Of a stretch of DNA of 64,000 bases, positions 1-64,000 are shown in pieces. The position numbers were made by a program, and so were the translations under genes. The notes beneath the pieces were generated by a model. That model was not told the origin of the DNA, ran no database searches, and saw nothing but the letters and a program-made list of their open reading frames with translations. The stretch is from Timaviella obliquedivisa GSE-PSE-MK23-08B (GTDB lineage: Bacteria > Cyanobacteriota > Cyanobacteriia > Elainellales > Elainellaceae). Position 1 is the stretch's first letter; each line of letters starts with the position of its first letter. Where the stretch lies: contig JAHHII010000005.1 of assembly GCA_019358855.1 (NCBI GenBank), positions 1-64,000 of the forward strand, in the 5' to 3' direction.

Positions 1-1
1 A

Positions 2-112
2 TCGGTGGAAGAATTGAGAGAGCTACTGGATCGACTCCTGAATCAAGGAGAACTAAAGATTAAGTGGCAACGAAAAGTGAAGAACAAAGGAAATGGGCTA
101 CTTGCAAGTTAA
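2..112 (+). CDS. C-terminal fragment of an unknown protein (cut by window edge)
   Basis: An open frame enters from the left edge and stops at TAA 110-112, giving 36 residues that end in KNKGNGLLAS. The fragment is charged and probably helical (VEELRELLDRLL), which looks like real coding sequence rather than chance. Its start and most of its length lie outside the window, so no function can be assigned. The 80 bases downstream carry remnants of repeat family B. Confidence 0.4.
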   Translation, partial: SVEELRELLDRLLNQGELKIKWQRKVKNKGNGLLAS

Positions 113-126
113 ATGTTGAGTAGCTT

Positions 127-164
127 ACTACAATTCAGCAATGCCGATTTTTGAGCGTTGCTGA
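127..164. repeat. Remnant terminal repeats of element family B
   Basis: The sequence at 127-145 (actacaattcagcaatgcc) matches the right end of family B, seen intact at 53315-53476. A second end-like piece, gagcgttgctga, lies at 153-164. No element body lies between them, so this is probably a decayed or excised copy. Confidence 0.4.
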
Positions 165-190
165 CTTACGCATGAAAAATAGAGAAATAT

Positions 191-2551
191 TTATCGATAG
201 GTGGCGATCGCAAAATCGGTCAGATGTTGCTTTTTCTTAGCTTGTTGCAGTGCCACATCTGCCGACCGATAGAGCGATCGTAAATCGCTGCCATCTTGAG
301 GATACTGAGCAACCCCAGCGCTTAAGGAGACTTGAAACTGATCCTCAGCACTATAAAAAGGTTGGTGCTCAAGCATTTGGCATAGTATTACAAGCCTTTG
401 AACTGCCTCCTCCGCTACCATGCCGTACATCCCCACCACAAACTCTTCTCCTCCCCACCGCGCGATCACATCCTCGCTCTGAAAAGATTGCTGCAACAAA
501 TAACCCACTTGACGAAGCACTGTATCGCCAGCAGCGTGACCATATCGGTCATTGATTTGTTTGAAGTGGTCTAAATCTAAAATCGCAAAGGACAAAGTTT
601 GTTGATGGCGATCGGCTAAACTAAGCAATTCTTCTAGATCTTGAGTTGATTTTTGACGGTTAGCCACTCCAGTCAGTGGATCAGTTTCAGCAATGCGTCG
701 CATTAGCCTCAGGCGCTCTAGACGAGTGATGATCCGAGCCACCAATTCGGAGCCTACAATCGGTTTACTAACAAAATCGTCGGCACCCGCTGCGAATACT
801 TGATCAATGATAGAAAACTCGGTATGAGCCGTCAGAAAAAGGATCGGCAGCCCACCCCAGCGAATATCATTGCGAACTACCTGACATAATTCAATGCCCC
901 CTAAATAGGGCATTTCTACATCTAGAATCAGCAGATCGGGAGAACATGTTTCGAGGGTTTCCCAAAATTGTTCTGGGTCTTGAAGCATCGTAACCTTCAA
1001 ACCCCAAGGTTCCAGCAACGTTTTTAATACAGGGACAATTTCAGGATCATCATCAACAACCATGATCTTGGTTTGAGCAGGTTCAGCGCGCTTCAAAACT
1101 TGATTAACAGCTTCAAAGACTTGAGTTAAGGAGAAAGGCTTTTGCAAAAAGAACCGTCCGCCATGGCGAGCAACTTCCACGCGCTGAGTTAAGCTAGCTT
1201 GATTAGCAAATACCAACACAGGAATAGGGGGCATTCGACGCTGAAATTTGCTGAGCAGTGCTAGGCTCTCTTGACTGTTTGAAGAAATTTCTAAATCCAA
1301 TAAAACAATGTCAGGTTGATGTTGATCGAGAATAGATTGAGCAATCGCTAAATCAGGAGCGATCATGCCTCTGAAACCTTGTTTCTCTGCTTCGTGGGCT
1401 AAGGCTTCGGCTAGGAGACGATCGCGATCGGCAATGAGCAGCAATGGATGAGTGTTAGCGACGGCAAATTCAGGGGTTTTTTCTTCTATGGGTTGTTCAA
1501 TATCTTGCCGCAACCCCATTACCCATGCCTGAAATTTTTGCACCTGGTCTGGGCTTAACGCATCTGGCGATCCTAGAAGTTGTTCGATATTTCGAGCCAA
1601 ATCACCGCCATGGGGAAAGCCAAACATGCTTAAAGATCCTGCCAAAGTATGAGCATCTTGTTTAGCTTGCTGGTGTAGTTGAGGGTCAAGAGATTGAACT
1701 AGCGCGGCTGCGGCTGCCTTCTCTAGGACTTCGACCTGGGCACTCACTTTTGCCTGAAAGCGATGCCAAATTCCGGCAACAATGGCTAGCGATTGGGACT
1801 GGATGGCTTGTGGCGGTATAGGCTGATTGTCGGAGGGATTGGGTTTCTCTTTGAGTTTTGCTGGAACGTGCTTTACGTTCAAAGGTTTTAGCCGATAACC
1901 AATGCCATAGACCGTCTCAATTAAGGTAGCAGGAGCACCTACTGTCTTAAGTTTTTGCCGCAATCCTTTAATATGGGTTCTAACTGCTTCTTCTCCAGGC
2001 ATATCCTCGTATGTCCACAGATGCTCTAGAATGGCATCACAGCTAAAAACACGGCGATTATTGCGCAGGAATAGCTCAAGCAAGGCATACTCTTTAGGGG
2101 TGACCGAGAGCAGCTTGTCTTGATAGATAACTTCGCAACTGCTAGGGTCAAGTTGTAGTCCTCCCCATTCCAGCAAAGGTTGGGTGCTAGAGTTAGCTCG
2201 CCGCAGTAACGCTCGAACTCGAGCGACTAGCTCTTCTGTATCAAACGGTTTAACCACATAATCATCGGCACCCGCATCTAACCCTGTCGCTTTTTCGTGC
2301 TTACTATCTCGTCCGGTGAGCAATAAGATTGGCATTTGATGACCTTGCGATCGCACCTGACGGCATAGACTAATACCATCTAACCTGGGTAACATTACGT
2401 CTAAGAGCAACAAATCATAATCGAATATTTCAATCAACTCTAAACCTACTTGACCATCTTGAGCTAGCTCGACTGCGTAATTTTGGTCAGAGAGAATAAT
2501 ACGTAGGGCTTGAGCAATAAGCTCATCATCCTCAACAACCAGAATTTTCAT
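191..2551 (-). CDS. Multidomain response regulator: REC - OmpR-type wHTH - HPt - REC - REC - GGDEF
   Basis: This is a predicted cytoplasmic regulator with, in order: a receiver (about 1-118, phospho-Asp in LLLLDVMLP), an OmpR/PhoB winged helix (about 130-225), an HPt domain (about 265-355, His in AHTLAGS), a second receiver (about 370-485, LLDLEIS), a PleD-like third receiver (about 495-615, LILDVEMP) and a GGDEF diguanylate cyclase (about 625-780, active motif GGEEF). The arginine of the c-di-GMP inhibitory RxxD site is replaced: QSED precedes GGEEF at the usual spacing, so feedback inhibition may be weak. The protein could both bind DNA and make c-di-GMP. The start is the ATG complement at 2549-2551, with an AGGAG-like site upstream. 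No partner kinase is adjacent. Domain identities are firm; the signal is unknown. Confidence 0.93.
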   Translation of the reverse strand: MKILVVEDDELIAQALRIILSDQNYAVELAQDGQVGLELIEIFDYDLLLLDVMLPRLDGISLCRQVRSQGHQMPILLLTGRDSKHEKATGLDAGADDYVVKPFDTEELVARVRALLRRANSSTQPLLEWGGLQLDPSSCEVIYQDKLLSVTPKEYALLELFLRNNRRVFSCDAILEHLWTYEDMPGEEAVRTHIKGLRQKLKTVGAPATLIETVYGIGYRLKPLNVKHVPAKLKEKPNPSDNQPIPPQAIQSQSLAIVAGIWHRFQAKVSAQVEVLEKAAAAALVQSLDPQLHQQAKQDAHTLAGSLSMFGFPHGGDLARNIEQLLGSPDALSPDQVQKFQAWVMGLRQDIEQPIEEKTPEFAVANTHPLLLIADRDRLLAEALAHEAEKQGFRGMIAPDLAIAQSILDQHQPDIVLLDLEISSNSQESLALLSKFQRRMPPIPVLVFANQASLTQRVEVARHGGRFFLQKPFSLTQVFEAVNQVLKRAEPAQTKIMVVDDDPEIVPVLKTLLEPWGLKVTMLQDPEQFWETLETCSPDLLILDVEMPYLGGIELCQVVRNDIRWGGLPILFLTAHTEFSIIDQVFAAGADDFVSKPIVGSELVARIITRLERLRLMRRIAETDPLTGVANRQKSTQDLEELLSLADRHQQTLSFAILDLDHFKQINDRYGHAAGDTVLRQVGYLLQQSFQSEDVIARWGGEEFVVGMYGMVAEEAVQRLVILCQMLEHQPFYSAEDQFQVSLSAGVAQYPQDGSDLRSLYRSADVALQQAKKKQHLTDFAIATYR

Positions 2552-2710
2552 AGCAATGAGTTCTCCTGGAGCAGTGGTAAAGCAGATTCAAAATCACCTT
2601 TACCCTACTATATATGATGGTTTATATGATGGTTTTAGTGCATTGATCATTTGACGTGGAAAGGCAACGCATCTTGAGATCTAATTCAAATTTGAATGCA
2701 GATAGGGTTA

Positions 2711-3076
2711 ATGATGAAAAAAATCAAGCCGTTGGGAATTCTCATCTTTATTCTATTTCTTTGGTTCTCTTGGCATGTTACTCCTGCTCAATCAACGACT
2801 CAGGTAGAGTCTCGGATCTCACGGATAGAGCTAGAAAATACAAATCTTCGTTCTCGGATCAGTCAATTAGAGTCTCAAGTTTCTCGGCTTAGCTCTGGTG
2901 CAGGAGTTGATTTTTCGCCCACTGTTCCCGATCGCTTATCTTCTGCTGCTTCGCCTTTAGCCGATGACCCAACCTTTAAGCGGTTAGCAACATTGGTGAT
3001 TGAACTGAAAGAGCGAGTAGTTGCGGTAGAAAACCGGGTAGCCCCGATCGCTCCCTCGCGATCGCCTAGTCAGTAA
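2711..3076 (+). CDS. Small exported or membrane-anchored coiled-coil protein, unknown function
   Basis: About 121 residues. A basic start (MMKKIKPLG) and one hydrophobic stretch (ILIFILFLWFSW) form a signal peptide or anchor. A heptad-like segment follows (about residues 33-60; SRISRIELENTNLRSRISQL) and would form a coiled coil, and the tail is Pro/Ser-rich. An in-frame ATG at 2696 would add five residues; 2711 is preferred because the lysines then sit directly before the hydrophobic core. The gene is divergent from the GGDEF regulator and followed by a strong hairpin. Cyanobacteria commonly carry such short proteins, but I do not recognise a named family. Confidence 0.6.
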   Translation: MMKKIKPLGILIFILFLWFSWHVTPAQSTTQVESRISRIELENTNLRSRISQLESQVSRLSSGAGVDFSPTVPDRLSSAASPLADDPTFKRLATLVIELKERVVAVENRVAPIAPSRSPSQ

Positions 3077-3110
3077 TCTTGTGAAACATAATTTTTATGT
3101 TTCACAAGAT
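3076..3110 (+). terminator. Hairpin terminator after the coiled-coil gene
   Basis: Perfect 14-bp arms (atcttgtgaaacat at 3076-3089 and its complement at 3097-3110) enclose a 7-nt T-rich loop and are followed by TTTAG. The hairpin overlaps the stop codon region of the upstream gene. It also argues that the next gene does not start at GTG 3081, inside the hairpin. Confidence 0.8.
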
Positions 3111-3218
3111 TTTAGAACGCAATCAACTTGTAAAAAAAAACGGTTAATTGCAGAAGAATATTTTCCGCTTTACACTCATAAGGGTGGTCACTTTTACAAA
3201 CCTTTAAACGGTAGTTTT

Positions 3219-4481
3219 ATGAGTTTGATCAACCGTCAAGCAATTGCATTACTCACAGGATTTTGCGCTGTTGGCTTTGCCGCTTGTAGTTCTTCGTCCC
3301 CTAATATTTCGTCCCCTAATATTGAGCAGAGCGATCGCGCTTCAACTCCAGTGGCGACTGCCTCTCCCCAGCCTAATGCCTTAGCTGCTGCACCGCCACG
3401 CTCGAATGAGTGCAGCTTAGTGGAGTCAGGATTTGGTTCTCCTGGAACCGTTAAGATCCAGGTCGAAGAAGTTGTTAATGGCTTAGAAGCACCCTGGGGA
3501 ATTGCTTTCTTACCCAACAATGACCTCCTGGTAACTGAGCGGGCTGGGCAAATACGGCTGGTGAAAAATGGACAGCTTCAGCCTACGCCTCTAGCCGAAA
3601 TTCCTGCAACTGAGGCGGGAGAAGGTGGGCTTTTAGGGATTGCGCTTCACCCTAATTTTGCTGAAAATCGCTGGCTTTATGTTTACTACACCACGCTGAA
3701 AAGCGGTTCTCCAGCCAATCGGGTTGAGCGCTGGCAGATGGCAGAAAATGGACAGAGTGCCTCAAGCGATCGCATTATTATTGACGATATTCCAGTGGCG
3801 CAATATCACAACGGTGGACGGATTCGCTTTGGCCCCGATGGAATGCTATACGTTGGCACAGGCGATGCTCGCCAGCCCAGCATCTCCCAAGATCCCCAAA
3901 ACCTAGCTGGGAAAATCCTTCGTCTTACGCCAGAGGGAGAAGTTCCCACTGATAATCCGTTCTCTGGAAATCCTGCTTACATTTTAGGCATTCGCAATAC
4001 GCAAGGCTTTGATTGGCTGGATGCATCGACGATGTGGGTTACCGATCATGGCCCCAGCGGCGAACTAGGGTTGCGGGGATTGGATGAAGTTAGCATTGCT
4101 AAAGCTGGAGATAATTTAGGCTGGTCTGAAATTTCGGGCTGTGATAGCAAAGCGGGGTTGGTTCGTCCGCTGTTAACCTGGCGAAATGCGGTACCGCCAG
4201 GAGGAGCCGCTGTTTATACCGGAACTGCCATTTCAGAGTGGCAGGGCAGCTTGATGATTGGGACATTAGGGTCTACGCATCTTCAACGGGTGGCGATCGC
4301 TCCATCAGGGCAACTCCAGCTTCACGAAGTCTACTTGCAGGGTGACGAACCTCAGGGATACGGTCGCCTCAGGGAAGTCATTATGGGAAACGATAACGAG
4401 CTATATGTTACGACTAGTAATTGTGATGGTCGAGGCAACTGTCCCTCAGAAGGAGACAAAATTCTTCGGATTACTCGCTAG
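3219..4481 (+). CDS. PQQ-dependent sugar dehydrogenase (glucose/sorbosone dehydrogenase family), lipoprotein
   Basis: About 420 residues of the COG2133 six-bladed propeller family, which oxidises aldose sugars with PQQ in the periplasm. Family signatures are visible: APWGIAFLP, GEGGLLGIALHPNF, YHNGGRIRFGPDG, NLAGKILRL, GIRNTQGFDW and GDNLGWSEISGC. The ATG at 3219 gives a lipoprotein signal (MSLINRQAIALLTG... with FAAC as lipobox). The longer frame from GTG 3081 starts inside a terminator hairpin and would bury the signal peptide, so it is rejected. A low-complexity Ser/Pro/Ala linker with a doubled SSPNI follows the lipid Cys. The gene's last codons are duplicated downstream (4500-4540). Substrate cannot be read from sequence, and PQQ biosynthesis genes are not in view. 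Confidence 0.88.
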   Translation: MSLINRQAIALLTGFCAVGFAACSSSSPNISSPNIEQSDRASTPVATASPQPNALAAAPPRSNECSLVESGFGSPGTVKIQVEEVVNGLEAPWGIAFLPNNDLLVTERAGQIRLVKNGQLQPTPLAEIPATEAGEGGLLGIALHPNFAENRWLYVYYTTLKSGSPANRVERWQMAENGQSASSDRIIIDDIPVAQYHNGGRIRFGPDGMLYVGTGDARQPSISQDPQNLAGKILRLTPEGEVPTDNPFSGNPAYILGIRNTQGFDWLDASTMWVTDHGPSGELGLRGLDEVSIAKAGDNLGWSEISGCDSKAGLVRPLLTWRNAVPPGGAAVYTGTAISEWQGSLMIGTLGSTHLQRVAIAPSGQLQLHEVYLQGDEPQGYGRLREVIMGNDNELYVTTSNCDGRGNCPSEGDKILRITR

Positions 4482-4540
4482 CGATCGACTCTTAACGCTA
4501 AAATTCTTCGGATTACTCGCTAGCGATCGACTCTTAACGC
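4458..4540. repeat. 41-bp perfect tandem duplication across a stop codon
   Basis: Bases 4458-4498 and 4500-4540 are identical (starting aaaattcttcggattactcg) with one spacer base. The first copy encodes the last residues and stop of the sugar dehydrogenase; the second is a non-coding duplicate. It contains a HIP1-like gcgatcga core. Confidence 0.9.
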
Positions 4541-4569
4541 CTAGACCAACTTTAGGTATTCCTAACGAA

Positions 4570-4640
4570 AACACAACCCCCTTCAAAGTCCCTTTCCTTT
4601 AGGAGAGGGATTTAGGGAGAGGTCTCTCTCGCTACGTTAT
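4570..4640. repeat. Degenerate fragment of repeat family B
   Basis: The segment resembles the interior of family B (ccctttcctttaggagaggg followed by a ggagaggtct... run), but recognisable terminal repeats are missing. It lies between the convergent ends of the sugar dehydrogenase and the GMC oxidoreductase. Confidence 0.5.
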
Positions 4641-4649
4641 CAACTAATT

Positions 4650-6161
4650 TTACTCATTCATCAAACGCTGAATTAAATGATCACCCACGCGAAGAGCATT
4701 GGCGATCACAGTGAGTGCCGGACTCACGCTTGAACTGGAAGGAAAGAAACTGCTGTCTACTACATAAAGATTATTAACTTCGTGAGTGCGACAGTTAAGA
4801 TCCAACACCGAAGTTTGAGGATCTTCTCCAAAACGGCAGGTGCCACACTGATGGGCAACCACCTGAATTGGCATGTCGCTACGTGGAAACACGCTACTGC
4901 GATTAAATCGAGAAGGTTGGGCTGCTTGCACTGCTTTTAAGACATCAAGCCATCGGTAAACTAAGCGATCGTGGGCTTCCACATTGCTGGGATTGTAGTC
5001 GATGTGAAGGCGATCGTCCGATATCCGCACTCGGTTATCAGGGTTGGGTAAATCTTCGGTTTGCAGCCACCATCCTATTGAGCGAGTGGCTAACTGCCGC
5101 AACCCAAATTCCGGCATGATGCGCGTAAAGATAGAAAGGAGCGGTGGCGCTTCAGAAAAAATCACATCTTGCAAAATGCCGCCTGCCTCTTGAACGTTTC
5201 CCATAGGGTAAGGATATTGGTCATCTCCCCAGTAAAAATCGTTGACTCCAAGCGTTCGTTGAGACAAGCCAGAATGGGCAGAGGAAGTCAGTTGTACCAC
5301 TACCGATAACTGCTGTTTCATCAAATGCCGCCCAACTTCATCAGAGCTATTAGCGATGCCATTGGGGTGCTTTTCATTGGCAGAACGAAGCAGCAGCAAT
5401 GCCGAATTGATCGCACCACAAGACAGCACAATTATACTGCCTAAAAACAAGTAGTCTTGCTGACCGACTTTGGCTTGAACTGCTTTAATTTCAGATCCAG
5501 AGGGATTAGTGTAAAGGCAAACAGCTTGAGCAGAGGTTTTAAGAGTGACGTTGTCGTATTTGAGAGCGGGACTAATGCCTGTATCTTCTGAGTCAGTTCT
5601 GCCCTGATCTCCTAACCCCAACGGTAGATGGCTAGGATGCAACCCCTGCTTTGAGAGGACTTCCTTAATTATTTCAATCTGAGGTTCATGCGCGACTTCT
5701 GCGAAGGGATAGGCATTACTGTGCGGCGGTTCAGTCGGATCATCATCAAGTTTGCCATGAACCTGATAAAGCTTTTCAGCCTCGGTGTAGTAAGGTTCAA
5801 AGTCTTGATACTTCAGTGCCCAAGCTGGAGAAATGCCGTCTTTGTGCTGTACTTGCTCAAAGTCTCGTTCTCGCATCCGCATTAAAACGCCACTATAAAT
5901 TTTAGTATTACCTCCGACGCAATAGCTAGTCTGTGGATAGAATGGTTCTCCCTCGTTGTCGTACCACTGTTCTGGTGCGTGATACTGCTCTTTCCTAAAC
6001 ACTTCTGTATCAACCAATTCTGAGCTTTCCTTCTCAAGGAATCCTCCTTGCTCTAGAACCAGAATTTTCTTGCCTGTTGGCGCTAGCTTATGCGCTAATG
6101 TCCCTCCTCCGGCTCCGGTACCCACAATGATGACATCATAGTGCTGATCATCAATAATCAT
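4650..6161 (-). CDS. GMC-family FAD-dependent oxidoreductase
   Basis: 503 residues of the glucose-methanol-choline oxidoreductase superfamily. The N-terminal dinucleotide-binding motif VGTGAGGGTLA binds FAD. The C-terminal block carries the family pattern HQCGTCRFG, then NLYVVDSSFFP and SPALTVIANALR. Cytoplasmic, with no signal peptide. GAGG lies just before the ATG. The gene follows ctaE by only 23 bp on the same strand and is probably co-transcribed with the terminal oxidase genes, which suggests it passes electrons from an alcohol, sugar or sterol-like substrate to the quinone pool. That link is inference; the substrate is unknown. Confidence 0.88.
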   Translation of the reverse strand: MIIDDQHYDVIIVGTGAGGGTLAHKLAPTGKKILVLEQGGFLEKESSELVDTEVFRKEQYHAPEQWYDNEGEPFYPQTSYCVGGNTKIYSGVLMRMRERDFEQVQHKDGISPAWALKYQDFEPYYTEAEKLYQVHGKLDDDPTEPPHSNAYPFAEVAHEPQIEIIKEVLSKQGLHPSHLPLGLGDQGRTDSEDTGISPALKYDNVTLKTSAQAVCLYTNPSGSEIKAVQAKVGQQDYLFLGSIIVLSCGAINSALLLLRSANEKHPNGIANSSDEVGRHLMKQQLSVVVQLTSSAHSGLSQRTLGVNDFYWGDDQYPYPMGNVQEAGGILQDVIFSEAPPLLSIFTRIMPEFGLRQLATRSIGWWLQTEDLPNPDNRVRISDDRLHIDYNPSNVEAHDRLVYRWLDVLKAVQAAQPSRFNRSSVFPRSDMPIQVVAHQCGTCRFGEDPQTSVLDLNCRTHEVNNLYVVDSSFFPSSSSVSPALTVIANALRVGDHLIQRLMNE

Positions 6162-6184
6162 AGTTATTCCTCTACGCTGCTAAC

Positions 6185-6793
6185 CTATTGCCAAACATAA
6201 ATGAGAATGAATAAGACAATCCAAATGACATCAACGAAGTGCCAGAATAGGGATGTTGCTTCAACACCAAAAAAACCGTTGTCGTAGTTTCCTGGAATAA
6301 AAGAACGAATTAGCATCAATACCTGAAGTAGAATGCCAGTGAGAACGTGCAGTCCATGAAATCCGGTCAGTAAATAGAAGGTGCCGCCGAACAATCCGGA
6401 GGTAAATCCGAAGGTCAAACTACGCCATTCTACTGCTTGCCCATACAGAAAATAGCTCCCCATGGCGATCGTGGCTACTAGAAATAGGCGGAATCCCCAT
6501 AGCTTTTTATCGTGCAAATAGCGCTCGGCAACATAGATGATAAAGCTACTAGAGACGAGAACGATCGTATTAATTCTAGGAGCGCTAACTTCAAGCCCTG
6601 TTACCCCCTCTGGATACCAATCGATCGCCATGGTTTTGTAGACCACATAGCCTACAAAGAAGCTCAGGAAAATAACGCTTTCTGAGAGTAGAAAGACAAC
6701 AAAGCCAAACTTGCTATTGCTTGCTTCATCATGCTCCTGTTCTTGCCTAACGCTGGCTTCGACATCTTGGGCGATCGCTCTTTCTGCCGTCAT
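6185..6793 (-). CDS. ctaE: Heme-copper oxidase subunit III (alternative terminal oxidase)
   Basis: 202 residues with about five hydrophobic segments, including the conserved GFHGLHVLTGI and FWHFVDVIWIVLFI blocks of cytochrome oxidase subunit III. The start codon overlaps the stop of ctaD by 4 bp (6790-6793), so translation is probably coupled. The N-terminus is a short acidic cytoplasmic stretch. It belongs to the ctaC-ctaD-ctaE unit, whose subunit II lacks CuA; subunit III has no redox centres of its own. Confidence 0.93.
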   Translation of the reverse strand: MTAERAIAQDVEASVRQEQEHDEASNSKFGFVVFLLSESVIFLSFFVGYVVYKTMAIDWYPEGVTGLEVSAPRINTIVLVSSSFIIYVAERYLHDKKLWGFRLFLVATIAMGSYFLYGQAVEWRSLTFGFTSGLFGGTFYLLTGFHGLHVLTGILLQVLMLIRSFIPGNYDNGFFGVEATSLFWHFVDVIWIVLFILIYVWQ

Positions 6794-8505
6794 AGTGCCT
6801 CCGAATTAGGGGACTGGATCAAAAAATTGGGTTGAATCAAGCCAGGATTTGGGTTTGCCGCAACCAAGGGCTGATTACTGCCATAGCCATAGGGTGCAGC
6901 AATAACCACTGGAGTATCTTCAAAGTTTTCAACTGAAGGGGGTGAAGAAGTCAGCCATTCTAGCCCGATCGCCCGCCAAGGATTATCGCCTGCCTTCTCA
7001 CCCAAAATCCAAGAACTAACCATATTGAGAATAAATGGCAGTGTCGAAATTCCCAGTAGAAAGCCGCCTAAACTCGCCAATACATTCCAGTATGCAAACT
7101 CTGGATCGTAGGAAGCTACTCGTCTGGGCATTCCCATTAATCCTGCTGCGTGCATGGGTAAGAAGGTCAACAGCGTACCAATAAACGTCAAGACAAAGTG
7201 AACTTTGCCCAAGCCCTCGTAATACAATCGTCCTGTAATTTTTGGAAACCAGTGATAGAGCGCTGCATAAATGCCAAACACAATGGTGCCGTAAATCACG
7301 TAGTGGAAATGACCGACGACAAAATAAGTATTGTTCACATGAATGTCAATCGGAACGGATGCCAGCATAATTCCTGTCACTCCGGCAAACACAAAATTAA
7401 CGATTCCGCCTAAGGCAAACAGCATTGGCGTTGTTAGCCGAATCTTACCGCCCCAAATGGTTGCAACCCAACCAAATACTTTAATGCCCGTAGGAACGCC
7501 AACTAACATTGACGACACCATAAACAAAATGCGCATCCAGCTTGGCGTGGCGCTGGCAAACATGTGGTGCACCCAGACTAAAGCGCTAATTCCAGTAATT
7601 AAAACAGAGGAAACAGCAATAACTCGGTATCCAAATAGCGGCTTCCGAGCATGAACGGGCAGCAGTTCTGAAAATATTCCAAAGACAGGCAGAACCATCA
7701 CATAGACTGCCGGATGAGAATAAAACCAAAAAAAGTGCTGGTACAAAATGGGATTGCCGCCCCGCTCAGGAGCAAAAAAACTGGTGCCTACTGTTAAATC
7801 GAGCAGCAGCATCACGGCTCCAGCCGTCAGCGCTGGAAGCCCGTAGAGTTGAATCATTTGAGCCGCCAACACCGACCATACGAATGCAGGCGTTCTAAAC
7901 CAGGTCATTCCGGGTGCCCGCATCTTGAAGATAGTCGTCACAAAGTTAACGCCACCCATAATCGACGATACGCCCGAAATTGCCACCGCCAAAATCCACA
8001 ACACCTGACCGTTGATCAGATTACCTGTAGGGTTTTGTAAGCTGACGGGCGGGTATGCCCACCAGCCCGACTGAGAAGGGCCCCCGGGTACCAAGAAGCT
8101 AGCAATCATCAGGATGCCGACCACGGGGATAAGCCAGAAAGAGACGGCATTAAGGCGGGGAAATGCCATATCGCGCGCGCCAATCATTAAAGGCACCAAA
8201 TAGTTGGAGAGTCCGACCAGCACCGGAAACGTCCAGAGAAACAGCATGATGGAGCCGTGCATGGTGAACAGGGCGTTGTAAACTGTGCGATCGACTAAAT
8301 CAGTATCTGGGCTAATCAGTTCTCCTCGCATGATCATTGAGAGCAAACCACCCACCAGGAAAAAGAAAAATGATGTGATGATGTATTGAATTCCAATCAC
8401 TTTGTGATCGGTGCTGAAGGTAAAAAACCGCTTCCAGTTGTCAGGTGCGCCGGGGTAAGGCTGTGCGGTAACGCCATCCATTGCCTCAAGGGAGATGTTA
8501 GTCAT
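6790..8505 (-). CDS. ctaD: Heme-copper oxidase subunit I (alternative terminal oxidase)
   Basis: 571 residues, about twelve membrane helices, full length for the family. All metal ligands are present: low-spin heme His in FTMHGSIM (near residue 83), CuB His and cross-linked Tyr in HPAVYVMVLP (near 263), the CuB His pair in WVHHMF (near 311) and the heme ligands in GHFHYVIYG (near 398). It should therefore be a working O2-reducing subunit. Because the partner subunit II has lost CuA, electrons probably come from quinol rather than a c-type cytochrome or plastocyanin. Located in the thylakoid or cytoplasmic membrane. Confidence 0.96.
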   Translation of the reverse strand: MTNISLEAMDGVTAQPYPGAPDNWKRFFTFSTDHKVIGIQYIITSFFFFLVGGLLSMIMRGELISPDTDLVDRTVYNALFTMHGSIMLFLWTFPVLVGLSNYLVPLMIGARDMAFPRLNAVSFWLIPVVGILMIASFLVPGGPSQSGWWAYPPVSLQNPTGNLINGQVLWILAVAISGVSSIMGGVNFVTTIFKMRAPGMTWFRTPAFVWSVLAAQMIQLYGLPALTAGAVMLLLDLTVGTSFFAPERGGNPILYQHFFWFYSHPAVYVMVLPVFGIFSELLPVHARKPLFGYRVIAVSSVLITGISALVWVHHMFASATPSWMRILFMVSSMLVGVPTGIKVFGWVATIWGGKIRLTTPMLFALGGIVNFVFAGVTGIMLASVPIDIHVNNTYFVVGHFHYVIYGTIVFGIYAALYHWFPKITGRLYYEGLGKVHFVLTFIGTLLTFLPMHAAGLMGMPRRVASYDPEFAYWNVLASLGGFLLGISTLPFILNMVSSWILGEKAGDNPWRAIGLEWLTSSPPSVENFEDTPVVIAAPYGYGSNQPLVAANPNPGLIQPNFLIQSPNSEAL

Positions 8506-8556
8506 ACAAAGCGATCCTTAGACCTTAAAGAGCCAAATTAGCAGAGATACATGTAA

Positions 8557-9519
8557 TTAATCAGGCGAACTGTTAACGTACGCCTTGGGTGAGTAATTGA
8601 CAATAGGAGGTGAGGCAGGAGTAACACTTTTCCAGCCGCCAATGTTTCCACTTTTGGTGCCTCTGGTATATTCAAAGTCAGCCTGATTGTAGGCTGGGCT
8701 AGGAGTTTGAGCCGCAGCATCAGTCAGCCACTGTTGATAGTCGGCAGGCGACTGAACAACAATGTTTGCTTGATTGGCGGCAAAATAGGTGCCACTGTAC
8801 AGCGAGTCACGTAAGGGATAGGTGCCGATGCGAACAGGTGTAAACTCAAAGTCAATGGTACGATTCGGAACGATATCTTGCTTTAGGCGAAATGCAGGTA
8901 CATAAAATCCGTGTAAGACATCATCGGAATGCATGGCTAAATGAATCCGGCGATCGACAGGTAAATGCAACTCAGTACTGGTAACGTTTTGATCGGGATA
9001 ACGAAATACCCATGACCACTGTTTTGCTGTGACTTCGATGTCTTCAGTGGGTGCAGTCTTCTGTGCCGTTTCAATTTCTTGTTGAGGCGTGTCGTCAAAG
9101 GGTGCCGCATTAGCAACCTCTACCAGTTGAGGTAGGTGCAAATGCACCAATTCCATCGGGCCTCGAATCGACATTTTGTCATAGGTGCGGTAACTGGCAG
9201 TTGAAAGCCCTAAGACCAGAACGATCGGGACAGCTGTCCAAATAATTTCTAGTAGGGTATTCCCTTCAATGTGAGGTCCATCACTAAAATCATATTTTCC
9301 GGCTCGGTGAAATACCAGCGAATATAAAATAGGAATCGTCACGCCTAACAATATAAATGTACCGAGTCCTACAAAAATGCTGAATAAATCGTCAACCAGC
9401 TTAGACTCAGCCGCTGCTTCTGGCGGAAACCAAGAGTAAGATTGTTGTGCCATCCATAAGCTAAAAAAGCCTAGAAGAATGGCTAGAACAGACAGGATTA
9501 AAATTGCGCGGAGTTTCAT
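8557..9519 (-). CDS. ctaC: Oxidase subunit II without CuA site (ARTO type)
   Basis: About 320 residues: N-terminal anchor (about 5-25), a second helix (about 45-70), then the cupredoxin domain (from about residue 150; KQWSWVFRYPDQN). The soluble domain keeps the SDDVLHGFYVPAFRLKQD block. Where CuA proteins have the Cys-x3-Cys-x3-His-x2-Met cluster, this one reads LRDSLYSGTYFAA (near residue 235). There is not one cysteine in the protein. This matches the cyanobacterial alternative respiratory terminal oxidase described for Synechocystis (CtaCII), inferred to be a quinol oxidase. A GTG at 9526-9528 would add three residues; neither start has a strong ribosome site. Confidence 0.92.
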   Translation of the reverse strand: MKLRAILILSVLAILLGFFSLWMAQQSYSWFPPEAAAESKLVDDLFSIFVGLGTFILLGVTIPILYSLVFHRAGKYDFSDGPHIEGNTLLEIIWTAVPIVLVLGLSTASYRTYDKMSIRGPMELVHLHLPQLVEVANAAPFDDTPQQEIETAQKTAPTEDIEVTAKQWSWVFRYPDQNVTSTELHLPVDRRIHLAMHSDDVLHGFYVPAFRLKQDIVPNRTIDFEFTPVRIGTYPLRDSLYSGTYFAANQANIVVQSPADYQQWLTDAAAQTPSPAYNQADFEYTRGTKSGNIGGWKSVTPASPPIVNYSPKAYVNSSPD

Positions 9520-9557
9520 AGTCAGCACAGCTAGAAAAAAGAGAGGATCGAGATATT

Positions 9558-10160
9558 TTACAGGCTTTGATTCGGATTTTTACCCATTCTTAGCAACTGG
9601 TCGGCAGTAGTATGAATGCCAAACTCGCCGCCTAAGTGTGCGCCTAAGGTGCCCTGAAGAAACATTAGTACGAAGATGAGTAAACCCACTGCAAGGTAGC
9701 TCCATTGCACCTGTCGTGACATATCTTTGCGCCAGAGGTAACGCTGAAAGCCTCGCCATACTGTCATCCCCACAATCAGAGTCAGTAAAACAACGCCGCC
9801 AACGCCGTGCCATATCATGGTTTCCATAGCTTGCAAGCCCCAGGAACTGGTAACGTCTGTTAAGGGTTCTGCTAGCAAGATTTCATATAATCCACTGGCG
9901 ATCGTGAAAAACGTGATAAGCGCTGCGCCTAGCATGTTGAACCAGCCGACGTTAAACAAATCAGAACGGGTGACGGGAATGGCGAGGTATTTGAAGACGG
10001 CTTTTTCTACTGGAAAAAGAACTCCTACGATGTCGAAGGCGATCGCCGCAATAAATAGTCCTAGCGTTAAATGCACTAGGTTAGGATGAATAGGAACAAT
10101 GTAGGGTAGCCCGTTTGCTCCAAGTTGATCCCGCATTTGATTCATTAAGTCTGGATTCAT
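9558..10160 (-). CDS. DUF2231 membrane protein, second of a pair
   Basis: About 200 residues with four or five membrane segments and the DUF2231 start pattern (PIHPNLVHLTLGL). The ATG at 10158-10160 overlaps the TGA of the upstream DUF2231 gene as ATGA, which fixes the start and suggests translational coupling; the longer frame to 10220 would run back into that gene. Conserved His in IHPNLVHL and WHGVGGVV could bind heme, but that is not shown. In cyanobacteria DUF2231 genes often precede alternative cta operons; role unknown, perhaps assembly or electron entry. Confidence 0.85.
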   Translation of the reverse strand: MNPDLMNQMRDQLGANGLPYIVPIHPNLVHLTLGLFIAAIAFDIVGVLFPVEKAVFKYLAIPVTRSDLFNVGWFNMLGAALITFFTIASGLYEILLAEPLTDVTSSWGLQAMETMIWHGVGGVVLLTLIVGMTVWRGFQRYLWRKDMSRQVQWSYLAVGLLIFVLMFLQGTLGAHLGGEFGIHTTADQLLRMGKNPNQSL

Positions 10161-10657
10161 AGTAAGTCTCCCCTGCGAGTTGCTTCTATAACCGGACTGC
10201 CATGTAATCCATAGACCCACACCAGCAAATCGCCTAGATAGGTTTGAACCAGCACCAGTGCCACCAATAAAAGGCTGACGACCATGTAAGCCATGGGTAA
10301 TTGAAGTTTATTCTGCGATCGGATGACATAGCGCCACCCAGTCACCCCCGCTAAAACACCCGACAGTGACCAGCCTAAAATAGTGTGTAAGTTTAGGGTT
10401 GCAACGGCTGCATCGTAAGGTTCTGCAAGACCTGCCTCAATTTGCCCAAAGATTACGGCTACAAACACTGAAACAGTTGCAAATGCTAAATTCCACCAAC
10501 TTACTTCATATAGCCGCGAGTTCTTTGTAAAGGATGCAGTAATGTCGCAAAAGACCGCAAACAGCACCATGGCAATGACAAAGTGAATAACAATAGGATG
10601 GATAGTATCTGGATAGGGCAGATTGTGCTCGTTGAGCGGTGGCAGGTAGTTAAACAC
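10157..10657 (-). CDS. DUF2231 membrane protein, first gene of the oxidase unit
   Basis: 166 residues with four membrane helices and the DUF2231 motif TIHPIVIHFVIAMVLF near the N-terminus. It is paralogous to the following gene and overlaps it (ATGA). It is the promoter-proximal gene of the DUF2231-DUF2231-ctaC-ctaD-ctaE-GMC unit. Regularly placed His residues (HPIVIHF, LHTILGW, LHGSP) could be metal or heme ligands; unproven. Confidence 0.85.
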   Translation of the reverse strand: MFNYLPPLNEHNLPYPDTIHPIVIHFVIAMVLFAVFCDITASFTKNSRLYEVSWWNLAFATVSVFVAVIFGQIEAGLAEPYDAAVATLNLHTILGWSLSGVLAGVTGWRYVIRSQNKLQLPMAYMVVSLLLVALVLVQTYLGDLLVWVYGLHGSPVIEATRRGDLL

Positions 10658-10779
10658 AGGGTTTCAGGAGGGGGTAGAAGGAAGCAGACCAGCAGCAATT
10701 GTCTGGTAATCTAACACAACTTTCAATTTCTACCTTATGATATGTTGCCCTAGCAACTCTTCGTGCATTCTCTGCAACA

Positions 10780-10905
10780 CTACTAGGGGAGTTGCAATTA
10801 AATAACGCCCCGAACCGCCCCCTAAATCTCTTATTCTGCGGGACTTCCGAACTTGTCAAAGTCCCCCAGAATGGGGGATTTAGGGGGCTGATAAGTCAAT
10901 GCATC
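10780..10905. repeat. Degenerate copy of element family A interior
   Basis: Bases around 10815-10900 (cgccccctaaatctcttatt ... agtcccccagaatgggggat) match the interior of the 150-bp family A element but lack its gaggttgtctgagaagt ends. This is the oldest-looking copy in the window. Confidence 0.55.
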
Positions 10906-10952
10906 CCATTGGGGTTTTATTTTCACGCAACCCCTTAGGCGGGTTTTGACAG

Positions 10953-10994
10953 CAAAGCTACACTTCTCATCCTCAAAGCTACACTTCTTATCCT
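10953..10994. repeat. 21-bp tandem duplication
   Basis: caaagctacacttctcatcct is repeated directly at 10953-10973 and 10974-10994 with a single mismatch. Together with the family A remnant and the terminator at 11028 it fills the 475-bp gap between the oxidase unit and the HLIP gene; no gene is seen there. Confidence 0.85.
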
Positions 10995-11027
10995 ATTGTT
11001 AATGTTCCGTTCACTAAAGCTTGAGTT

Positions 11028-11082
11028 AAAAAAATCCTCACTTAATTTACTGCTTTTTGAAAAACAATAAACTAAGTGAGGA
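11028..11082 (-). terminator. Terminator of the HLIP gene
   Basis: Long imperfect stem (tcctcacttaatttactg at 11035 pairing with the arm ending at 11082) followed on the minus strand by seven T residues (A run at 11028-11034). It lies 50 bp downstream of the HLIP stop. Confidence 0.75.
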
Positions 11083-11132
11083 CTCAGCACTCTATGGTGC
11101 CCAATCTATTTCAATCCAGTTAAGGTTAGACC

Positions 11133-11396
11133 CTAACCCACCAAACGCAGGACATCTCGTAGCACACTAAATCCGCCAATATCCCAAAGAAGATAAGCTA
11201 CGAAGCCAAGCATTGCTAAACGTCCATTCCACAATTCTTGCTGAGGATTAAAACCAAAAATCCAAGCATTACGATCGACCCCATTGTACTCCAAATTCAA
11301 AGGCGCGGAATCAATTTTTGCAGTAGCGACTGTTGCTCCAGCATCTTCAGCAATCACTTCGTTTACCATGTTGTCTGTTTCGGTCTGCATAGCCAC
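11133..11396 (-). CDS. High-light-inducible protein (one-helix LHC-like)
   Basis: 87 residues. The chlorophyll-binding helix carries the ExxNGRxAMLGF signature (ELWNGRLAMLGFVAYLLW) preceded by RNAWIFGFNPQ. Such small thylakoid proteins bind chlorophyll and carotenoid and protect photosystem assembly under excess light. The N-terminal 35 residues are a variable polar stretch. A second, shorter paralogue lies at 42932-43138. It is monocistronic, with its own terminator. Confidence 0.93.
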   Translation of the reverse strand: MAMQTETDNMVNEVIAEDAGATVATAKIDSAPLNLEYNGVDRNAWIFGFNPQQELWNGRLAMLGFVAYLLWDIGGFSVLRDVLRLVG

Positions 11397-11499
11397 TAGC
11401 CTCCCAATAATTTACTCGTACATGCTACTGAGCAGTTCAATGCAATAACGTCTTACTCTGGAAATATCCTTTCTTACAACCTGGCTGTGCCTGTGGTTA

Positions 11500-11649
11500 G
11501 AGGTTGTCTGAGAAGTCTAGGTTGCTATCCAATCCGCCCCCTAGATCCCCCGTTTTAGGGGACTTCGAAGAAGGAGTGGCTCGGAAGTCCCCCAAAATTG
11601 GGGGTTGGGGGGCGAGTGTAAGAATCTTTGATACTTTTCAGACATCCTC
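11500..11649 (-). mobile_element. Family A non-autonomous element (150 bp), copy 1
   Basis: 150 bp with terminal inverted repeats (gaggttgtctgagaagt / gaggatgtctgagaagt) flanked by a TTA duplication (11497-11499 and 11650-11652). It holds no reading frame. It is in the opposite orientation to the other copies and ends 8 bp from the stop of the DUF4383 gene. The 3-bp TNA target resembles that of IS5-family (IS1031-like) elements, an inference from target type only. Confidence 0.85.
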
Positions 11650-11657
11650 TTAGAGCC

Positions 11658-12143
11658 TTACTGAAAGTTTGCCGTTAGCCCTGTTCCTTTGGTAACCAAG
11701 CCAGGCTTAACGAAGCCATAGTAGGCAGCGATCGCTGCTGACAAAAAACTCAATCCAACATTGCCACCATAAAGCGGCATAGTGCCAAACAGGGTATTAG
11801 CGAAAGGCAATAATCCTAGAAGAGCTTCTGCACCATACATGACTGCGAAAATTTGCAGAAAAGCGATCGCGCCGCCCACGCTTGTAAAGGCAGCAATTCC
11901 CCATAGTCCAACCAAAATACGAATTGCATTGTGGAAATAATTAGTAGGGAATAGACCGAATACGTAACCATAGCCTGGGTCAGGATATACGCTTGTTGTA
12001 GGATGTGAGATTGTATCTGGGATGAATGTAAAACCTGGTACAAAGCCCACAATTCCTAGAAAAAGTAACGATACTCCTAAGATTAAGGCAACGGTACGAG
12101 GCACACTTAATTCTGACTGTTGAACGTTAGATTGCTGGAACAT
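11658..12143 (-). CDS. DUF4383 membrane protein
   Basis: 161 residues with four hydrophobic helices. The order matches DUF4383 proteins: a first helix (ALILGVSLLFLGIVGFVPG), an N-terminal extracytoplasmic loop, then YFHNAIRILVGLWGIAAF. The function of the family is unknown. It lies next to the HLIP gene among stress-associated genes. The downstream end is almost touched by a family A element, which may affect the mRNA 3' end. Confidence 0.75.
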   Translation of the reverse strand: MFQQSNVQQSELSVPRTVALILGVSLLFLGIVGFVPGFTFIPDTISHPTTSVYPDPGYGYVFGLFPTNYFHNAIRILVGLWGIAAFTSVGGAIAFLQIFAVMYGAEALLGLLPFANTLFGTMPLYGGNVGLSFLSAAIAAYYGFVKPGLVTKGTGLTANFQ

Positions 12144-12422
12144 TCCTTTTCTCCATTACTTTCCATCATCATTTCTGTAAGACATGACGTACTGACTTAA
12201 ACGTCTTGGATTTCATGGTATTGACTTAAAAAGCGATCGTCTGTCTATCAATAGAAGGATTATTTTTATAGCCTAAATTGTAGGAGCGATGGAATGTAAC
12301 AGAGTACACTAAATTCCTAGCGTCATTTGTGGCAGGGATGCATTTTGCAACATTCTAGTCCCACAGAAATATCTTATAGAGCTAATAGAAATAAAGCTAA
12401 TAGAACTGCTCTAGCGAACTTG

Positions 12423-12932
12423 CTAAACTTGTTGGCTATTATCCCGCTCTTCAATCATATCGACCACCACTTCAACCAGTTTATAAACATCAACAGGCTT
12501 AGAGAGGCACTTTTGAAAGCCTGCTGAGCAAATCTCTGCCTGCTCCTGCTTCCCGGTATAGCTCGTAACTGCGATCGCTAACATTGCTTGAGTGGCTTCA
12601 GCCGTTAAATTTCTGGCTTTACGAATAAGAGTAAGACCATTTTCATCAGGCAAGAAAATTTCGCTGATTAGGACATCAGGAGGTTTTTCTTGGATATGGG
12701 TGAGTGCTTTGGCGCAAGAGGTTGCCGTAATCACTTCGGCTCCTATTTCTTCTAACACCAAAGCAAATAATTCACAAATATCAGGATAATTATCTACTAT
12801 GAGAATTCGTAAACGATTGAAGGACTGGCGCTGTAAAGCAAAGCTGTTTATTTCTGGCACTACAAAATTTGTCTTGCTAACAATAGACGCAAACGCATTG
12901 AGTGGACAATCAGGCTGTAAATTTAGTAACAC
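12423..12932 (-). CDS. Single-domain receiver with Glu at the phospho-acceptor position
   Basis: 169 residues, one receiver domain (about 38-160) with a 37-residue N-terminal extension. Where receivers have an acidic LLLD-x-MP acceptor, this reads VLISEIFLP, so Asp is replaced by Glu. The upstream acidic pocket (IVDNYPD) is reduced, and the Lys-Pro pair (LSKPVD) is kept. Glu at this site often mimics the phosphorylated form, so the protein may be constitutively on. GTG start at 12930-12932 with AGGAG five bases upstream. No output domain and no adjacent kinase. Confidence 0.8.
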   Translation of the reverse strand: MLLNLQPDCPLNAFASIVSKTNFVVPEINSFALQRQSFNRLRILIVDNYPDICELFALVLEEIGAEVITATSCAKALTHIQEKPPDVLISEIFLPDENGLTLIRKARNLTAEATQAMLAIAVTSYTGKQEQAEICSAGFQKCLSKPVDVYKLVEVVVDMIEERDNSQQV

Positions 12933-13192
12933 GGTTACTCCTAGCTACGATTGTTCTCTAAGAAATCTACTCTGAGGTTGTAGACCAAAAGTAAAGACGT
13001 TTACTGTTACTCGATCGCTTTTGATGGACTTAACAGCCAAGGTCTTGGCAGGATGCTTTCAGAATAGGAATGTCAGTTTATGTATACACTAAATGTTTCT
13101 CAAGTCATAGTCTGTACGGTTTTAAACATCTGTAGGAGTTTAAACAATGTAAAAGAGAATGTAAAAAAGTTATTTTTAGTTAAATTTGGTGA

Positions 13193-13921
13193 CTATGAAA
13201 AGCGATCGCTCAGCAGGTGAAGCACTTCAGCCTGACCTGACCTGTAAACCTCTCCAGCAAACTCCTCTAAAGCATTTCGGTTAAGAATTGTAATGTGACC
13301 CCGGCGATACTGAATTAGCTGAGCCTGACTAAGGGCACTAGCGGCAACCGTCACACCGGATCTCCGAACGCCCAGCATTTGGCTAATGAACTCTTGAGTT
13401 AAAGCAAAAGTTTCGGACTGTAAAGAGTCTGAAACCAATAGAAGCCAGCGTGCTAATCGTTCTTCAATGGTATAGAGCCGATTGCTGACCGCTGTTAGGG
13501 AAACTTGTGCCAAAAAAGATTGGAAGTAGCGAAGCAACAGATCTTGTAGTTCGCCCCCTCGCCTAAACTCAGTTCTGATAATTTCTGTAGAAACTCGGGT
13601 TGCCCACCCCTCTACCTGCACGTTCGCTCGATGAGTTTGCGTCATTCCCCCTAAAAGAGCCGGAAGTCCAACCATGCCCTCTATACCCACTACACCCACT
13701 TCAATAATTGCCCCTTCTTGCATAGGGTAAACCAAAGAAACAGTCGCAGAATGAGGAAAGTAAAGGTAGGGAATAGGCTCATTAACATCGTAGAGAACCT
13801 GATGAATAGGAAGGGTCACAGGTTCTAAGTCAGGCTTTATCCGTTGATAGACTTCACCAGATAAAGCGGCTAACAGCCAGTTAGAAGATGGGTTAGAAAG
13901 TTGAGATTGAGGGGTAGGCAT
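13193..13921 (-). CDS. Crp/Fnr-family transcriptional regulator
   Basis: 242 residues: an N-terminal cyclic-nucleotide-binding-like beta barrel (about 25-140) and a C-terminal winged helix (about 155-225; QEFISQMLGVRRSGVTVAAS is the recognition region). The Cys residues of oxygen-sensing Fnr are absent, and the usual phosphate-binding RxS of true cAMP receptors is not clear, so the ligand is unknown. Related cyanobacterial proteins respond to redox or nitrogen state. Ribosome site AGGAAA upstream of ATG. Confidence 0.85.
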   Translation of the reverse strand: MPTPQSQLSNPSSNWLLAALSGEVYQRIKPDLEPVTLPIHQVLYDVNEPIPYLYFPHSATVSLVYPMQEGAIIEVGVVGIEGMVGLPALLGGMTQTHRANVQVEGWATRVSTEIIRTEFRRGGELQDLLLRYFQSFLAQVSLTAVSNRLYTIEERLARWLLLVSDSLQSETFALTQEFISQMLGVRRSGVTVAASALSQAQLIQYRRGHITILNRNALEEFAGEVYRSGQAEVLHLLSDRFS

Positions 13922-14113
13922 GGAAAACCTGCTTTCCTAGGTAAGTTGGCAAGAATACTTGACAAGGAAAGGGGGGTTGAGCCGATCAAGATGCCAAACT
14001 AAGAAACTTTTCTTAACCTGAGAATATCATACCCTGGGTAGATAAGAGGAAATTTTATACCTCTAAAGATATACCAAACTTTTCTGGTTGAGTACTTATC
14101 TGACTTAAAATAG
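13922..14113. other. Intergenic, nothing recognised
   Basis: AT-rich sequence upstream of the Crp-type gene, which must hold its promoter. No reading frame or strong hairpin was seen before the repeats that begin at 14114. Confidence 0.5.
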
Positions 14114-14526
14114 GGCGTTGCTGAATTCTTAAAATAGAGCGTTGCTGAATTGTAGTCTAGAAATTCGGTTCCCCTGCCCTCTCAGGGAAGGGGATAGGGG
14201 TTAGGTTGAGTCGGCAACGCAGCAAGATAGACCTCTCCCTCAACCCCTCTCCGGAAGGAAAGGGGCTTTGAGCAGGTTCATAACTTTCCGTTAGCAAGGC
14301 TCTAAGTAGAAGATGCTAAAAACCCAAACATGGGTTGCTGAATTGTAGTCTGGAAATTCGGTTCCCCTGCCCTCTCAGGGAAGGGGATAGGGGTTAAGTT
14401 GAGTCGGCAACGCAGCAAGATAGACCTCTCCCCCAACCCCTCTCCTGAAGGAAAGGGGCTTTGAGCAGGTTCATAACTCTCGTTTAGCAATGCCCAAAAT
14501 AGAAGATTCTAAAAAACCCAAACATG
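14114..14526. repeat. Tandemly duplicated family B elements (unit about 193 bp)
   Basis: Two near-identical units (14141-about 14333 and 14334-14526) each carry a family B element: gttgctgaattgtagtct start, a cccctgccctctcaggg interior, an end in ttagcaa-gc, then a shared tail (tagaagat-ctaaaaa-cccaaacatgg). Just upstream the left end itself is duplicated (cttaaaatag-gcgttgctgaatt near 14104 and 14128). The unit duplicated after the element inserted, since the flank is copied too. The short minus-strand frame inside is repeat sequence, not a gene. Confidence 0.85.
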
Positions 14527-14743
14527 GGGTTAACCCTATAAGAGCGCAGGCACTTTCAAAGGCTTCAGGAATACACGAATCGTAGTGTCTGCTGGCACCA
14601 CTAAGTTGTAACGTGCTAATGCAATTGTGGTGGTAGGGATCTATTGTTTATTCAGCAATGCCTGTTTGAATATTCTGCAACAACAAGCTCGGTATCCAAC
14701 GCTAAAACCGCCCCTTATCTCTAACTCAAGAGCTTTTCAAAAA

Positions 14744-15238
14744 TCATTGACTGAGAAGCTGAGAACCCTGACAAGGTGAAGTGTCAAAATAACTATTCTG
14801 GAAATGCTCTAAAATACAAGTACTTAGTTGCTCTATCTCTGCCTCTTGTTCGTCAATGTAAGACTGAATCTTTTGAATCTCTGCCTGCGCCTTAAGGATT
14901 GCTTGCCGCTTGGTTAGTTCAACACCTGCGATCGCCCCTTCCATGACTGCTCTCTCACTAGCATCACTCGAAGGAATTTCTGGCAGAAAAGCAATAGCAT
15001 CAGCAATAGCCTCATCAATCAGGCAGTAAATATCGCTATAGGTCTCTTTCAAGTCATACAAAGGACTAGCAATTGTAACCGCGACTTGTAAATCATCAGC
15101 ACCTTTACGCATATCTCTAACTCTGTGAAAGACACAAGCCTTAACAATATCTCGCAAATGAGACAGCCTGCTCGGAGCTTGAAAAGGACGATTAACACTC
15201 GCTACTGAGTTCATAGTCTTGGTCTTGATGCCAACCAT
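14744..15238 (-). CDS. Conserved-looking protein of unknown function with C-terminal coiled coil
   Basis: 164 residues, soluble, mostly helical; the region from about 115 to 145 (KAQAEIQKIQSYIDEQEAEIEQL) should form a coiled coil. AAGGAG lies upstream of the ATG. It is flanked downstream by repeats and divergent from the small zinc-ribbon gene. I do not recognise a family. Confidence 0.55.
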   Translation of the reverse strand: MVGIKTKTMNSVASVNRPFQAPSRLSHLRDIVKACVFHRVRDMRKGADDLQVAVTIASPLYDLKETYSDIYCLIDEAIADAIAFLPEIPSSDASERAVMEGAIAGVELTKRQAILKAQAEIQKIQSYIDEQEAEIEQLSTCILEHFQNSYFDTSPCQGSQLLSQ

Positions 15239-15603
15239 TTCAGATTCTCTCCTTCACAAAGTGAGCTACGCCATCCCTTAATATTTCTTTTTCAGAGTTT
15301 TCAGAATATTCAAAGTAATTAGAATATTCAAAGTAATTGATTGTTGAAAACTACCATTTCAGATCTCACTATCATAGTAGTTAACTAACTAAAGTATAGA
15401 TGTCCACCTAAAGATAGATTGTATAAGATATTTAAAAATCCTAACTTTATTTAAGCCTAGTATTAGGTTAGGCTAAACGCTGTGATGTTTTGTAGGCATG
15501 GTATAGACATGATGGTCGGTTAATAAAGCATAAAATAAAACACAAATTGATTTTTCACTTAAACTCAGACATTTTCTAAATTTTTTAAGCCGAAGGTTTG
15601 ACT
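15239..15603. other. Divergent intergenic region with tandem repeat and CTTAAG-type motif
   Basis: Holds a perfect 18-bp tandem duplication (agaatattcaaagtaatt at 15303-15320 and 15321-15338) and a copy of the recurrent motif cctaaagatagatt (15407-15420). Promoters for both divergent genes should lie here. No gene seen. Confidence 0.6.
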
Positions 15604-15804
15604 ATGAACTCGCATATTGACTCGCAACTAACATTACCTAATTTATCCGGTTACTCTGCTCAAAAATGCACTTCTAAAGTGACATCTCCAGCCATGATTA
15701 GTCGGCGTATTTGTCCATGCTGTTGCAGTACTTTATTGCGTCATGCACGTTCTGGAGAAATTTATTGGCGTTGTAGTACTTGCTACCAAGAGATGCCAGT
15801 CTAG
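15604..15804 (+). CDS. Small zinc-ribbon-like protein
   Basis: 66 residues. Two Cys pairs, CPCC (about residue 36) and CSTC (about 58), separated by about 18 residues (RHARSGEIYWRC), look like a zinc ribbon. The N-terminal 30 residues are polar. ATG 15604 is chosen over TTG 15598. A 13-bp hairpin follows the stop. Such small ribbons bind nucleic acid or proteins; function unknown. Confidence 0.6.
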   Translation: MNSHIDSQLTLPNLSGYSAQKCTSKVTSPAMISRRICPCCCSTLLRHARSGEIYWRCSTCYQEMPV

Positions 15805-15829
15805 CTGTTGGGGTATCCCAGAGCTTAAG

Positions 15830-15859
15830 AGCAATCTAAAATCACTATTTTAGATTGCT
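15830..15859 (+). terminator. Hairpin after the zinc-ribbon gene
   Basis: Perfect 13-bp arms (agcaatctaaaat and complement) with a 4-nt loop. There is no T run after it, so it may stabilise the mRNA end rather than terminate alone. Confidence 0.55.
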
Positions 15860-16002
15860 GTAGGTCTATCTCATGGAAGAACCACCTCTAAAGTAGATTG
15901 TTTAAGCTTAAGTTAATTCGTCATACAAACTTGTGCGCACGGGAGTAAGGCATTAGTGAGATTGAATATTACTGCATAGCTTAGCTGAAAAGGAGAGATT
16001 CT

Positions 16003-16188
16003 ATGTCATTACCTGTAAACTCTAGTGACTTTGAATTGACAATGGAACAAGAGTTCATGTTAGTTCGTTATAATCAACAAATTACCGAAATTTCTCAAGA
16101 AGATCTACGTGCAGCTTTACTAGAAATTACACGGCAGTTAATGATCAAAGACAATGTTATTAGAACGCTAGTCAAAGCTGGAATTTAA
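16003..16188 (+). CDS. nblA: NblA-family phycobilisome degradation protein
   Basis: 61 residues, the normal NblA size. Conserved features are visible: FELTMEQEFML at the N-terminus, a central acidic Gln-rich helix, and ITRQLMIKDNVIRTLVK at the C-terminus (compare the family's ELY-Q-MVRE-LKK pattern). NblA binds phycobiliproteins and delivers them to Clp protease during nutrient or light stress. AAGGAGAG lies upstream of the ATG. An SDR gene follows 15 bp later, so the two are probably one operon, which is not the usual nblA context. Confidence 0.82.
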   Translation: MSLPVNSSDFELTMEQEFMLVRYNQQITEISQEDLRAALLEITRQLMIKDNVIRTLVKAGI

Positions 16189-16203
16189 TGGGAGGAATAT
16201 TCA

Positions 16204-17067
16204 ATGTCTCAACAAACCGAAACGTTACAGCCGCCTCAGCATCAAGAACATCAGCCAGGTAGTGAAGCAGAGATGGTACCTAGACCCAAGTTTGAGGGAA
16301 GTCATTATCAGGGTAGCAGGAAGTTACAAGGCAAAGTTGCGCTTATTACTGGAGGCGATAGCGGGATTGGTCGAGCTGTTGCTATCGCTTACGCTAAGGA
16401 AGGAGCCGATGTAGCGCTCTCTTATCTTAATGAACATGATGATGCCAATGAAACTAAAGCAAAAGTAGAGCAAGAGGGCTGTCGATGCATAGCGATCGCA
16501 GGTGATTTAGGGAGTGAACCTTTTTGCCAACAAGTTGTTGAAAAGGTCATTGATGAGTTTGGTCAACTCGATATTCTGGTTAATAATGCAGCCGAGCAGC
16601 ATCCTCAAAACAGCATTGAAGATATTACTGCTGAACAATTAGAGAGAACCTTTCGCACCAATATTTTTGCAATGTTCTTTTTAACTAAGGCTGCGATGCC
16701 TCACCTTAAAGAGGGGAGTTCTATCATTAATACGACCTCTGTCACTGCCTATAAAGGTAGCCCTTGGCTGTTAGATTACTCTGCTACTAAAGGGGCGATC
16801 GTTGCATTTACTCGGTCTCTATCGTTAGCGCTTACTCAGAAGGGAATCCGAGTCAACGGAGTTGCTCCAGGTCCTATTTGGACACCTCTAATTCCATCAA
16901 CCTTTCCCGACGAGAAGACAGAAGACTTTGGAAATCAGGTTCCAATGCATCGAGCCGGTCAGCCTGAAGAAGTTGCCCCTAGCTATGTATTTCTGGCTTC
17001 ATCTGATTCTTCCTACATAAGTGGGCAAGTGCTCCACATTAATGGTGGTGAGATTGTTAATGGATGA
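16204..17067 (+). CDS. SDR-family oxidoreductase, general-stress type
   Basis: 287 residues. Classical short-chain dehydrogenase with cofactor motif TGGDSGIG (about 50), NNAA (about 128), catalytic Ser in NTTSVTA and YSATKGA with the Tyr-x3-Lys pair (about 193-197). The roughly 40-residue N-terminal extension (PRPKFEGSHYQGSRKLQGK) is typical of YhdG/GSP39-like stress dehydrogenases. NAD(P) cofactor and substrate cannot be fixed. GGAGG precedes the ATG. Second gene of the nblA pair; followed by a terminator. Confidence 0.92.
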   Translation: MSQQTETLQPPQHQEHQPGSEAEMVPRPKFEGSHYQGSRKLQGKVALITGGDSGIGRAVAIAYAKEGADVALSYLNEHDDANETKAKVEQEGCRCIAIAGDLGSEPFCQQVVEKVIDEFGQLDILVNNAAEQHPQNSIEDITAEQLERTFRTNIFAMFFLTKAAMPHLKEGSSIINTTSVTAYKGSPWLLDYSATKGAIVAFTRSLSLALTQKGIRVNGVAPGPIWTPLIPSTFPDEKTEDFGNQVPMHRAGQPEEVAPSYVFLASSDSSYISGQVLHINGGEIVNG

Positions 17068-17090
17068 GGCTGCCATAAGTATTGAATGAA

Positions 17091-17118
17091 GGGAGCAAAC
17101 TAATCTGCTCCCTTTTTT
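17091..17118 (+). terminator. Rho-independent terminator of nblA-SDR
   Basis: Stem gggagca/tgctccc with 8-nt loop followed by six T residues. A family B element is inserted immediately after the T run. Confidence 0.85.
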
Positions 17119-17279
17119 GGCATTGCTGAATGCAAGTATGAATCCTGTTCCCCTGCCCTCTTAGGGAAGGGGCTAGGGGTTAAGTCGAGTCGGCAACGCA
17201 GCTAGGTAGACCTCTCCCTAAATCCCTCTCCTAAAGGAAAGGGACTTTGAACAGCTTCATAGTTTTGTTCAGCAACGCC
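17119..17279. mobile_element. Family B non-autonomous element (about 161 bp)
   Basis: Inverted ends ggcattgctgaa and ttcagcaacgcc, interior with cccctgccctcttaggg and gacctctccc blocks, no reading frame. Flanking octamers CCTTTTTT (17111-17118) and ACTTTTTT (17280-17287) agree at 7 of 8, fitting an 8-bp target duplication, although the sequence is low-complexity. The ends resemble IS903-like (IS5 family) termini only loosely. Confidence 0.75.
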
Positions 17280-17375
17280 ACTTTTTTGTATCCCTAGACA
17301 AAACTTGAACCTTTTCAAAGTTCTTTTCCTTCACGAGCAATGCTCTAGCAGAGGTTTCTCTGTATTATCAAAAAA

Positions 17376-17536
17376 GGTCGTTGCTGAATAAAATTATGAA
17401 AATTCAGTTCCCTTTCCTTAAGAGGGTGTCTGAGAAGTATCAAAGATTCTTACACTCGCCCCCTAAATCCCCCGTTTTGGGGGACTTTGAAGAAGGAGTG
17501 GCTCGGAAGTCCCCCAAAATGGGGGATTTAGGGGGC
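17376..17536. mobile_element. Family A element (truncated) nested in a family B remnant
   Basis: A family B left end (gtcgttgctgaataaaattatgaa from 17378) is broken after about 45 bp. At 17422 a family A left end (gagggtgtctgagaagtat) begins, preceded by TAA. The A element runs to about 17536 and loses its right terminal repeat, 15 bp before the lipid kinase stop. Order of events: B first, then A, then a deletion. Confidence 0.75.
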
Positions 17537-17550
17537 TTAGTTTAGAAGTT

Positions 17551-18525
17551 TCATTCCTCCTCATGCGTTTCCTTAATGGTTACAGTTAAATTAGGGAGAC
17601 CTGTTAATTTCTCTATTGGTTGCACTTCTTCTACTTGAGGCGCAAACACTCTTAAGCTTTGAGGTAAGCATTCAACATCAATAGGCGTATCCCCAATGAT
17701 CTCCCCATCTAGCACTACTTTTTGAGGTGGATTAGTAGTCACTCGAAAACGCCGAGCCCGGAGGTAACCTACGTCTTCACGTTGCACTGCATCCCCTCTT
17801 AGGGCTGAGGTTAACAGGTCATAGGAAGCAGCGATCGCCTTTACTTTAGTGGCTGGTGAAACAATCGTTAAATCTAAAAGCCCATCATCAAAAATAACTC
17901 CTGCTGACCCCTGCGCCAAAATAGAAGTAGGAGGTGCTGCATTAGCGATCGTAATTGCAGAAGCGGTCACATTTATAATTTTGTCTTCGGTTTCAATTTC
18001 TACATCGAAATGATTGAGACGGCGAAGCTGCTCAATGCCCGCCAACACGTAGGCTAACATCCCTAACCGATCTTTAGAATCTCGATCGGCTAAGTCTACT
18101 GTTTCGGCTTCAAATCCAATTCCTGCTAAGAGAACCATTGGCATTCCATTACAGGTTGCCGTATCAACTGTTCGAGTAGCACCCCCTAAAATTGTGTGAC
18201 AAGCTTCATCAATTGCCGTAGGTAATTCTAAGGCATTAGCGAAAGCATTAGCAGTCCCGCGTGAGATAATACCCAACGGAATTTCAGTTCCTGCTAGAGC
18301 TGCTGTCGCTGCTGAAATAGTGCCATCTCCACCAGAAGCAATGATTGCTTCAACGCCCTCTTGAACAGCTTGATGAGCCAGAGTAGCGGCATCAGTCTCA
18401 GGAGTTGTGAAGCGAATGTCAAGGGCGATCGTAGGCTGCAAAATTGAGCAAATAAGTGCTAACTCTTGTTCTGAGTCGCCCTGCCCTGCCACAGGATTAA
18501 AGATCAAACAGGCTGAGCGTAGCAT
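17551..18525 (-). CDS. YegS/BmrU-family lipid (diacylglycerol) kinase
   Basis: 324 residues. N-terminal nucleotide-binding half with NPVAGQG and SGGDGTISAA (about 67), then GIISRGTANAFA and GIGFEAETVD; C-terminal beta sandwich with FDDGLLDL and DGEIIGDTP. Phosphorylates diacylglycerol or a related lipid with ATP. GAGG lies before the ATG at 18525. The C-terminal tail (about 25 residues beyond the core) is polar. Monocistronic; a truncated family A element abuts its 3' end. Confidence 0.92.
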   Translation of the reverse strand: MLRSACLIFNPVAGQGDSEQELALICSILQPTIALDIRFTTPETDAATLAHQAVQEGVEAIIASGGDGTISAATAALAGTEIPLGIISRGTANAFANALELPTAIDEACHTILGGATRTVDTATCNGMPMVLLAGIGFEAETVDLADRDSKDRLGMLAYVLAGIEQLRRLNHFDVEIETEDKIINVTASAITIANAAPPTSILAQGSAGVIFDDGLLDLTIVSPATKVKAIAASYDLLTSALRGDAVQREDVGYLRARRFRVTTNPPQKVVLDGEIIGDTPIDVECLPQSLRVFAPQVEEVQPIEKLTGLPNLTVTIKETHEEE

Positions 18526-18588
18526 ATCGGAACCTCAATACTAGATGAAATTTAGAGAGACGCTGATTTTTTCTGATCTAACTCTACT

Positions 18589-18741
18589 CTTAAGATAAAC
18601 TGTCTGCATTGCTAAGTAAAAGTATGAAAGTCTAATTACTATCCTTTTATCTTTTATTAGAGGGCTAGGTTGAATTGAAAAGTAGCCAGGCTGTCTCCTC
18701 CCGACCCTGCCTTAAAAAAAAGAGTTTTGAATAGATTGACT
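18589..18741. repeat. Degenerate family B copy plus CTTAAG-type motif
   Basis: cttaagataaac (18589-18600) is a variant of the recurrent motif. From 18607 an old family B copy can be traced (cattgctaagtaaaagtatg, agagggctaggttga, tctcctcccgaccctg), too decayed to define ends. The rest of the 18526-18964 gap holds only the hairpin at 18874. Confidence 0.4.
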
Positions 18742-18873
18742 ACCTCCGTTCCCCAAGCTAGTTATTTATCTCACCTACAGTACTTGTTTGGCTTGCCTTA
18801 CACAAAGTCGAAACTTCTTAAAAAGAATAACTGAAAGTTAAAACTCCTACATCTCGCAAACTTCCTAAAGTTA

Positions 18874-18908
18874 AGATCCCACAAAAGAACAACGCTTTTG
18901 TGGGATCT
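18874..18908 (-). terminator. Hairpin downstream of the 18965 membrane protein gene
   Basis: Perfect 14-bp arms (agatcccacaaaag and complement) around a 7-nt loop. The following minus-strand bases are only moderately T-rich. Confidence 0.65.
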
Positions 18909-18964
18909 GCTTTGTGAGGTCTACCTGTGGAATCTTACCGAATGGCTATTAAGAGCGCTAAATA

Positions 18965-19609
18965 CTACCGAACTTCGCGCACTTCTGAACGAGGACTCCG
19001 AGTTCCCACTGATGCTCCGACTAACGAAGCGGCTAGACCTAACAAGGAACCCAACACAAACGAACCACCAATCTTAGCTGTGTTACCAGCAATATCGCGC
19101 GTTTGTTGAGCCGTTACATTAGGAGCAGTTGCAGGAACATCAACAGTCCCTTGCTGAACTTGATTAACAATATCGCCAGCATTAGCAGCAACTACGCCAA
19201 ATGCACCTGAAACACCGCTAGCTAACAACCAAGAGCTAAGCGCTAAAGTTGTAGCCCAAAGAATTGCACCATTTAACAGTGCTGTATTCTTGTTCATAGG
19301 ACCACAAGCACGAGCCGTAACCCAGCCTCCTACAAACAAAGAGATAAACAAGCTGATAATTGACCAAATACCAACCGCAGCAGCAGCATTATCTGCATTG
19401 GTGCGGGGAGCACCAGAACCAGCGATCGTAGTAGCTCCGATCGCAGCTCCCAGAGCACTCAAGATCAGTTGAGTAGCCAGCGCTATCACCAAACCCGATA
19501 GAATCGGACCCCAGCGGACGCGGTCATGATAGTCAGCGACAGGAACTGCCATAGGCTGCATTACATTGACAGGTCTATCAGGGGTCATAGGGTGTTCAGA
19601 ATATGTCAT
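18965..19609 (-). CDS. Glycine/alanine-rich membrane protein, unknown function
   Basis: 214 residues from the ATG at 19607-19609, which has AGGAAC upstream; a longer frame to 19651 lacks a ribosome site. Segments near residues 35-60 (ILSGLVIALATQLILSALGAAIG), 80-105, 125-150 and the C-terminus (GSFVLGSLLGLAASLVGASVG) are membrane helices. The pattern RWGPILSGL...ALGAAIG is common in bacterial stress-associated membrane proteins of YrzE type, but function is unknown. Confidence 0.7.
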   Translation of the reverse strand: MTYSEHPMTPDRPVNVMQPMAVPVADYHDRVRWGPILSGLVIALATQLILSALGAAIGATTIAGSGAPRTNADNAAAAVGIWSIISLFISLFVGGWVTARACGPMNKNTALLNGAILWATTLALSSWLLASGVSGAFGVVAANAGDIVNQVQQGTVDVPATAPNVTAQQTRDIAGNTAKIGGSFVLGSLLGLAASLVGASVGTRSPRSEVREVR

Positions 19610-19685
19610 GATTAATAAGTTCCTGATGGAAGTGTGAAATTGCTGTTGCATTACAATATAACGAGCCTTTGTAAGTCACACCTAC

Positions 19686-19697
19686 CCTTAGATAGAT
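19686..19697. promoter_or_regulatory. Copy of the CTTA-GATAGAT motif
   Basis: ccttagatagat lies 77 bp upstream of the membrane protein start at 19609. Part of the recurrent motif series discussed in the findings; function unproven. Confidence 0.25.
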
Positions 19698-19802
19698 AAA
19701 ACCTAGAAAATCCTCTTCCTTGTGTTGGAAGACATGAAAATTGAGAGAATCTCTAGAGAACTAAAAGAATTTACCTATATTAATTGGGCATGTAAAACAT
19801 TA

Positions 19803-19846
19803 CAAAAAATCCTGTTTGGAGCTTTAGGTAAAAGCTCCAAACAGGA
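19803..19846 (-). terminator. Terminator of the hemerythrin gene
   Basis: Perfect 16-bp stem (tcctgtttggagcttt and complement) with a 5-nt loop, followed on the minus strand by a six-T run (A run at 19804-19809). Nothing else is seen in the 19652-19964 gap; a plus-strand frame overlapping it lacks coding character. Confidence 0.85.
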
Positions 19847-19964
19847 AGAATACAGGTTAAATCCTCATAGTCCTCATAGAACAGTATTTCCCCTCAGCAT
19901 CTCAATCTATTGCCTATTACTAGAAGCAATACTTAAGCTACGAAGGCGACCTCTTCTATCTTGG

Positions 19965-20996
19965 CTACTGAGCAGCTATTTCTTGCTGAAGCTGACTCTT
20001 AGCAGTTTTGAACTGAGTCGCAAGATTTTCTTGCTGGTCACTGCTACAGTTATTGCGAATTGCAGCAAACATCGTGCTCTCTTCTTGGCGAACGTGATCC
20101 ATTACAGTTTCTTTTAACTGATTGAGTTGGCTTTTAAACTCAGGAGCAGTAGGACTTAGAGCCAGCAAGGAATCTAGCATAACTTTCATTGATGCTTGCT
20201 CGTCATATAGCTCTTGAGTGTCATGTTCACCATAAAAAGAACGAACTGCTGGATAAACCACCTGTTCTTCTGCTTCAGAGTGAGCTGTCAAATCTTTGTA
20301 GATTTGACCAAAGAACTCTTGAATTTTCTGAGGATCATCAGTACCCTCAATTTGCATAAACAGAGTGTTGACTTTGGCGTGATCCATACGGATTACATCC
20401 TGGATATTCATCTCATCGTCTGTGTGGCTGATAGCGCTACCTGCAACGCCTGTAACGGCTGCCACTGCATCTTGAACCCTTGCCCAAATTCCTTGCTTTG
20501 CTTCTTGACCTGTCATTTCACGTACGCCCAAGACTTCCAAGACACCCTTAAGTTGCTCTTGGTGAGCACGGTTTTCGAAGTTAACTGCATTCAACGGTGT
20601 AATAGCAGCTTCAACATCTGCACCAACAACTTGGGCTGCCTTGTGAACCAGCAAGCCACTCATAACTTGCTGATGCTTAAGAAGTTCATGCTGAGAGACT
20701 TTTTCAAAAAGAGACAATTCAGAACCCTTCATTAGTCCATCAACCTCTTTCACCATCTTTTCGACAGTTTCCTTAGGTTTGCCTTGAACACCGTATTGCA
20801 CGATCACGGTGTCCAAAATCCCCATATTTTTACGATCGCTTTCTAGCATCTTGTCCAATTGCTGACGGATCTCAGGATCGTTGCAAGCCACTGCTAACTT
20901 TTGCTCGTTCTCAATTAGCAGATCTTGGACAACCTTCATGCTGGCTAGTTTTTCACCGATCGCCATCCGTTTGGAATCATCAAGAGTAGTTACCAT
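19965..20996 (-). CDS. Hemerythrin HHE-domain protein with ferritin-like N-terminal half
   Basis: 343 residues. The C-terminal half (about 190-335) has hemerythrin spacing of His and Glu: IRMDHAKVN, LTAHSEAEEQVVYP, FYGEHD and MDHVRQEES, expected to bind a di-iron centre. The N-terminal half is helical, with His and Glu residues (QHELLKHQQVM, ENRAHQEQL) suggesting a second helical bundle. Possible roles are iron or oxygen handling under stress. AGGAG precedes the ATG. Confidence 0.85.
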   Translation of the reverse strand: MVTTLDDSKRMAIGEKLASMKVVQDLLIENEQKLAVACNDPEIRQQLDKMLESDRKNMGILDTVIVQYGVQGKPKETVEKMVKEVDGLMKGSELSLFEKVSQHELLKHQQVMSGLLVHKAAQVVGADVEAAITPLNAVNFENRAHQEQLKGVLEVLGVREMTGQEAKQGIWARVQDAVAAVTGVAGSAISHTDDEMNIQDVIRMDHAKVNTLFMQIEGTDDPQKIQEFFGQIYKDLTAHSEAEEQVVYPAVRSFYGEHDTQELYDEQASMKVMLDSLLALSPTAPEFKSQLNQLKETVMDHVRQEESTMFAAIRNNCSSDQQENLATQFKTAKSQLQQEIAAQ

Positions 20997-21124
20997 CTTT
21001 ATGTTCTCCTAAAGGCTGAGTTATTAACTGACTCCTTTAAGGTGCCATAGCAGTCTATTAGGTTCCTCTTTCCAAAGAACTAATCTTTGCGATACTTCTA
21101 CCTCTATAGCAAGGCTAAAGCTTA

Positions 21125-21274
21125 GAGGATGTCTGAGAAGTATCAAAGATTTTTACACTCGCCCCCCAACCCCCCATTCTGGGGGACTTCCGAGCCACTC
21201 CTTCTTCAAAGTCCCCCAAAATGGGGGATTTAGGGGGCAGATTGGATAGCAACCTAGACTTCTCAGACAACCTC
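21125..21274 (+). mobile_element. Family A element, copy 3 (150 bp)
   Basis: Exactly 150 bp, gaggatgtctgagaagtat to acttctcagacaacctc, flanked by TTA on both sides (21122-21124, 21275-21277). No frame of its own. It lies between the hemerythrin promoter region and the Pmp3 gene. Confidence 0.9.
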
Positions 21275-21305
21275 TTAGACGAGATATAAATTAATGCTGG
21301 GTTAA

Positions 21306-21356
21306 AAAGCAATGTAGGTGCAGCATGATCTTTTTCACGCTACACCTGCATTGCTT
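21306..21356 (-). terminator. Hairpin downstream of Pmp3/YqaE gene
   Basis: aaagcaatgtaggtg pairs with cacctgcattgcttt with one G-U pair; the minus-strand flank is T-rich (gctttttaac). It sits about 120 bp after the stop of the minus-strand gene. Confidence 0.6.
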
Positions 21357-21424
21357 TAAACTTAATTACTCTTCTAATTTGCCATCAGTCTAGCTTGTTA
21401 ATGCTTATCAATGATGATTCTCCG

Positions 21425-21459
21425 ATAGCTACTCCAACAAAAATAGCTACTCCAACAAA
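21425..21459. repeat. 17-bp tandem duplication
   Basis: atagctactccaacaaa occurs twice, 18 bp apart, just downstream of the Pmp3 gene. Confidence 0.8.
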
Positions 21460-21476
21460 CATCTATTCAGCGCAGC

Positions 21477-21659
21477 CTAATAGACTCTTTCAGAGTTCTC
21501 ATAATGCTTGACGATCGCCCAAATGCCATGAATGCTACCAGGAATCCACCCAAGAAATGTTAGTAAAACATTAATCACTAGAGTAGTACTCAAACCGTAA
21601 GTCAAAAAGACACCTACTGGAGGAATCAGAACACCTAAAATTAGATGAAGAACTTTCAT
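21477..21659 (-). CDS. Pmp3/YqaE-family small membrane protein (UPF0057)
   Basis: 60 residues with two membrane helices: LILGVLIPPVGVFLTYGL, then VINVLLTFLGWIPGSIHGIWAI. The PP-VGV and LGW-PG-IHA/G-W patterns define the family. Members are proteolipids induced by cold, salt or drying and affect membrane potential. AAAGGT lies before the ATG. Confidence 0.93.
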   Translation of the reverse strand: MKVLHLILGVLIPPVGVFLTYGLSTTLVINVLLTFLGWIPGSIHGIWAIVKHYENSERVY

Positions 21660-21907
21660 GCTATTTACCTTTAAGAACCCTTAAGGACTCAACTTGTATT
21701 ACTACTTACTTATGTATGCTATGTTGCCAACAATAAGCAAAACTTGCTTCCTTCTTTAGGAGGAACAAAATTTAATCCTGAAGCGATGAATTCTCGTAGC
21801 TTATATCCTTCTCAGGAGAGAAGCAGCTTCGGCTCCATCAGTTGAAGATTAGATCTGAATATGAATTTACTAACAAGTGCTTACCTGGCATAAGGAAGGA
21901 GAAATTT

Positions 21908-22324
21908 ATGATCCGTTCTGCATTAACTGTGTTGGCTACTGCCCTAAGTCTATTAATCATTGATCTAGTTGTTCCCGGCGTTAATATTGCAACCTTTCCC
22001 GCTGCGCTAATTGCTGCGATCGCCCTAGGTCTTGTGAACATTGGAGTTAAGCCAATTCTCTCTTTACTATCTCTACCGCTTAACTTCTTAACGTTAGGAG
22101 GGTTCTCACTAGTCGTCAATGGACTATGTTTTTGGCTAGCCTCTTTATTAGTTCCTGGCTTTAGTGCAAGTGGTCTAATAGCCATTATTTTAGGTCCTGT
22201 TGTTCTATCTTTCGTGAATACTTTTCTAAGCCGTTACTTTGTCGAAAAGTACCCTACGCTGGCATCCGATGATAAAGCAAATATTAGGGGAGCAATGGAT
22301 GATGTGAAGGGGGCAATAGAATAA
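21908..22324 (+). CDS. Phage-holin-family (PF04020-like) four-helix membrane protein
   Basis: 138 residues. Four membrane helices with the family pattern LGLVNIGVKPILSLLSLPLNFLTLG and a second conserved FLSRYF end. ATG 21908 is chosen because AAGGAG sits seven bases upstream; a longer frame starts at 21842. Despite the name these chromosomal proteins are not linked to prophages, and no phage genes are near. Function unknown; common among bacterial stress genes. Confidence 0.85.
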   Translation: MIRSALTVLATALSLLIIDLVVPGVNIATFPAALIAAIALGLVNIGVKPILSLLSLPLNFLTLGGFSLVVNGLCFWLASLLVPGFSASGLIAIILGPVVLSFVNTFLSRYFVEKYPTLASDDKANIRGAMDDVKGAIE

Positions 22325-22415
22325 CTATGCCAAACGTCAAGAGTCATACGAGGTAAGTCGGTGGACAGAGGCTTTACAGACATCTCTATCTTTTAGGGGA
22401 TGAGTTAATCTGAAA

Positions 22416-22428
22416 CCTTAGATAGATT
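22416..22428 (+). promoter_or_regulatory. CCTTA-GATAGATT motif upstream of csbD
   Basis: ccttagatagatt lies 34 bp before the CsbD start. Its position suits a -10 region or operator. See the finding on the recurrent motif. Confidence 0.3.
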
Positions 22429-22461
22429 ATAGAAGTCAATTTGAATTCTCCAGGAGTAGTT

Positions 22462-22644
22462 ATGAGTATTGAAGATCGGGCTAAAGCAGTTGCTAAAAAC
22501 ATAGAAGGCAAAGCTCAGGAAGCGATGGGTGAAGTGACAGGAGATCCCCAAGACAAAGCTGAGGGCAAAGCAAAGCAAGCTGAATCTAAAGTCCGCCACG
22601 GCGTTGAAGATGCGAAAGACGAAGTTAAAAAGGTTGTTGACTAA
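22462..22644 (+). CDS. CsbD-family stress protein
   Basis: 60 residues, highly charged and helical: MSIEDRAKAVAKNIEGKAQEA then GDPQDKAEGKAKQAESK, the standard CsbD-like pattern. AGGAG is placed correctly before ATG 22462; an in-frame ATG at 22441 has no such site. CsbD proteins are abundant general-stress products of unknown biochemistry. Followed by a clear terminator. Confidence 0.92.
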   Translation: MSIEDRAKAVAKNIEGKAQEAMGEVTGDPQDKAEGKAKQAESKVRHGVEDAKDEVKKVVD

Positions 22645-22668
22645 ATTGACGCATTAGAGCGCTAAGTT

Positions 22669-22708
22669 ATTCAGCGCATCATCTTTACAAGTGATGCGCT
22701 GAATTTTA
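22669..22708 (+). terminator. Terminator of csbD
   Basis: 13-bp perfect stem (attcagcgcatca and complement) with a 10-nt loop followed by TTTTA. Confidence 0.8.
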
Positions 22709-22752
22709 GATCCTACACGTTTACCCTAAAGGAATTTAGTAAGGTTCCCCTT

Positions 22753-23007
22753 ATGATCAACACTTTAACCGCATCGTTTTTGTTATTAGTTGAGGCGATC
22801 GCCCCTGACACGATTGCCAAAGAGCAGGCACTTTCCTCTGATGCTTTAATCGCAGTGGCAGTCATTGGTTTTCTTGCCGCTACTGGAATTGGCTCTGTTG
22901 CCTGGTACAACTCGAAGCGCCCTCCTGGTTGGGAAGATAAGGAACGTCCTGCAATTGTTCCTGACGTTGAGCCTAGCGATCATCCTGGTCTAGGCAATCC
23001 TGAGTAA
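22753..23007 (+). CDS. Small single-helix membrane protein, unknown
   Basis: 84 residues. Hydrophobic N-terminal stretch (SFLLLVEAIAP), a membrane helix (about 30-52; VAVIGFLAATGIGSVAWY) and a polar Pro-rich tail (PPGWEDKERPAIVPDVEPSDHPG). AAGG is upstream. It lies 27 bp before the TIGR02587 gene and is probably co-transcribed with it. Confidence 0.65.
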   Translation: MINTLTASFLLLVEAIAPDTIAKEQALSSDALIAVAVIGFLAATGIGSVAWYNSKRPPGWEDKERPAIVPDVEPSDHPGLGNPE

Positions 23008-23034
23008 AAGTCGAGTTACGGGCACCTTGGTATT

Positions 23035-23925
23035 ATGAAAAGAAGTCGTAGAAGACAAAGAGCTAACTGGACTCGTGAATTGGAAGATATTACACGAGGT
23101 GCCTGTGGAGGATTCTTATTTGGTATTCCTTTGCTTTACACGATGGAAGTCTGGTGGATTGGGTCTACCGTTTCTCCAATTTTAATGCTTTTAGCGATCG
23201 CCATAACGTGGACGATCGTTTTTTTTCTGAATCGCACAGAAGGCTTCCGTCGAACTGCAAATATAAGTTTTGTCAATGCAGCCAGAGATACGGTTGAAAC
23301 AGTTGCGATCGGTTTAATTTGTACGAGCATCATGCTAATAATATTGCAAGAAGTCACCCTGGAGACTCAGTTGAGTGAAGCACTGGGTAAGGTGATCTTT
23401 GAGAGCGTTCCTTTTTCCTTGGGTGTAGCTCTCTCCAATCAATTTTTGAGTAGCAATCCAGACGAAAATCGAGTTCAGCCTTCAAAGCAAGCTAGCACTT
23501 CGCAAGTTGAAGCTCCAAAGCCTGAGATAAGCGAGACTTTTGCTGATATTGGTGCAACTTTGATAGGAGCTATTATCATTGCATTCAGTATTGCTCCAAC
23601 TGATGAAATTCCCATGCTAGCAGCAGCAACCTCAGAGGTTTGGCTCTTAGCCACTATTGCAGTCTCTTTACTAATTTCTTATGGAATTGTGTTTGAGGCT
23701 AATTTTGCGAATAAGAGCAAGCGCCAACAGCAACGCGGGCTTTTTCAAAGTCCGTTAAGTGAAACTATTATGTCATATTTACTCTCTTTAGTAGCCGCTG
23801 CAATGATGCTTTGGTTTTTCCAGCAGCTATCCTTCAACGACCCTGGATCAATGTGGCTAAGCTATACGTTGCTCTTAGGATTGCCTGCAACTATTGGTGG
23901 TGCAGCAGGTAGACTGTCTATATGA
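23035..23925 (+). CDS. TIGR02587-family (DUF2391) integral membrane protein
   Basis: 296 residues, about six to seven helices. The N-terminal block is characteristic: ELEDITRGACGGFLFGIPLL then YTMEVWWIG, followed by LNRTEGFRRT. A soluble loop around residues 140-175 separates the two halves. Function unknown. The stop overlaps the start of the next gene as ATGA, matching the known pairing of TIGR02587 with TIGR02588. Confidence 0.88.
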   Translation: MKRSRRRQRANWTRELEDITRGACGGFLFGIPLLYTMEVWWIGSTVSPILMLLAIAITWTIVFFLNRTEGFRRTANISFVNAARDTVETVAIGLICTSIMLIILQEVTLETQLSEALGKVIFESVPFSLGVALSNQFLSSNPDENRVQPSKQASTSQVEAPKPEISETFADIGATLIGAIIIAFSIAPTDEIPMLAAATSEVWLLATIAVSLLISYGIVFEANFANKSKRQQQRGLFQSPLSETIMSYLLSLVAAAMMLWFFQQLSFNDPGSMWLSYTLLLGLPATIGGAAGRLSI

Positions 23926-24359
23926 GTAATGTTCCTTCTTCTGGTAATAAGCCGTCTGAGAGTAGTTCTTTAGAGAGTCAACAGCCGCGATCGGTGGCTG
24001 AACAAATTAGCTTTAGTGTTGCTGCTTTATTTTTGGCGACTCTCGTTAGTTTAGTTTGCTATCTTTGGTTCGGTAAGCGTGAGCAGGCACCGCCCAACCC
24101 AGTAGTAACTGTTAAGCCACCTCAAGAACTTTCAGGACAATTTCATGTTCCCTTTGAAGTAATTAATCAGGGAGATGATACAGCAGAATCTGTCCAAGTT
24201 GTTGCGGAACTTACCCTCAACGGTGCAGTTGCAGAAACAGGAGAGCAACGGATCGATTTCTTGTCGAGTCATGAAACTGAATCAGGTGCTTTCATCTTTA
24301 GTCAAGACCCGAGTAACGGTAAACTCGTTATTCGAGTAGCAAGCTATAAATTACCATAG
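23922..24359 (+). CDS. TIGR02588-family protein
   Basis: 145 residues. One membrane helix (about 30-50; FSVAALFLATLVSLVCYLW), then a beta-rich extracytoplasmic domain (PPQELSGQFHVPFEVINQGD) resembling an Ig-like or CARDB fold. Overlaps the TIGR02587 gene by 4 bp (ATGA). These two families are known to occur side by side, so they probably form one membrane complex; role unknown. Confidence 0.85.
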   Translation: MSNVPSSGNKPSESSSLESQQPRSVAEQISFSVAALFLATLVSLVCYLWFGKREQAPPNPVVTVKPPQELSGQFHVPFEVINQGDDTAESVQVVAELTLNGAVAETGEQRIDFLSSHETESGAFIFSQDPSNGKLVIRVASYKLP

Positions 24360-24485
24360 ATTATTCAGCCTATTGGGTGATTCAATATGAGTACTTTACC
24401 TCTGAGGAGCGAGGAAATTGTCTAAGTAAAGTGCTTATATATAGATACTAAAAAATAATTGCAATAATTCAGTAGAGGAAACGTT

Positions 24486-24692
24486 ATGCCAAGGTTAGCA
24501 GGAAAGCAATCCAATGAAGGTCTGCATGTAAGCTTACTAGCCCTGACTGCGATCGCTATAGCAGTAGGCTTAGAGTATGTAGGAGTCATCAATGTTGTTC
24601 CTGGTTTTGGGAAAGATAAAGCTGCTTTGAACTTCAACAGCTATGATGTCTCTTCAGATCAATCTGTTGTATCTAAATCTCTTCAAAAATAA
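24486..24692 (+). CDS. Small membrane protein, unknown
   Basis: 68 residues with one hydrophobic segment (VSLLALTAIAIAVGLEYVGVI). AGAGGAAA is correctly placed before the ATG, and the next gene begins 20 bp later, supporting expression. No family recognised. Confidence 0.6.
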   Translation: MPRLAGKQSNEGLHVSLLALTAIAIAVGLEYVGVINVVPGFGKDKAALNFNSYDVSSDQSVVSKSLQK

Positions 24693-24712
24693 AGACTAGG
24701 ACGTTAAATATT

Positions 24713-25960
24713 ATGCGTAAGGGTAATGAAGTTATTGGTAAGCCTGTTGTTTCATACAGTACAGGACGGCGAATTGATACAGTTAAGGACTTGATTTTTG
24801 ATCAGAACAGCAATCAACTGTTAGGATTCTTGATCACAGAAGGGGGCTGGTTTAGTAGCCCTCATGTCCTTTTGCTAAAAGACGTATTGGCGATCGGAGC
24901 CGATGCGGTTATTATTCCGTCTAAAGATCATGTTTTTGATGCTAAACAGGTTCCTGAAATCTCCAAAATTCTAGAGTACAATAACGTGCTTAAAGGAACG
25001 CGCATTCTTACTACAGATGGTCGCAACCTGGGCACAATGGTTGATTTGTACTTTGACAATGAGACAGGGATAGTAGAAGGATACGAAGTATCGGGAGGAA
25101 TGTTTGCTGATGCTTACTCTGGTCGATCATTTGTACCTACTCCAAAAACGCTCAAAATCGGCAAAGATGTTGCGTTTGTCCCGGTGGAAACTGCTTTATT
25201 GATGGAAGAGCAGGTTGGAGGAATCAAGGCAGCAATGCAAGTTGCAGGTGAAAAAGTGCAAGAAACCATGCAATCTACTGGCGAAAAGCTGCAAGATGCA
25301 GGAGGGAAGCTGAAGCAGTCTAGTAGTAGTCTTTCCCAAAATTTAGGCGGAAAATTCAACAGTGCCCTAGCAGGACAGGCTGTTGAAGAAGCAAAAGGGT
25401 ATCGCGTACAGCAGTTTGTTCGCTCGGAAGATGGCTTCATTATTGCAGCACCTGGACAAATTGTGAGTGACTCAGTCGTCAAATTCGCTCGAAGATTTCA
25501 TCAAGAGGAAGCGTTGCTACAAGCAGTTGGGCTTTCGACCCACAATGCTGCCCACTCAAGAGCTAATGGTATGGCTATGGTGACAGGCGATCGCTTTCGA
25601 GTCAGAGCAAATAAAGCTGAAGATCAATTGCAAGAAGGAGCACAAAAGCTCAAGGTAGAAGCTAACCACGTGTGGCGACAGCTTAAAACAGGAATGGCTA
25701 ACTTTCAAGATCGGAGCAGTCAAGCGATCGAGCAAAAGCGGATTGTGGGCGCTTTAGGTCGTCCGGTTAATCGCGTTATTCTAGACCAACAAGATCAAGT
25801 TATTCTGAACGTGGGTGAATTAATTACTCACCAGGCGATCGAGGTTTCTCGTCAGGCAGGAGTTTTAGAGGTTCTATTGAGTTCTGTTTACACTGAAACA
25901 CCTAAGCTCTCAAGGGAGGACATTGAGGCACCTCATCCAGGTCGAGCCTCTCTAACTTAG
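24713..25960 (+). CDS. PRC-barrel domain protein with repeat-rich central region
   Basis: 415 residues. Two PRC-barrel units at the N-terminus (about 1-80, GKPVVSYSTGRRIDTVKDLIF; and about 85-165, GTRILTTDGRNLGTMVDLYF). A central helical, LEA-like stretch follows (about 170-215; AGEKVQETMQSTGEKLQDAG), then a partial third barrel-like part (RPVNRVILDQQDQVILNVGE, about 345-375). Photosynthetic PRC proteins act as membrane or RNA-processing adaptors; here the LEA-like segment suggests a role in drying or membrane protection. Soluble. Confidence 0.85.
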   Translation: MRKGNEVIGKPVVSYSTGRRIDTVKDLIFDQNSNQLLGFLITEGGWFSSPHVLLLKDVLAIGADAVIIPSKDHVFDAKQVPEISKILEYNNVLKGTRILTTDGRNLGTMVDLYFDNETGIVEGYEVSGGMFADAYSGRSFVPTPKTLKIGKDVAFVPVETALLMEEQVGGIKAAMQVAGEKVQETMQSTGEKLQDAGGKLKQSSSSLSQNLGGKFNSALAGQAVEEAKGYRVQQFVRSEDGFIIAAPGQIVSDSVVKFARRFHQEEALLQAVGLSTHNAAHSRANGMAMVTGDRFRVRANKAEDQLQEGAQKLKVEANHVWRQLKTGMANFQDRSSQAIEQKRIVGALGRPVNRVILDQQDQVILNVGELITHQAIEVSRQAGVLEVLLSSVYTETPKLSREDIEAPHPGRASLT

Positions 25961-26282
25961 TAACTTTAAAGCAAAATGCCAGGAAGTATAGGGAATTAGC
26001 TTCCTGTTATTGTGTGGCGGACATTTGATCATTAATTTTGTTGTCTTGAAAAAGCTACTTAGCAATGTTGAAATATAGAATGTAAATTCTACCCTTTCAT
26101 CTTTTCAGAAAAGAAGCCAGACAAATCTAACCTCTCCTGTCTTGAAAAGAAGAGTAGAGAGTAGGTCTATACTTTTGTTCATTAATGAAAAAAGTGCTCT
26201 TGGCTACCTTCTTCCTTAAGATAGAAGACTGCTTGAGCATTTAGGTTAATACTAATGTGAGTTGTTAACGGTTTATCGTATT
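25961..26282. other. Intergenic: weak hairpin and CTTAAG motif
   Basis: A weak hairpin (caggaag/cttcctg, 25980-26006) may end the PRC-barrel transcript. Bases about 26090-26160 resemble a very decayed family B interior. The motif cttaagatagaa is at 26215-26226. No gene seen. Confidence 0.4.
26215..26226 (+). promoter_or_regulatory. CTTAAGATAGAA motif
   Basis: Lies 57 bp before the start of the acidic protein at 26283. One of the closest matches to the recurrent motif. Confidence 0.3.
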
Positions 26283-26657
26283 ATGAGTAATCCAAAAGAC
26301 TCCACTGAGAGTAATCAAAGTGGTACTCCAGATACCTATGACAGAGGGATTATCCCTGCTGAGACGGCTGCACGCAAGGAGCGAGAAGGAGAAGGGTACA
26401 AAAACCGCCCAGATGCTCCCGGTAATGACGATAGCATTGATACTGTAGGAGGCTATACAGTAGACAAAGAAGGTTTGGCTAATAATTTTGCTGTTGAACC
26501 AGAAATGTATTATGAAGTACCTGGCGATCTGCGGGAAAAAGAAGCTGCATTAGCAGCAGAGCGGGCTGAAGAGATGGAAGAGGTCAACCAGACGAACGAG
26601 GATGGTAAGCTGAGTACAGATCATGACGATCGAGGCAAAGGTGTAGGGGTCATTTAA
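26283..26657 (+). CDS. Acidic, disordered-looking protein, unknown
   Basis: 124 residues, no hydrophobic segment, very polar: an N-terminal Ser/Asn/Gly stretch, then KEREGEGYKNRPDAPGND, then a better conserved core (DTVGGYTVDKEGLANNFAVE), then an Ala/Glu helix. ATG 26283 is chosen; a TTG at 26262 is the only alternative upstream. Composition suits an intrinsically disordered stress protein. Family not recognised with certainty. Confidence 0.65.
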   Translation: MSNPKDSTESNQSGTPDTYDRGIIPAETAARKEREGEGYKNRPDAPGNDDSIDTVGGYTVDKEGLANNFAVEPEMYYEVPGDLREKEAALAAERAEEMEEVNQTNEDGKLSTDHDDRGKGVGVI

Positions 26658-26693
26658 GAATTTCATCTTTCATTATTACAGTACAATTTGGCT

Positions 26694-26720
26694 GCCCTGC
26701 CTTCTTTCCGAAAGCAGGGC
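26694..26720 (+). terminator. Hairpin after the acidic protein gene
   Basis: gccctgc pairs with gcagggc (7 bp, 13-nt loop), followed by ttgccttt. The rest of the 26658-26988 gap is AT-rich with nothing recognised. Confidence 0.55.
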
Positions 26721-26988
26721 TTGCCTTTAAAAATTAACAGGAATTTATCAGCTAATTAAACGGTTTATGGCAAAAGTCAGCATCATGATTTTTTGCTCTA
26801 TAATTTTTTTAGATGATTTAATGCTCCTAGCTTAAAGTATTCTTTTCCTAAACTAAAACAGAGCAAAAGAACTTCTAACCTTTGGAGAGTGGGCAAAAGC
26901 TAATTTTATCTAATCCTGAGCGCTGTTAGATAAATACCTTTTCTAGATTGTTCTAGAGGTCAATTAGTGTTTTTACGGAATTTTGCCG

Positions 26989-27468
26989 ATGATTTTCTCC
27001 GAAGAGGTTGTTAATCCCTCTGAACCTTTTGATTTAGAAGGTAGCTATTGTGATTTACCAGAAGCGCTGCTGAGAGACTCAAATCAGCCTTTTGTGCTAT
27101 GTGTAGATGACAATCCAGATGATTTGTTGCTACTGAGCTATACGGTAGAATTTTGTAACATTGAGTTTATTGGACGAGCTAGCGGCTGGGCAGCCTTGAA
27201 GCTGGTTGCGATTCTTCCTCCTGCACTGATTCTGCTCGACATTTTACTGCCTGACTTGAACGGAATAGATTTTTTATATTACCTTAAGCAAAATCCTTTA
27301 ACTTGTGACATCCCAGTCGTAGCAGTCACAGCTTTAGCAACTTTAAGCGATCGCGCTCTACTTTTATCGGCAGGTTTTGTGGACTATATTAGTAAGCCCT
27401 ACATGCTGGAAGAAGTGGAAGAAGTCATTCTTCGTCATTTAAAGTCAAAGTCGAACCAAGGTGAATAA
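26989..27468 (+). CDS. Single-domain response regulator (receiver)
   Basis: 159 residues; receiver at about 35-155 with acidic pair VDDNPDD, phospho-Asp in LILLDILLP and Lys-Pro in YISKPY. A 33-residue acidic N-terminal extension precedes it. No output domain. ATG 26989 is preferred to the TTG at 26983. No kinase is adjacent. Confidence 0.88.
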   Translation: MIFSEEVVNPSEPFDLEGSYCDLPEALLRDSNQPFVLCVDDNPDDLLLLSYTVEFCNIEFIGRASGWAALKLVAILPPALILLDILLPDLNGIDFLYYLKQNPLTCDIPVVAVTALATLSDRALLLSAGFVDYISKPYMLEEVEEVILRHLKSKSNQGE

Positions 27469-27473
27469 AAATT

Positions 27474-27497
27474 AAAAAGGGCGCAGCTTTTGCGCCC
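27474..27497 (-). terminator. Terminator of the alpha-amylase gene
   Basis: gggcgca/tgcgccc stem (27479-27485 and 27491-27497) followed on the minus strand by TTTTT. It may also slow plus-strand transcription from the receiver gene, ending at 27468. Confidence 0.85.
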
Positions 27498-27543
27498 CTA
27501 GAGAGATTAAAATGGTCGATCTGCTGACCTAAGATCGACTGAC

Positions 27544-29022
27544 TTAAGTTTGTGGCACCCAGACTGAAACAGAGCCACCTTTACATCGGAACTCTGCCCA
27601 TCCTTCGTCATTTGTGGTGACAGGTTCATCAATATGCTCAGTTAAATCAACGTAAACCTGATTAGGTTGACCTATCTCCATATATTTGCTGCCATCATCA
27701 CCATTACTCAAAACCACTGCCACACCGCCTGGATGCTCATCATCGCCTAGCCGTGTCCAGCCAATCACATTGGCGTGATCAAAGTAGTCGTACTGATCGC
27801 CATAAGCATAAGTTTGACGGGCAAAGAGGAACTTATCAAGGAGCCATTTATGCTTGTCCAGCCAAACTTCATGCTCATTACCGTCATTGCCTGTGTCCTT
27901 ATAGTGTGAACCATAATAATCGGCATAGAACACGCAAGGATAACCTTCTCGGCGTAACAAAATTAAAGAGTATGCCAAGGGCTTAAACCAAGATTCGACA
28001 ACCGACTCCAATGACTGTAAAGGTTGAGAGTCATGGTTTTCAACTAATGTAACCGCCAATGCAGGTTGCTGTTGAACCAGGGTATTGTCAAAAATTTGCC
28101 GTAAGTCATAATCATTGCCTGCTTGACTTGCCACATGAAAATTGTAATGAAGGGGGGCATCAAACAGAGTCACTTTACCGTTGGTCGTTTCAACAAATGA
28201 ATGAAGTGTCTCAACATCATATGACCAGTATTCGCCTACTCCAAAAAGTTCTTTTTGAGTGACGTGGCTAACGTGTGCTAACCATTCCCGAAAGAAGTCT
28301 GCGGAGATATGTTTAACAGCATCGAAGCGGAAACCATCTACACCTGTCGTGTTAACGTACCACTCACCCCAATACTTTAATTCACCAGAAACTTCGGGAT
28401 TATCCATATCCAGGTCGCAACCCATCAGGTAGTCGAAGTTTCCCTTTTCTTGATCAACGTTGTCGTCAAATGATTTGCCTTTTAGCAGGTAGACTGCGTT
28501 CTCATCTGAGTTATAGGCATTGTAATCGATCGCGTCAAAGTGCCACCAATGCCATTCCATTGTGGAGTACTTGCCATTACGACCTGGGAAGGTGAAGTGT
28601 GTCCAAGCTTTGATAGTTTGATACTCGCCAATCGGGGCATTGCGATCCTCAGGATGAAAAGGGGTAGCTTGTACCTCTTCTTCATGATCTGCACCTAATT
28701 TGTGGTTGAAGACCGCATCGGCATAAATCCGAATTCCTGCATCCTGAGCCGCTTTGATGGCTCGGATATATTCATCCTTGGTACCATATTTGGTTCTGAC
28801 TGAACCCTTCTGGTCAAATTCTCCCAAGTCAAATAAATCATAAACGCCGTATCCTACATCCATTCCACCGCCCGTACCTTTGTAGGCGGGAGGAAGCCAA
28901 AGAGAAGTGACTCCAGCTTTTGCTAGATCTTTGGCAGATGCCGTTAACTGGTTCCACAACGAACCATCCGCTGGGCTATACCAGTGGAAGTATTGCATCA
29001 TGACCCCATTTGTATCAGACAT
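27544..29022 (-). CDS. amyA: Cytoplasmic-type alpha-amylase (GH13)
   Basis: 492 residues without a signal peptide. Catalytic regions of GH13 are in place: DAVFNHK (about 103-109), nucleophile Asp in GFRFDAVKH (about 231), acid Glu in GVGEYW (about 262) and Asp in VENHDSQ (about 330). The N-terminal GVMMQYFHWY is typical of AmyA-like (GH13_5) enzymes that cleave internal alpha-1,4 bonds of glycogen or maltodextrins. It may remobilise glycogen during stress. Ends with its own terminator. Confidence 0.95.
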   Translation of the reverse strand: MSDTNGVMMQYFHWYSPADGSLWNQLTASAKDLAKAGVTSLWLPPAYKGTGGGMDVGYGVYDLFDLGEFDQKGSVRTKYGTKDEYIRAIKAAQDAGIRIYADAVFNHKLGADHEEEVQATPFHPEDRNAPIGEYQTIKAWTHFTFPGRNGKYSTMEWHWWHFDAIDYNAYNSDENAVYLLKGKSFDDNVDQEKGNFDYLMGCDLDMDNPEVSGELKYWGEWYVNTTGVDGFRFDAVKHISADFFREWLAHVSHVTQKELFGVGEYWSYDVETLHSFVETTNGKVTLFDAPLHYNFHVASQAGNDYDLRQIFDNTLVQQQPALAVTLVENHDSQPLQSLESVVESWFKPLAYSLILLRREGYPCVFYADYYGSHYKDTGNDGNEHEVWLDKHKWLLDKFLFARQTYAYGDQYDYFDHANVIGWTRLGDDEHPGGVAVVLSNGDDGSKYMEIGQPNQVYVDLTEHIDEPVTTNDEGWAEFRCKGGSVSVWVPQT

Positions 29023-29142
29023 GAAAGCGACCTCTTGCTAAAGATATAAATGACTTGTCTTCATTGAGACAATAATACGAGAAGTCAATACCTTTAAACA
29101 TCCGTCAAATGACAGATGACGAGGTCAATGAGAAAGGTTCTG

Positions 29143-29562
29143 TTACGAGGCAGGAGATAAAGACGAAGATGAGGACTTGGCTTTAGCTTTTGTCGTAGAC
29201 TCTCGAACGGTAGGTTTCTTTGCCAAAATGACAATGATGCCCATGCGACCTGTCTCCAAGGTAGTGTCGCTTAAGATGTCTAGCACCTCAACGTTGAGAA
29301 CTTCTTGAATTAGATCTTGAAGTTGAGGTCTAATAGCTGCATCTAGGTCTTTACGAACTTGTTGGGCAAGCAGTTCATCGGCTTCCGCTAAAATTTGCTC
29401 TGGACGAGTGACTGAGTTTTCTAGGACGATCGTCACTTTTTCATCCATCAGCTGACAGGTTACCTTACTTGGCTGAAGACCTAAATGAGTTCGGTAAAAC
29501 GTTTGAATTCGCTGGGAAAGTGTTCTCTCAGTTTGACCTTGGGTTGGCGTGTTATCTGTCAT
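29143..29562 (-). CDS. DUF2294 (MpsC-like) protein
   Basis: 139 residues. Core SQRIQTFYRTHLGLQPSKV, then VTIVLENSVTRPEQ and a long helix ending in VLDILSDTTLETGRMGIIV fits the DUF2294 family, linked in some bacteria to bicarbonate/Na+ responses but without known chemistry. A lysine/serine-rich tail follows. The ATG at 29560-29562 gives MTDNTPTQ; a longer frame to 29586 is less likely. Confidence 0.82.
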   Translation of the reverse strand: MTDNTPTQGQTERTLSQRIQTFYRTHLGLQPSKVTCQLMDEKVTIVLENSVTRPEQILAEADELLAQQVRKDLDAAIRPQLQDLIQEVLNVEVLDILSDTTLETGRMGIIVILAKKPTVRESTTKAKAKSSSSSLSPAS

Positions 29563-29621
29563 TGATAGAATTTTGAATGAACACAAGAGCTAAATAATGG
29601 CATATTTGAATATTAGTACAA

Positions 29622-29678
29622 AAGATGTCCTCATTCCTAGCGTTTCCTTAAGAAGAAAAACAGGAATGAGGACATCTT
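29622..29678 (-). terminator. Long hairpin between the 968-residue protein gene and DUF2294
   Basis: Perfect 17-bp arms (aagatgtcctcattcct and complement) around a 23-nt loop. On the minus strand it is followed by ttttgtac. It should separate the transcripts of the two minus-strand genes. Confidence 0.75.
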
Positions 29679-29710
29679 CTGTGAACTTAGTGACTAAATT
29701 ACTGACTAAA

Positions 29711-32617
29711 TTAATAGACGATGGGAGATACCGCTAGACTCCCAGCGATCGCTGAAACAATGGCTGAAGTTAAAGCGGTTGCAAATAGCCACCAAGCGGC
29801 TGTTGCGGCTGCCTTACGGGTTTCTTCAACCTGTACCTGCGCTTGATACCTAACATCATCTAAGCGATTTTGAACCTGTTGCTGTAGTCGTTCGGCACGT
29901 TGTAAAACGCTACTGCGCGCCCGGTCAATTTGTTCAAACACTCGTTCTGCATCTGCTTTGGAAATGTCATCCCGTGAGCTGAGAAGAGCAATTAGAGTAT
30001 CCTTATCAAACGACGACAGGCGATCGCGCAGAGAATCGAAGCCTGCCTGAGGATCATCAAATAGGGTGCGAACTTCTTGTTTAATACCGTCATAATTTAA
30101 CTCTGGACGATCGAGAGAATTAAGGTAGTTGCGAACACGATCGAGAACTCTCTCTACCGCAGCTTGGACTTGATGCTGAACTGCTTGCATCTGAGCCATT
30201 AACTGATCACGGGTTGCTAGCACCCGATCGACAATAGCGTTTGCCTCTGCCTCAGATAAATCTTGGCGCTGAGAGAGCAGGGCAATCAAGGTAGAACGAT
30301 CGACATGAGAAAGGCGATCGCCCAGTTTTTCTATTCCTAATCGAGGGTCACTCATCAGCGTTTTCAAATCACGCTGAATTCCTTCAGGGCTTAGTTCTTC
30401 CTTTTGCGTATTGCGCAGGTAATCTTCTAAGCCAGTTTTGAAATCCCGTACTTTCGACTGGGTACGAGTCGCTAACCGTCTCGGCGCTTTAAGGATGTTT
30501 TGAAGCGTTGATTGATACTGATCAATAATGTTGTTGACCTCTGATTCACTTAAGTCATTGCGTTGACTTAAAAGCTTTACCAGCGTATCCCTATCTAAAT
30601 GAGAAGCACGATCGCGTAAGCGAGACAAACCCACCTGAGGATCGTCTACTAGCTTCTGTAAATCACGCTGGATACCTTCTGGATTAAGCTCTTCTTTACC
30701 CGTATTACGCAAATAGTCTTCAACTCGTTGCCACTGAGTCGATACTCGTGTTTGCATTGCCTGTTGTACACCTTGTGCATCGGCTACTGCCACCTCAAAG
30801 GCACGCTCAATTTCAGTAGTAATCTGTGCAACTTCTGTAGTTGTTAAATCATTCCGAGAGTTAAGTAGATCGATTAAGAAATCACGATTAAACGGAACGA
30901 GTCGCGATCGCAGCTTTTCAGCCTCTGAGTCTTGCAAAATGGGACGAAGTGATGCACCCAACGCCGGCGAATTAACCAGCCCTTCTTTAGGTGAAGATCG
31001 CAGGAAGTCTTCCAACTGTGTTTTCAGGGAATAGGCTTTTTCGGTTTCTTCAATTTCGCTGACTTCGCGTAAGACATCTAAACGTACAGTCTCTAGCGTT
31101 TGAGCAAGTCTAGTAATCTGGTCTTGTACAAACACCCCCCGTGATTGCAACAAGTTCGCAAACTCCTGCTGGTTTAGCATCTCCACTTCTCGGCGAACAC
31201 TACTAGCATCAGCAAACTCATCATAAATAATGGCTCGAAAATCTTTCTGGATACTTTCAGGCGTGAGTTGCCAAGAGTAAGTATTGAGTAAATAGTCCTC
31301 AACATCAGCACGAATGACGCTGTAGGGAGCTTCTTTTTTGAGCATTTTGTCTGTCTTCTCACCCAGCGGAGTGCTCTTAATCTGCTCAACCATCCGTCCT
31401 ACATCTAGATCTGACAGATCGACTCGATTGAGAACAATGCCCATAAGACCACTCAGCAATGCACCTGCCGCAGGTGATTGCGCGCCCTGAGCAGACTGAC
31501 CTCCTTGTCCAACAGTATTCAGTAGTCCATTCAAACGCTGCCCTAGTTCTTGAGGTAAAAACTGTCCTGTCTTAACAGTTTTGAGATAGTCTGTCACTTC
31601 TCTCAAGGGGTCAGGCTTATGCATCTTGTTGATCGCTTGTTGCCAAGCCGTTTCAAGCTGATCTGCAAGACTGTCAACTTCACGCTTAGATAAGTCAGTG
31701 CGACTGCTAATGAGGTTAACCAGGGTAGCGCGATCGACTTGACGTAAATCTTCGGGGTTACCGATCGCTCTTAGTTCAGGATCATCTAGTAGCTTCTCGA
31801 ATTCCTGACGAACGCTTTGAACATCCAACGCGGGAGGACGCAATTTATTAAGATATTCCTCTATATTCTCCCGCAGCGTTTCTGGATCCATGCCTGAAGT
31901 TAATTCTCGTCGCACTGCTGCTACTGCCGACTCTGCCGTAGAAACAATTTGATTCTTTGTTGCAGCGGCACCCAGAGCAGCCGTTGCCGTCCCTACAATT
32001 GCTTGAAACCCCGAGGTCGCAGTGTTGACTAAAGAGCCAACTAAAGAACCCACAGTAGTTGAGCTAATCCAGACTAACAATGAGAAATAAGCGCCCCAAA
32101 TAACTAATCCAACAATGGCTCCTAGAAGTGCACTTTGAATTAGCGTAAGCTTAACAGCTAGGAAACATGCAAAAAATAACGCTAAGCTGACACTAATTAC
32201 TGTCCACAATCCCACGGCTAAACGGATTTTTTTACTGCCGCTTGAGCCATTCTCATCAGGATGGGAGTGATGGGTAGAGTGATGGTCTGAGCGACTGTCT
32301 GAATGATTATGAAGTCGCTCATTAGGCTTAGACCAATTACCTAGATAAGAAATGCCAGCAGCCACCGAAAGGTTTGTCAGGAGAAGCTGGAAGCCGAATG
32401 CCAAGACAATCCCAGAAATTAAAGCGATGAAAAATTGTGGGCTTGAAAACACAACGGTTGCAGCATTTGGAGCAACAACAGTCCCTGCACTGCCCAAAGG
32501 ATCCACGGCATTAGGTGGCAACTGAACTAACTGAGTTGCGCCTATCCAAATATCATTTAATAAATTAGGGCTGTTAACCATAATGTCCCTCGCCTGTGCA
32601 AAACTAATAAGGCTCAT
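29711..32617 (-). CDS. 968-residue membrane protein with internal helical repeats, unknown function
   Basis: N-terminal membrane part with three to four helices (about 57-85 and 135-200) and a His/Ser/Asp-rich loop between (about 103-130, several HH and HS pairs). Then about 700 residues of repeats: units of about 80-100 residues of the form EDYLRNT..EEL-PEGIQRDL, DDP..G...LRDR and DTLVKLLSQRNDLSESEVN (six to seven copies). A membrane helix ends the protein (about 935-965; AAWWLFATALTSAIVSAIAG). Repeats are helical and acidic, as in adaptor or scaffold proteins. AAGG lies upstream of the ATG. I know of similar cyanobacterial proteins only as hypothetical. Confidence 0.82.
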   Translation of the reverse strand: MSLISFAQARDIMVNSPNLLNDIWIGATQLVQLPPNAVDPLGSAGTVVAPNAATVVFSSPQFFIALISGIVLAFGFQLLLTNLSVAAGISYLGNWSKPNERLHNHSDSRSDHHSTHHSHPDENGSSGSKKIRLAVGLWTVISVSLALFFACFLAVKLTLIQSALLGAIVGLVIWGAYFSLLVWISSTTVGSLVGSLVNTATSGFQAIVGTATAALGAAATKNQIVSTAESAVAAVRRELTSGMDPETLRENIEEYLNKLRPPALDVQSVRQEFEKLLDDPELRAIGNPEDLRQVDRATLVNLISSRTDLSKREVDSLADQLETAWQQAINKMHKPDPLREVTDYLKTVKTGQFLPQELGQRLNGLLNTVGQGGQSAQGAQSPAAGALLSGLMGIVLNRVDLSDLDVGRMVEQIKSTPLGEKTDKMLKKEAPYSVIRADVEDYLLNTYSWQLTPESIQKDFRAIIYDEFADASSVRREVEMLNQQEFANLLQSRGVFVQDQITRLAQTLETVRLDVLREVSEIEETEKAYSLKTQLEDFLRSSPKEGLVNSPALGASLRPILQDSEAEKLRSRLVPFNRDFLIDLLNSRNDLTTTEVAQITTEIERAFEVAVADAQGVQQAMQTRVSTQWQRVEDYLRNTGKEELNPEGIQRDLQKLVDDPQVGLSRLRDRASHLDRDTLVKLLSQRNDLSESEVNNIIDQYQSTLQNILKAPRRLATRTQSKVRDFKTGLEDYLRNTQKEELSPEGIQRDLKTLMSDPRLGIEKLGDRLSHVDRSTLIALLSQRQDLSEAEANAIVDRVLATRDQLMAQMQAVQHQVQAAVERVLDRVRNYLNSLDRPELNYDGIKQEVRTLFDDPQAGFDSLRDRLSSFDKDTLIALLSSRDDISKADAERVFEQIDRARSSVLQRAERLQQQVQNRLDDVRYQAQVQVEETRKAAATAAWWLFATALTSAIVSAIAGSLAVSPIVY

Positions 32618-32711
32618 ATAATTGAAACCTTATGTACGCATTTAGGCATCTTTCAAAAGAGGGAATCTACGTTCTACAATACTTTATGTAACTCAATGAT
32701 ATGTGACTCAA

Positions 32712-33431
32712 TTATGTGACTAAGCCCGATCGCAAGGCTCTGACAGCAGCTTGAGTCCGATCATCGGCACTGAGTTTATTGAGAATATTACGGACATGAG
32801 TTTTGACTGTGCCAATCGTAATATACAGTCGCTGTGAAATGTCAGCATTGCTACAGCCTGCTACTATTAACTCTAAAATTTCTAATTCCCTAGCTGTTAA
32901 GGGCGTATTTCCTAAATATGGCTCATAGCCACTGCCTACTGCACTAATTTCGACAGTTTTGCCCCGTGAGTTTGAAGCCTCTGCTGCGACATCGCGCCGA
33001 ACTTGCCCAAGAATGACACTGGCGATCGCTGGATCTATCCAAGATTGACCCAAAGCTGTAGATTGAATAGCTTCAACTAACTGAGTTACCTGAATATCTT
33101 TCATGCAGTAAGAATCTGCACCTGCCGCAAAAGCTGCCAACACAGAATCTTGCCCATCATGCATCGTCAGGATTAAAACCTTAGTACCAAAATCTTCTAA
33201 CTGAACCTGCCACTGCCGAAACCTGCGGGTAAGCTCGATTCCATCAAGATCGGGCAATCCAATATCTACCATTGCCACATCAGGGCGATAGTTCTGTAAG
33301 AGCTGCAAACCTTGGGTAGCATTGGCTGCATCTCCCACCACTTGAATGTTTTCCTGAGCTTGTAAGACTGTTTTAAGCCCAATACGAGTCAAGTCGTGAT
33401 CTTCAATTAAAACGACCTTGATTTTACTCAT
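32712..33431 (-). CDS. NarL/LuxR-type response regulator
   Basis: 239 residues: receiver (about 1-125, acceptor Asp in AMVDIGLP), linker, and a LuxR-type helix-turn-helix (about 165-230; LTARELEILELIVAG, IGTVKTHVRNIL). DNA-binding activator of the NarL family. The last residues fill the C-terminal helix as usual. It lies divergently next to the CHASE3 kinase at 33847 and is a plausible partner for it. Confidence 0.93.
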   Translation of the reverse strand: MSKIKVVLIEDHDLTRIGLKTVLQAQENIQVVGDAANATQGLQLLQNYRPDVAMVDIGLPDLDGIELTRRFRQWQVQLEDFGTKVLILTMHDGQDSVLAAFAAGADSYCMKDIQVTQLVEAIQSTALGQSWIDPAIASVILGQVRRDVAAEASNSRGKTVEISAVGSGYEPYLGNTPLTARELEILELIVAGCSNADISQRLYITIGTVKTHVRNILNKLSADDRTQAAVRALRSGLVT

Positions 33432-33846
33432 TTCTTACCCAGCATTACTACCACTTAGTCTGGCTTTACCTTACAGACAATTACCCCTGTAGCCATCTAC
33501 CGTCCGGCATAATCATTGACAAACAATCGCTTAGTTACTCTTTAATAGGCTCTTCTTGTAAATAAAAAAGAAGGACTTATTGGAATGGAAAAGTTTTTAA
33601 GCTCATTTTTTCCTTTTGTGAAAAGAATTAAGGGTAAGAAAATCTAAGTTTTGTTTAATCATGAGAGCCATTAATACAATCTAACGAGCAACAAGTACTG
33701 CTTAAAATCTGTTTACAGTTAAAATCTGCCTATAGATAGATGATAAATTAAGATTTAAATGGCAGTTTTGTCTGGGATAAGTTTGTATCAACTTACTGCA
33801 AAAAATAGTGGTTTTGCATCATTCTTGGAGGAACTTTTGGACACGC
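33432..33846. other. Divergent intergenic, promoters for two regulatory genes
   Basis: AT-rich. Contains a near-duplicate ttaaaatctg and a motif-like gcctatagatagatgat near 33730. No gene or hairpin identified with confidence. Confidence 0.4.
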
Positions 33847-35244
33847 ATGTCACTGCGTCGCCGAGGAGTTCTTGTGATTACGGTTCCCGTTATTTGTTTA
33901 CTTTTGTTTTTAGGAACCTCTGTTTATTTGCGGTATTCCATGATGGTAGCAACGAGATATATTATTCATACACAGGATGTCTTACTAGAAAGTAGTAACC
34001 TTTTAATCTTGCTTCTTAATGCCGAAACGGGTGCTCGTGGCTATAGGAGCACTCGTGAAGAAGAGTTTTTAGAGCCTTATACTAATGCCATGCAATCGTT
34101 ACCCACCTCAATTAGCAATCTGAAAAAGCTAGTACGAAATAATTCTAAGCAAACGCAACAAGTATTAGTTATAGAGCAGAAAATTCGACAAGAACTTGAG
34201 TTGTTATCAGAGGGAATTAACCGTAGCGGAGCATTAACCCCAACAGCAGAGTCTTCTAGCCCAAAGAGCGCTCTTTTGACCCGAGAAAAAGAGATTATGG
34301 ATCAGCTAAGGTTAGATATTAGCCAGTTTCAACTAGAAGAGCGGCGCTCACTTGAAATTCGTCAACAGTTGTTGAATCAGCAAGAGGAACTGCGGGGCTG
34401 GGTGCAACTTGTCATGATTGCCATTAGCATTTTGGCTTCGCTAGCAGCCATTTATCTATTTGACCGTATTGAAAAATCTCGGCAGTTAGGAATTAGAAAG
34501 CTGCAAGCGCAATCTCAGAATGTGGCACAGCTAAACCAAATTTTGGCTCAAACCAATATGATGCTAGCCGATCGCAATCAAGAGTTAGATCAATTTGTCT
34601 ATGTGTCGTCTCATGATTTGAAAGCCCCATTACGGGCGATCGCTAATCTTTCAGAATGGATTGAAGAAGATTTAGATGGACAGCTTCCTGAGGAAGGACA
34701 GCGACACATGCAGCTTCTGCGTAAACGAGTTCAGCGAATGGATGCCTTAATTAATGGGCTGTTGGAGTATTCGCGCGTGGGGCGAGATAAGGTTTCTGTA
34801 GAATCAGTTAATGTAGCAGAATTATTGACAGAAGTGATTGATTTGTTGGCTCCTCCGCCTAACTTTGTGATTGAAGTTGCGCCAATGCCAATAATACAAA
34901 CTAGACGATTGTCTTTGAGTCAAGTTTTCTCTAATCTGCTCAGCAATGCTATTAAGCACTGCGATCGCCTTGATGCGAAAATTCAAATTACAGTAGACGT
35001 TCGAGATCAGCTTTGCGAATTTACAGTAGCTGATAATGGTCCTGGAATTGCTCCACAACATCAAAAGAAAATATTCACGATTTTTCAAACCCTGGATGCC
35101 CGCGATAAAACAGAAAATACTGGAATTGGTCTATCCATTGTCAAAAAGCTTGTAGAGTTAGAAGGAGGTAAAGTCTGGGTAGAATCGCAGCCCGGAGAAG
35201 GGGCAAAGTTCATCTTTACTTGGCATACCGCATCCGTACCTTAA
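33847..35244 (+). CDS. CHASE3-domain sensor histidine kinase
   Basis: 465 residues from ATG 33847 (GGAGG is 15 bp upstream; GTG 33808 is an alternative). One membrane helix (about 7-30), a CHASE3 sensory region (LLNAETGARGYRSTREEEFLEPY), a second helix (about 185-205), a coiled linker, then HisKA (phospho-His in VSSHDLKAPLRAI) and ATPase boxes NLLSNAIKH, DNGPGI and GIGLSIVKKL. Membrane-bound; signal unknown. First gene of a kinase-receiver-kinase run on the plus strand. Confidence 0.92.
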   Translation: MSLRRRGVLVITVPVICLLLFLGTSVYLRYSMMVATRYIIHTQDVLLESSNLLILLLNAETGARGYRSTREEEFLEPYTNAMQSLPTSISNLKKLVRNNSKQTQQVLVIEQKIRQELELLSEGINRSGALTPTAESSSPKSALLTREKEIMDQLRLDISQFQLEERRSLEIRQQLLNQQEELRGWVQLVMIAISILASLAAIYLFDRIEKSRQLGIRKLQAQSQNVAQLNQILAQTNMMLADRNQELDQFVYVSSHDLKAPLRAIANLSEWIEEDLDGQLPEEGQRHMQLLRKRVQRMDALINGLLEYSRVGRDKVSVESVNVAELLTEVIDLLAPPPNFVIEVAPMPIIQTRRLSLSQVFSNLLSNAIKHCDRLDAKIQITVDVRDQLCEFTVADNGPGIAPQHQKKIFTIFQTLDARDKTENTGIGLSIVKKLVELEGGKVWVESQPGEGAKFIFTWHTASVP

Positions 35245-35380
35245 TAGCGGAGCGATCGCTATACCGACGAGACAGAGCGATTAATGATGTAAGTCTAACC
35301 AATGACTGACGTGCCAAGGCACATCGTTTGTATAAAATTAGAAGATAAAAAATTTAGCTTGTAACTTAAACTTTTTTGAA

Positions 35381-35824
35381 ATGTCACCTACCTCTCCTGA
35401 TAGCACTATCAATATTTTGTTAGTAGAAGACGATGAGGTAGATATCCTTAACGTCAAGCGAGCCTTTAAAAAGAACAAGATTACTAATCCACTGTACTTC
35501 GCTGCCAATGGGTTAGAAGCACTAGAGATGCTGCGTGGCACTGACGGTCAGCCTTCTATCGTCCCCGACTATCGTCGCTTAATCTTGCTCGACCTGAATA
35601 TGCCTCGAATGAACGGCATAGAGTTTTTGCAGGCATTGCGGGCTGATTCTAACTTGAAGTCTATCCCAGTTGTGGTTTTGACTACCTCTGCCGCAGAGCA
35701 AGATCGGGTCGAAGCTAGTCAACTTAATATAGCAGGATATTTGTTGAAGCCAGTTCAATTCTCTGAGTTTGTAGAATTGATGGCTGTTCTAAACAAATAT
35801 TGGACGCTATCGAAAATGCCGTAG
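35381..35824 (+). CDS. Rcp1-like single-domain response regulator
   Basis: 147 residues, receiver only: VEDDEVD, LILLDLNMPRMNGIEF, Thr-Ser pair in VLTTSA and Lys-Pro in YLLKPV. Length and pattern (extended alpha1 with VKRAFKKN) match Rcp1-type shuttles that serve phytochrome and CHASE3 kinases. Lies 137 bp after the kinase and 17 bp before the next start. Confidence 0.92.
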   Translation: MSPTSPDSTINILLVEDDEVDILNVKRAFKKNKITNPLYFAANGLEALEMLRGTDGQPSIVPDYRRLILLDLNMPRMNGIEFLQALRADSNLKSIPVVVLTTSAAEQDRVEASQLNIAGYLLKPVQFSEFVELMAVLNKYWTLSKMP

Positions 35825-35840
35825 GGCAGGTGTGAGGCTC

Positions 35841-37073
35841 ATGGAAGACCAGCTTAGGGTTTTAATTGTAGATGACGACGAGGTCGATCGCCTAACTGTT
35901 AGCCGTGCCCTCAAAAAATCTGGCGTTTTGATGGAGCAAGTTGAAGCCACAACTGCTGCGGAAGCGGTTCAGGCGCTGACAACCTCCTCCTTTGACTCTG
36001 TGTTCCTCGATTACTCTCTTCCTGATCAAGACGGACTGGAGTTAATTCAGGTTTTGCGAGGCGCAGGCATTAAAGTTCCGCTGATTGTTTTAACAGGGCA
36101 AGGCGATGAACAAATTGCTGTTGAGTGTATGAAAGCAGGTGCAAGCGACTATCTATCAAAATCCAAAATTGGGTCTGATCGATTAGCTTCTATTCTAAAA
36201 AATGCCGTGCGGGTTTATCGAGCGGAGCTAAAAGCAAACTTAGCCTATCAACAGCTTCAAACAAGCAATGAACTGTTGTCTCAACAAAACGAAGAACTGA
36301 AAAAGCAAAAGCAGAAGATCGAGTTGCAGAACTTAGAATTACTTAAAGCTTCACGGATTAAATCTCAGTTTTTAGCAACGATGTCTCATGAGTTGAGAAC
36401 TCCTATGAATGCTATTATTGGGTTTTCTCAGGTGTTACTGCGCCAGAGCAAGGGAGGGCTTAATATCCATCAGCAAACGATGGTAGAACGAATCTTATCA
36501 AACAGTCGAAGTCTTTTAGAGTTAGTCAACGATATTTTAGACCTCTCAAAGATTGAGGCAGGTCGTTTAGAACTTAGACCTGAGCCTTGTGATCTGCTCC
36601 AGCTTTTAGAAACAACGATCGGGCAGTTGCGATCTTTAGCAGATGAAAAAAAACTACCGATTCGAGTCCGTTCTACTTTGTCCCATAGTCGGGCTTTTAA
36701 CGACTCAATGCGCGTTCGGCAAGTGTTAGTAAACCTAATTTCTAATGCTATCAAGTTTACAGATTCTGGAGAAATTTCTATTGAGCTAAGTGAACCGGAA
36801 CCTGGCAGAGTGGCGATCGCTGTTCAAGACTCAGGAATTGGCATTGCCCCTGCTGACTTAGAATATATTTTTGAGATGTTTCAACAGATAGATCAAACTA
36901 TCAACCGTAAGTATAGTGGCACGGGGTTAGGGCTAGCGATTACGCGATCGTTAGTGGAAATGATGGGGGGTGAGGTTACGGTTCAGAGCCAGCTAGGGCA
37001 AGGTTCGTTGTTCAGAATTGATATTCCTAGATTTGTGCAGAGTGATCCTGGGCTGTCTGGAAGAAGATCTTGA
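35841..37073 (+). CDS. Receiver-histidine kinase (REC - HisKA - HATPase)
   Basis: 410 residues. Receiver (about 5-125, VDDDEVDR, acceptor in VFLDYSLP), a coiled-coil linker (about 130-175, LLSQQNEELKKQKQKIELQ), HisKA (MSHELRTPMNAIIGF) and HATPase (VRQVLVNLISNAIKF, DSGIGI, GTGLGLAI). Cytoplasmic. Such REC-first kinases take phosphate from an upstream kinase, so the three-gene run can form a relay. ATG 35841 is used; GTG 35832 is possible. Confidence 0.92.
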   Translation: MEDQLRVLIVDDDEVDRLTVSRALKKSGVLMEQVEATTAAEAVQALTTSSFDSVFLDYSLPDQDGLELIQVLRGAGIKVPLIVLTGQGDEQIAVECMKAGASDYLSKSKIGSDRLASILKNAVRVYRAELKANLAYQQLQTSNELLSQQNEELKKQKQKIELQNLELLKASRIKSQFLATMSHELRTPMNAIIGFSQVLLRQSKGGLNIHQQTMVERILSNSRSLLELVNDILDLSKIEAGRLELRPEPCDLLQLLETTIGQLRSLADEKKLPIRVRSTLSHSRAFNDSMRVRQVLVNLISNAIKFTDSGEISIELSEPEPGRVAIAVQDSGIGIAPADLEYIFEMFQQIDQTINRKYSGTGLGLAITRSLVEMMGGEVTVQSQLGQGSLFRIDIPRFVQSDPGLSGRRS

Positions 37074-37364
37074 ATCAGCAATTAGCTAGCAGAGCCTGAA
37101 ATTTGTCCTGATATTAGCTCTCCCTAAATAGGTAAGAGAACAGAGTTAAAAGAAGACTTTAAAAGTTCAGTTTACTCTGGCTTAGCGTTAGTTTCTTTGC
37201 TCTTGAAACTATCCATCAAAGTCTTTCTGTCTTAACTAAGAGAATGATTTAGAGAAGGGCATGACCTTAAAGTGTGCATATAAATAGAATTCTATCTAAA
37301 GAGTGATTGAGTTTTATAATAGACCTCCTTAAGATAGATTGAGGAGTAAACTTTAGGTCATTGC
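37074..37364. other. Intergenic with CTTAAG motif
   Basis: No hairpin or reading frame recognised. The motif cttaagatagatt (37328-37340) sits immediately before gaggag, the ribosome site of the next gene, so it could be a translational or promoter-proximal element here. Confidence 0.4.
37328..37340 (+). promoter_or_regulatory. CTTAAGATAGATT motif
   Basis: Perfect form of the recurrent motif, 25 bp before the start of the REC-kinase gene. It is so close to the start that the transcript would have a very short leader if this is a -10 element. Confidence 0.3.
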
Positions 37365-38528
37365 ATGTCTTCTACTGAACTGTCCAAAATTGACTCAATT
37401 CTAGCAGTTGACGATACCCCAGACAATTTACTTTTGCTGGAAGCCATCTTGTCGGAGGAAGGCTATGACATTCATACTGCGGAAGATGGTGCTAGTGCGC
37501 TTAAGCATGTTGAGCAGTCTCCTCCTGATTTGATTCTGTTGGATGTGATGATGCCAGGCATGAATGGTTATGAGGTAACGCAACACATCCGTAAAAATTC
37601 TGCCTTGCCTTTTATTCCTATCCTCTTAATTACTGCTTTTGATCATTCTAGCGTTGTAGAAGGGTTAGATATAGGTGCAGATGAGTTTGTCCGAAAGCCT
37701 GTCGATCCAGAAGAATTGCTAGCACGAGTGCGATCGCTCCTCCGTTTGAAGCACAGCATTGATGAGCGTGAACTGATGATGCGCCAGAGGGAGGACTTTG
37801 TTTCTCGCCTGACTCATGACTTACGAACTCCCCTGGTTGCTGCCGATCGAATGCTGAACTTATTTTTACAAGAGGCATTCTGTGAACTCTCTCCTGACAT
37901 GAAAGACGCGATCGCTGTCATGGTGCGTAGTAACAAAAGCCTCTTACAAATGACTAACACTTTACTTGAGGTTCATCGTTACGATGCTGGGCAAAAATCC
38001 TTAGTAGCCTGTCCCTGTAACCTTTGGCAATTAACCTGTGACGTTATTCAAGAACTTAAGCCTTTAGCTGAAGAGAAAAACTTAGACCTAAAGTCTGACT
38101 TCAGAATCCTTGATGGAGATGATGAGATGAGTGTTGTCATGGGCGATCGCCTTGAGCTACGTCGGGTTTTGATCAATCTTATTGGCAATGCCATTAAATT
38201 TACCGAACAAGGAACTATTGAGGTGCGCGTTGTTGTTTCGTTAGATGAGAATGATGATAATCAGACTAATGGTCAAGTCAACGCATCAAAACCTTGGATT
38301 AGTATTGAAGTTGAAGATACTGGGACAGGAATTGAATCGGATGATCAAATTCATCTATTTGAAAGATTTCGTCCGGGTAAGCATCGCCGCTCTGGTAGCG
38401 GTTTAGGGCTGTATTTATCTCGTCGAATTGTTGAAGCGCACTCTGGCAAGATTAATGTTGCGTCTACGACTGGAAAGGGCAGCAAATTTGTTGTAAAACT
38501 ACCTGCTACAACAGAACAGTTACTCTAA
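37365..38528 (+). CDS. Receiver-histidine kinase (REC - HisKA - HATPase)
   Basis: 387 residues. Receiver (about 8-125; VDDTPDN, acceptor in LLDVMMPGMNG, KPVDPEELLARV), HisKA (LTHDLRTPLVAADRML, about 148) and HATPase (LINLIGNAIKF, DTGTGI, GSGLGLYLS). Cytoplasmic; GAGGAG just before the ATG. Fourth signalling gene of the plus-strand run. Partner unknown. Confidence 0.92.
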   Translation: MSSTELSKIDSILAVDDTPDNLLLLEAILSEEGYDIHTAEDGASALKHVEQSPPDLILLDVMMPGMNGYEVTQHIRKNSALPFIPILLITAFDHSSVVEGLDIGADEFVRKPVDPEELLARVRSLLRLKHSIDERELMMRQREDFVSRLTHDLRTPLVAADRMLNLFLQEAFCELSPDMKDAIAVMVRSNKSLLQMTNTLLEVHRYDAGQKSLVACPCNLWQLTCDVIQELKPLAEEKNLDLKSDFRILDGDDEMSVVMGDRLELRRVLINLIGNAIKFTEQGTIEVRVVVSLDENDDNQTNGQVNASKPWISIEVEDTGTGIESDDQIHLFERFRPGKHRRSGSGLGLYLSRRIVEAHSGKINVASTTGKGSKFVVKLPATTEQLL

Positions 38529-38563
38529 AAATCATCTATCTCAAGACACTTCTCGTTTTCAGT

Positions 38564-38576
38564 CTTAAGAGGTAGA
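38564..38576 (+). promoter_or_regulatory. CTTAAG-(AG)-GTAGA motif
   Basis: cttaagaggtaga, a version of the motif with two extra bases, 35 bp before the GTG start at 38611. Confidence 0.2.
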
Positions 38577-38610
38577 CTGAGCGATGAACTTGCAAGCATG
38601 AGGTTAAAGA

Positions 38611-39906
38611 GTGGACGACATTTTTACACGAGCGATCGCCCTAAAGCAAGACCTGATTGATTTTGTATTAGATGCAGAAGGAGAATTAGCGACTTCTCTA
38701 GAATCTTACAGTGCTACCCAGCTTGCCCAAGTTGCTCAGTCGCCTGCTCAAAATTTAATGCCCTATGAGATGGTGACAGAGTCTTTTTTAATTACAGGAA
38801 AAGTAGGTAATCAAACGCCAATTGATTTGTTTTTAGAGCACGAACCTCAACTTACAGAAAGCGATCGTCAGCTACTTAAGCAGTGGCATCGTAGTTTTCC
38901 AGGCTTATTTGTAGTGGTTCAGGTTTTGCCTGGTGGATTAGAGTTAATGAACTGGTTGACTGCGAAGCATTATCAGGTTCAGATCCCTGAAGCTCAATTG
39001 ACAAGGTTGACATCTGGAGAAATATTGTTGACTTACCTTACTCCTGTCACAGATCAGGAGTGGATTTGCTCCAAAATCGTTGGCTTGGGCAAGTTAGGTA
39101 AACCTAAGCTAGCAGTAGCGATCGGTAATTTCAAGCAGTGCTATGGCAAATATTTATACAGTGACGCGCCAGAGCTATTGACTGAAGCATGGCGATCGGT
39201 AGAGCAATACCACCAAGATTTCGTTGATTTCTTTAACACTGATGAATTAACCTTACCCGGATACCAATGGGCAAAGCAACTAACATCTTTTCAAGAAGTG
39301 CTGACTCAACGGCGGTTAGAGGCGGCGGGTATTGATAGCTCTAAAACACTTTCGCAACTTGCTGAAGAAGCAGGACTGCCGCCAGATGAAGTTGCAAAGG
39401 AAATCTTGGGGACAGAGCAATTGACAGAGCAACCACCTGCCAAGATGGTCAATCCAACTGTTGAGTTGCCTAACTCCCTTAAGAAAGCAGCGCATGTTAC
39501 AGCACTAACCCATCCTCGTTGGGGACAAACTTTTCTAAGCACCTACTCGGAGCTAAAAGCTACTCTCGAATCACAGCAGCTAGAGCCTACGACACAAACT
39601 CTTATTCTCCAATGTCTTCGAGATCCCCAGGTAAATGCCCATATCTGGTACAGATTGGCAGAGCAATATCCTGTCTCTTTAGAAAAGGCATTGCAATTTG
39701 CTTTAGAGCGTTCTGACTTCAATCTTAAAACCGATCTCGATCGACTTCTGCAAGAATTCAATCAACCGTTAGAACCGATCTTACCTGAGATTGCAAGCGT
39801 GCCGTTGCATCTCCACAATCTGTTCCAAGAAGCCTTGTTAGAAGTTGGTAAGGATAAGTCTAGAAGTAAGGTGAAGCGTAAGACAGCCATGGGTTTTCAA
39901 CCTTAA
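38611..39906 (+). CDS. Conserved cyanobacterial-type protein of unknown function
   Basis: 431 residues, soluble, no recognised catalytic motif. The N-terminal 200 residues alternate helices and strands (YEMVTESFLITGKVG, HRSFPGLFVVVQVLPGGLELMNWL); a helical middle part (about 225-275; LAEEAGLPPDEVAKEILG) looks like a small DNA- or protein-binding helical domain; the C-terminus is basic. GTG start with GAGG upstream. Related proteins in cyanobacteria are annotated only as hypothetical, to my knowledge. Confidence 0.75.
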   Translation: MDDIFTRAIALKQDLIDFVLDAEGELATSLESYSATQLAQVAQSPAQNLMPYEMVTESFLITGKVGNQTPIDLFLEHEPQLTESDRQLLKQWHRSFPGLFVVVQVLPGGLELMNWLTAKHYQVQIPEAQLTRLTSGEILLTYLTPVTDQEWICSKIVGLGKLGKPKLAVAIGNFKQCYGKYLYSDAPELLTEAWRSVEQYHQDFVDFFNTDELTLPGYQWAKQLTSFQEVLTQRRLEAAGIDSSKTLSQLAEEAGLPPDEVAKEILGTEQLTEQPPAKMVNPTVELPNSLKKAAHVTALTHPRWGQTFLSTYSELKATLESQQLEPTTQTLILQCLRDPQVNAHIWYRLAEQYPVSLEKALQFALERSDFNLKTDLDRLLQEFNQPLEPILPEIASVPLHLHNLFQEALLEVGKDKSRSKVKRKTAMGFQP

Positions 39907-40066
39907 GTCTAGGCTGAGATTTATGTGAGATGATTGGGATAAGCTATGGCATACAGTACTGCCGTACGTTTCTCCTATTTCTGAGAGAAGGTTTAGAGAG
40001 AAGATAACTTGGAGCGTCTCAACAGCAGACTATTCTGTGTTCAATTCATCTCCTGTAAATCTATCT

Positions 40067-40077
40067 CTTAAGGCAGA
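40067..40077 (+). promoter_or_regulatory. CTTAAGGCAGA motif
   Basis: Variant of the recurrent motif, 63 bp before the GlsB/YeaQ start. Confidence 0.25.
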
Positions 40078-40139
40078 AGAGGCAACAAAATAGTTTCGGT
40101 ATAGTTTATTTACAAGCAAAGTTTTTGAGGGTCTTAACT

Positions 40140-40412
40140 ATGAATCTTATTGCATGGATTATACTTGGAATTTTGGCAGGAGCAATTGCTAAGGCAATCT
40201 ATCCTGGTTCTCAGGGTGGTGGAATTTTAGGAACGATAATTTTAGGAGTTATTGGTGCATTTATTGGAGGAAGCTTATTGACCTTCTTTCAGACTGGAGC
40301 GGTTCAGCTAACTGCTACCTCTCTTAGTATTCCTGGTGTATTCGTTGCAGTTCTAGGAGCTATCCTTGCTGTCTTCCTTTGGAATTTGATTACTCGCAGC
40401 AGAACAGTTTAA
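40140..40412 (+). CDS. GlsB/YeaQ/YmgE-family stress membrane protein
   Basis: 90 residues, three glycine-rich helices: IAWIILGILAGAIAKAI, GGGILGTIILGVIGAFIGG and GVFVAVLGAILAVFLWN. This is the transglycosylase-associated/YeaQ pattern; members are small stress-induced inner membrane proteins. ATG 40140 is preferred over TTG 40125. Ends with a clear terminator. Confidence 0.92.
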   Translation: MNLIAWIILGILAGAIAKAIYPGSQGGGILGTIILGVIGAFIGGSLLTFFQTGAVQLTATSLSIPGVFVAVLGAILAVFLWNLITRSRTV

Positions 40413-40447
40413 GAATACTAATTTGTGCCCATGGACAAAAGTTAGGT

Positions 40448-40480
40448 AGGGCAACTGAACGTATCATGTTGCCCTTTTTA
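40448..40480 (+). terminator. Terminator of the GlsB/YeaQ gene
   Basis: agggcaac/gttgccct stem with 12-nt loop followed by TTTTTA. Confidence 0.85.
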
Positions 40481-40517
40481 ATTGATAGGTTTTATCGAAA
40501 GAGTAGGAGTGTTTTGA

Positions 40518-40871
40518 GTGCAATACTTTTTGTCGAGTATTAGATCAGTTTACAAGGCTTTTATCGTTACCCTTTTAGTAGGCTTCATTAGTTTTTCTGG
40601 CATGTTTAATGGCGGTGTGCAATCTGCATTCGCTGAGGTTTCCACGCCCGAGCAGGCACTTAAAGAAATTCAGAAAGATCAAGCTGCGGAAAGTCCAACT
40701 AAAGCCTACAACGAGATGACAAAGATCGTCGAAGATCCTAAAGTAGGAATAGAAAGGGAATACGAGAAGAAAGAGCAAGAATACTTTAAAGATCACCCTG
40801 AGGAAGGGGGATTGGTTGAGCAGGCTAAAGAGTTAGTGAATAAAGTTACGGACTCCAATGATGAAAAGTAG
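40518..40871 (+). CDS. Exported low-complexity protein, unknown
   Basis: 117 residues with a signal peptide (about 1-39; FIVTLLVGFISFSGM, cleavage after SAFA). The mature part is very acidic and Lys-rich, without Cys: EQALKEIQKDQAAE, YEKKEQEYFKDHPEE. GTG start with TAGGAG upstream. Likely periplasmic or thylakoid-lumen. Composition resembles small stress proteins; no family recognised. Confidence 0.65.
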   Translation: MQYFLSSIRSVYKAFIVTLLVGFISFSGMFNGGVQSAFAEVSTPEQALKEIQKDQAAESPTKAYNEMTKIVEDPKVGIEREYEKKEQEYFKDHPEEGGLVEQAKELVNKVTDSNDEK

Positions 40872-40969
40872 CTTTGCTCCCGTTAGGCGTGTATATCTAG
40901 TAAACGTACACAATTGCTGAGTTGAAAATATTAGCTTTAGAAGCTCTTTGTTGCAGGTAAAAATCATGA

Positions 40970-41010
40970 GGCGATCGCTCAGCAGTTAGGAGCGATCGCC
41001 CTTTCTTTAT
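40970..41010 (+). terminator. Terminator built from two HIP1 palindromes
   Basis: ggcgatcgctc pairs with gagcgatcgcc (11 bp, 9-nt loop), followed by ctttctttatttat. Both arms contain the HIP1 octamer GCGATCGC. Confidence 0.8.
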
Positions 41011-41090
41011 TTATATTTTGGTTTGGTAATCCGGTAACCCATAACAGAGCCGTTCAGCGGACTATTTAGTGAGCCTACCTATCAACTTCC

Positions 41091-41525
41091 TTATCTAGAA
41101 CAATAATCAGCACAATCTACAGCTTCTACAGTTAGAGCTTTAGAAGGGTGAACTGCACAAGGAACATAGGAGTTACTAGAAAAGTAACGACATTTTCCAC
41201 AGGGGATTGCCTGTTTAGTAAGAATAGATTCCTTTTGTTTTGCCGCTTGAAGCCCAGAGATAGGTATAACTTTTTCAGATCTAAAGAATGAGATTAGTAA
41301 AGAGGTAAGTAAAGCAAACCAGCCTATTAAAGGAATAATGAGCAAACTATTTTGAGCAAGATCAGATTCGTACAACTGATCAGTACGGCTAGGTAATTCA
41401 CTTTCTGCCGATGACTGCACTATCATAGACTGGCTGGCAGTACTGATATAACCACTATTCACTAGTGTAAAACCTTCGTCTGTTTTATAAAACAGGTTAG
41501 AGTCTGAAAAAGTGTAGCTGTGCAT
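41091..41525 (-). CDS. Membrane protein with C-terminal Cys cluster, unknown
   Basis: 144 residues. Polar N-terminus, one membrane helix (about 77-100; SLLIIPLIGWFALLTSLLISFF), and a C-terminal segment with five Cys: CGKCRYFSSN, then VPCAVHP, then CADYC. That pattern resembles a metal or iron-sulfur ligand set and occurs at the ends of several cyanobacterial small proteins. AAGGAAAG before ATG 41525 supports this start over 41564. Possibly in one unit with the gene before it (42695-41577). Confidence 0.65.
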   Translation of the reverse strand: MHSYTFSDSNLFYKTDEGFTLVNSGYISTASQSMIVQSSAESELPSRTDQLYESDLAQNSLLIIPLIGWFALLTSLLISFFRSEKVIPISGLQAAKQKESILTKQAIPCGKCRYFSSNSYVPCAVHPSKALTVEAVDCADYCSR

Positions 41526-41576
41526 GTTACTTTCCTTCAATAAGTAATAAAACTGCATACTCAAAAGTCAGTTTTT

Positions 41577-42695
41577 TCAAAGCCAAGCTTGGTTAATTGC
41601 TAAGCCACGGCTTCGCATCATTTCCTCAAACAATTCTGTGCTTAGAGCTTGCTCAACTGCCCAAACGCCGGGCTTAACCAGTTGACCAGATAAAATACAC
41701 TGAGCAATACTACCTGTCCCCTGACCTGTAGCCACAGCCGCACTTTCATGTATAAAGTTACTACACTGTCGAACTGATCGCCCCTCTTTTTCTCCAGTGA
41801 TCTCTGACCGAACTGCTACCCCTGTACCGCTAAAGCGATCGCTAATACCTGTCATTCTGTGACTAATCTGAGCTAAAAACTCAATTGCTCTAGGATTCTG
41901 CATAAGTTGCGCGGGAAACCAATGAGCTACTATCCAAGTTAGATGGTTATAGAAGTCTGGTACAGAGCCGAATTTTGTAATCACAGTTTCTACAGGAAAA
42001 CTATTGACTAAGGTGAAAGATTCAGGCATATCAAACCAGTAAACGCCTGCCCGACCAAAAGGAGCCTGAAACTCAATTATTTCTCGGTCAGTATAAGGAT
42101 TCACAGATTGCCATCGACCTTCTATCCACGCCTCAAAGGGTTGCTGAAGACTCAAAAATGTTGTGCGCATAACGGTGACTCCTGCACCGCCTGACCCACC
42201 CACAACATAACTGAGGTGAATCTTACGAACAGTGTCTAATTGTTCTACTCCCTGCCGTACCATACTATTAGAAATACCTGGAAAAACACCGGAGTTGATC
42301 ACGGCAGTCACGCCTGAAGCAATCGCCATTTCATGGAGAGATAACGCTTTTTGAGTGAAGGTGCGATCGTCACTCACATCAATATAAGAAACCCTGTTTT
42401 CAATACAGGATTGTAATATCCAAGTATCTCGCTGGCGGAAGGGTCCTGCGCAATGAACAACAAGGTCACTTTGGGCTATCACTGTTTTTAATTTTTCATA
42501 CTCAAGTAGATCCAGTGTGATATAACTCACTCGCGATCGATCGTGGTCTGTTGAAAATTGTTCTGTTAAGAAAAGATTTGAATTAGGTTTACGCCCAGTA
42601 ATGACCATATTTGCTGAGGTATGAGCCATTAAGTCAGCCAGGACACAACTACCAATTCGTCCTCGTCCGCCAATAACTAAGACTCGCTTTTCCAT
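41577..42695 (-). CDS. Saccharopine-dehydrogenase-like NAD(P)-binding protein
   Basis: 372 residues. N-terminal Rossmann motif VLVIGGRGRIGSCVLADL, then LVVHCAGPFRQRD, DVSDDRTFTQKAL and GVFPGISNSMVRQ typical of the saccharopine dehydrogenase NADP-binding family. Substrate unknown; these proteins are often not in lysine metabolism. 51 bp separate it from the Cys-rich gene downstream, so the two may be co-transcribed. Confidence 0.88.
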   Translation of the reverse strand: MEKRVLVIGGRGRIGSCVLADLMAHTSANMVITGRKPNSNLFLTEQFSTDHDRSRVSYITLDLLEYEKLKTVIAQSDLVVHCAGPFRQRDTWILQSCIENRVSYIDVSDDRTFTQKALSLHEMAIASGVTAVINSGVFPGISNSMVRQGVEQLDTVRKIHLSYVVGGSGGAGVTVMRTTFLSLQQPFEAWIEGRWQSVNPYTDREIIEFQAPFGRAGVYWFDMPESFTLVNSFPVETVITKFGSVPDFYNHLTWIVAHWFPAQLMQNPRAIEFLAQISHRMTGISDRFSGTGVAVRSEITGEKEGRSVRQCSNFIHESAAVATGQGTGSIAQCILSGQLVKPGVWAVEQALSTELFEEMMRSRGLAINQAWL

Positions 42696-42872
42696 AAATA
42701 TTTACTCTAAAAAAGCAATCTTTCAATGTCTCCATGAGCCGAGCTACTCTAGAATTGTGATGCATTGCCAATCTAGCGACATTCACTTATCAAATTTCAG
42801 TGTTTCCTTGAGGTGGGAGCTTAGAAACTTGACAACTTTATTTTAACCTGGGTTCTAAACCTTAAGTTAGAA

Positions 42873-42912
42873 GTAACAAGACCTAACTTCTTTAGAAGCC
42901 AGGTCTTGTTAC
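42873..42912 (-). terminator. Terminator of the second HLIP gene
   Basis: 12-bp arms gtaacaagacct/aggtcttgttac with a second nested cttct/agaag pair in the loop, 20 bp after the stop of the minus-strand HLIP gene. Confidence 0.75.
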
Positions 42913-42931
42913 CTTGTTGTTGCCTATTTAT

Positions 42932-43138
42932 CTACTGTACTGAGGAAGTAGATAAGTGCAGCAAGTCTCGTACAACACTAACGCCGTTCAAATCCCAAAG
43001 TAGATAAGCAAGAAATCCAATCATGGCAAAGCGCCCGTTCCACAACTCTGCCTGGGGTGTGAACCCAAACAGAAAAGCGTTACGATCTTGACCATTATAA
43101 GCATCGGTAATAGCAGGACGCTCGGTTGTAGTTTTCAT
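42932..43138 (-). CDS. High-light-inducible protein, second copy
   Basis: 68 residues with RNAFLFGFTPQAELWNGRFAMIGF, the chlorophyll-binding helix signature, and the same WDL-GVSVVRDLL end as the 11133 gene. It lacks most of that protein's N-terminal extension. Thylakoid photoprotection. Own terminator; divergent from the catalase gene across 375 bp. Confidence 0.92.
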   Translation of the reverse strand: MKTTTERPAITDAYNGQDRNAFLFGFTPQAELWNGRFAMIGFLAYLLWDLNGVSVVRDLLHLSTSSVQ

Positions 43139-43513
43139 GTTGGTACCTTCTAGATTAGTAAAAAGACTGCTCGAATCGCATCCTTGGTAGACAGCTTTAA
43201 GCTAATTGTTTCAAAGTATTAATGTTATCTGTCTATAGTATTAAACCTAATTTCTTATTGCAGCAGAAGGGTTGTATAAAAGTAAACATCTCTACTTAGC
43301 ACGACTCTAAGTAAAGCCTTTGCATAAAAATAAGAAAGTTCTAGAGGGTGGTTCCTCTCTTGCTTTAGAGGGATGCGATCGCTCCAGCGAATTTGTAGAT
43401 TACTCATGCCTAGTAGTTTGTATACGTAGAAACAGAATGTGTGATTACATAAATCTGCTTACCTGCGCATGACGTTAACTTAAAAGCAGTTCTAAATCGA
43501 AGGCTGAATTACC
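43139..43513. other. Divergent HLIP-catalase intergenic region
   Basis: Should hold both promoters. A T-rich tract and ttatctgtctatagta near 43228 (complement resembles the tatagacagata part of the motif series) are visible; no frame or terminator seen. Confidence 0.4.
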
Positions 43514-45622
43514 ATGTCTCAGAGAAATCAGGTTAATGAAGGCACTAAAGATGAAAATCTTGAAATTTATCGAAAAGGGGCAGGTGAGCAGCTAACAACT
43601 GACCAAGGTGTCAAAATTGACGATACTGATAACACCTTGAAGATAGGTGAGCGAGGTTCTACTCTACACGAAGATTTTCAATTTCAAGAAAAATTGGCGG
43701 CGTTCGATCGTGAACGTATTCCTGAACGTGTGGTTCATGCAAGAGGGTCAGGTGCACACGGATACTTTCAGCCCTATGAGTCAATGGCAGAGTTTACTAA
43801 GGCAAAGTTTCTGCAAGATCCTGCGGTCCAAACTCCAGTTTTTGTCCGGTTTTCAATTGTGGGCGGCTCAAAAGGCGCAGCAGACACAGTGCGAGATGTC
43901 CGGGGATTTGCAGTTAAGTTTTACACTGAAGAAGGTAACTACGATATTGTAGGTAACAATATTCCTGTCTTCTTTATTCAAGATGCTATTAAGTTTCCAG
44001 ATATCATTCATGCTGTTAAACCTGAGCCCGATCATGAAATGCCTCAGGCTTCCACTGCACATCCAAGCTTTTGGGATTTTATTTCGCTTGTGCCAGAATC
44101 TACGCACATGATTATGTGGTTGTTGTCCGATCGCACTTTGCCTAGAACTTATCGAACAATGGAAGGTTTTGGAGTTCATACCTTTCGTTGGATTAATGCA
44201 GAAGGAAAGTCTAGCTTCGTTAAATATCATTGGAAGCCTGTTGCAGGAGTCCATTCGCATACATTTGATGAAGCCCAAAAAATAGCCGGCACAGATCCAG
44301 ATTTTCACCGTCGCGATTTGTGGGATTCCATTGAGAAAGGTCATTACTTAGAATACGAGCTAGGCGTGCAAATTGTTGCAGACGGAGAGGAATCGAAATT
44401 TGACTTTGATATTTTGGATTCCACTAAGATCATTCCAGAGGAGCAAGTTCCAGTTCGTATAATTGGGAAAATGGTGCTCAATCGCAATCCCGATAACTTC
44501 TTTGCAGAAACGGAGCAAGTTGCCTTTCAGCCTTCTAATGTAGTGCCTGGAGTTGACTTCAGTGATGATCCACTATTGCAGGGTCGCCTCTTCTCGTATC
44601 ACGACACGCAGCTGCATCGCTTAGGCAGTCCTAACTTCAATCATCTGCCCATTAATCGTCCGGTCTGTCCTTTCCACAACAACAACCAGGATGGACGAAT
44701 GCAAATGGCAGTCAAAACAACACGTGTGAACTACTCGCCGAACTCTTTAGGGGATAACCGTCCTGCCCCTTCTCCTGATGTAGAGCAAGCTTTTGTGCAT
44801 TATCCTGAACATCTGGAAGGCACCAAAGTTCGGGAGCGTAGCCCTAGTTTTAGTGAACACTTTAGTCAGGCAACGCTTTTTTGGAACAGTCTTTCAGCGA
44901 TCGAAAAAGATCATCTAGTTGAGGCATCGCACTTTGAGCTAGGTAAGGTTAGCCAAACAGAAATTAAACAACGGATGCTCGATCGCTTTAATACAGTTGA
45001 CCATGAGTTGGCAAAACGAGTTGCAGAAGGACTAGGAATGCCTGCTCCTGAGAAACCTGTCAGTTCTAACCACGGACAAAAGTCAGAGGCTCTGAGTCAA
45101 GCAAATACAGCAAAGGGTGCCGAAGGTCGTAAAGTCGCAATTCTAGCGGCAGCAGGGGCAGATGGAGCACAACTGATGGCACTTAAGCAGGCATTGAAAG
45201 AAGTAGGAGTTGAGGCTGAAGTTGTGTCAAAGTTTGGCGGTAAGATTAAAACAGTAGAGGGTCAAGAGGTAATGGTTGATAAAACCTTTTTGACATCTGC
45301 TTCGGCGATGTTTGATGCAATCTATGTGCCAGGTGGTAAGGCAAGCATTGAGGCATTGAAATCATCTGAAGATGCCTTGCACTTTGTGAGGGAAGCCTTT
45401 AAACACTGCAAACCTATTGCGGCAACCGCGGAGGGAGTAGATTTATTGCAAGCTTCTGGTTTAACGGGTGTTTCGTTAGGCGACTCCTCTGTGCATGATG
45501 ATCAAGGGGTCGTAACAGCTGGTAAGGCTGATGTTAGCCAGGTTGTCAAACCGTTTGTTCAAGCGATCGCTCAGCATCGGTACTGGAATCGTTTAAAAGC
45601 GGTTGAGGTTTCTGTTAAGTAG
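43514..45622 (+). CDS. katE: Large-subunit (HPII-type) catalase with C-terminal DJ-1/PfpI-like domain
   Basis: 702 residues. Clade 2 catalase: active His in VVHARGSGAHGYF (about 76), Asn in VGNNIPVFFI (about 154), heme Tyr in LFSYHDTQLHRLG (about 366). After about residue 540 comes a flavodoxin-like DJ-1/PfpI domain (GRKVAILAAAGADGAQL, YVPGGKASIEALK). Decomposes H2O2 in the cytoplasm, and large-subunit catalases are notably stable. AAGG lies before the ATG. A weak hairpin follows the stop. Confidence 0.96.
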   Translation: MSQRNQVNEGTKDENLEIYRKGAGEQLTTDQGVKIDDTDNTLKIGERGSTLHEDFQFQEKLAAFDRERIPERVVHARGSGAHGYFQPYESMAEFTKAKFLQDPAVQTPVFVRFSIVGGSKGAADTVRDVRGFAVKFYTEEGNYDIVGNNIPVFFIQDAIKFPDIIHAVKPEPDHEMPQASTAHPSFWDFISLVPESTHMIMWLLSDRTLPRTYRTMEGFGVHTFRWINAEGKSSFVKYHWKPVAGVHSHTFDEAQKIAGTDPDFHRRDLWDSIEKGHYLEYELGVQIVADGEESKFDFDILDSTKIIPEEQVPVRIIGKMVLNRNPDNFFAETEQVAFQPSNVVPGVDFSDDPLLQGRLFSYHDTQLHRLGSPNFNHLPINRPVCPFHNNNQDGRMQMAVKTTRVNYSPNSLGDNRPAPSPDVEQAFVHYPEHLEGTKVRERSPSFSEHFSQATLFWNSLSAIEKDHLVEASHFELGKVSQTEIKQRMLDRFNTVDHELAKRVAEGLGMPAPEKPVSSNHGQKSEALSQANTAKGAEGRKVAILAAAGADGAQLMALKQALKEVGVEAEVVSKFGGKIKTVEGQEVMVDKTFLTSASAMFDAIYVPGGKASIEALKSSEDALHFVREAFKHCKPIAATAEGVDLLQASGLTGVSLGDSSVHDDQGVVTAGKADVSQVVKPFVQAIAQHRYWNRLKAVEVSVK

Positions 45623-45639
45623 GGGTAATACCGATCAGG

Positions 45640-45682
45640 AACGGTTCTCCTATTGCTTGTCAAAGCAGACTGGGGAACCGTT
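45640..45682 (+). terminator. Hairpin after katE
   Basis: aacggttctcc and ggggaaccgtt pair over 11 bp with one G-U pair; 21-nt loop, no T run. Located between katE and the heme-oxygenase-fold gene. Confidence 0.5.
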
Positions 45683-45728
45683 ATGAACAACTGAGTATAA
45701 GTCTGAATTGGAGTTTAACTATTGCATT

Positions 45729-46844
45729 ATGATTACGAGTGTAGATAATAGGTCTAAATTCTCAAGAACTACTGACGTGTTCTCAACCTATTGCAGCGTT
45801 TCTGATTATGCTGAGGCAGAGCAACAGTTTATCCAATTGCTTAATCTAGATAATCTAGATCAGCAGATCAGCCAGCAGCCTAGCTTAGTCAGAAAGTTTG
45901 AGTCAAGTTTGACACAGGCAATTGAGTCTGCTTGTAACAACGACGTTGCAGACGATGCTGCTTGTTTGTTTTTACAGCGTATTCTGTACCGAATTAATCG
46001 CTTGAACCTGTTTTGGTATGATGACCTACAACACTATAAGAACGAGCGGTCTTACTATTTGCAACAGGTACGCGATCGCATTGAGACAGTTTGGCAAAAC
46101 TGGGAAACTTCACACTTTGATATTCAGCAATATCAGGAGTTGGACGTAGAGCAAGCTTTAACAACGCGCGCTGAAGTAGATTTAAATCCGCCTGTAACAG
46201 AAAGCAAGCGCTACTTGTGTGAAACTTTAACGTTTGAAGGATATCGCTGGCTCTTGGCGATTGTGTCTTTAGATGGGCTAGTTGAAGCGAGCCGAATGTC
46301 TCGGATCTTAGGAGGCGCAAGCAACGAAATCCAGGCAATGCTGATTCGTGTGTTGATGGAGGAATATGGAAACGGACGCTTCAACCGTAAGCATTCCACG
46401 TTTTTTGCTCAGATGATGCAGGAAGTAGGTCTAAACACAGAGCCAGAAGCATATTTTGATCAGGCTCCATGGGAGTTACTAGCGGGCATTAATCACAACT
46501 TTCTGTTGACCGAACGTAAACGCTACTTCCTACGCTACAACGGTGGGTTAACTTATTTTGAGATTGTAGGACCCTCAATCTATCGAGATTATATGGCTGC
46601 TGCTGGTAGGCTAGGGCTGTCAGATGCTGCTATGGGCTACTGGGAGTTGCATATTCGTGAGGATGAACGTCATGGACAATGGATGTTGCAAGAGGTTGCT
46701 TTTCCATTGGCAAAGATGTATCCCGCTAATGCTTGGGAGCTTGTATTAGGCTATGACCAAGAGAAGCTAATTGGCGATCGGGCGGGAGCAGCTATCATCA
46801 ACACAATTCAAACAGCTGAATTATCAAGAAATCAAGTTTTATGA
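45729..46844 (+). CDS. Heme-oxygenase-fold, iron-containing redox enzyme family
   Basis: 371 residues, helical. The C-terminal half matches the iron-containing redox enzyme (HDO-like) family: LMEEYGNGRFNRKHSTFF (Glu and His ligands, about residue 205-222) and WELHIREDERHGQWML (Glu, Asp and His, about 300-315). Known members oxidise small molecules with a di-iron centre (for example the alkene-forming UndA and the N-oxygenating SznF). The N-terminal 140 residues are an additional helical part. The stop overlaps the methyltransferase start (ATGA), so the two probably act together. ATG 45729; TTG 45708 possible. Substrate unknown. Confidence 0.82.
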   Translation: MITSVDNRSKFSRTTDVFSTYCSVSDYAEAEQQFIQLLNLDNLDQQISQQPSLVRKFESSLTQAIESACNNDVADDAACLFLQRILYRINRLNLFWYDDLQHYKNERSYYLQQVRDRIETVWQNWETSHFDIQQYQELDVEQALTTRAEVDLNPPVTESKRYLCETLTFEGYRWLLAIVSLDGLVEASRMSRILGGASNEIQAMLIRVLMEEYGNGRFNRKHSTFFAQMMQEVGLNTEPEAYFDQAPWELLAGINHNFLLTERKRYFLRYNGGLTYFEIVGPSIYRDYMAAAGRLGLSDAAMGYWELHIREDERHGQWMLQEVAFPLAKMYPANAWELVLGYDQEKLIGDRAGAAIINTIQTAELSRNQVL

Positions 46845-47629
46845 AGAAGGCAGTCATGAACACAGTGAAACTCAACTCGCCTAAACCTAGTCTATCTAGA
46901 ACAGGATCGCCCGAACTTAAGTCATATTCTCCTGATGATGTGTTCTTCTGTCCTGAAGAATCACAATTTTATTCTCAATGCCTTGAAAAAATGATATTTA
47001 ATCGGTGCGAACCCTTTGAGCAGGTCATTGAGTTTGGAACAGGTGATGGTACTCCTGTGATCAGCGGTTTGTTAAAGACAAGATTTGCTGGAACTATTTA
47101 CGGTTATGAACTTAGTAGTTCTGCCTATGCAGTTGCTCAAAATAGGATTAAGCAGTATCAGCTTAGCGACAAATACAAGATTCATAATCAGTGTTTTTTT
47201 GAAGGGTATGAGTCAATTAATGCAAATTACTTAATTGCCAATCCTCCTTATATCCCTTCACCTGATGATTCCATTTATATGCCTGCCCTCCATGGAGGAA
47301 TAGATGGTGCCACTATTACTAACAAGTTGTTATCAGTAGGCTGTCAAACTGTTCTATTGATGGTGTCGGCTTACTCTAACCCTGTTGAGACTATTCAACA
47401 TGCGATCGATGAAGGATATAGTGTTATTGATTTCATGGTCACTCCATTGCAGTTTGGTTACTATAGCTCAGAGCCTAAAGTGAGAGATTGGATTACCAAA
47501 CTGCGAGAAGAAAAGAAGGCATTTTACTCGTCTAATATTTATTTCTTAGCAGGTGTTTTATTTCAACGAAAAACTGTTGGAAAGACGGACTTATCATCTG
47601 AGCTAATTAAAGTAATTACAGCTTTGTAG
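46841..47629 (+). CDS. SAM-dependent methyltransferase
   Basis: 262 residues. Rossmann-fold motif I is VIEFGTGDGTPV (about 63-74) with acidic ELSSSAYA after strand 2; motif IV is ANPPYIP (about 137-143), the NPPY signature of PrmC-type and N6-type methyltransferases. It starts inside the stop of the oxidase gene (ATGA at 46841-46844), so translation is coupled. Substrate unknown. The stop is followed by a 25-bp tandem duplication and a family A element. Confidence 0.85.
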   Translation: MKKAVMNTVKLNSPKPSLSRTGSPELKSYSPDDVFFCPEESQFYSQCLEKMIFNRCEPFEQVIEFGTGDGTPVISGLLKTRFAGTIYGYELSSSAYAVAQNRIKQYQLSDKYKIHNQCFFEGYESINANYLIANPPYIPSPDDSIYMPALHGGIDGATITNKLLSVGCQTVLLMVSAYSNPVETIQHAIDEGYSVIDFMVTPLQFGYYSSEPKVRDWITKLREEKKAFYSSNIYFLAGVLFQRKTVGKTDLSSELIKVITAL

Positions 47630-47729
47630 GTAGCAGATTGAAGTGCTGCTAAGCTTAGATGTATTTATCTTTCTTATAGTAGAAAGAAACAATGTGGCTC
47701 AAAGTCCTTCTTCAAAGAAGAGGAACTTT

Positions 47730-47779
47730 GATTAGAATAGTAATATCTTACTAAGATTAGAATAGTAATATCTTACTAA
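47730..47779. repeat. 25-bp perfect tandem duplication
   Basis: gattagaatagtaatatctt... occurs at 47730-47754 and again at 47755-47779 without mismatch, in the gap after the methyltransferase gene. Confidence 0.9.
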
Positions 47780-47834
47780 TGACCTAGAGATGCTACAATC
47801 TTTAGTTTTCAAACAGTTAATCTAAAGGTTCTAG

Positions 47835-47984
47835 GAGGATGTCTGAGAAGTATCAAAGATTCTTACACTCGCCCCCCAGCCCCCCATTTTGGGAGACTTC
47901 CGAGCCACTCCTTCTTGAAAGTCCCCCAAAATGGGGGATTTAGAGGGCAGGTTGAATCGCAATCTAGACTTCTCAGACAACCTC
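47835..47984 (+). mobile_element. Family A element, copy 4 (150 bp)
   Basis: 150 bp with the same ends as the other copies (gaggatgtctgagaagtat ... cttctcagacaacctc). Flanking triplets are TAG and TAA, so the target duplication has one changed base. It ends five bases before the DoxX stop. Confidence 0.85.
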
Positions 47985-47988
47985 TAAG

Positions 47989-48399
47989 TTATTTAGTGAC
48001 TTCTCTTGAAGTGGAAGACTTAAAGGACGGCTTTGTATACCACCAGGCCCAAGCAATTAGCACTGCCTGAAAAGGTAGTCTTAACCAATAAAGCCAGGGA
48101 TAATCGGGAATTCCTTCAATAGAAATACTATTTATGGCTTGATTAATGTTGGCAGGAAAGACAGCAATGAATAAGGCAATTATTCCCCAAGCAGCCGCTA
48201 CGCTGACCGAAGGAACTAGTAAGCTCAGTCCTCCTAAAATCTCAAAAAAACCACTAATATAAACTAGCCCCAATGGTGAAGGCAGCTGTGGTGGAACGAT
48301 CCTAGCGAATTGTTCAGGCTTTATAAAGTGAGTGATGCCAACTATGGTTAAAGAGACAGAAAGAATGACTCGAAGAATTTCTTTTCTATTTACAATCAT
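47989..48399 (-). CDS. DoxX-family membrane protein
   Basis: 136 residues with four helices: ILRVILSVSLTIVGITHFI, then GLVYISGFFEILGGLSLLVP, WGIIALFIAVFP and a C-terminal helix with RLPFQAVLIAWAWWYTKP. The THF-P-QFARIVPP pattern fits the DoxX-like group. Members often take part in thiol or oxidative-stress membrane complexes. A family A element abuts the 3' end. Confidence 0.88.
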   Translation of the reverse strand: MIVNRKEILRVILSVSLTIVGITHFIKPEQFARIVPPQLPSPLGLVYISGFFEILGGLSLLVPSVSVAAAWGIIALFIAVFPANINQAINSISIEGIPDYPWLYWLRLPFQAVLIAWAWWYTKPSFKSSTSREVTK

Positions 48400-48726
48400 T
48401 AGACTACGACTTTGAAGGTTACAAAATTTTCTACGAAATCTTAATCTTATATGTTACTAACGTTTCATTACAGCAGATATAAAACTTTTCTGACAGAGTA
48501 TCCCTATAGTCTTCCTCTTAAAGACTAGTGAAGGCTTGAGTCTTTAGTCTAACAGAGTGTTTCTCGGAAGAAGGGGGTTAATTTTTTATAGGAAAAGAGA
48601 AAAACAGCCACCTATTAAAGTTCTAGAAGAGTGATATACGGAGAACTTTAAGCATTGTCTAAAGTACTTCCTTTGAAGGAGGTAGAAGAAAAAATTTTTA
48701 CATAGATTATTAATATGACTTAAAAC
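48400..48726. other. Intergenic, nothing recognised
   Basis: AT-rich, divergent promoter region for DoxX and the next plus-strand gene. Contains cttcctcttaaagactagtg near 48512, a distant resemblance to the CTTAAG series. No gene. Confidence 0.4.
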
Positions 48727-49194
48727 ATGTTGCCAAATCAGCAACATCGTCAGACGGCTTGGCAAAAGCTTAAGGCAACACTTAATTTTCCGGAGGTTAC
48801 TGTGGGTAAAGAACCATTTTCTCCAGTTAGACGTGAAGAAGAAGATAAACGCATGGGAGCCAACGATCGCGTTGTCAGCCAACCTATGTCTGCACAAGAG
48901 GTTGATCCTCAACAGAAGAGAGAGCATCACGAAGCATTCTCTGAGGGACAGCAACCTACTATTAACCCAGGCGATCGCATTGACGAGTCTAAGACATTGC
49001 AAGAAAAGTCAGAGCAAGTCGCTGTTCATGCGCCAGATATCACTGGAGAATATATTGTAGTTCCGACTTACTTTGTATTCAATTGCCCTGATGGAACTCA
49101 AAAAGCACTTCATCATGTAAAGGATGCAGATGCTATTTCAGATATGATTCGGCAAGCTAGATTAGATGAAAATGGCAATCAAATTTGGTGCTAA
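48727..49194 (+). CDS. Polar protein of unknown function
   Basis: 155 residues, hydrophilic, with a Gln/Glu-rich first two-thirds and a better ordered end (ITGEYIVVPTYFVFNCPDGTQ, HHVKDADAISDMIRQA) that looks like a small beta-alpha fold. ATG 48727 has no ribosome site; a GTG at 48802 (residue 26) has GGAGG five bases upstream and is a real alternative start. Confidence 0.55.
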   Translation: MLPNQQHRQTAWQKLKATLNFPEVTVGKEPFSPVRREEEDKRMGANDRVVSQPMSAQEVDPQQKREHHEAFSEGQQPTINPGDRIDESKTLQEKSEQVAVHAPDITGEYIVVPTYFVFNCPDGTQKALHHVKDADAISDMIRQARLDENGNQIWC

Positions 49195-49263
49195 ATTCCG
49201 TACTTACTGAATCATTATTGGCTCTCATTGACTTTATTGTTTATTTCTGTAGAGGATGATGTA

Positions 49264-49962
49264 ATGAATAGAAAATTTTCTCAGTACAAAATGCTTTTAA
49301 TAGGGTTGTCTGCGATCGCCTTTGGTGCGGTTGCAAACTCTGCCTCTGCTGAAACAAACTCGCTCTCTGCTGAGATGGACTCCATAGGAAATAGTCAGTC
49401 TCAAGCTTTACCTGTTCTTGAGATTGAATCCTCCTCCTCGCCAGCGTCTCTGCCAGAGACAGTCAGTGAAGATGCTGTATCTGTTACAGGAGAGGCTCAA
49501 ACAGAAGATATTCAAGTTGCGCAAGCTCCTATCATTCCTGGTCGCAGCACTCGTTCAGGACCTAGCTACATTGGTATTGGCGGAAACATTGGACTAGGAG
49601 GAGATACAACGTTAGGCGATAGTGGTTTTGCAGTGATTAGTAAGGTTGGGCTGACCCGTAATTTGTCTACTCGTCCTTCTGTGGTCATTGGCGGTAATGA
49701 TCCAACCGTATTAGTTCCAGTCACAATAGATTTTCCAATCTCATCTGTTGCTGAAGCAGGTGAAGTAACCCTTGCGGCTGCTCCTTATGTAGGGGGTGGT
49801 ATCGCCATTTCTACAGGCAGTAATAGTTTGGTTCGACCCTTGATTTCTGCTGGAGTAGACGTACCTGTTGCATCTCGCGTGACCGCAACAGCGGGGGTTA
49901 ACTTTGCCTTCTTTGACGATACTGAAATTGGCTTGATCCTAGGAGCAGGTTACAATTTCTAG
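49264..49962 (+). CDS. Probable outer-membrane beta-barrel-like protein
   Basis: 232 residues with a signal peptide (about 1-29; MLLIGLSAIAFGAVANSASA, cleavage before ETN). After a polar linker (about 30-95), the C-terminal part alternates short strands with Gly (YIGIGGNIGLGGDTTLGDS, TAAPYVGGGIAI-like) and ends in ILGAGYNF, the terminal-Phe signature of outer-membrane proteins. ATG 49264 is chosen for AGAGGATG; 49228 would put 12 residues before the signal. Substrate or role unknown. Confidence 0.7.
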   Translation: MNRKFSQYKMLLIGLSAIAFGAVANSASAETNSLSAEMDSIGNSQSQALPVLEIESSSSPASLPETVSEDAVSVTGEAQTEDIQVAQAPIIPGRSTRSGPSYIGIGGNIGLGGDTTLGDSGFAVISKVGLTRNLSTRPSVVIGGNDPTVLVPVTIDFPISSVAEAGEVTLAAAPYVGGGIAISTGSNSLVRPLISAGVDVPVASRVTATAGVNFAFFDDTEIGLILGAGYNF

Positions 49963-50075
49963 GTTTTATCCTAACTGAACCGACTTTTGTCTGTGCGGTA
50001 GTGGAGATTTTCTATTTGCTGCAATATAATGCTCTATGACAATATGAAATTCTCTAACTTATCCCATACGTCATC

Positions 50076-51713
50076 ATGAAACTGAGGATTAATCGTTCCT
50101 TTGACTTTAAACTTATTTCTGATCCAGCGATCGCAGATAAAGTTTATAAAATGGAACAACGAGTGCAGTGGCGTGATCCAACCATTGTTGAACGGGGGAT
50201 AGACCAAACTTCTCTAGTCCTGGGTGATGGTCAAGCAGAAGACTCTCAGTTTTCCTTTCTGGTAGTGGGTGATAGTGGTTCAGGGTCACATAGAGGTCAC
50301 CATCCTCAACGTAAAGTTGCAGAGCTAATGCTGCCGCACCATGCAGAATGTCGGTTCATGCTTCACACGGGTGATGTGATCTACCTAGTGGGTTCTAGTG
50401 AATATTACAGGGATAATTTTATAGAGCCTTACCGAGAGTTTTTGGTAGGAGGCGATCGCTGTAAAACCATTGCATATGATCAGATGACTTTTTCTCTGCC
50501 AATTTTGCCAGTCTTGGGCAATCATGATTATTATGACTTGCCTTTTTTCTCTGGCTTGATTTCCCTCTTGGCAACGCCTGCTCGGTTTCTACTTCGTTCT
50601 CGTTTAGAGTTGGATGTAGGGCGGCAAGGTTCGAAGCAGGGCGATGCCTATGCCCGTGCTTTCCTAGACTATCTCAAAGCACTATCGCCCGAAAAGCTAG
50701 CTCATCACCTAGATCAGCATTATACTGCCTCTGCTGATCATGGGCGTTGTTTACACTATCAACCGGGTCAGTTCACTCGGTTACCTAATCGGTACTATAC
50801 CTTTCGCTATGGCAGTATCGATTTTTTTGCACTTGACTCTAACACATTCAATGCACCTTCTCCTTTGCCAACGACTCCTGAAGGAAAAGCTTATCGGCAA
50901 CACCTAGAGGAACGCTGTGAGTTACTAAACCAAGAGAAGCTTCAGATACTAGAAAAAACGGCAACTCTTAACTCCAGTAACCCCGAAGAATCAGACCAGT
51001 TGGATGATCTCCGGGTCAAGCTTTCGCAGATTGATGAAGTTCAAGTAGATATTATTAAACAATTGGCTTCTAACGAAAATGTAACGGTTGATTGGGAGCA
51101 GTTAGACTGGCTTAAGCAACGGTTGATTGATTCGTGGCAAACCGATAATGTACGTGGAAGAATTCTCTATTTTCACCATCCTCCTTATGTTACCGAAGCA
51201 ACTAAGTGGCAGCAAGCGCAAACGTTAGCAGTACGTTATCGCTTACGGTATGTGCTTGATGAAGTTGCCAAGGAAATCGGTGATTTGACTCAGGGTCGTC
51301 CTTTAGTAAATCTTGTTTTAACAGGTCATGCCCATTGTTTGGAGCATTTGAAAACTTTGGACACAGGACACGCTGATTCAAATATTAATTGGATTATTTG
51401 TGGCGGTAGTGGCTATAGCTTACGTCGGCAAAGACCTGAAGGAACAGAGCTAAGAGAATCAGTCAATGAGGTAGGCAGAGATCATCAGTTGCTTGAGGAA
51501 GATATCCAAGATGGAGACGATCGCCCTGTTGCGAATTCTCACTTGTTTATTGGTCGCAGTGGCAATGGTACTCAAAAACGGCGACCCTATTCTGCTTTAC
51601 GCATTGATGTTAAAGCAGGCGACCCGCCTAAATTTGTGGTTCATCCACTGGTCGCAGAGTGGCATCAGCAGCAGTGGTTGGAACATGATGTTAAGCCATT
51701 TGTAATTGAATAG
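50076..51713 (+). CDS. Calcineurin-like metallophosphoesterase
   Basis: 545 residues. Metal ligands of the calcineurin fold: VVGDSGSG (Asp, about 66; the usual D-x-H lacks the His here), LHTGDVIY (about 99), VLGNHDYYD (about 150), a long insertion (about 190-370), YFHHPPY, and GHAHCLEH (about 425). It probably hydrolyses phosphodiesters or phosphomonoesters in the cytoplasm, since no signal peptide is present. Substrate unknown. Convergent with the DUF2252 gene across 36 bp. Confidence 0.88.
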   Translation: MKLRINRSFDFKLISDPAIADKVYKMEQRVQWRDPTIVERGIDQTSLVLGDGQAEDSQFSFLVVGDSGSGSHRGHHPQRKVAELMLPHHAECRFMLHTGDVIYLVGSSEYYRDNFIEPYREFLVGGDRCKTIAYDQMTFSLPILPVLGNHDYYDLPFFSGLISLLATPARFLLRSRLELDVGRQGSKQGDAYARAFLDYLKALSPEKLAHHLDQHYTASADHGRCLHYQPGQFTRLPNRYYTFRYGSIDFFALDSNTFNAPSPLPTTPEGKAYRQHLEERCELLNQEKLQILEKTATLNSSNPEESDQLDDLRVKLSQIDEVQVDIIKQLASNENVTVDWEQLDWLKQRLIDSWQTDNVRGRILYFHHPPYVTEATKWQQAQTLAVRYRLRYVLDEVAKEIGDLTQGRPLVNLVLTGHAHCLEHLKTLDTGHADSNINWIICGGSGYSLRRQRPEGTELRESVNEVGRDHQLLEEDIQDGDDRPVANSHLFIGRSGNGTQKRRPYSALRIDVKAGDPPKFVVHPLVAEWHQQQWLEHDVKPFVIE

Positions 51714-51749
51714 AGCAGTGAATTAGATAGATGTTAGGTGCTAGCTGAG

Positions 51750-53111
51750 CTAGCCTTCTTTTGTCTCTAATCGCCCAGATCGTATGGCTTCCTTTAGCAC
51801 TCGATAATCTTGCTCAACTTGATGGGCATAAGCCGCGGCAAAATCAGTCACAGCTTGATCGAATGCGTCAGTTTTACCGAGGTAGCCGCCGATTAAAGCC
51901 GGATCACCAGTGCGAGAGTGTGCACGGGCTAATGTGGAGCCGCAAATTTTTCCATAATCTTCTAATCTGTGGGCAGACATGCCTTTGAGCTTAATGGAAG
52001 TCTTCATGTCTTTGAGTTGACGGAAATAGAAGTCTTGCCGCTCAGGACTACTTGTCCATCCTAAAAAAATGTCACTAGCCGCTTGCATTAAGCGTTGACC
52101 GCTGACAATGCGCTGTCCCTCATGGGCATAGGGACTTTTCCCTGCGTAGGGTTCTAAGACGGATGGTCTGGCTTCTTTGTATTGAAGGAGTAAGGGGTCG
52201 TTGTTATTGTCTAACAGTAGAGCAACGCCACAGTGGGTGCCGACGCTACCAACACCCACTACTTTTAACGCGACATCGACTAAGCGGTACCGATCGAGCA
52301 GAAACTGGCGATCGACCTGAAGCGTATCCCGATATTGCTCAAATAGGACTTGAATTTCATCAAAGTACTCATCTTGGTTAGGCAGATGATAAAGCAGAGG
52401 GGGGTTATCCACAAAGCGACGTTGCCCGTTTACTTCCTCAGTCAGTTGATGAAATGCTTGTCCTAAAGTGCGGGTAAATGCTTTGTTTGCCATTTTTACC
52501 CAATGGCTGCGTGTGTCTTCCTCAGGAGCATTTTCAATCAACAAATCTGCTTCTAGTCGGGCATACCAAACTTCTATGGTTTGTAGGTGACTATAGCGAT
52601 CGATCGCCAGTCGGTAGGCGCGCGCGGCTGCTAATGCGGCTTCACAGCAGTCGTGATCAGAAAGACGCAGTTCACGACCCGCCAGAACAATGCTGGTGAC
52701 AAGTCGTTTCACATCCCATTCCCAGGGAGCAATTAGCGTTTCGTCAAAATCATTGAGATCAAAAATGAGATTGCGTTCAGGCGTAGCAAAGCCACCAAAG
52801 TTAAGAAGGTGGCAATCTCCACAGGCTTGCACCTGAATTTGTGTCGTAGGAGTCGTTGCCAAATCTGCTGCCAAGATAGCAGCACTGCCTCGAAAGAAAG
52901 TAAAAGTAGATTGCATCATCCGCCAATGCCGAATGGGAACCAAATTGGGGATCCGTCCTTGGTTAGATTTTTCTATGAGACTAATTGGGTCAGCCCGATC
53001 GCTGGAAACTTGCCATTCTCGGTGAGCCGATCGCGGTACAGCTTGGCGCAAGGCTTTTCCGGCAGCTTGGCGATCGCTGCGTGATTGAGAAGCCGAAGGT
53101 GAATGAGCCAT
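51750..53111 (-). CDS. DUF2252 protein
   Basis: 453 residues, soluble. DUF2252 motifs: RYDP-like entry (LVPIRHWRMMQSTFTFFRG), ACGDCHLLNFGGF, FDLNDFDETLIAPWEWDVKRL and RSHSRTGDPA-type end. The fold resembles a kinase-like phosphotransferase (HxD-like DCHLLN). Function unknown; widespread in bacteria living in stressful settings. The Asp-Phe-Asp pair in LNDFDET could bind metal. Confidence 0.9.
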   Translation of the reverse strand: MAHSPSASQSRSDRQAAGKALRQAVPRSAHREWQVSSDRADPISLIEKSNQGRIPNLVPIRHWRMMQSTFTFFRGSAAILAADLATTPTTQIQVQACGDCHLLNFGGFATPERNLIFDLNDFDETLIAPWEWDVKRLVTSIVLAGRELRLSDHDCCEAALAAARAYRLAIDRYSHLQTIEVWYARLEADLLIENAPEEDTRSHWVKMANKAFTRTLGQAFHQLTEEVNGQRRFVDNPPLLYHLPNQDEYFDEIQVLFEQYRDTLQVDRQFLLDRYRLVDVALKVVGVGSVGTHCGVALLLDNNNDPLLLQYKEARPSVLEPYAGKSPYAHEGQRIVSGQRLMQAASDIFLGWTSSPERQDFYFRQLKDMKTSIKLKGMSAHRLEDYGKICGSTLARAHSRTGDPALIGGYLGKTDAFDQAVTDFAAAYAHQVEQDYRVLKEAIRSGRLETKEG

Positions 53112-53314
53112 CTGGCAAAATATGAAAACGTCACGAAAATTTTATACTGTCTTTCGAGGGTTGACAGTGTAGAACTTAACTTACCATGTCCTATTTCTTT
53201 CCTCTAAACTGAGAGGGCAGCCTTACAAGTTTATACTGCTGATCTCTCTTAGCATTTTTCCTTGCGTAGAGAGAGTTAGAGCCTATCTTAAAGCTCTCCG
53301 AACCTTCCCAATCC
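53112..53314. other. Intergenic upstream of the DUF2252 start
   Basis: 203 bases before a family B element; should contain the DUF2252 promoter. No frame or hairpin identified. Confidence 0.4.
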
Positions 53315-53476
53315 GGCATTGCTGAATGAAAGTATGAATCTGCTCAAAGCCCGTTTCCTTCAGGAGAGGGGTTGGGGGAGAGGTCTATTCGCTGCGTTGC
53401 CAACTCAACCTAACTCCTAGCCCCTTTCCTAAGAGGGCAGGGGAACCGGATTTTCATACTACAATTCATCAACGCC
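53315..53476. mobile_element. Family B non-autonomous element (162 bp)
   Basis: Ends ggcattgctgaatgaaagta and the inverse of ggcgttgatgaattgtagta. Flanking octamers CCCAATCC (53307-53314) and CCTAATCC (53477-53484) differ at one base, the best evidence for an 8-bp target duplication. No reading frame. Inserted between DUF2252 and the XRE gene. Confidence 0.85.
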
Positions 53477-53509
53477 CCTAATCCTATCAACGACTCACGC
53501 AATATCAGT

Positions 53510-53520
53510 CTTAAGGTAGA
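53510..53520 (+). promoter_or_regulatory. CTTAAGGTAGA motif
   Basis: Lies 58 bp before the XRE regulator start. A copy of the recurrent motif. Confidence 0.25.
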
Positions 53521-53578
53521 TAGACACAGCAAAAACCACGCTTAAGACTTATAAAGTGCCTTATAACTTGTGATTACC

Positions 53579-53836
53579 ATGCAAACATCGCACCCCTCGC
53601 TGAGGGCAAAGCAACCTGAAATTGGCAAACTCATTCGTCACCTTCGCCAAGAAATGGAGTTGACTCAGGAAAAACTGGCAGCCAGGCTGGGAGTGACCTT
53701 CCCAACCCTCAATCGCTGGGAAAATGGGCGAGCAACTCCTTCTCCTTTGGCAATGGAGAAGATTGAAGCACTTTTGCACCAAATTGGCGATCGCGGTCAA
53801 TTATTGCTAAGTCAGTGTTTTTCTGAAACAGAGTAA
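53579..53836 (+). CDS. XRE-type helix-turn-helix regulator
   Basis: 85 residues, one HTH_3 domain: IGKLIRHLRQEMELTQEKLAARLGVTFPTLNRWENGRATPSPL, with recognition helix TFPTLNRWENG. No sensory part. ATG 53579 is used; a GTG at 53570 is in frame. Precedes the large hybrid kinase by 52 bp and may control it. Confidence 0.88.
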   Translation: MQTSHPSLRAKQPEIGKLIRHLRQEMELTQEKLAARLGVTFPTLNRWENGRATPSPLAMEKIEALLHQIGDRGQLLLSQCFSETE

Positions 53837-53888
53837 GCAATTACGAAGAGCGGCGCATCAAAGAGAGTCTAGAAAAGGAGTTAAAAGG

Positions 53889-56800
53889 GTGAGCGATCGA
53901 GTGAAAGCATGGGCACTAGACTTTATGAGTAGCCGTAAAAGCAAGGTTATTACTCAACTACTGCCCTATGTCATAACGCTGCTAGCTGTTGGCTCGGCAA
54001 TACTACTTACCCTGATTCTAAGACCTTTCCTTGCCCCTAGTCCCCATCAACTGTTTTTTCTAGCAGTGATGGTCAGCGCTTGGGCGGGCGGCTTACGACA
54101 AGGCTTACTAGCAACCGTTCTATCTACTTTGGTAGTCAACTACTTCTTTACTCAGCCCTATTATTCGCTAGATATTATCAATTCAGCATCTGTGATTAGG
54201 CTCAGTACGTTTGTTGTAGTAGCGGCAATTATTAGTTGGCTCAATCAGTCGCGGAAAAACGCATTACGGAAAGCTAAAGATAGCCTTCAGGCGCTTCGCC
54301 AAAGTGAAGCAAGATTTGGGAGTTTAGCTGGCTCTAATATTATTGGGATGGCTGTTTTTGACTTAGATGGCTTGGTTCTAGAAGCCAATAATGCCTTTCT
54401 TGAGCTAGTAGGCTATACGCAGGAAGATCTGCGATCGGGGCAAGTGCGCTGGCGCGATATAACACCACCAGAATACCAGCAGGTGAGCGAACAGTGCGTG
54501 CAAGATCTCAGATCGACTGGAGTTTGTGCGCCTTTTGAGCAGGAGTACATTTATAAAGATGGTTCGCGCGTGCCTGTTCTCATTGGTTCTGTGATAGGAG
54601 AAGAAAATACAGCGACTGGTTTTGTATTGGATTTAAGTGAACGCAAAAAAGCTAAAGCTGCACAGGAGGAAGCATCTCGACGAGAGCAAGCTCTGTACAT
54701 TGAAGCGCAAGCTGCGAGAGAACGCTTAGAAGATGTTTTAGCAGGTATTAATGATCAGTTTTTTGTACTAGATCAAGAATGGCGCTATACCTACGTTAAC
54801 GATCGCGTTGTAGAAGTTGTCGGAATGCCCAGGGCAGACTTACTAGGCCAATGTGTTTGGGAATTATTCCCCGATATAATCGATACTTCGCTCTATGTAG
54901 AAGCCCATCGATCTGTCGCAGAGCAGACGCAGGTTCAGCTTGAATTTTTCTATCCGTCTTGGCAGCGCTGGTTTGAAAGCCACATTTATCCTTCTGGTAA
55001 CGGCGTTGCTATGCTGGCTATTGATATCACCGATCGCAAGCGCATTGAAGAGGAGCGGAAACAAGCTGAAGCTATCCTACGTGAAAGTGAAGCCCGGTTT
55101 CGGCAAATGGCAGATGCTGCTCCAGTACTGATCTGGATGTCTGGAACCGATAAACTCTGTCACTACTTCAACCAGCCGTGGCTAGACTTTACCGGACGAA
55201 CCCTAGATCAAGAAATGGGCAATGGGTGGGCAGAAGGCGTGCATCCCGACGATGTTCGATATTGCTTAGACACCTACGTCACTGCCTTTGATGCTCGGCA
55301 ACCGTTTCAGATGGAGTATCGCTTTAGGCGCTTTGATGGCGTGTACCGTTGGATTCTTAGTGCATCTGTGCCGCGATATACTTCAGAGGAAGAATTTTTA
55401 GGCTATATCGGCTCTTGCATTGACATTGAAGATCGCAAACAAATGGAAGAAGCTCGGCGAGAAAGTGAAGAGCGATTCCGAACCCTGGCAGATAATATTT
55501 CTCAGCTAGTGTGGATGACCGATGCCAGCGGCTGGGTTTATTGGTATAACCAACGCTGGTTTGACTATACTGGAACCACTCTTGAGGAAGTGCAAGGCTG
55601 GGGTTGGCAAAAAGTACATCATCCAGAATATGTCGATCGCGTTACTAAGCGGCTCCGTCATTTCTTTGAAATCGGTGAACCCTGGGAAGATACATTTCCA
55701 CTGCGAGGCAAAGATGGAATTTATCGCTGGTTTTTGTCTCGGGCGTTACCCATCCGAGATGAAACAGGGCGCATTCAAAGCTGGTTTGGCACAAACACCG
55801 ATGTTACCGATCGCCAACAAGCAGAAGAAGCTTTGCGAGACAGTGAATCGCGGTTCCGGCTAATGATGGAGAGTGCTAAAGAGTACGCCATTTTTACAAT
55901 GGATATGGAAGGTCATGTAATTAACTGGAACGCTGGAGCGAAGCGTCTTTTGGGCTATTGCGAAGCCGAAATCGTCGGACAAAACTATCAAATTCTTTTC
56001 ACACCTGAAGACGTTGCCCAGGGTTTAGAAAAGCAAGAAATGCAGAATGCCTTACAGGAGGGCGGAGCCGATGATGCACGTTGGCACCAGCGCAGAGATG
56101 GGAGTCGCTTCTGGGCAAACGGATTATCAATGCCATTACTAGACGAAGCTGGGCAAGTTCAGGGATTTATGAAAATCTTGCGTGACATGACCAAGGAAAA
56201 GCAGGCCAGTGAAAGGCTACAACTGCTGTACGAAACTGCCAGCGATTTACTAACCGCCGAACAGCCCTTAGTACTGATGAACAGCCTGCTGAGCAAGCTC
56301 TCGGTGCAAATGGGGCTGCAATTTTATGTTCAATACTTTATGGAGCAAGATCATCCTGCTTCAATGCTGCAACTGGTTTCATTTAACGGGCTTTCTGAGG
56401 TGACAGTACACCCGCTAAGGCAGCTTGCTTTAGGAGAAGGAATTTGTGGATGTGTGGCTCAACAACAGCACCAAATGTTGTTGAACGATGTGCAGCAATC
56501 GACGCTGCCTAATGCTCAAACTCTTCGCTCTATAGGGGTGACTGCTTATGCCAGCCAGCCTCTCATTGTTCAAGGGCGACTTTTAGGAACTCTTGCATTC
56601 GGCAGCTTTACTCGAACAGAATTCACTTCAGAGGAAGCATCTCTGCTGCAAGCCATTTCCGATCAGGTTGCTGTTGCGATCGATCGCGCTAATTTAACCG
56701 CCTCGTTACGCCAACAAGCAGAGCAACTTTCCCATGCGAACCGGATCAAGGATGAGTTTTTGGCAGTCTTATCCCACGAGTTGCGCACTCCATTAAACCC

Positions 56801-57875
56801 TATCTTGGGCTGGTCAAAACTCCTGCGAACTCGAAAGTATGATGAGGCTACAGTGAATCGTGCATTAGAAACAATCCAGCGCAATGCGCAACTTCAAACC
56901 CAGTTAATTGAAGATCTGCTAGACGTTTCCCGAATTCTACAAGGCAAACTGAGCTTGAAGGTTAGTCCCATCAGCTGGAACTTCATTATTCCAGCGGCAC
57001 TGGAAACGGTGCGGTTAGCGGCAGAAGCCAAAGCGATTCAAATCCAACCTACGATCGAGCCTAATGTTGGGCAAGTTCTGGGAGATGCGGGTCGATTACA
57101 GCAAGTCGTTTGGAATCTTTTATCTAATGCAGTTAAGTTCACACCGCAGGGAGGCCAGGTCAGCATTAAGTTAGAACAAGTAGAGAACCAGGCGCAAGTG
57201 ACCGTTAGCGATACTGGTAAAGGTGTTACTGCTGAGTTTTTGCCTTATGTCTTTGATTACTTTCGTCAAGCCGACAGCGCTACCACTCGCAAGTTTGGTG
57301 GCTTGGGGCTGGGGTTGGCGATCGTGCGGCAAATTGTTGAATTGCATGGTGGCACAGTTTGGGTAGAGAGTCCGGGTGAAGATCAAGGGGCAACATTTGT
57401 TGTGAGGCTGCCACTGCTTAATGCAAAGCCAGAAAAGAGCCAGGAAGAAAATCAATCTTTAAGCCAGACCTCTGAGGGTTCGTCTTTAGCAGGATTGCGA
57501 ATCTTAGTTGTGGATGATGAGATAGACTCGCGCAACTTTACGGCTTTTGTTTTAGAGCAAGAGCAAGCTGAAGTGATGACCTTATCTTCTGCCTGGGAAG
57601 CGCTGCAAGAACTTGAGCAGTATAATCCGGATGTACTATTGACCGACATTGGAATGCCCGACATGGATGGTTACATGCTAATTCGGCAGGTTAGAACTCG
57701 CCCACCCGAACAAGGCGGACAGGTCGTGGCGATCGCCCTCACAGCCTATGCCGGAGATTTTGACCAACAGCAAGCCTTACAGGCGGGGTTCCAATATCAT
57801 TTGTCCAAGCCAATCGAACCGGATGAACTAATTAAGACGATCGCCGCCCTTCCCAGGAGAGCCAGCCAGGGTTGA
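53889..57875 (+). CDS. Large hybrid sensor kinase: membrane DUF4118 - 5 PAS - GAF - HisKA - HATPase - REC
   Basis: 1328 residues. The N-terminal block (about 20-115) has four short helices of the KdpD-like DUF4118 type (PSPHQLFFLAVMVSAWAGGL). Five PAS/PAC units follow (about 135-255, 280-390, 400-515, 525-645, 655-770), each ending in a DRK/DRQ-type linker. Then GAF (about 790-945), HisKA (LSHELRTPLNPILGW, phospho-His about 962), HATPase (VVWNLLSNAVKF, DTGKGV, GLGLGLAIV) and a C-terminal receiver (about 1202-1325, VVDDEIDSR, acceptor in LLTDIGMP). Membrane-bound, many possible ligands. GTG start with AAGGAG upstream. Confidence 0.93.
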   Translation: MSDRVKAWALDFMSSRKSKVITQLLPYVITLLAVGSAILLTLILRPFLAPSPHQLFFLAVMVSAWAGGLRQGLLATVLSTLVVNYFFTQPYYSLDIINSASVIRLSTFVVVAAIISWLNQSRKNALRKAKDSLQALRQSEARFGSLAGSNIIGMAVFDLDGLVLEANNAFLELVGYTQEDLRSGQVRWRDITPPEYQQVSEQCVQDLRSTGVCAPFEQEYIYKDGSRVPVLIGSVIGEENTATGFVLDLSERKKAKAAQEEASRREQALYIEAQAARERLEDVLAGINDQFFVLDQEWRYTYVNDRVVEVVGMPRADLLGQCVWELFPDIIDTSLYVEAHRSVAEQTQVQLEFFYPSWQRWFESHIYPSGNGVAMLAIDITDRKRIEEERKQAEAILRESEARFRQMADAAPVLIWMSGTDKLCHYFNQPWLDFTGRTLDQEMGNGWAEGVHPDDVRYCLDTYVTAFDARQPFQMEYRFRRFDGVYRWILSASVPRYTSEEEFLGYIGSCIDIEDRKQMEEARRESEERFRTLADNISQLVWMTDASGWVYWYNQRWFDYTGTTLEEVQGWGWQKVHHPEYVDRVTKRLRHFFEIGEPWEDTFPLRGKDGIYRWFLSRALPIRDETGRIQSWFGTNTDVTDRQQAEEALRDSESRFRLMMESAKEYAIFTMDMEGHVINWNAGAKRLLGYCEAEIVGQNYQILFTPEDVAQGLEKQEMQNALQEGGADDARWHQRRDGSRFWANGLSMPLLDEAGQVQGFMKILRDMTKEKQASERLQLLYETASDLLTAEQPLVLMNSLLSKLSVQMGLQFYVQYFMEQDHPASMLQLVSFNGLSEVTVHPLRQLALGEGICGCVAQQQHQMLLNDVQQSTLPNAQTLRSIGVTAYASQPLIVQGRLLGTLAFGSFTRTEFTSEEASLLQAISDQVAVAIDRANLTASLRQQAEQLSHANRIKDEFLAVLSHELRTPLNPILGWSKLLRTRKYDEATVNRALETIQRNAQLQTQLIEDLLDVSRILQGKLSLKVSPISWNFIIPAALETVRLAAEAKAIQIQPTIEPNVGQVLGDAGRLQQVVWNLLSNAVKFTPQGGQVSIKLEQVENQAQVTVSDTGKGVTAEFLPYVFDYFRQADSATTRKFGGLGLGLAIVRQIVELHGGTVWVESPGEDQGATFVVRLPLLNAKPEKSQEENQSLSQTSEGSSLAGLRILVVDDEIDSRNFTAFVLEQEQAEVMTLSSAWEALQELEQYNPDVLLTDIGMPDMDGYMLIRQVRTRPPEQGGQVVAIALTAYAGDFDQQQALQAGFQYHLSKPIEPDELIKTIAALPRRASQG

Positions 57876-58044
57876 GTCAGCGATCGAAACTTCCACAGAT
57901 AGATCATGGGTAGAAGTGGATAGACGGCATCTGTCTACGGGTGGCTCTACCAAAACTATCCAAAAGTATTGTTATATACTGAGATTTGCGGCGATCGCCC
58001 CAAACCCAGATACAAACTCAGATACATCCCATGCAGATACGATA

Positions 58045-58716
58045 ATGACGGCAACAACAACCTTGCTAGTCGAGGAAATTTTTGAAACGATACAAGGTGA
58101 AGGCGCATTCACAGGATCTCCGGTATCGTTCGTTCGCTTATATGGTTGTCCGGTCGGTTGCGCTTTCTGCGATCAGGGCTGGGCGGCATCTGCTGATACA
58201 ACTCGGCAAAATCCCTATCAATGGATGGCGATCGCCGACATTATTAAGCAAGTTTCTAGCTATGCCCCTCAGCGGATTGTGATTTCGGGTGGAGAGCCGC
58301 TGCTGCAAAAAAACTGTGCCCTCTTAATCCACGAGCTTCAAACCGCTGGGTTCACTGTTCACATCGAAACCGCAGGAATTGCCCCTATTTCTACGCCAGA
58401 TTTAGCAGACTGCTGGATTACCTTTTCGCCTAAAGATAAAGTTGCCCGATCGCCTCAGTACAAATCCCTTGAGTTCTACTGGAAGCGAGCCGATGAAATT
58501 AAGCTAGTCATTGAAGATGGCACCGAACTTGAGTTTTATCAAAACTCTTTAGCCGCTAGCCAAGCCCCGGTCTATCTACAGCCAGAGTGGAACAATCTTT
58601 CGGTGACCAGCGCGATCGCAGTTTCACTGCTGCAAGATTTAGAGAGACAGCGATCGCATAATGGGCGAATCTATAAATTGAGTTTGCAAACCCATAAGTT
58701 TCTAAATCTGCCCTAG
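58045..58716 (+). CDS. queE: 7-carboxy-7-deazaguanine synthase QueE
   Basis: 223 residues. Radical-SAM enzyme that converts 6-carboxytetrahydropterin to 7-carboxy-7-deazaguanine. EEIFETIQGEGAFTGSPVSFVR is the usual start; the iron-sulfur motif is CPVGCAFC (Cys-x3-Cys-x2-Cys), followed by GGEPLL. ATG 58045 is chosen because the family's first strand begins right after it; a longer frame from 57916 adds 43 unsupported residues. First of four queuosine genes; a family A element follows 5 bp after the stop. Confidence 0.93.
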   Translation: MTATTTLLVEEIFETIQGEGAFTGSPVSFVRLYGCPVGCAFCDQGWAASADTTRQNPYQWMAIADIIKQVSSYAPQRIVISGGEPLLQKNCALLIHELQTAGFTVHIETAGIAPISTPDLADCWITFSPKDKVARSPQYKSLEFYWKRADEIKLVIEDGTELEFYQNSLAASQAPVYLQPEWNNLSVTSAIAVSLLQDLERQRSHNGRIYKLSLQTHKFLNLP

Positions 58717-58721
58717 TCTAA

Positions 58722-58871
58722 GAGGATGTCTGAGAAGTATCAAAGAGTCTTACACTCGCCCCCCAACCCCCCATTCTGGGGGACTTCCGAGCCACTCCTT
58801 CTTCAAAGTCCCCCAAAATGGGGGATTTAGGAGGCGGATTGGATAGCAACCTAGACTTCTCAGACAACCTC
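58722..58871 (+). mobile_element. Family A element, copy 5 (150 bp), inside the que gene run
   Basis: Exactly 150 bp with ends gaggatgtctgagaagtat and cttctcagacaacctc, flanked by TAA on both sides (58719-58721, 58872-58874). It separates queE from queD and should affect read-through transcription. Confidence 0.92.
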
Positions 58872-58926
58872 TAAAACTAATCAGGTCAATCAAATCAATC
58901 AGTTATCGGAGCCTGTAAAAACGATC

Positions 58927-59409
58927 ATGAACTCGAATCATTGCCGCTCTCAAAGATTAGAACGAACCGCGACAGCATTAGCACCAGTCCAGCAAGCGAT
59001 CTATCGCAACGTTAATGCCCAAGATAGTGATTTACTCAGTCAAATGCGATCGCTAAACTTTGAGTACGAAATTGCCTCATCTTTTGAAAGGTTTCACAGC
59101 AACCCTCCTCTGTGGCAAGACTTTCATTCGCATATTTTTGAGGTTCGGCTAACTTTTCAATCCCGACAAAATTCAGGAGATCTCTACGGTTTAGATATGA
59201 TCGAAATGCAGCAAAAACTTGAGGCTTTAATTTCTAAAATCCCGCCAACAGTTAACCACCTGCCGGGATGTGAAGCGGGAACAACTGAGGCTTTATGCTC
59301 TTTTTTTGCCGACATTAGAATCGTGATTGCTGATCCCTTAATCCGGCTAATTAAAGTTTCAGTTTCCGAGACTCGCGATCGCGTAACCACATTATTGTTA
59401 CAGGACTAA
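58927..59409 (+). CDS. queD: Divergent QueD-like (6-carboxytetrahydropterin synthase family) protein
   Basis: 160 residues in the slot where queD is expected. The T-fold pattern is visible: FEYEIASSFERFH, FHSHIFEVRLTF (matches the HGH zinc pair as HSH), GLDMIEMQQKLEALI, a His in VNHLPG, and Glu in VSETRDR. The catalytic Cys of QueD, normally a few residues before HGH, is absent, and the first zinc His is displaced. It may be a variant enzyme or a non-catalytic partner. ATG start; queC follows after 3 bp. Confidence 0.72.
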   Translation: MNSNHCRSQRLERTATALAPVQQAIYRNVNAQDSDLLSQMRSLNFEYEIASSFERFHSNPPLWQDFHSHIFEVRLTFQSRQNSGDLYGLDMIEMQQKLEALISKIPPTVNHLPGCEAGTTEALCSFFADIRIVIADPLIRLIKVSVSETRDRVTTLLLQD

Positions 59410-59412
59410 GCC

Positions 59413-60126
59413 GTGAATATCCCCACTCAATGCATTATTCTTCTAAGCGGTGGACAAGATTCTACAACCGTTGCCCTCCAGGCTAAAGCTGATTATGAGG
59501 AAGTTCATGCCCTGACGATTCACTACGGACAGCGGCATGAAATTGAGGTTGAAAGCGCTCTTGCAGTAGGGAAAGCATTGAGCGTTACATCCCATGAAGT
59601 AATTAAATTAGGCAATGTCTTAAAGAGCACTTCGCCTTTAGTTTCGAGCAATTCTGTGGATGTCTTTGAAAGATCGGAAGACGTTCCAGAGGGTGTTGCT
59701 AATACGTTTATTCCTTCTCGAAATGCTCTATTCTTAACTCTTGCATCTAATCGAGCGATCGCGTTAGGAATTAACACAATTTATACCGGAGTTTGTGAAT
59801 GCGATTACTCAGGTTATCCTGATTGCCGTAGGGTATTTATTGATTCTTTAGAAGATGCCTTAAGTTTAGGCAATTTTGGGGGAAAAGGTAAATTCAAAAT
59901 TCTCACGCCTCTTATGTTTTTGACGAAAGCAGAAAGCGTCAAGCTGGCTCAAAGCTTTTTAGGCATTGAGGAATTCAAGAGAATGTTTGAGCTTACTCAT
60001 ACCTGCTATCAAGGTATTAAGGGAGGATGCGGACACTGTGCTGCCTGCCTGCTTCGAGACAAAGGATTTGTGGAAGCTAAAGTTGATGACCCAATTTGGA
60101 AATTTAGAGAGGCTCAAAATGATTGA
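59413..60126 (+). CDS. queC: 7-cyano-7-deazaguanine synthase QueC
   Basis: 237 residues. ATP-binding PP-loop ILLSGGQDSTTV (about 9-19), conserved HYGQRHEIEV, FIPSRNALFLTLA and a C-terminal zinc site (THTCYQGIKGGCGHCAACLL). Converts carboxydeazaguanine to preQ0 with ATP and ammonia. GTG start at 59413, three bases after queD. The end overlaps the queF start by 8 bp. Confidence 0.95.
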   Translation: MNIPTQCIILLSGGQDSTTVALQAKADYEEVHALTIHYGQRHEIEVESALAVGKALSVTSHEVIKLGNVLKSTSPLVSSNSVDVFERSEDVPEGVANTFIPSRNALFLTLASNRAIALGINTIYTGVCECDYSGYPDCRRVFIDSLEDALSLGNFGGKGKFKILTPLMFLTKAESVKLAQSFLGIEEFKRMFELTHTCYQGIKGGCGHCAACLLRDKGFVEAKVDDPIWKFREAQND

Positions 60127-60532
60127 ATCTTATGGCTCAAGCGCAATCGCTAATGCAGCGATCGAACCTTTGGAAATATGGGAAAGTCCATCCCTAATTC
60201 CTTATCTCATTCACTTAGAACATCCTGAGTTTGCGTCACTTTGTCCTCGGTCTGGCTATCCTGACTCTGGAACAATTGTGATTGATTATATCCCCCATAG
60301 ATTTACCGTTGAATTAAAGGCGATAAAACTATATATCAACTCGTTCCGCAATGAAAAAATCTCTCATGAGGGTGTTATAAATGCGATCGCCGATAAATTC
60401 TTTAAAGATGTACAGCCCCGGTCGCTGCGAGTAATTGGCGATTTTATGCGTCGTGGTGGCGTGAAGACTGTAATTACGGTTCAAAGAGGCGATCGCTACG
60501 ATTTTGCAAGTTATCAGGCAAACATCTTGTAA
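60119..60532 (+). CDS. queF: preQ0 reductase QueF (short type)
   Basis: 137 residues, YkvM-type. The catalytic Cys lies in FASLCPRSGYPDSG, followed by TIVIDYIP, KLYINSFRNEKISHE (NADPH/Glu segment) and a C-terminal GDFMRRGGV. Reduces preQ0 to preQ1. The ATG at 60119 overlaps the end of queC, and the family N-terminus fits; the longer frame beginning at 59966 is read inside queC and is rejected. Confidence 0.94.
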   Translation: MIESYGSSAIANAAIEPLEIWESPSLIPYLIHLEHPEFASLCPRSGYPDSGTIVIDYIPHRFTVELKAIKLYINSFRNEKISHEGVINAIADKFFKDVQPRSLRVIGDFMRRGGVKTVITVQRGDRYDFASYQANIL

Positions 60533-60598
60533 TCATCCTAAGTCTAGCAATTAAGCAAAAGGAGTTAAATTCGCTAGTGTCACTACTTCTTAAACAAA

Positions 60599-61087
60599 TT
60601 AATTAGGAGTAACTGAAATACCACTTTCTTGAAGTAGTATTTGAGCTTGTTTTAACTCATCTGGTGTGACATCTGCAACAAGTACGTACTGCATCGCAGT
60701 AGTAGGATCTGTCTGATCTTTTTGAACGTTAATACCTATAAATACTCCTAAAATACTGATTGCTAAAGCGCCTACACCATTGCCTGCTAATACTAAACCT
60801 GTTAAATGAAGAGGAGCTAAATCTGAACCACTGGAGAAAGAGCCTGCAAGAGCAATAAGCCCCCCAACTAATCCACCCAATACAGTTCCTGTTAAAGCGC
60901 CGACGCCAGCATTCTTCGCTGCTTCAGTTTCGTTAATAGAAGAATTTGGATCAAGAGACTCAGGGATAACAGAAAATTGCTTTGAAGGAAAGCCAGCCTT
61001 TTGAAGTGTACTTAAAGCAAGCTGTGCGGTCTGATAATCCAGAGACTGCGCAATAGTATTTTGATGAGGATTTACAAAATTCTTCAT
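60599..61087 (-). CDS. Glycine-rich membrane protein with stress-type N-terminus
   Basis: 162 residues. The N-terminal part (ALSTLQKAGFPSKQFSVIPES) resembles the YflT-like stress domain; then two glycine/alanine-rich membrane segments (about 68-90, LTGTVLGGLVGGLIALAG; about 100-125), and a C-terminal DVTPDELKQAQILLQESG. Similar layout to the partial gene at the right edge. Function unknown. Confidence 0.65.
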   Translation of the reverse strand: MKNFVNPHQNTIAQSLDYQTAQLALSTLQKAGFPSKQFSVIPESLDPNSSINETEAAKNAGVGALTGTVLGGLVGGLIALAGSFSSGSDLAPLHLTGLVLAGNGVGALAISILGVFIGINVQKDQTDPTTAMQYVLVADVTPDELKQAQILLQESGISVTPN

Positions 61088-61205
61088 TACAAGATTGATC
61101 TATTCGTTAACTACACACGGCTACTGTTTACTATAATTAATACTTTGTATAGATAAGTCTTCTAGCTAAAGGAGTAGATTTATACAAATAATGAGTAGTG
61201 CTATT

Positions 61206-61253
61206 AAAAAAGGTTTAGGCAGCACATCCTTTTGAAAGAAAAGAATGCGCTGC
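61206..61253 (-). terminator. Terminator of the LEA-like lipoprotein gene
   Basis: gcagcacatccttt pairs with aaagaatgcgctgc (two non-Watson-Crick positions); the minus-strand flank has a TTTTTT run. Confidence 0.7.
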
Positions 61254-61292
61254 TCTAAGTAACTCTACAAGTTTCTAAAATCCGCTGACAAG

Positions 61293-61904
61293 CTAAGTCC
61301 GGTCAGTGGCACTATCAACCGCGCGCTGAGTTGTTTTCAGAGCGTTTTCTCCAGCTTGTTGAGCTTGCTCTGCTGCATCATTACCAAATCCTTTGATGTT
61401 CTCCTGAGCCTTCTTAGCATTAGCTTTTAAGTTCTCAGTTCCTCTTTTGGTACCTTCTGAAACATCACTGGTCACTTTATCTAAAGTGTTCTTTGCCGCT
61501 TCGGTATTTTTACGAATGTTGCCACCTGGATTTGCATTCTTAAACTCGTTTAACGCATCTTTAGGAGTTTTGGTTTTGTCGAGATTGCGATCTGCCTGCC
61601 GAATCATCCGGTCTGCTTTACCCTTGGTCGCACCCTCGTCGTACCTAAAATCATCATTGTGCTGATTCATTTTGCCAGTAGCTGGCTGAACACCATCATA
61701 TAACTCCGTCTGTTGTCCTTTTCTTTCAGTGTAATCACCACTATTACCCACTACGTTGGGCGCAGGAGGATTACACCCTGTACCCACAAATAATAAAACT
61801 AGAGCCGCGATCGCCACTCCAGCTTTCTTAGAAAAGAGAGTGGAAAACAAATTTTTGATATTTAATGCGATACTACCGATCGCTTGGGAGAAAATCTGAC
61901 GCAT
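61293..61904 (-). CDS. LEA-like lipoprotein, unknown function
   Basis: 203 residues. Signal with lipobox (about 31-44; VALLL-type core, FVGTGC). The mature part is polar and helical with repeated Lys/Asn/Asp/Ala blocks (NTEAAKNTLDKV, GTENLKANAKKAQEN, GENALKTTQRAVDSA), as in LEA or YtxH-like desiccation proteins. Likely anchored to a membrane and protective under water stress. Family not firmly recognised. Confidence 0.72.
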   Translation of the reverse strand: MRQIFSQAIGSIALNIKNLFSTLFSKKAGVAIAALVLLFVGTGCNPPAPNVVGNSGDYTERKGQQTELYDGVQPATGKMNQHNDDFRYDEGATKGKADRMIRQADRNLDKTKTPKDALNEFKNANPGGNIRKNTEAAKNTLDKVTSDVSEGTKRGTENLKANAKKAQENIKGFGNDAAEQAQQAGENALKTTQRAVDSATDRT

Positions 61905-62215
61905 TGTAAAACCTCTAATCTAACTTTACTCATAGAGAATAGATCTAAAAGTTGAGCATTATCTTCCGACAAAAGTTGTAGATTGCTTTATGGAACAATC
62001 TATCCAACGAGGGGTACAAGCTTCAATAACTGACAATAACTGATTAGTTCACTTGATTAGAGCAAACTACAACATAGAAATTGCTCCTCAGGCTATCCCT
62101 TTAGGATGATTGTTGCCTGAATTCAATATGTGACTATTGCTCCCGTAGGCAGATCTAAGCATTGCTCAATTCATTGTATAAGAGAATTGCACAGCTTAGC
62201 TATAGGAATTCTTTT

Positions 62216-62695
62216 ATGCGACCTAGGTTTGTGAAGCCTCTAAGTCAAACTAATCGCAGTTTACTTTCAGTTTCTTGTTGTTTTCTAATCATGCTAGTAC
62301 TATGGCTAGGTATCTTCTTAGACAACAGCCCTGCATCTTTAGCACAGCCGTTGCAAGCAAGCAGAGTAAATGAATTTGATAGCGCGATCGCTAATCGCCC
62401 TGATGTTTTTGAAAGCCTGAAAGATAAAGTCAAAGATGACTTAAGCGGAAAGGCTAGGTCTGTCCTAGGTGATTCTGACTCTGCTAATCTAGCGGAAGAA
62501 GCCAAATCAGTAACTAACCAACCGAAACGAAGCTTTGATAATTCAGCGAAGAGAATTGAAGCTACGAAAACTGAGGTTGACGGGCGCACTGAAGAAAACA
62601 TTGCTAAGATTCAAGGCAAAGCTACAGATTCAGGGCATGGAATTGAGAACGCCATTGAAGATGTTATGAGCAACATTAAAGACAAGGTCAATTAA
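62216..62695 (+). CDS. Exported LEA/CsbD-like protein
   Basis: 159 residues. Signal peptide (about 15-45; CCFLIMLVLWLGIFL, cleavage after SLAQ). The mature part is Ser/Lys/Asp-rich and helical (DDLSGKARSVLGDSDSANLAEEAK, KRIEATKTEVD). ATG 62216 is supported by AGGAATTC; the longer frame from 62162 lacks a site. Location and composition suit a periplasmic stress protein. Confidence 0.68.
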   Translation: MRPRFVKPLSQTNRSLLSVSCCFLIMLVLWLGIFLDNSPASLAQPLQASRVNEFDSAIANRPDVFESLKDKVKDDLSGKARSVLGDSDSANLAEEAKSVTNQPKRSFDNSAKRIEATKTEVDGRTEENIAKIQGKATDSGHGIENAIEDVMSNIKDKVN

Positions 62696-62756
62696 CCAGT
62701 CCTGATATTGTTCTAGACCAGTTTTTCGTACACTGTAACTTTTAGAGGATTTAACA

Positions 62757-63296
62757 ATGCAACGCATTAACATTGGCTTGACAGAAGAGCAACGTAAAGG
62801 AGTTATTGATCTGCTTAATCGCGATGTATCAGATGCTTACTTGCTTTTGGTAAAAACTAAGAAATATCACTGGGATGTTGTTGGTCCTCAGTTCATTACT
62901 CTCCATAAGCTCTGGGAAACACACTATGAAGTCTTAACCGCAAACATTGATGCCATGGCCGAGCGCGTCCGGACCCTGGGCGGCTATCCTATTGGAACTA
63001 TGGAAGGCTTTTTGAAACTTGCATCTATCAAGGAGCATTCAGGAGATGTTCCCACTGCTACTAACATGGTTAAGAACTTGTTGGAAGACCATGAATCAGT
63101 GGTTCGTAATATGCGTGAGCACATTACAAAAGCTAGTGAGGATTATTCAGATGAAGGGACTGCTGATTTCTTAACTGGGCTAATGGAGCAGCACGAAGAG
63201 ATTGCTTGGATGCTTAGATCCTTCTTAGAAGGTGAGGCAGTTGAGCCCAGTGGCGATCGCCCCACGATGTCCCAAAAAGAGGCAGTTGGAGTCTAG
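62757..63296 (+). CDS. dps: Dps-family ferritin-like protein
   Basis: 179 residues. Helix bundle with di-iron ligands of Dps: KTKKYHWDVVGPQF (His about 38), WETHYEVLTANIDAMAERV (His and Asp/Glu), and family end LEDHESVVRNMREH. Stores iron and consumes H2O2, often binding DNA, in a 12-subunit shell. GAGGATTT lies before the ATG. A clean terminator follows. Confidence 0.95.
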   Translation: MQRINIGLTEEQRKGVIDLLNRDVSDAYLLLVKTKKYHWDVVGPQFITLHKLWETHYEVLTANIDAMAERVRTLGGYPIGTMEGFLKLASIKEHSGDVPTATNMVKNLLEDHESVVRNMREHITKASEDYSDEGTADFLTGLMEQHEEIAWMLRSFLEGEAVEPSGDRPTMSQKEAVGV

Positions 63297-63363
63297 CTCT
63301 CTTGCTCTTTATCTTCTAGAAAGGCGTGGATAGGTACCAATCTCTAGAGGCATCAATAGTTAG

Positions 63364-63401
63364 AATTACCTTGCTTCTTGCCAATGAGAAGCAAGGTAAT
63401 T
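63364..63401 (+). terminator. Terminator of dps
   Basis: Perfect 15-bp arms (aattaccttgcttct and complement) with an 8-nt loop; moderately T-rich after. Confidence 0.75.
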
Positions 63402-63538
63402 AAGTCATTTCCCTCGGGTTTGACAGTTGTGGTTTAACACTATCGATTCACAGCTTGCTAGCTTAGTGCACCGTCCAGATCTAGCTTCGAGTTTAGTTTC
63501 GAGATCAATTACAAAGAAAAAATCTAGGAGTATGAGTA

Positions 63539-64000
63539 GTGGTTGAAACATATATGGCAGAACGCACTGTCACTGCTGTTTTTCAGAAAGAGGAACAGAT
63601 TGATGGAGTTGTACGCCGCCTACTAGAACGTGGCGTCTCCAGAGAACATATTTCTGTGATGGGCAGAAACTTTGAGTCTCAGACTCGCATTTCAGGATTT
63701 ATCTCCAAGCGAGATGTGATTTTAGGAGGTCTGCGCACAGGTGCGGTTTTTGGCTCATTGTTTGGCTCTTTCTTCAGTTTATTGAGCGGCGTTGGTGTGC
63801 TTTTTATCCCGTTTGTAGGGCCTATTGTAGCGGCTGGGCCTATTGGGGCGCTGTTGCTGGGAGCGGCAAGTGGCGCAGTTATTGGGAGTGCGGGCGGCGG
63901 TTTGGCATCAGTGCTAACCACGCTAGGAATGCCTGAAAGTAAAGCTACGGTTTATCAGACGCGTCTGCAAGCTGGAGAGTTTGTATTAATGGCAGAAGTT
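63539..64000 (+). CDS. Glycine-rich stress-type membrane protein (cut by window edge)
   Basis: Open to the right edge (at least 154 codons). [30 protein letters not shown] resembles the YflT/stress-domain entry; then a glycine-rich hydrophobic block (about 65-115; [20 protein letters not shown]) and a closing ERG-like tail ([16 protein letters not shown]). GTG 63539 is used because AGGAG lies eight bases upstream; ATG 63554 is the alternative. Paralogous in layout to the gene at 60599-61087. Confidence 0.7.

Follow-up and report, generated by a model that had tools for sequence, protein, structure and literature searches.

Here, we describe two adjacent genes of the cyanobacterium Timaviella obliquedivisa GSE-PSE-MK23-08B, encoding a heme-oxygenase-fold diiron oxidase (HDO) and a class I S-adenosylmethionine (SAM) methyltransferase (MT), which probably make a nitrogen-containing compound in two steps. 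Both lie on the forward strand of the window, by which we mean the whole 64,000-nucleotide stretch of contig JAHHII010000005.1 that was analyzed (positions 1 to 64,000). Our overall reading, to which we assign a probability of roughly one half, is that N-oxidation by the HDO is followed by methylation by the MT in a single pathway that is widespread in cyanobacteria, with expression probably tied to nitrogen. The original prediction had proposed a natural-product biosynthetic pair not described before, and neither a description of the pair nor a name for the putative metabolite was found in the literature searched. This proposal holds as far as an HDO with a full ligand set and a functional unit are concerned; a strain-specific cluster, however, does not fit the wide spread of carriers through cyanobacterial families, which argues for a conserved physiological function, and we read the pair as an undescribed, widespread two-step pathway.

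The HDO gene (45729..46844, + strand, stop codon included) begins at an ATG that yields a protein of 371 residues, with an in-frame TTG at 45708. The oxidase family first suggested for it is borne out by a Pfam match to PF14518, "Iron-containing redox enzyme" (99.9 bits, cut-off 28.9), and by the modeled HDO fold. Sequence alignment with SznF and RohS predicts a complete seven-ligand set of the type found in these two proteins. The set comprises E186 in core helix 1 (codon 46284..46286, +), E212 and H222 at either end of EYGNGRFNRKH in core helix 2 (46362..46394, +), the extra ligand E278 in the auxiliary helix (46560..46562, +), which gives the 3-His/4-carboxylate (3H/4C) set as in SznF, and H308, D312 and H315 within HIREDERH in core helix 3 (46650..46673, +). 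The motifs pointed out initially, GRFNRKH with H222 and HIREDERH with the last three ligands, are therefore real and alignable with HDO structures, and all seven predicted ligands are conserved without exception across the 81 sequences aligned, which comprise that of the window and those of the best 80 of 109 relatives. By alignment, the protein carries the larger of the two ligand sets, 3H/3C and 3H/4C, that characterize the superfamily, and the 3H/4C class of HDOs has been described (PMC13108848). Compared with the nearest relative, L004, both genes are under purifying selection, with a dN/dS of about 0.10 for the HDO and about 0.085 for the MT.

An AlphaFold2 model of the HDO (mean pLDDT 78.6, pTM 0.80) displays the seven-helix heme-oxygenase fold of the superfamily, with Z scores of up to 31. 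Its top structural match is HrmI, an HDO and lysine N6-oxygenase from a natural-product cluster (PDB 9n1x, 9nh9; Z 31.0 over 331 of 343 residues, rmsd 3.4), which aligns over nearly its full length including the N-terminal helical domain but shares only 16% identity and gives a weak sequence profile match (E 0.0016). SznF (Z 25.6), RohS (24.9), the unassigned structure 3bjd (23.8) and FlcD (23.0) follow, while BesC, CADD, UndA, PolF and AetD reach 16.7 or less. In a Foldseek search against the PDB, the first 18 of the 50 listed rows were chains of HrmI, SznF or RohS, that is, few proteins represented by many chains. By sequence profile the closest match is RohS (E 1.8e-19), the 2-aminoimidazole N-oxygenase of the azomycin pathway, followed by SznF (about 5e-12). 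All seven ligands align with RohS, although this protein has only 306 residues and its alignment with the model starts no earlier than residue 74 or 77, which leaves out the first N-terminal helices. They are equally in register with the HDO domain of SznF, the methylarginine N-hydroxylase of streptozotocin synthesis, but the C-terminal cupin domain by which SznF makes the N-nitroso group is absent from the 371-residue protein, in which PF14518 is the sole Pfam match above cut-off. Together, modeled fold and sequence suggest that the nearest relatives are N-oxygenases, with the carbon-excising FlcD close behind, and we infer that the reaction is an N-oxygenation. The proximity of FlcD counts against this assignment, and HDOs with identical primary ligands can catalyze different reactions (PMC13108848).

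The MT gene (46841..47629, + strand) encodes 262 residues and is HemK/PrmC-like, as indicated by NCBIfam, by a match to HemK in the PDB (2e-5) and by Foldseek, which places HemK first with a TM score of about 0.5. The likeness is one of fold: the SAM-binding fold and an NPPY motif (residues 134-137, invariant in 17 of 17 aligned rows) are common to the MT and the PrmC/HemK N5-glutamine methyltransferases. The best NCBIfam model, that of the HemK family, scores 36.8 bits, under its cut-off of 115.5, and the PrmC model scores 35 against a cut-off of 199.1 and spans only about 90-105 residues. Scores this far below both cut-offs do not place the MT among the HemK/PrmC release-factor methyltransferases proper, and the acceptor atom is uncertain for the same reason. 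A separate HemK-like match (35% over 103 residues) is present elsewhere in the same genome (G000:C29).

The two genes occur together far beyond the window, with Chlorogloeopsis fritschii PCC 6912 (L040), Fischerella sp. PCC 9431 (L021) and Calothrix sp. PCC 7716 (L077) among the carriers. In a first sample of 386 cyanobacterial genomes, HDO and MT matches were each found in 30, and these were the identical 30 (both genes being partial in G074); in a second sample of 290 genomes, 70 had the HDO, 62 the MT and 60 both (Fisher p 7e-49, ignoring kinship). These samples overlap, the same coordinates appearing under different handles (for example, G080 and G581), and a gene counts as absent if it gave no match at E 1e-10, the draft genomes differing in how complete they are. 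In neither sample was an intact MT found without an HDO, the two MT-only genomes of the second sample holding truncated genes: the MT of G472 lacks its first 61 residues, with stops upstream, and that of G518 is a fragment of 71 positions containing a stop. An MT match is missing in 10 of the 70 HDO genomes, and one divergent HDO branch is without it in seven genomes. The existence of this branch, together with the lack of any intact MT without an HDO, suggests that the MT acts after the HDO. No partner gene is common to all seven genomes of the MT-less branch, in which three neighbors presumably resemble endonuclease V, SufU and MOSC proteins, judged by reading their sequences. Metagenome-assembled genomes named Tatlockia, Chloroflexaceae and Gracilibacteria also carry the gene, and we treated these as mislabeled because they nest inside the cyanobacteria in the tree.

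This linkage also extends beyond the operon arrangement. The stop of the HDO gene overlaps the start of the MT gene in an ATGA (46841..46844, +), as originally noted, the start codon ATG (46841-46843) and the stop codon TGA (46842-46844) sharing two bases. The same 4-nt overlap is found only in L004 and L008 in our table of 81 loci, which comprises the window and the best 80 of 109 relatives confirmed in a scan of genome contigs, the searches being centered on cyanobacteria. Overlaps of 23 or 68 nt arise in L023, L032 and L079 if the longest ORFs are used, and all other MT-bearing loci of the table have none. Among the 60 genomes with both genes, the MT lies just downstream in 47 (matched stretches on the same strand, 5-985 nt apart), is convergent in eight and is on another contig in five, so that the two genes are less than 1 kb apart, in either orientation, in 55. 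Thus, the idea that the genes serve one pathway is retained as a functional unit, but translational coupling is not its basis.

The neighborhood of the pair is otherwise variable. A large KatE-type catalase with a DJ-1/PfpI C-terminal domain (43514..45622, + strand, Pfam) lies upstream of the HDO at a distance of 106 nt and is possibly co-transcribed with it, in the window lineage only. It was rejected as a conserved third gene, since it adjoins the HDO in one of 81 loci and its ORF clusters with none in the other 80. A DUF3891 gene co-occurs with the pair and, in some relatives, sits between HDO and MT inside the operon, which qualifies the earlier view that nothing more of a cluster is seen. 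The invariant residues H18, H47, H48, D49, H104 and D155 of DUF3891 suggest an HD-domain metal protein, but this reading was discarded when no HD family was listed by a PDB profile search or by Pfam, the latter followed to E 10. FtsL/FtsI-like genes upstream of 20 loci, named from reading the sequences, were taken as Nostocales synteny, and an anti-phage function was set aside, PADLOC giving no match for the HDO or DUF3891 and only weak ones for the MT.

A connection to nitrogen is suggested by the regions upstream of the HDO. GTA-N8-TAC, the consensus of nitrogen control by NtcA, occurs in 42 of 69 such regions, for which dinucleotide shuffles give 4.8 on average, other half-site spacings being found in 0-10 of the 69, and it precedes 29 of 464 other ORFs of at least 200 residues at the same loci. 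It ranks second of 832 palindromic half-site/spacing motifs, after CGATCG, which we take to be the core of the HIP1 repeat, and patterns for LexA, Fur-like regulators, PhoB and RpaB/HLR1 were not enriched upstream of the HDO. When only distinct regions are counted, the exact box is present in 48 of 110 (other spacings, 1-13) and the remaining 62 are without it. For MTs that do not follow an HDO, the nearest 200 nt upstream contain a box in 11 of 26 loci (9 of 24 when only distinct ones are counted) and the nearest 330 nt in 13 of 26 (11 of 24 distinct, four of these from one genus: L130, L132, L133 and L140); for MTs behind an HDO, the corresponding counts are two and three of 84. Two small unrelated gene clusters are also rich in boxes (3/7 and 4/8). 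From these patterns, NtcA may be the regulator of the pair. A canonical NtcA promoter was not supported, with a -10 TAN3T at class II spacing in 7 of 61 boxes, not above other distances; box and TAN3T combine in 4 of the 69 regions, compared with 1.1 on average and a maximum of 5 in shuffled sequences. Some boxes are separated from the start codon by no more than 8-30 nt, and since fixed anchors defined the upstream regions, a few boxes may overlap the beginning of the coding sequence or be located within it. In the window, no box stands directly upstream of the HDO, and the palindrome GTAAACATCTCTAC (43282..43295, +, motif scan) upstream of the catalase is a weak candidate site for the three-gene run that may be a chance occurrence, given 11 such sites in 64 kb.

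In the pathway we propose, the HDO would bind two irons through its 3-His/4-carboxylate set, activate O2 and, by analogy to HrmI, SznF and RohS, oxidize a nitrogen function, for example an amine, guanidine or amidine, in a small substrate that resembles an amino acid. The HemK-like MT would then use SAM to methylate this product or a near derivative, its NPPY motif favoring a nitrogen acceptor, and expression would probably be coupled to nitrogen status through the GTA-N8-TAC sites in many lineages. Known systems resemble this scheme in part. The streptozotocin pathway also has a methyltransferase, SznE, whereas we know of no partner of the window MT type for HrmI. The substrate of SznF is N-methylated beforehand (PMC13108848), so that streptozotocin synthesis methylates before oxidation, while co-occurrence suggests the order HDO then MT for the pair. 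Plasmid clusters of Pantoea dispersa and Methylobacterium indicum likewise have an HDO adjoining, or close to, an annotated methyltransferase gene, together with a Rieske protein and an ATP-grasp protein, but that methyltransferase is of the L11 type and the HDOs are only 27-31% identical over about half of the query. The plasmid collection held 16 remote HDO matches in all, with at most about 31% identity, and no match to the window MT.

Several other explanations have to be weighed against this pathway. That the pair consists of two unrelated genes adjacent by chance might be thought from the flanking genes, which vary between genomes, but is refuted by the co-occurrence in the same 30 genomes and the proximity in either orientation, and we regard its probability as negligible. 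A role of the HDO in stress protection, limiting peroxide or iron damage on drying together with the catalase while the MT serves or tunes the same protective small molecule, seems to us unlikely. It would suit the catalase upstream on the same strand and the many carriers among Scytonema, Nostoc, Gloeocapsopsis, Brasilonema and like genera, these four being terrestrial or mat-forming, but among the 81 loci the catalase adjoins the HDO in the window only. The model for such a role is DtpC of Acinetobacter baumannii, described as a predicted HDO that is co-transcribed with KatE and requires E143, H153 and H232 for desiccation survival (PMC13232832). The spacing of 10 between its E143 and H153 equals that of E212 and H222, but by this description the HDO precedes KatE, the reverse of the order in the window, and no methyltransferase and no cyanobacteria came up in the term searches of that paper (PMC13232832). 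A DtpC-like function would still be compatible with small-molecule synthesis chemistry.

The MT could also activate or protect the HDO by modifying a protein, possibly the HDO itself, instead of a metabolite, since HemK relatives methylate protein glutamine amides. Protein N5-glutamine methyltransferases are indeed its closest named relatives, and the absence of any intact MT without an HDO in the genomes searched would agree with this, but the seven genomes of one HDO branch manage without an MT match and the PrmC match is short and far under its cut-off, making protein methylation improbable. We consider it quite improbable that the pair serves nitrogen scavenging, with the HDO degrading an amino acid or guanidine compound by oxidation so that its nitrogen is released in times of shortage. 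The enriched NtcA-type box and the aminoimidazole substrate of RohS would fit such scavenging, as would the use of lysine and methylarginine by other N-oxygenase relatives (PMC13108848). Methyl transfer, however, is unusual in catabolism, and no catabolic gene recurs widely beside the pair in the neighborhood table (14 clusters listed, 10 tested), a methionine-gamma-lyase-like gene (c18) being confined to six Calothrix loci.

Finally, our preferred reading of N-oxidation followed by methylation bears on how HDOs are viewed. Functions have been validated for only about a dozen HDOs (PMC13108848), and many of these belong to natural-product pathways. The pair reveals an HDO subfamily that many cyanobacterial families retain, with an MT partner that is nearly obligate and possible nitrogen control. 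Since two genes can readily be deleted or transferred, the proposal is open to direct testing. A tentative and rather doubtful extension is a hidden, nitrogen-controlled metabolite, in which the HDO would N-oxygenate a common amino acid or guanidine and the MT, with DUF3891 where present, would complete a product, both methylated and N-oxygenated, that acts as a signal, a metal ligand or a nitrogen-storage or stress compound. Species of Nostoc, Calothrix, Scytonema, Fischerella and many further genera would make this compound, which has so far escaped notice. If the pair does make a metabolite, it would be one common to many ordinary cyanobacteria.

In contig C5 of the Timaviella obliquedivisa draft genome (4.9 Mb in 29 contigs, of which the window covers 64 kb), a KatE-type catalase (43514-45622), a heme-oxygenase-fold diiron oxidase (HDO; 371 aa, 45729-46844) and a HemK-like methyltransferase (MT; 262 aa, 46841-47629) follow one another on the plus strand, the catalase ending 106 nt upstream of HDO. 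As originally observed, the HDO stop overlaps the MT start. Genome searches found HDO as a single copy and MT as one full copy; the sole other MT-like match, with 35% identity across 103 residues on contig C29, probably represents the housekeeping HemK/PrmC. The surroundings hold, on the minus strand, a saccharopine-dehydrogenase-like protein (41577-42695; members of its cluster c25 occur close to the pair in L012 and L013 too), a DoxX-like membrane protein barely over the Pfam cut-off (47989-48399) and a DUF2252 protein (51750-53111, 477.7 bits). Directly past MT, a 25-nt A+T-rich repeat stands twice in tandem (47725-47774), and further downstream a MITE-like element (47835-47984) with 17-nt terminal inverted repeats, 94% complementary, encloses a second inverted repeat of 24 nt (47881-47937).

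HDO matches PF14518 at 99.9 bits (cut-off 28.9), and its profile (15 rows) matches PbrRohS (1.8e-19), SznF (~5e-12) and HrmI (0.0016) in the PDB. The seven SznF positions that we take to be iron ligands are all identical in HDO in the printed alignments (E186, E212, H222, E278, H308, D312 and H315), and none of them varies among the 81 aligned sequences, bearing out the two ligand motifs named in the original prediction. An HDO class of the 3H/4C type with an extra Glu has been described (PMC13108848). In Foldseek searches with the AlphaFold2 model of HDO (mean pLDDT 78.6, pTM 0.80), the first 18 of the 50 matches listed were HrmI, SznF and RohS chains. DALI-like Z scores were 31.0 for HrmI (over 331 residues), 25.6 for SznF, 24.9 for RohS, 23.8 for 3bjd (no assigned function) and 23.0 for FlcD, and at most 16.7 for BesC, CADD, UndA, PolF and AetD, which align only from model residue ~133-141 onward, without the N-terminal domain of HDO. 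The modelled architecture of HDO is accordingly that of the N-oxygenase group, an architecture shared by FlcD, which has other chemistry. MT has a HemK/PrmC-like fold with NPPY invariant in 17/17 rows; it scores far under the cut-off of every NCBIfam model matched and reaches a TM of ~0.5 to the best structures, so its name is best kept general.

The two genes are conserved together. Among 386 genomes of the phylum, HDO occurs in 30 and MT in the identical 30 (E 1e-10); in a second sample of 290 genomes, overlapping the first, HDO is present in 70, MT in 62 and both in 60. Three of the 30 show decay: both genes are partial in G074, only the C-terminal part of HDO remains beside MT in G367, and in G080 a stop-bearing HDO fragment adjoins MT while an intact HDO lies on another contig. 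The HDO matches of G323 and G142 list internal stops, yet their reading frames stay open for 351 and 382 aa, respectively. At the locus level (best 80 of 109 confirmed HDO relatives), MT is present at 73 of 80, cut by the locus end in L065. For the seven loci that lack it (L019, L022, L030, L043, L044, L056 and L071), genome-wide searches turned up a full MT at another site in two (L019, L071), a 46-residue piece in one (L030) and no MT in the other four.

The original prediction read the overlap as translational coupling, but the association of the two genes does not depend on it: in 47 of the 60 two-gene genomes MT follows HDO within 1 kb in the same orientation, in eight it lies downstream at that distance but convergent, and in five it is on a separate contig. 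Linkage that survives inversion is no operon accident. Overall, the original observation stands and its interpretation is partly supported: strengthened for the pair itself, and corrected as to coupling, cluster context and likely role. HDO does at times occur alone. Two genome searches found no MT in G402 or G406, nor was one found in G655, which holds a divergent HDO copy (L116) and a 148-residue contig-edge piece (L117), whose neighbours are those found at L106. Within the 290-genome sample, no MT match was found in G476, G494, G552, G662, G666, G684 and G690, whose HDOs (52-57% identical) form one tree branch with that of G633, where MT is present on another contig. Conversely, MT without HDO was seen in that sample only as a fragment with a stop (G518) and as a copy whose initial 61 residues are missing and which has stop codons ahead of it (G472). 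As no intact MT occurs without HDO in these samples and HDO is at times found without MT, we infer that MT acts after HDO. Besides the commoner HDO, or a piece of it, the genomes G476, G562 and G655 have a far more divergent copy (37-43% identical; L107, L114, L116).

The remark that nothing more of a cluster is seen also needs correction, as a third gene, DUF3891 (PF13030), co-occurs with the pair. It was found in 38 of 386 genomes, 22 of the 30 with HDO versus 16 of the 356 without (p 2e-19, kinship ignored); these counts include a remnant (G109) and a split gene (G142) among the former, and a weak match (G245) and partial or stop-containing ones (G300, G400) among the latter. DUF3891 lies between HDO and MT in L014, L015, L016, L026 and L103, as remnants there in L018, L098 and the near-identical L101/L151, upstream of HDO in L037, L065, L068 and L069, and in L056 downstream of HDO, where the contig ends. 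T. obliquedivisa carries its own copy beyond the window, ~29 kb from the pair (G000:C5:76370-77011). A literature search by name found no paper on DUF3891. The HDO tree (95 rows) appears to track taxonomy in broad terms, with exceptions: Trichormus/Anabaena L014-L016 group with Pseudanabaena L018, L026 and L034 (support 100/94), and as the HDO-DUF3891-MT order is found in both groups, the three genes look to have been transferred as one unit. Against L004, a Leptolyngbyaceae MAG and the nearest relative among the best 80 of 109, dN/dS is ~0.10 for HDO and ~0.085 for MT. Contigs labelled as Tatlockia, Gracilibacteria and Chloroflexaceae (L022, L032, L033) that bear cyanobacterial HDOs are probably from mislabelled or contaminated MAGs. 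In eight Calothrix/Tolypothrix loci, ORFs of cluster c10 occur in the vicinity of the pair; the one c10 ORF assigned to families, L083:1223-3031 (minus strand), is a DNA methylase fused to an EcoO109I-type restriction enzyme.

Many HDO upstream regions carry a spacing-specific site, the palindrome GTA-N8-TAC. Ten patterns were tested first, followed by shuffle, spacing and other-ORF controls: the box occurs in 42 of 69 regions, versus a mean of 4.8 (maximum 10) after dinucleotide shuffling, 0-10 regions for spacings 3-7 and 9-14, and 29 of 464 other ORFs of at least 200 aa at the same loci. In a deduplicated, enlarged set it occurs in 48 of 110 regions (other spacings 1-13), and among 832 short palindromes scanned for in 108 regions it ranked second, with 45 observed against 5.4 expected, behind CGATCG, presumably the HIP1 repeat. 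Of 25 other same-locus gene clusters listed, 22 have it in none to two regions; two small ones, c13 and c14, reach 3/7 and 4/8, and the mostly operonic MT cluster 4/76. Most telling are MTs not behind HDO on the same strand, which have boxes of their own within 200 nt at 11 of 26 loci (9/24 distinct) and within 330 nt at 13 of 26 (11/24 distinct, four of these eleven from one genus; other spacings 0-4), versus 2/84 and 3/84 for MTs behind HDO, where part of the region considered lies within the HDO gene. Six non-operon MTs (L130, L132, L140, L142, L148, L051) additionally show, by eye, a conserved-looking block, TATAGAAC...CGATAGATGG or AGCTCTTGCGACAGATGG, tens of nt before the start.

The box equals the NtcA consensus, GTAN8TAC (PMC3898017), making NtcA a candidate regulator. 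This simple reading is weakened because canonical -10 spacing after the boxes is not enriched (7/61), distances to the start codon vary by lineage from 8 nt to well >100 nt, only two of seven MT-less HDOs have the box, and none lies directly upstream of the window HDO. The boxes before the catalase (43282-43295) and inside HDO (46016) may be chance occurrences, as the 64-kb window holds 11 such sites.

As far as sequence can tell, HDO resembles HrmI, SznF and RohS in its working, but it belongs to none of the characterised types: identity in the structural alignments is 15-21%, it lacks the cupin of SznF, and its partner gene is a different one. The catalase neighbour recalls DtpC-KatE of Acinetobacter (PMC13232832), but KatE adjacency is not conserved here. 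Among the literature matches listed, which leave most subscription journals uncovered, no described system has the HDO-MT pair, in keeping with the suggestion that it was not described before. On plasmids, a longer HDO adjoins a Rieske protein (L084-L087), together with an ATP-grasp enzyme also present in Pantoea, Methylobacterium and Gloeothece and an L11-type methyltransferase also present in the first two; these sets seem to be small mobile pathways of one family. For the pair itself, fold and ligands suggest that HDO probably oxidises a nitrogen function, which its relatives alone point to being that of a small amino-acid-like molecule; co-occurrence suggests that MT probably then methylates the product, and in the genomes that carry it, DUF3891 may supply an extra step or regulate one.
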